Assembly (NCBI GenBank): GCA_002732905.1
Contig: NVTC01000005.1
Span: 22,859 to 33,143 of the forward strand
DNA: 10,285 nt
Source of the DNA: Robiginitomaculum sp.
GTDB taxonomy: Bacteria > Pseudomonadota > Alphaproteobacteria > Caulobacterales > Maricaulaceae
Direction: 5' to 3'
The number at the start of each line of letters is the position of its first letter. Within the stretch, counting starts at the first letter, position 1. Positions 1 through 10,285 of this stretch are shown piece by piece. The position numbers were made by a program, and so were the translations under genes. The notes beneath the pieces are model-generated. The model was not told the origin of the DNA. It saw only the letters and a program-made list of their open reading frames with translations, and ran no database searches.

Positions 1-134
1 CGAGGGCCCTCAAACACACGGTTGTCAAAAGCGTTGGTAATAGCTTGCCCCGCATAAGCAACACCAATGCGCCCTGCCGTCTGTAATAGTTGGCTGCCAA
101 AAGTTTTGCCAGCAGTAAGAAGTATATTGGACAT
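1..134 (-). CDS. g15: GTA tail-tip 'megatron' protein g15, N-terminus only (partial)
   Basis: Only the first 44 codons are in the window; the frame runs open off the left edge. It starts with ATG at 134-132, one base after the stop of the peptidase gene g14, which is the RcGTA position of g15. The visible residues begin MSNILLTAGKTFGSQ and are rich in Gly, Ala and hydrophobic residues, ending in DNRVFEGP; a small-residue hydrophobic start followed by an FEGPR-like segment is what I know of this family's N-terminus. In RcGTA, g15 is a very large protein of the tail tip with a TIM-barrel glycoside-hydrolase-like domain, involved in host contact. None of that domain is visible here, so the call rests on position and the short N-terminal resemblance. 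A weak GAG-containing ribosome site overlaps the end of g14. Confidence 0.8.
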   Translation of the reverse strand, partial: MSNILLTAGKTFGSQLLQTAGRIGVAYAGQAITNAFDNRVFEGP

Positions 135-135
135 A

Positions 136-579
136 TCAGGTCTCTATATTTGGAAATGAATAGGCATAAGCGCGGCGGCGTACCCAATAGGGCGCCAAAA
201 ATGACCGCGTCACTGCTCGTCCCCAATAGGCATGTACGATTAAATCAGGTTCAATTAAAACTGCCATATGTTTGGCGGGTACTCCCGCCTGCATGCGAAA
301 TAGTAAAACATCGCCGGGACGAGCCATTGTTAATTCTATGGGGTCTAGATAATGATCCGAAGCATCACGAAGCGTTTCTTCGCCGCCTACTTCAGCCCAA
401 TCGGGGGTATAGGGCGGAAGGGTTACAGGCTCCGGCCCATACAGTTTTCGCCAAATTCCCCGCACCAACCCAAGGCAATCACAGCCTGCATTTTTAGTCG
501 AGCACTGGTGTTGATAAGGTGTGCCAACCCAGCTGAGTGCTTCGTCAATTATTCTCTGACGAAAGATGGTTTTTTGCAT
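136..579 (-). CDS. g14: GTA NlpC/P60-family cell-wall peptidase g14
   Basis: A 147-residue protein of the phage/GTA NlpC/P60 cysteine peptidase family, expected at the tail tip, where it would cleave cell-wall peptide cross-links so DNA can enter the recipient. The catalytic Cys is C35 in the motif GCDCLGL, the His is H104 in KHMAVL, and H116 in IVHAY is a candidate third residue. The N-terminal SWVGTPYQHQ stretch (16-25) is typical of the family, and the length is near that of RcGTA g14. It starts at ATG 579, directly after a run of 14-bp tandem repeats that fills the gap to g13. I see no good Shine-Dalgarno sequence there, so initiation may depend on translation arriving from g13. It is followed after one base by g15. 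No signal peptide is visible, as expected for a particle component. Confidence 0.95.
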   Translation of the reverse strand: MQKTIFRQRIIDEALSWVGTPYQHQCSTKNAGCDCLGLVRGIWRKLYGPEPVTLPPYTPDWAEVGGEETLRDASDHYLDPIELTMARPGDVLLFRMQAGVPAKHMAVLIEPDLIVHAYWGRAVTRSFLAPYWVRRRAYAYSFPNIET

Positions 580-635
580 GATCAGTAGCTGCCCATCAAT
601 AGCGGTCCATTAATAACGGCCTATTAATAACGGGA
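580..635 (-). repeat. Degenerate 14-bp tandem repeat, four units, between g13 and g14
   Basis: Read on the plus strand, four consecutive 14-bp units lie at 580-593 (GATCAGTAGCTGCC), 594-607 (CATCAATAGCGGTC), 608-621 (CATTAATAACGGCC) and 622-635 (TATTAATAACGGGA). Units two and three differ at three positions and units three and four at three positions; the first is the most diverged. The array covers the last three codons and stop of g13, ends exactly at the g14 start codon, and makes up the whole intergenic gap. On the coding strand the units carry TATTAA, TATTAA, TATTGA and TACTGA, so the g13 stop region looks like the copied piece. Because 14 is not a multiple of three, the copies fall in different frames. 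Confidence 0.8.
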
Positions 636-1280
636 AGTGCCGTCCTTATTATCGTTCTCTCGCGGTGCGGCATAGGCAGCATCTTCGCCGATCATATAAG
701 GGAAACCCCGAAAGTTTACGGCGTTATCAAATTGCGATTGGCAAGCTTCGTAAGTGCGTGGGCACGCCTTACCTTTTGGAAAATCATCCGCATTCAAACC
801 GCACCGACTATCGCCAAAACTTGCATCACATCCCCGTGCAAAGACCCGACCTGTAGCCCGTTCCAAAACGGCAGCATGACCGACCAACTCGGCTTCAAAG
901 TTCCCGTCATTAATTTTAATTTCCCCTAGTTTACCAGCCCAAATCAAACCACTTTCATTTGGTTGCATCCAGTTCACTCGGGTAATTTCAACCACAGCAC
1001 TGTCATATTTTCCAGCGCGGATATCGCCGTCGGTTATCACATCAGAACTGAGTAAACCCTGCACCGAAGAATTATCAAGCGCGAAGCCAAGACGGCTATC
1101 TATATCAGACGGGCTGAAACCTGATGCAGCCTGATAAGTAACACCGCCAACAATTAAGTCTTGATCATGATCGGTAAAACCAAAAACGGCGCCATCTGTG
1201 CGTATCACCCTCCACCCCCAACAAAGTGTTGTGGTCTCGCCGCTAATGTGCGCTGCAAATTCAAGGGGGAAATCACGCAT
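624..1280 (-). CDS. g13: GTA tail hub protein g13 (DUF2163, phage BR0599-type C-terminus)
   Basis: A 218-residue protein of the DUF2163/BR0599 family, the GTA hub that joins the distal tail to the tip and is related in function to lambda gpL. The N-terminal hub region (about 1-140) contains the family-like GFTDHDQDL (34-42) and a Gly/Asp-rich beta region. The C-terminal region has four cysteines, C151, C160, C173 and C180 (spacing C-X8-C-X12-C-X6-C), ahead of NFRGFPYMIGEDA. Lambda gpL binds a [4Fe-4S] cluster through C-terminal cysteines, and I infer the same here. My recollection is that RcGTA g13 is longer, near 300 residues, so this copy is compact. The ATG at 1280 overlaps the g12 stop by 8 bases, which suggests translational coupling. 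The C-terminal tail after residue 205 is polar and short, ending in SRY within the 14-bp repeat array. Confidence 0.92.
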   Translation of the reverse strand: MRDFPLEFAAHISGETTTLCWGWRVIRTDGAVFGFTDHDQDLIVGGVTYQAASGFSPSDIDSRLGFALDNSSVQGLLSSDVITDGDIRAGKYDSAVVEITRVNWMQPNESGLIWAGKLGEIKINDGNFEAELVGHAAVLERATGRVFARGCDASFGDSRCGLNADDFPKGKACPRTYEACQSQFDNAVNFRGFPYMIGEDAAYAAPRENDNKDGTSRY

Positions 1281-1875
1281 TGATTTTAATCTCGATCAGA
1301 GGAACATGAACGGTACCTCCGGCCCCGAAGCTCTCTAGTGATGTCATCAACTGGTCAGTATCAAAACGCACGGGTACGTCGAATTCAAATGCGGCACTAA
1401 TCACCACACCGCTCACTGGCGGCGTATTAAACACGATTTTACCCGTCGTATTATCAACATTAAATGCGGCCGTTAGCGTAGTGCCCAGTTTTATAATAAG
1501 TGTTCCGGCTTTGGGTTTTGTGATGTTTCGCTGCCACGAACCTGCGACATCGGCATAAGCTTTGGATAACTGGAATTCAGCGGTTAAGCCGTCACCTGTG
1601 CCAATTTCGCCGTCGACTTTATGATCCATAGGATCACGAAATCTAAAACCGTGAAGCTGTCCGCGCCTGGCTTCGAAAAAGGCGATCAAAGTCTGCATAT
1701 CTTCCAAACTTTTAACCCCAACCCCAGCATCATACCTGCGGCGAGAATTAGCTTGGGCAGTATTACGTTGCTCGTGCCCGTTAGCCAGCGTAATAATTTC
1801 CGTTTGGCGTATCGGACCGCCGTTAGCCCCAAAAGCAAGTGGCAGAGGGAAGCTGACATCGTGAAATGACGACAT
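1273..1875 (-). CDS. g12: GTA distal tail protein g12 (DUF2460)
   Basis: A 200-residue member of DUF2460 (TIGR02217-type), the ring protein at the end of the GTA tail tube that connects to the hub. The family signature is strong: an N-terminal FHDVSFPLPLAFGA (4-17), then NSRRRYDAGVGVKSLEDM (43-60), then FFEARRGQLHGFRFRDPMD (66-84). The remainder (90-200) is beta-rich, consistent with the second domain. The start at ATG 1875 has a good ribosome site, AAGGAC, six bases upstream. The gene lies after the short tape-measure gene and overlaps g13 by 8 bases at its end, so g12 and g13 are probably made in matched amounts. The length is near that of the family and no key segment is missing. Confidence 0.96.
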   Translation of the reverse strand: MSSFHDVSFPLPLAFGANGGPIRQTEIITLANGHEQRNTAQANSRRRYDAGVGVKSLEDMQTLIAFFEARRGQLHGFRFRDPMDHKVDGEIGTGDGLTAEFQLSKAYADVAGSWQRNITKPKAGTLIIKLGTTLTAAFNVDNTTGKIVFNTPPVSGVVISAAFEFDVPVRFDTDQLMTSLESFGAGGTVHVPLIEIKINA

Positions 1876-1896
1876 GATTATGTCCTTACAAATTTG

Positions 1897-2298
1897 CTAA
1901 ATAAATTTTTGGCCGTGCGCAACAGCGCGCGCCAAGGAGGCTGAAATTTGACCTTGCGATTTCTGGAAACTACCAGCGTCGTTCACACCCGTAATGTTCA
2001 TGACGATGTTCAGCGGGTTTGTGGATTGCGCAGAACCACTGGATTTCACACCACCCGAAAGCACTGCCTGTAAAGGTTCTAAAATCAACTCTTGAATTGC
2101 CAATGTAGCCAAATCTCGAGAGATAGCAGCCACCATATCACGAAAGGAAAACTCACCACTGCGAGCAGCTCTTTCAAGCGCCTGTGCAATACGCTCACTC
2201 GCTTGTTCAAAGCCTTGTGCAGCCAACTCGGCAGCATCTTTGGCTGGCCCTTCAGCAAAATCGCTGAGTGCCTGCTCGGCTTTTTCTGTATCAATCAT
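1897..2298 (-). CDS. g11: GTA tail tape measure protein g11 (short form)
   Basis: A 133-residue, mostly helical protein in the tape-measure position between the tail chaperones and the distal tail gene. The N-terminal half is an Ala/Glu-rich amphipathic helix region (1-50). It is followed by FSFRDMVAAISRDLATLAIQ and ELILEPLQAVLSGG, which resemble the family's conserved hydrophobic segment. The C-terminus, GQISASLARAVAHGQKFI, resembles the conserved end of GTA g11 proteins. I chose ATG 2298 because AAGAGA lies at the right distance upstream and because it overlaps the g10.1 stop by 8 bases. An in-frame ATG eight codons earlier has no ribosome site. My recollection is that RcGTA g11 has about 219 residues, so this one is much shorter, apparently lacking the N-terminal part. 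A shorter tail is the expected consequence if it sets length. Confidence 0.88.
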   Translation of the reverse strand: MIDTEKAEQALSDFAEGPAKDAAELAAQGFEQASERIAQALERAARSGEFSFRDMVAAISRDLATLAIQELILEPLQAVLSGGVKSSGSAQSTNPLNIVMNITGVNDAGSFQKSQGQISASLARAVAHGQKFI

Positions 2299-2506
2299 GA
2301 ATATCTCTTTTTTGGTTCTCATCAGGGTAGGTGTTCATCAATGTAGAAAGATCCGTGCGCGCTAACCCTTGCTCACCGTTACGAACCAGCAATGTCAACC
2401 AATCACGCACTGACATTGCCCAAAACTCGGCAGGCGATAGACCAAACCCGCGCACGGCAGTTTTGAGCCACAAATCAAATGGCCATTCAGACGGTCTTTC
2501 CGTCAT
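2291..2506 (-). CDS. g10.1: GTA tail assembly chaperone g10.1 (Phage_TAC_6-like)
   Basis: A 71-residue protein with the hallmark of the small GTA chaperone (PF09550-type): WPFDLWLKTAVRGFGLSPAEFWAMSVRDW (8-36). The LSPxEFWxMS segment is the most diagnostic part. Such proteins bind the tape measure during tail assembly and are not expected in the mature particle. The start ATG 2506 overlaps the stop of g10 by four bases (ATGA), and its own stop lies inside the first codons of g11. Many tailed phages make two chaperones by a ribosomal frameshift. Here they are two separate, coupled genes, as in RcGTA. Confidence 0.93.
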   Translation of the reverse strand: MTERPSEWPFDLWLKTAVRGFGLSPAEFWAMSVRDWLTLLVRNGEQGLARTDLSTLMNTYPDENQKRDIHD

Positions 2507-2814
2507 GAAAAAGTTTCCTCAAACAAGGTCGCAATAGCCGGCATATAGTCCATAGGTTTGGCACGCTTTACCATGTGCGGAACGCTAACATCACCCTTAT
2601 GGTCTGCCACGCACATCAAACATTCTAGCAAAGTTAGGGCTTCGGAATTGCTACGGTTTTTAGCACCAAAACTTCTGATTTTTTTGGCCAACGCCAACGG
2701 CCCTTTCACGTCAAGCCGTTCCTCGATTTCTGCCAGACTACCGAGCGTCAGGCGCAAACGATAATTGCGACCTTCAATTTTTATGGCCACATCGCCCTTT
2801 TGATAACCGTTCAT
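2503..2814 (-). CDS. g10: GTA tail assembly chaperone g10 (GTA_gp10-like)
   Basis: A 103-residue protein of the GTA gp10 / Phage_TAC_11-type family. The characteristic N-terminal half reads KGDVAIKIEGRNYRLRLTLG (6-25), a beta-rich part, then SLAEIEERLDVKGPLALAKK (26-45), in which the SLAEIE segment after the LTLG strand is typical. The C-terminal part is helical and ends in ATLFEETFS. It probably assists tail tube and tape-measure assembly together with g10.1. ATG 2814 shares a base with the tail-tube stop (TAATG), so translation is coupled to g9. The end overlaps g10.1 by four bases. Confidence 0.93.
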   Translation of the reverse strand: MNGYQKGDVAIKIEGRNYRLRLTLGSLAEIEERLDVKGPLALAKKIRSFGAKNRSNSEALTLLECLMCVADHKGDVSVPHMVKRAKPMDYMPAIATLFEETFS

Positions 2815-3224
2815 TACAGCGCCGCGAACACGGGTTTACCCGCGCTGACCAATTGCAGTTCGTAACTGGCTTCACCTTTATAGCTACCCGCATACATCAA
2901 GGTCGAGATTAGAAAGTCGCCCGTAATAACTCCAAAATCCGGAATGATAATTTCGTAAGTTTTGGCACTTTGTTCAAAGAAACTTGTTCGTACTAATGCG
3001 TCTGATGCGCTGTCTCTAAAGATACCCTCGCCGCCGATTTCTACGGATTTCACCCCGGCACCAGGTAGAAGTTCCTGCCATGCCTCTTCACTTTCACTAT
3101 GGGTAATATCAATAGACTTTGCGTTAAATTTAAGGGTCTTGGTGCGCAGCCCAGCGACCGTAACGAATGTGCCTTGGTCATCTTTGATTTTGACGAGCAT
3201 ATCCCGCCCGCGTTGTGCAGCCAT
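2814..3224 (-). CDS. g9: GTA major tail tube protein g9 (TP901-1 family)
   Basis: A 136-residue protein of the phage major tail protein TP901-1 family, which forms the stacked rings of the tail tube. It begins MAAQRGRDMLVKIKD, close to the usual family start, and contains the typical KTLKFNAKSIDITHSESEE stretch (29-47), where residues that define helical subunit contacts lie. Later GVITGDFLISTLMYAGSYKGEASYELQLVSAG matches the conserved C-terminal beta sheet. ATG 3224 is preceded by a perfect AGGAGG at five bases, the strongest ribosome site I see in the window, as expected for an abundant structural protein. Its stop overlaps the g10 start (TAATG). Confidence 0.95.
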   Translation of the reverse strand: MAAQRGRDMLVKIKDDQGTFVTVAGLRTKTLKFNAKSIDITHSESEEAWQELLPGAGVKSVEIGGEGIFRDSASDALVRTSFFEQSAKTYEIIIPDFGVITGDFLISTLMYAGSYKGEASYELQLVSAGKPVFAAL

Positions 3225-3251
3225 ATCGGCCTCCTATTATTTGGTGTGGTA

Positions 3252-3665
3252 TTATGGTTGAGTGGTGGCGTTAAGCCGGATAATGCCGTGCAGTGTGTGC
3301 CCATCCGGCGCCCTAAATTGGTCGGTAAAAATTACATTGACGCTAACCAAATGACCTTCAGTCAGCTGCCAGCTCCCGCTCTCAAGCGCGCCTGATACGG
3401 CCTGCAACATGGTCATGGTTTCTGCCCGCCCGCCGTACCGAGACCACAAATGCAAAGTCAGATTATGAGCGGTCATCGGACTTTCATCTCCGCCAACATC
3501 CGCGCTTCGCATTGGACCGTAAGTCAAATATGGATAAATCGGATCTTCAGGGGCATGATCATATAACCGCGCCTCTTGTCCTAAAACGCTTTGCACTGCA
3601 ACGTTACCGCTGAGCGCTAAATGTACGGCTTTGGCCAGAGCTTGGGCTTGATTTATGTCGCTCAT
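3252..3665 (-). CDS. g8: GTA tail terminator protein g8 (DUF3168)
   Basis: A 137-residue DUF3168 protein, the tail terminator that caps the tail tube and joins it to the head connector. Family features are YDHAPEDPIYPYLTYG (positions about 36-51), the HNLTLHLWSRYGGRAE segment, and the C-terminal LHGIIRLNATTQ. ATG 3665 is chosen over an upstream TTG at 3683 because it has a strong GAGGAGGAA site at the right distance and overlaps the g7 stop by four bases (ATGA). A 27-base gap separates it from g9, which has its own ribosome site. Confidence 0.95.
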   Translation of the reverse strand: MSDINQAQALAKAVHLALSGNVAVQSVLGQEARLYDHAPEDPIYPYLTYGPMRSADVGGDESPMTAHNLTLHLWSRYGGRAETMTMLQAVSGALESGSWQLTEGHLVSVNVIFTDQFRAPDGHTLHGIIRLNATTQP

Positions 3666-3979
3666 TGTTCTTCCTCCTCGCAAATCAAATGCAAACGCTC
3701 GCGGCGTAAATCCGGGTCAGATGCGGTGAGGACACGCAAAATACGTTCCTCCCACAACAACCGCGCCCGCTCTGGGAAACCCCGTTGCCAGCGAATTGTG
3801 ACCAAGTAAGTTTTGGTGATTACGACGCGGCCATTTTCGGTGCGCTCTGCCGCCGTATTGGGTTTGATATGTGCCCAAGCTTGGCCGGATAAAACCCAGC
3901 TCGTCTGCACGCCGCCAAATTCGTCCGGCGTAATTTGCGGCACATAAATACCGAGCCGGGTGCGTAAATTACCGATCAT
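3662..3979 (-). CDS. g7: GTA head-closure/stopper protein g7 (phage head-tail adaptor family)
   Basis: A 105-residue protein of the phage head-tail joining family (PF05521/SPP1 gp16-type). It sits below the connector and closes the filled head. The order of features is typical: an N-terminal RTRLGIYVPQ strand, DEFGGVQTSW (19-28), a central AWAHIKPN strand, a basic TYLVTIRWQRGF segment (58-69), then RILRVLTASDPDLRRERLHLICEEE (79-103). ATG 3979 overlaps the g6 stop by four bases, and its stop overlaps the g8 start by four bases. Together g6, g7 and g8 form a tightly coupled head-tail interface unit. Confidence 0.93.
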   Translation of the reverse strand: MIGNLRTRLGIYVPQITPDEFGGVQTSWVLSGQAWAHIKPNTAAERTENGRVVITKTYLVTIRWQRGFPERARLLWEERILRVLTASDPDLRRERLHLICEEEEQ

Positions 3980-4539
3980 AACTGCACCAAACGATAAGGT
4001 GCGAGCAGCGCGTCTACCATTATTGGTACTGCCGGGCTTTCTGACATTTCGCGAAACTCGTAAGAATGAGCAAGCAGTAACAAAATAGCCTGACGGATTG
4101 GAAGGGGTATATCATCCGGTGTATCGCCATACCCGGCCGTGAATTCAACCTCCAACGTTACAAACTCGACTAAGTAATCCGTCCAGTTTTTATGGGGTTT
4201 CAAGTTAATTTGAGCCGGATCTCGACGCTTCGTGACAGAATAATCACTGACCGGAACATCAACTGCTTGGTCGTTTTCCGCGACTAATGTTAACCGTGTA
4301 ACACTGAGCAATGGTGGACGCGGCAGAACAATACATTTACCAGACGGCACGGTGCACCGATAAACAAAACTGCGACTAATTAATGTCCGGCCAATCATAT
4401 TTTCAACGCGGTGGCGAGCCGTTTTGATAAGAGTTTCTATGAGCGTATCTTCATCCGCACCGTCAATACGCAAAAAGATTTTGGCGTAGGCAAGATCAAT
4501 CGGCTCCACCGCAGGGGCAGCCAAGTCTATTAAGGACAT
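3976..4539 (-). CDS. g6: GTA head-tail connector/adaptor protein g6 (phiE125 gp8 / gp6-like)
   Basis: A 187-residue protein of the phage connector family (gp6-like, phiE125 gp8 type), which docks on the portal as the first ring of the neck. Features are PIDLAYAKIFLRIDGADEDT (13-32), the alpha-helical LIETLIKTARHRVENMIGRTL that follows it, and the late VEFTAGYGDTPDDIPLPIRQAILLLLAHSYEFRE stretch, whose GYG...IP.PIRQAI..L core is diagnostic. I place the start at ATG 4539, where the protein begins MSLIDLAAPAVEPIDL and GAG lies six bases upstream. A more upstream in-frame ATG at 4584 falls inside a hairpin and would add a tail that is not family-like. It is the first gene after the capsid gene and is separated from it by 113 bases holding two hairpins. 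Confidence 0.94.
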   Translation of the reverse strand: MSLIDLAAPAVEPIDLAYAKIFLRIDGADEDTLIETLIKTARHRVENMIGRTLISRSFVYRCTVPSGKCIVLPRPPLLSVTRLTLVAENDQAVDVPVSDYSVTKRRDPAQINLKPHKNWTDYLVEFVTLEVEFTAGYGDTPDDIPLPIRQAILLLLAHSYEFREMSESPAVPIMVDALLAPYRLVQL

Positions 4540-4568
4540 AATTTTCTCAATGTTAAAATTTATAGAGT

Positions 4569-4605
4569 GGCTGTCCCTGAACAAGGGGAAAGAACAGGGA
4601 CAGCC
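4569..4605 (-). terminator. Hairpin with 11-bp perfect stem upstream of g6 (partial terminator or processing element)
   Basis: GGCTGTCCCTG at 4569-4579 and CAGGGACAGCC at 4595-4605 are perfect inverted repeats separated by 15 bases. In the minus-strand transcript this gives a strong 11-bp stem with a pyrimidine-rich loop, ending 29 bases before the g6 start. The sequence after it is ACTCTATAAATTTT, AT-rich with only a late run of four Ts, so it is not a textbook intrinsic terminator. It could reduce transcription beyond the capsid gene, block 3' exonuclease, or be cut. No plus-strand gene needs it. Confidence 0.6.
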
Positions 4606-4609
4606 TGCT

Positions 4610-4633
4610 TGCCGCGCAAGTGCCTGCGCGGCA
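4610..4633 (-). other. GC-rich 9-bp stem-loop just after the capsid gene
   Basis: TGCCGCGCA at 4610-4618 and TGCGCGGCA at 4625-4633 form a perfect 9-bp stem with a six-base loop. It begins 19 bases after the capsid stop codon in the minus-strand transcript. The larger hairpin at 4569-4605 follows after four bases, so the two stack in tandem. No T-run follows this one, which argues against termination here. Protection of the 3' end of capsid mRNA is the likelier role. Confidence 0.6.
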
Positions 4634-4652
4634 GGTCGTGCGAGTGAGGGAA

Positions 4653-5858
4653 CTAGCTCGCAGCGAATTTCAGAAGCTTGATGGCATTAAAATCTTGAAT
4701 ACCGCCACCAACGCGCTTGGTCGTGTAGAACAGGACATATGGTTTGGCAGAATAAGGGTCGCGCAATACCCGTACGCCTTGACGGTCAACAATCAGATAA
4801 CCACGGCGAAAATCGCCAAAGGCAACTGAGTAACTATCAGTTGCGATATCCGGCATATCTTCAACTTCAACCAATGGATAGCCTAACAAAGATGACGGTT
4901 GTCCAGCCGCTTGAGCCGGTTGCCATATGTAATTACCGTCTGCGTCTTTAAACTTACGCAGAGCCCCAACCGTGCGGCGGTTCATCATAAAACTAGCACC
5001 CGACCGGTAACGGGGTTTGGGCGCATAGATCAAATCAATCAGCGCATCAATCGGCGCGGTACTATCGAATGCGGCGTCTGTACCCGTAGCCACATAACCG
5101 ACATTGCCCCAAGTATGGGATGCGTCTTCAACATTGGTGTAGTTCAGTATACCGCTCGGTTTATTGGTGCCATTACCATTGGTAAAAGCCGCCGTTTCTT
5201 GCGCTGCAAACACATTACGGACTTCATCAGCCAACCATTGATCCACATCCGCGACACCGTCGTCGAGTAGAATTTGTGTTGCGGCTGGCATTGCATAAAG
5301 TTCGCCAGTAGGAAAATCCAACAATTCCATTTGCGGCACAGTGGTTTCCGGACGGGCATCGGTTTCGCCTGCCCAACCCGAGGAAGCACCGCCGATACTG
5401 ACTGGTTTTTTAAAAGCGCCTGCACCAATACGCCGGATACTGGCGATGGAACGAAACGGTGAAGTTTCTGTCAAAGCACGATCAATGCGGCTTTCGGTTT
5501 CAGCCGGAGCAACATAACCGCCTTCTGCATCAACGCCTGCGCTTAAACCTTTGCTTTCCAGCAAAATCAAAGCACTGCCGTCGCCAGTACGGATATAAGA
5601 CGACCAAGCCGATTTAGCCTCGCCGTCTTCAGTGACTGCACCGAGTTGCGGCTGGGCGTTTTTGATGGACAAACGTTCTATACGGCTTGTTTGTTGATCA
5701 AGTGCCGCATTCAAACGCTCTACTTTATCGGTCAACAAAATGTCAGCCGATTGCTTGGATTCTATCTCGGCAAGCCGTTGATCATTTGCATTTTTAAATG
5801 CTGCGAAAGTTGCAGAAAAATCAGCCTGGGCAGTTAGTAGCTCGGCGGATTTTACCAT
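4653..5858 (-). CDS. g5: GTA major capsid protein g5 (HK97 fold)
   Basis: A 401-residue HK97-fold major capsid protein. Residues about 15-65 form a charged coiled coil that should act as the built-in scaffolding (delta) domain removed by g4 during maturation. The shell domain follows, with GVDAEGGYVAPAETESRI (108-125), FRSIASIRRIG, then GWAGETDARPETTVPQ, and later the conserved SFMMNRRTVGALRKFKD, QPSSLLGYPLVEVEDMP and AFGDFRRGYLIVDRQG. I chose ATG 5858 because AAGGA lies seven bases upstream. The open frame extends further up into the protease gene, but that part reads like protease-gene shadow. The gap to g4 is 35 bases. Two stem-loops follow the stop codon and may help make this transcript segment more abundant than the tail genes. 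Confidence 0.97.
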   Translation of the reverse strand: MVKSAELLTAQADFSATFAAFKNANDQRLAEIESKQSADILLTDKVERLNAALDQQTSRIERLSIKNAQPQLGAVTEDGEAKSAWSSYIRTGDGSALILLESKGLSAGVDAEGGYVAPAETESRIDRALTETSPFRSIASIRRIGAGAFKKPVSIGGASSGWAGETDARPETTVPQMELLDFPTGELYAMPAATQILLDDGVADVDQWLADEVRNVFAAQETAAFTNGNGTNKPSGILNYTNVEDASHTWGNVGYVATGTDAAFDSTAPIDALIDLIYAPKPRYRSGASFMMNRRTVGALRKFKDADGNYIWQPAQAAGQPSSLLGYPLVEVEDMPDIATDSYSVAFGDFRRGYLIVDRQGVRVLRDPYSAKPYVLFYTTKRVGGGIQDFNAIKLLKFAAS

Positions 5859-5893
5859 TTTTGTTTCCTTTTGAGGGGTGGTTTTGGAATTTC

Positions 5894-6388
5894 TCACATT
5901 ATACTCCTGTGTGAGGTTAAGTGTTCCCGGTCGGATTGACCAAGGGGAAACAGATCGTCGATTTGGGTAATTCGCGCAGTGCGCAACATTGGGAAGGCGA
6001 CGATAGAAACCTCCCAAAGATCAAGTTCAATGAGTTCACGACCAATGCCTAATGTGCGGCTTCTGGCAGTGCGGTAGCCGATAGACAAACCACTGAGAGC
6101 ACCGCTACGCACCAAGCGCGCAATATGATCGGCGCGAGGTTCGCCAAAAAAAATATCACCTGAAACAAACAGTCCCGTAGCGTCCTCAAACATGCGGTGC
6201 CACACACCGATGGGTGGTTTGGTTTCGTGGGCAAACAGCATAGGTATCCGCCCATTTTTCAGGGATAATAAGCTGCCGGAGAATGCACCTCTGCGGACAA
6301 TATCCCCGCCTAGGTCTTTTTTACCAAAGAGGCTGGCATAGCCGGATATACGCATACGCTCCGCATGCGGTTGGTATTTGATGTTCAT
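5894..6388 (-). CDS. g4: GTA prohead maturation protease g4 (HK97-family, U35)
   Basis: A 164-residue HK97-family prohead serine protease. It works inside the assembling head, removes the N-terminal domain of the capsid protein, and lets the shell expand. Visible catalytic features are H54 in LFAHE, S102 in SGLSIGY (S99 is the other nearby serine), and E126 in the LWEVSIVAFP motif. The N-terminal RISGYASLFGKKDLGGDIVRRGAF is the usual beta-strand start of the family. ATG 6388 is 15 bases after the g3.5 stop; the ribosome site is weak (AAAGA), so translation may be carried over. It is followed by the capsid gene, the standard order. The length is near that of GTA g4. Confidence 0.96.
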   Translation of the reverse strand: MNIKYQPHAERMRISGYASLFGKKDLGGDIVRRGAFSGSLLSLKNGRIPMLFAHETKPPIGVWHRMFEDATGLFVSGDIFFGEPRADHIARLVRSGALSGLSIGYRTARSRTLGIGRELIELDLWEVSIVAFPMLRTARITQIDDLFPLGQSDREHLTSHRSIM

Positions 6389-6403
6389 GATATGGGTCTT
6401 TGT

Positions 6404-6643
6404 TTAGTTTTGGTCCTGATCGAGACGGTGCTCTATGCGTTCCAGAGACTGCCTTGCCATGGTCATTTGTTCTTCCATGCGGGCAATACGTTCGGCCATT
6501 GGTGGGCTGGTCATTGTTGTTTTTTCTAGGTTCTGCAACCGGGCTTCAGCCGCACCGCCCCACATCAGGGCACCTGCGCTTTGAATAGCCAAAGTCACTA
6601 TAATTCCGATACCAACTGTCCGGTCAAATTTAATGCCGTTCAT
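6404..6643 (-). CDS. g3.5: GTA g3.5-like small membrane/coiled-coil protein
   Basis: A 79-residue protein in the position of RcGTA g3.5, between portal and protease. Residues about 9-30 are hydrophobic enough for a single membrane helix (VGIGIIVTLAIQSAGALMW). Residues 50-76 form a charged amphipathic helix or coiled coil with Met, Arg and Glu repeats, ending in DQDQN. Its role is not known to me. A membrane anchor plus coiled coil would fit a protein that tethers assembling heads to the membrane or an accessory lysis factor, but nothing here proves either. The ATG at 6643 overlaps the portal stop by four bases (ATGA), so it is coupled to portal translation. Identification rests on position, size and architecture. 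Confidence 0.75.
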   Translation of the reverse strand: MNGIKFDRTVGIGIIVTLAIQSAGALMWGGAAEARLQNLEKTTMTSPPMAERIARMEEQMTMARQSLERIEHRLDQDQN

Positions 6644-7836
6644 TGCACCGCCTCAATCGGTAAGCCTGCACGCTCTCGTTTTTCGACTTCGCTCATGAAA
6701 GTTATATCGTTCAAGGCTTTCCAACGTGCCGCCCGTTCTAGTGTTAGAGCCGGAATAGTATCTTCGTCCGCTATAATGCGTAAATCGTCGCCGTACCAAT
6801 CCGCTAACCAAGTGCCGAGGCTATCAGCGGTTTTACGCACTAAAGGCAGAATAGTTTGCCGCCAGAACGCCAAATTGGCTTCTTTATAATTGGCGTAAGT
6901 ATTGTCGCCGGGTATGCCGAGCAACATGGGCGGCACACCAAATGCCAGAGCAATTTCCCGCGCCGCCTCACGCCGCGCATTCAAGAAGTCCATATCGGTC
7001 GGACTCATGCTCATCGCTTTCCAATCGAGACCACCCTCTAGGAGAAGTGGTCGCCCAGCCGCCCCTGCTCCTGAATGTTTACTATCCAGTTCGGATTTTA
7101 GCCGCTCGAACTGTTCTGCACTTAAATGTTCAGAGCCAGAAGTGCCTTTATAAATCAATGCACCACTTGGACGCGCTGAATTATCGAGCAAGGCCTTGGT
7201 CCAGACCCCGCCGGCATTGTGAACATCGATTGCTTTGGCGGCAGCAGCAAGCGGTGAAAAGCCGTAAATATCATCCGTAGGGTGAAATAGGCGCGCATGA
7301 TGAATGAGTGAGCGTCCACTATTTGGGTCAGTCGTAAAGCGCCGTTTTTTACTGCCGACCTCATAATCCCATCCAGTAGGCCAGCCCTTATGGTCGGTCA
7401 CGGCCCGCATTCTGTCCGGCCGTAAATTAAATAATGCGACAAGCCGACCATCGACAACAACTGCTTCTAAGAAGCTATCGCCGCTCAAGTGCAGGTAGCT
7501 ATAAAATGTTTCAAAAAATTCTGCACGGGAAATCTTGGGGCTTGGTTTGCGCAGTAAGCGCACTGCTGGGTTATCCCCAATGCACTCATTATCATTCCGT
7601 ACACATAACGGTACCGATGCCGCCGCTTCTGCTATCAAGCGTATACAGCGATAAGCAATAGCATTTTGTTGGTAACCTTCACGCGCCAAAGCAGCGTAAT
7701 TGCGCGGGGTCCACTTAGCGGAATGGGCAGAATAGGCAGAATTTGCCAATTGTAAGGCCACCAAAGGCATTCCGGAATTGGTATTCGATTTAGTTTGCGG
7801 TGAACGAACAAACGCTGCCTGCAGCCAATTTTTCAT
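6640..7836 (-). CDS. g3: GTA portal protein g3 (HK97-family portal)
   Basis: A 398-residue HK97-type portal protein (Phage_portal family), the ring at one head vertex through which the terminase pumps DNA and to which g6 docks. Clear features are the early NAIAYRCIRLIAEAAASVPL helix (58-77), ISRAEFFETFYSYLHLSGDSFLE, the ALFNLRPDRMRAV region, the IYGFSPLAAAAKAIDVHNAG segment, LLLEGGLDWKAMSMSPTDMDFL, then REIALAFGVPPMLLGIPGDNTYANYKEA and the final ARWKALNDITFMSEVEKRERAGLP. The length matches RcGTA g3. ATG 7836 has only a weak ribosome site, and the bases just before it can pair with a distant upstream stretch. Unlike RcGTA, the gene does not follow the terminase directly: two other genes and 158 non-coding bases intervene. 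Its stop overlaps the next start by four bases. Confidence 0.97.
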   Translation of the reverse strand: MKNWLQAAFVRSPQTKSNTNSGMPLVALQLANSAYSAHSAKWTPRNYAALAREGYQQNAIAYRCIRLIAEAAASVPLCVRNDNECIGDNPAVRLLRKPSPKISRAEFFETFYSYLHLSGDSFLEAVVVDGRLVALFNLRPDRMRAVTDHKGWPTGWDYEVGSKKRRFTTDPNSGRSLIHHARLFHPTDDIYGFSPLAAAAKAIDVHNAGGVWTKALLDNSARPSGALIYKGTSGSEHLSAEQFERLKSELDSKHSGAGAAGRPLLLEGGLDWKAMSMSPTDMDFLNARREAAREIALAFGVPPMLLGIPGDNTYANYKEANLAFWRQTILPLVRKTADSLGTWLADWYGDDLRIIADEDTIPALTLERAARWKALNDITFMSEVEKRERAGLPIEAVQ

Positions 7837-7994
7837 AAGATATCCACGGTTTTGATTTAAACTTGGTTTTGGAATTCTGAACTGTAGCTTTTTCTTTAAG
7901 CCCAGTTTCTGACCATGGATGAAATCTACCCCAGCTTGGAGAGCCGTGGATCTATCTATTGTGTTTTCTCATAAACAGTTGATTTTATTGAATT
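7837..7994 (-). promoter_or_regulatory. Portal leader with nested inverted repeats
   Basis: This 158-base gap contains no gene. On the plus strand GATATCCACGG (7839-7849) and CCGTGGATCTATC (7944-7956) can pair over 11 bp with a two-base bulge, and a second imperfect stem (AACTG and GCTT at 7880-7890 with AAGC and CAGTT at 7898-7907) lies inside. In the transcript the 3' arm is CCGTGGATATC and ends two bases before the portal ATG, covering the only GGA that could act as a ribosome site. A leader fold that limits portal translation is possible. I see no convincing promoter and no terminator-like T-run after the stem. Confidence 0.4.
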
Positions 7995-8438
7995 TTAAGC
8001 GGCACCCATCAAGGATACAGTTTGGGTACGTTCACCTTTGCCGACATAATTCATTGCCAAAGCATAGCTTTTACGGGCATCAAGGCGCAGGTCTTGCGCG
8101 CCGATCATGGATGCAATTGTAATGGCACCACGGTAAGCAATAATAGCTGCTTCAATTGCTGACATGTCATCTTCGTTTTTACCAATGTTCAAAAGTACAT
8201 CACCAAGTTTTTTCTGCACGCGGGCAGTATCAACTTGAACTGTGTCTTGAAAATAATATTTTTCCGACGAACGCAGAGCATTCACCGCGTCAATGAGCGG
8301 TTTTACTTCGCCAGTTTCATGGGCTAAAGCAATCATGCGCAGTGCAATTTCGCGGTTAAGCTTTGTGAGTTCAACAGTAGCGTCTTTGTGCCTACGTAGA
8401 ATGTTGAACTTGTGGCTCTTTTTCTGAGCAATGGCCAT
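7995..8438 (-). CDS. Helical TPR-like protein of unknown function, inserted between terminase and portal
   Basis: A 147-residue protein I do not recognise as a GTA component. It starts with a basic segment (AQKKSHKFNILRRHKD) and is otherwise predicted helical. The segment VQKKLGDVLLNIGKNEDDMSAIEAAIIAYRGAITIAS (about 74-110), with LRLDARKSYALAMNYVGKGE after it, has the small-large residue spacing of tetratricopeptide-like helix pairs, which suggests a protein-binding role. There is no signal peptide or membrane helix. ATG 8438 is chosen because GGAG lies six bases upstream; an in-frame GTG ten codons earlier lacks this. A perfect CtrA-type box lies about 50 bases upstream. A hand count over 240 bases gives about 43% GC, against about 53% in the portal gene, which suggests separate origin. 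It could be an adaptor or regulator of GTA production or an unrelated cargo gene. Confidence 0.8.
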   Translation of the reverse strand: MAIAQKKSHKFNILRRHKDATVELTKLNREIALRMIALAHETGEVKPLIDAVNALRSSEKYYFQDTVQVDTARVQKKLGDVLLNIGKNEDDMSAIEAAIIAYRGAITIASMIGAQDLRLDARKSYALAMNYVGKGERTQTVSLMGAA

Positions 8439-8484
8439 TTTTAACTCCAAAATCAAAATATTCCACACCCATACTTGCTACTTT

Positions 8485-8503
8485 ATGGTTAAGGTCTCCT
8501 TAA
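8485..8503 (-). promoter_or_regulatory. CtrA box upstream of the TPR-like gene
   Basis: The minus strand reads TTAAGGAGACCTTAACCAT, an exact match to the full CtrA site TTAA-N7-TTAAC with the common CAT extension. It ends 46 bases before the start at 8438, in the 90-base gap between the two inserted genes. In Caulobacter-type promoters such boxes often cover the -35 region of activated genes; I see no clear -10 to confirm this. CtrA is known to be needed for GTA expression in Rhodobacter. My by-eye scan found no second full site in the window. Confidence 0.7.
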
Positions 8504-8528
8504 ACATCAAGGTAAATAAGACGTTAAT

Positions 8529-9038
8529 TTAATAAAGTTGTCGCCATATATCACGCGAAACATGTTCAAAATCATCTCCGATTTTGATCCGTAATAATTT
8601 TAACCCGGCGTGTCCAAATATAGCATTCTTAAAATTATCAAGCATTTTCGCTTCAGTGTTTGCATGCGAACGTCCGTCCAATTCAATTGCACATAAAAAC
8701 CGCCCGCTTGCGTCACAAAGAACAAAATCCACATGCCTTGATTTTATTCGTGCGCGGTATTGCCAGCGTAAACGTCCTTCTTGTTCAGAAGGCCTAACGC
8801 GTAAAATATCTTCCAATCTGACTTTTGCCATAACATGCAAGCCGTCCGGTTTATATCGATTGAGCGCAGCAAACAAAGCAAGTTCTGATCGGTTGACAAA
8901 CAAGCTCTGTCTTAATTGATAGCTTTGTAAAGTTGCCACATCTGCTTGCGTACTTCGCGGGTCTAGCCATTTTGGACGGTGTAGGAGAAACCCCAACACC
9001 AGTAAAATACAGACGAATATGATTCCTAGCACCTCCAT
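8529..9038 (-). CDS. Membrane-anchored DUF2726 protein, nuclease-fold-like, inserted after the terminase
   Basis: A 169-residue protein with an N-terminal membrane helix (about 2-19, GIIFVCILLVLGFLL) and a DUF2726 domain (about 45-165). The domain shows NRSELALFAAL (E52), RHVDFVLCDASGRFLCAIEL (D104, D109, E119) and LDGRSH (D121, H125), then a helix and KLLRIKIG. DUF2726 is related to Vsr/PD-(D/E)XK nucleases; the D...ExD spacing fits an active-site core, but I cannot prove catalysis. No DUF2726 gene belongs to the RcGTA order. ATG 9038 has no Shine-Dalgarno sequence. An exact LexA box stops two bases before it, so the message may be leaderless or nearly so. A hand count over 300 bases gives about 42% GC, against about 54% in terminase samples. 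Related proteins occur widely in bacteria, so it may be an acquired DNA-metabolism gene. Confidence 0.85.
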   Translation of the reverse strand: MEVLGIIFVCILLVLGFLLHRPKWLDPRSTQADVATLQSYQLRQSLFVNRSELALFAALNRYKPDGLHVMAKVRLEDILRVRPSEQEGRLRWQYRARIKSRHVDFVLCDASGRFLCAIELDGRSHANTEAKMLDNFKNAIFGHAGLKLLRIKIGDDFEHVSRDIWRQLY

Positions 9039-9040
9039 AA

Positions 9041-9055
9041 GAACACATAGTGAAC
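9041..9055 (-). promoter_or_regulatory. LexA (SOS) box directly upstream of the DUF2726 gene
   Basis: The minus strand reads GTTCACTATGTGTTC, an exact GTTC-N7-GTTC direct repeat, the LexA-binding consensus of Alphaproteobacteria. It lies in the 40-base gap between terminase and DUF2726 and ends two bases before the start codon. Bound LexA would block RNA polymerase or the start of the message. In a by-eye scan of both strands this was the only exact match in the window; the next best has an N8 spacer inside g11. Confidence 0.72.
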
Positions 9056-9078
9056 AACATTGCCCCCTACCGCAAGCC

Positions 9079-10285
9079 CTATATCATACGAATTTGCGGT
9101 TTACGTCTCGGCTTGAGCAACAAATCTGTCACTGCCCACACCAAAGCATCTGCACGGTCTGGAGATTTACGCGGCCCCTCATGTGCCCCCCCATGCGCCC
9201 CCATAGAACATAACTCGTCTTCCAACTCTGGAAAGCTGCCAACATGTTTGACTTTACCTTGCTCATATAATGCCGCAACGGGTTCGGCGCGGGCCACTTT
9301 GGGCTTAGAAGCATATACGGTACTTACAGGTGCTTCACTACCAATAGCCTGCAATATAGATTTCACCATTTCGCCGCCTTGGTTAATTTCGGCCAGCAAA
9401 TAATCCGCGTCCCATTCATGCCACAACTTCACAGCCAACGCTGCCCATTTATCGGGCCGTAAACCTTGCACCGTTGCATCGTGCAATATGAAGACACGTG
9501 CCTGTGCGCCGAACCCGGCACGACCTGCAACAATCAAACCACAAGCATCCGCTTTGGCTCCTGAACTAGCGGGTGGGTCGATAGCCACCACTATCTTTTG
9601 TAAATCGGGCGGGGCCGCGTTAACCACAACATCATCGATCAGCTTACGCGTCCACAATGCTCCCTCCGCGTCCTCAATAATTTCGCCGCCAAGCTCTTGC
9701 CGCCCCAAGTGTGTACCGCCGTAAATTTCATATACGGATTGCAGGAAGGCCTTAGACAAGTTTTTTGCATTATCCTTAGTCGTCGCACGGGATACTACAA
9801 CGCCCGGGTCTGTCATTAATTTCTTTAACACAGCACTCGGTTTGGGCGTTGTAGTAATTACCAGTTTCGGCTCAACACCCAGACGAAGTCCCAAACGTAA
9901 ATTCGACAACGCATCTTCGGGATAAGCCCACGCACAAAATTCGTCGGCCCAAGCGAGGTCAAATTGCGGCCCCCGAAGTCCGTCCGGATCTTCGGCGGAG
10001 AACACTTGTCCCACGGCACCGTTTGGCCATTGCAACAATCGCCTTGATGGCAAATATTGCGGCCTATCCATTTCGTTGCCAATATTAAGCAACCCGCTCT
10101 CGCCAGCAATCATTACCTCGCGGGCATCATTATAACTCGGTGCCACAAGGGCTACACGTCGTGCACCTGCTTTCACTTGTTCAGCAACCCACTCCGCCCC
10201 TGCACGGGTTTTGCCAGCCCCACGACCGCCTAGCAAAAGCCAAATGAGCCATTTTTCGTCCGGTGGCGTTTGATCAGGGCGGCGG
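9079..10285 (-). CDS. g2: GTA large terminase subunit g2 (5' end cut by window edge)
   Basis: The ATPase-nuclease motor that packages DNA into GTA heads. The frame is open to the right edge, so the true start is outside; 401 residues are visible. Numbering from the first whole codon (10284), Walker A GGRGAGKT is at 19-26 (10207-10230) and is preceded by DEKWLIWLLL. Walker B is FDLAWADEF with D114 and E115, followed by the ITTTPKP coupling motif. The C-terminal RNase H-like nuclease domain shows D236 in VVAIDPP, E299 in YLLAEINQGG, and D376/D379 in SPDRADALVWAV. All catalytic residues are present, so it looks active. The stop TAG at 9079-9081 is followed by 40 bases with the LexA box and then the DUF2726 gene, not by the portal as in RcGTA. 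A TTG at 10236 could look like a start but lies inside the ATPase motif. Confidence 0.97.
   Translation of the reverse strand, partial: RRPDQTPPDEKWLIWLLLGGRGAGKTRAGAEWVAEQVKAGARRVALVAPSYNDAREVMIAGESGLLNIGNEMDRPQYLPSRRLLQWPNGAVGQVFSAEDPDGLRGPQFDLAWADEFCAWAYPEDALSNLRLGLRLGVEPKLVITTTPKPSAVLKKLMTDPGVVVSRATTKDNAKNLSKAFLQSVYEIYGGTHLGRQELGGEIIEDAEGALWTRKLIDDVVVNAAPPDLQKIVVAIDPPASSGAKADACGLIVAGRAGFGAQARVFILHDATVQGLRPDKWAALAVKLWHEWDADYLLAEINQGGEMVKSILQAIGSEAPVSTVYASKPKVARAEPVAALYEQGKVKHVGSFPELEDELCSMGAHGGAHEGPRKSPDRADALVWAVTDLLLKPRRKPQIRMI

What the first reader, a model, noticed from the sequence alone, without database searches (positions are those of the whole stretch)
9041..9055. Exact SOS (LexA) box embedded inside a GTA structural cluster
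GTTC-N7-GTTC is the alphaproteobacterial LexA site, and here it lies two bases before the start of the DUF2726 gene, within a 40-base gap. With equal base frequencies an exact match on either strand within such a gap is expected about once in a thousand gaps. LexA is known to influence GTA production in R. capsulatus through other genes. A site inside the head gene run, just after the terminase, would let DNA damage control the inserted gene and possibly the transcript that continues into the portal genes.
Basis: partly seen in the sequence, partly recalled or inferred. Interest (0 to 1): 0.75.

Follow-up and report, generated by a model that had tools for sequence, protein, structure and literature searches.

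The report
DNA-damage switch inside a GTA cluster
Between the packaging and portal genes of a virus-like gene-transfer cluster in a Robiginitomaculum-like bacterium lies a sequence that matches the DNA-damage (LexA) switch and that related genera also keep; it likely turns on a neighbouring gene for a predicted DNA-cutting membrane protein, and the same motif stands before the portal gene in most Caulobacter genomes read.

Summary
The motif is real: GTTCACTATGTGTTC, 9041-9055 (-), ends 2 nt before the ATG of the DUF2726 gene, in the 40-nt gap after the GTA terminase. Alone it is weak evidence (0.20 expected per window). Conservation decides: an exact box stands in 12 of 21 terminase-DUF2726 gaps of this bacterial family (0.025 expected from shuffles), in 0 of 44 clusters whose terminase is not followed by DUF2726, and in 0 of 12 genomes with DUF2726 elsewhere. 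All 28 lexA genes examined in relatives carry the same motif. Hellea balneolensis, where no portal or capsid was found, keeps terminase-box-DUF2726. So the box most likely serves DUF2726, which has a predicted membrane helix and Vsr-like PD-(D/E)XK fold. Control of the portal genes is not supported in this lineage, but may hold in Caulobacter: 13 of 14 genomes have an exact box 16-29 nt before the portal ATG, and a published study lists ccna_02877 (GTA portal) as LexA-bound and induced, short of its FDR cut-off. LexA binding and induction in the window's organism are untested.

The parts
9041..9055 (-). LexA-type box GTTCACTATGTGTTC (predicted LexA operator)
   Evidence: exact GTTC-N7-GTTC; same motif upstream of lexA and recA in the own genome and of lexA in 28 of 28 relatives examined; in 12 of 21 TerL-DUF2726 gaps
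8529..9038 (-). DUF2726 gene, 169 aa: N-terminal helix, probably in the membrane, plus predicted Vsr-like PD-(D/E)XK domain
9039..9078 (-). 40-nt gap between the terminase stop and the DUF2726 ATG, holding the box and the likely promoter
   Evidence: no Shine-Dalgarno-like sequence seen before the ATG (inspection)
9070..9075 (-). TTGCGG, candidate -35 element (predicted, weak)
   Evidence: TTG(C/T) kept at a like place in 8 of 8 same-genus gaps shown, 2 of them without a box; the consensus scan found no minus-strand promoter here
9079..10284 (-). GTA large terminase (5' end runs off the window)
   Evidence: Pfam Terminase_6N and Terminase_6C
7995..8438 (-). small TPR-like helical protein behind the terminase or DUF2726
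   Evidence: stays in 4 of 4 same-genus clusters read that lack DUF2726
6640..7836 (-). GTA portal protein
   Evidence: NCBIfam TIGR01537, Pfam Phage_portal
4653..5867 (-). GTA major capsid protein
   Evidence: NCBIfam TIGR01554
624..1280 (-). GTA baseplate hub protein
   Evidence: NCBIfam TIGR02218 'phage/gene transfer agent baseplate hub protein'

Best explanation
The 15-base site is a conserved GTTC-N7-GTTC sequence that is predicted to be a LexA operator in the likely promoter of the DUF2726 gene, a passenger gene between the terminase and portal genes of a gene-transfer-agent cluster, so that DNA damage would switch this gene on. Shown: the motif, its place, its tie to this gene across genera, and the same motif before lexA in these genomes. 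Inferred: LexA sits on the promoter and blocks RNA polymerase; RecA-driven LexA cleavage frees it; the mRNA starts at or next to the ATG (leaderless). The product is a probably membrane-anchored protein with a predicted Vsr-like PD-(D/E)XK nuclease fold. I think it most likely processes or repairs damaged or incoming DNA at the membrane during the SOS response; this last step is a guess from the fold and the control.
For: Exact box in 12 of 21 terminase-DUF2726 gaps, with 11 different spacers; shuffles of the same gaps expect 0.025. 0 of 44 clusters (of 83 terminase-positive genomes without a strong DUF2726 hit) have a box from 20 nt before to 600 nt after the terminase stop; Fisher p 7e-8, genomes not independent. 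0 of 12 genomes with DUF2726 elsewhere have a box from -260 to +60. All 12 boxes have the same orientation. Environmental GTA fragments: 5 of 14 loci have an exact box in the TerL-DUF2726 gap, three of them close kin of genomes already counted. lexA in 28 of 28 relatives examined has the motif just upstream; own lexA has it 65 nt before its ATG. G008, nearest by terminase (86%), lacks the gene and the box but keeps GGCTTG just after the terminase stop. In genus g12 the box lies within the 17 nt between TTGTAA and a hexamer in the -10 place in 5 of 5 genomes, ATG 5-6 nt further.
Against: No binding or expression data for this organism. The box is missing in 9 of 21 adjacent gaps, including 2 of 8 in the same genus, and the tree needs 6 gains or losses. 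The consensus scan finds no sigma-70-like promoter on this strand at the window's site; the -10 there is poor. The nuclease reading rests on fold: Foldseek E-values are all above 0.01, and MTES_1575 scores 23.1 bits against a cut-off of 38.2.
Confidence: 0.83

Rival explanations
1. The box mainly governs the GTA head genes: LexA would gate the transcript from here into portal, protease and capsid, and DUF2726 is a bystander.
For: All these genes lie on one strand and no terminator-like site was found on that strand between 7700 and 9200. In Caulobacter an exact box stands 16-29 nt before the portal ATG, and ccna_02877 (GTA portal) is reported as LexA-bound and induced, short of the FDR cut (PMC12700426 section 6; PMC9632790).
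Against: 0 of 44 clusters whose terminase is not followed by DUF2726 have the box; 4 of these are same-genus clusters with portal genes. Hellea balneolensis keeps the box although no portal or capsid was found.
Confidence: 0.12
2. LexA at this site acts as a roadblock to polymerase coming from the terminase promoter rather than at a promoter of its own.
For: The site lies inside a run of genes on one strand, and the -10 in the window's own gap is poor. A block of elongation was suggested for an internal LexA box in Caulobacter vsrA (PMC12907096 passages).
Against: In genus g12 the box lies in a 17-nt promoter-like spacer in 5 of 5 genomes, 4 of them with a -10 of 4-5 matches to TATAAT.
Confidence: 0.1
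3. The motif is a chance match.
For: One window match where 0.20 are expected; 38 in the genome against 75 for the backwards control.
Against: 12 of 21 gaps against 0.025 expected, with 11 different spacers.
Confidence: 0.02
4. The repeat is the site of another repressor, such as a RogA-like or phage-type regulator.
For: The Caulobacter GTA has other regulators, including the LexA-like RogA (PMC9632790 passages).
Against: The same GTTC-N7-GTTC stands before lexA in 28 of 28 relatives examined and is the published Caulobacter LexA motif (PMC12700426).
Confidence: 0.04

Closest known systems
Caulobacter crescentus LexA regulon (GTTCN7GTTC boxes; PMC12700426, section 6 read whole, other passages)
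   Same: Same operator sequence; lexA carries it in the window's genome as well. ccna_02877, the GTA portal gene by PMC9632790, is listed there as LexA-bound and induced but excluded by its FDR.
   Different: In Caulobacter the box precedes the portal gene; here it precedes DUF2726, of which no homolog was found in the Caulobacter junctions examined.
Predicted LexA site in the GTA cluster of Dinoroseobacter shibae, Dshi_2167/2168 (PMC6473078, section 24 read, other passages)
   Same: An in silico LexA site assigned to a GTA gene cluster.
   Different: Other order and other genes; found with a matrix at an 82.5% cut-off, with no conservation shown in the passages seen. The paper is not among the five that name DUF2726.
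LexA control of RcGTA via cckA in Rhodobacter capsulatus (Kuchinski 2016, not held; as described in PMC9638019 passages)
   Same: The SOS regulator touches GTA biology.
   Different: Described as acting through cckA; its precise mechanism is called unknown there.
VsrA (CCNA_02930), SOS-induced Vsr-like DUF559 nuclease of Caulobacter (PMC12907096 passages)
   Same: Vsr-like PD-(D/E)XK protein whose gene has an exact LexA box.
   Different: The passages do not place it in a GTA cluster; the box lies inside its ORF; no membrane helix is mentioned.
DUF2726 proteins (Pfam PF10881), called a REase-fold DNase in PMC3710099 (two passages)
   Same: Pfam family, over the cut-off.
   Different: There a domain fused to AbiJ-NTD3; here a short protein with an N-terminal apolar helix.

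Membership tests
Alphaproteobacterial LexA operator | exact GTTC-N7-GTTC | tested here: met
Alphaproteobacterial LexA operator | placed at the promoter or start of a gene and conserved with it | tested here: met
   12 of 21 gaps, 0 of 44 controls
Alphaproteobacterial LexA operator | genome encodes LexA with this motif at its own gene | tested here: met
   own lexA, Pfam LexA_DNA_bind and Peptidase_S24; 28 of 28 relatives examined
Alphaproteobacterial LexA operator | bound by LexA; gene induced by DNA damage through RecA | not testable with these tools
   no binding or expression data for this organism
RcGTA-type gene transfer agent cluster | ordered terminase, portal, protease, capsid, connector, GTA tail and baseplate genes | tested here: met
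   TIGR01537, TIGR01554, TIGR02215, TIGR01560, TIGR01563, TIGR02217, TIGR02218 and TIGR02219 over cut-off; terminase and protease by Pfam
RcGTA-type gene transfer agent cluster | makes particles that carry host DNA | not testable with these tools
   none
DUF2726 (PF10881) | score over Pfam gathering cut-off | tested here: met
   84.7 against 24.7 bits; 69 of 69 alignment members match the family
Vsr-like PD-(D/E)XK nuclease | fold | tested here: inconclusive
Vsr-like PD-(D/E)XK nuclease | catalytic residues | tested here: inconclusive
   E119, D121, G122 and K137 invariant, D104 and H125 at 90% or more in 69 sequences; their role in catalysis is by resemblance
Vsr-like PD-(D/E)XK nuclease | cuts DNA | not testable with these tools
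   none

The most novel reading that the evidence does not exclude
The terminase-portal junction of Caulobacterales-type GTAs is a recurrent SOS port. In at least two lineages a LexA operator and a Vsr-like nuclease gene have settled there: DUF2726 in Robiginitomaculum, Hellea and kin, antisense DUF559 in Caulobacter. Through it DNA damage directly adds a nuclease, and in Caulobacter the portal and following head genes, to GTA-producing or GTA-receiving cells, bypassing GafYZ control.
Probability: 0.33. Interest if true: 0.82.

Novelty: new variant of a known kind. Interest (0 to 1): 0.66.

Why it matters
How DNA damage reaches gene transfer agents is open: in R. capsulatus LexA is needed, apparently through cckA, by a mechanism called unknown (PMC9638019 passages). 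A conserved LexA operator inside the head cluster would be a direct wire. The Caulobacter side makes it testable at once in a laboratory strain: comparative data (13 of 14 genomes) and a published LexA ChIP and RNA-seq remark on ccna_02877 point to the GTA portal promoter. Only two papers in the held library name CCNA_02877; the one on the SOS response holds no 'gene transfer', so I found no statement that joins the two facts.

Tried and rejected
Rejected: chance motif; control of the portal genes in this lineage. Five own-genome matches GTTCACT[AG]TATGTTC looked at first like the best LexA consensus; four lie at the start codon of copies of one repeated GIY-YIG ORF and the fifth in a diverged copy, so I did not use them as a yardstick.

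Led nowhere: the sigma-70 scan found no promoter on this strand. PADLOC gave only a weak DpdF match, E 0.0033. The PDB sequence search gave one weak match, E 0.1, to a periplasmic binding protein. Structure hits for the TPR-like protein are generic helical repeats, many of them designed proteins, so no function was taken from them. CCNA_02876 is called Vsr-like and up 3.8-fold in SOS-on cells; by its number it would lie next to the portal, but in the Caulobacter loci read here the DUF559 ORF lies between terminase and portal, so I could not place CCNA_02876.

Dropped or limited: G085 is not in the tree (motif not found by the script) but is in the 12. The script did not find its anchor in four other genomes (G086, G102, G103, G107); one search read them again. 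One-mismatch boxes near DUF2726 (G141, G144, G083, G090) were counted as no box. The second, weak LexA hit of G083 was not examined. In 4 of the 40 junctions no terminase was seen in the 2.2 kb read. In two of the six boxless f3 genomes (G361, G058) no terminase was found in the stretch read.

Full report
OBSERVATION. The window's minus strand carries a GTA-type cluster: terminase, DUF2726 gene, a small helical protein, portal, a 79-aa protein, protease, capsid, connectors, tail and baseplate genes. Eight NCBIfam models score over their cut-offs in the ten proteins scanned, among them TIGR02217 (Rcc01695 family) and TIGR02218 (GTA baseplate hub). The exact box GTTCACTATGTGTTC is at 9041-9055, 2 nt before the DUF2726 ATG.

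CHANCE. In the window alone the box is unremarkable: 0.20 expected, at least one in 35 of 200 shuffles. The own genome (G000, 1.97 Mb, 74% complete) has 38 exact matches against 75 for the backwards pattern. Some of the 38 sit before SOS genes: lexA (65 nt before its ATG), recA, ssb and a DinB-type polymerase. Of the 30 matches whose surroundings were fetched, many lie inside ORFs.

RELATIVES. A search of 137 genomes of the family with the DUF2726 alignment gives 43 at E <= 1e-3, of which 33 are strong (E <= 6.1e-32). In 21 of these 33 DUF2726 directly follows the terminase (gap 28-84 nt); 12 of the 21 have an exact box, all in the same orientation and with 11 different spacers. By genus: g1 (the window's) 6 of 8, g12 5 of 5, g18 1 of 4, and 0 of 4 elsewhere (g16, g6, g2, g9). 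The other 12 strong homologs lie elsewhere: 0.7-3.4 kb from the terminase (six genomes) or in genomes without a terminase match at E <= 1e-20 (G102 and five of genus g19). None of them has a box; one search examined all 21 boxless genomes from -260 to +60 and found 0. Base shuffles of the 21 gaps predict 0.025 gaps with a box. The genomes are related, so the Fisher value 7e-8 overstates the evidence; on the tree of 32 proteins the box needs 6 changes, and 3 of 500 shuffles are as low.

CONTROL CLUSTERS. Of 83 terminase-positive genomes without a strong DUF2726 hit (110 less 27) I read the stretch behind the terminase in 44: 0 of 44 have a box from 20 nt before to 600 nt after the stop, and none has a DUF2726 homolog in the stretch held. 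Four of these are same-genus clusters with the order terminase-ORF-portal. G008, the nearest by terminase (86%), still has GGCTTG just after the terminase stop but neither the box nor the gene. Environmental fragments filed as viral: of 14 loci with DUF2726 homologs, 5 have an exact box in the gap (L241, L242, L244, L250, L253); of these L241 is close kin of the window, L244 of G011 and L253 of G068, so only L242 and L250 add new sequence. Two loci are cut off before the gap (L243, L254). Of the other seven, six have no box before DUF2726 in what is held, which in L246 and L247 is 90 and 219 nt; L249 has one 218 nt before its DUF2726 match, inside the roughly 510-nt stretch between terminase and DUF2726.

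LEXA IN THE SAME GENOMES. LexA was found in 28 of 29 relatives searched (G005 none). All 28 loci have an exact GTTC-N7-GTTC just upstream of lexA, including genomes without a box at DUF2726. So absence there is loss or never-gain, not a changed LexA motif.

PROMOTER. In genus g12 the box lies within the 17 nt between TTGTAA, which overlaps the terminase stop codon, and a hexamer TATGAT, TAAAAT, TAGTTG, TATTAT or TATTAA; the ATG follows 5-6 nt later (5 of 5 genomes). TAGTTG is a poor -10. This arrangement would place LexA on the promoter and the predicted transcript start at or next to the ATG. Leaderless mRNAs are documented in Caulobacter (375; PMC4117421 passages). In the window's own genus the box lies 1-2 nt before the ATG, with TTG(C/T) 17-18 nt upstream of a poor -10 inside the box (6 of 6 boxed genomes; the TTG(C/T) is also in the 2 without a box). 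The consensus scan does not see it, so for the window the promoter is only inferred.

WHOSE BOX. G024 is Hellea balneolensis: its DUF2726 contig is 892,857 bases, the length given for P0043, named Hellea balneolensis. It is 99% complete; no portal (E <= 1e-20) and no capsid (E <= 1e-10) was found, yet terminase, box, DUF2726 and the following ORF remain. In genus g19, where no terminase match was found, the DUF2726-ORF pair survives in the two genomes read beside what look by eye like purA and nad genes, without a box. So in this family the box goes with the DUF2726 gene when it sits behind the terminase.

CAULOBACTER. From a search of 299 genomes of the order with the portal protein I read the cluster region of 20 genomes of family f3. 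They include all 14 genomes of genus g28 with a portal match; 13 of the 14 have an exact box before the portal gene. The box ends 16-29 nt before the portal ATG (12 computed; the 13th, G190, is 21 nt by the sequence), with GGAG (10) or GAGG (3) in between. All 12 box-bearing junctions seen whole also hold an antisense DUF559-like gene (one checked against Pfam). G290 has neither box nor DUF559; the terminase side of G337 is cut off. The other six f3 genomes have no box at the junction. A further 40 junctions from f2, f4, f5 and f3 show 0 boxes; one of them (L276) has a DUF559-like hit. DUF559 and box go together in Caulobacter, so which gene that box serves is open; its nearness to the portal ATG favours the portal.

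PRINT. PMC12700426 (section 6 read whole): ccna_02877 has a LexA-bound promoter and was induced, but missed the FDR cut and was excluded. PMC9632790 (section 12 read): CCNA_02877 is the GTA portal. Only these two papers in the library name it. PMC11150451 (passages): a terminator follows the Caulobacter terminase gene and GafZ reads through it. A LexA-controlled start before the portal would lie past that block; this is my inference. PMC6473078 (section 24) predicts a LexA site in the D. shibae GTA cluster. By their listings (titles and starts of abstracts), the searches for DUF2726, for SOS box with GTA and terminase and for LexA binding site with GTA show no paper on the present arrangement; most of the listed papers were not opened.

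VERDICT. The finding is right about the site and its likely target gene, and probably wrong about the head genes in this lineage. The strongest new element is the recurrence of a LexA box together with a Vsr-like gene at the terminase-portal junction in two lineages, one of them a laboratory genus.

Noticed in passing
L006, L010, L012, L018, L030 (own genome): Five matches GTTCACT[AG]TATGTTC in copies of a repeated GIY-YIG ORF (MFYTYILASK..., one copy Pfam GIY-YIG 59.8 bits) flanked by GGCGGGAATCC-type repeats; in four the ATG lies inside the box. Either a coincidence of a repeat or a LexA-controlled mobile nuclease family.
   Followed up: partly
L015:1501-1515: GTTCGATATATGTTC between a DUF2130 gene (231.5 bits) and a divergent large hydrolase-like gene (by eye): another candidate SOS gene.
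   Followed up: no
L020:1501-1515: A RuBisCO large-chain ORF (376 bits) opens 19 nt after an exact GTTC-N7-GTTC; probably a chance match, but RuBisCO in this genome is itself of note.
   Followed up: no
L155, L156 (genus g19): The DUF2726 and TPR-like pair sits next to what look by eye like purA and nad genes in genomes without a GTA terminase match: the pair can live outside GTAs.
   Followed up: partly
L255-L265, L267, L268 (Caulobacter): Exact LexA-type box before the GTA portal gene in 13 of 14 genomes, with an antisense DUF559-like gene in all 12 box-bearing junctions seen whole.
   Followed up: yes
window 7995-8438: Small TPR-like helical protein without a Pfam match over cut-off, kept behind the terminase even where DUF2726 is missing.
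   Followed up: partly
L241-L254: Fragments of what look like chromosomal GTA clusters are filed as viral contigs in IMG/VR.
   Followed up: no
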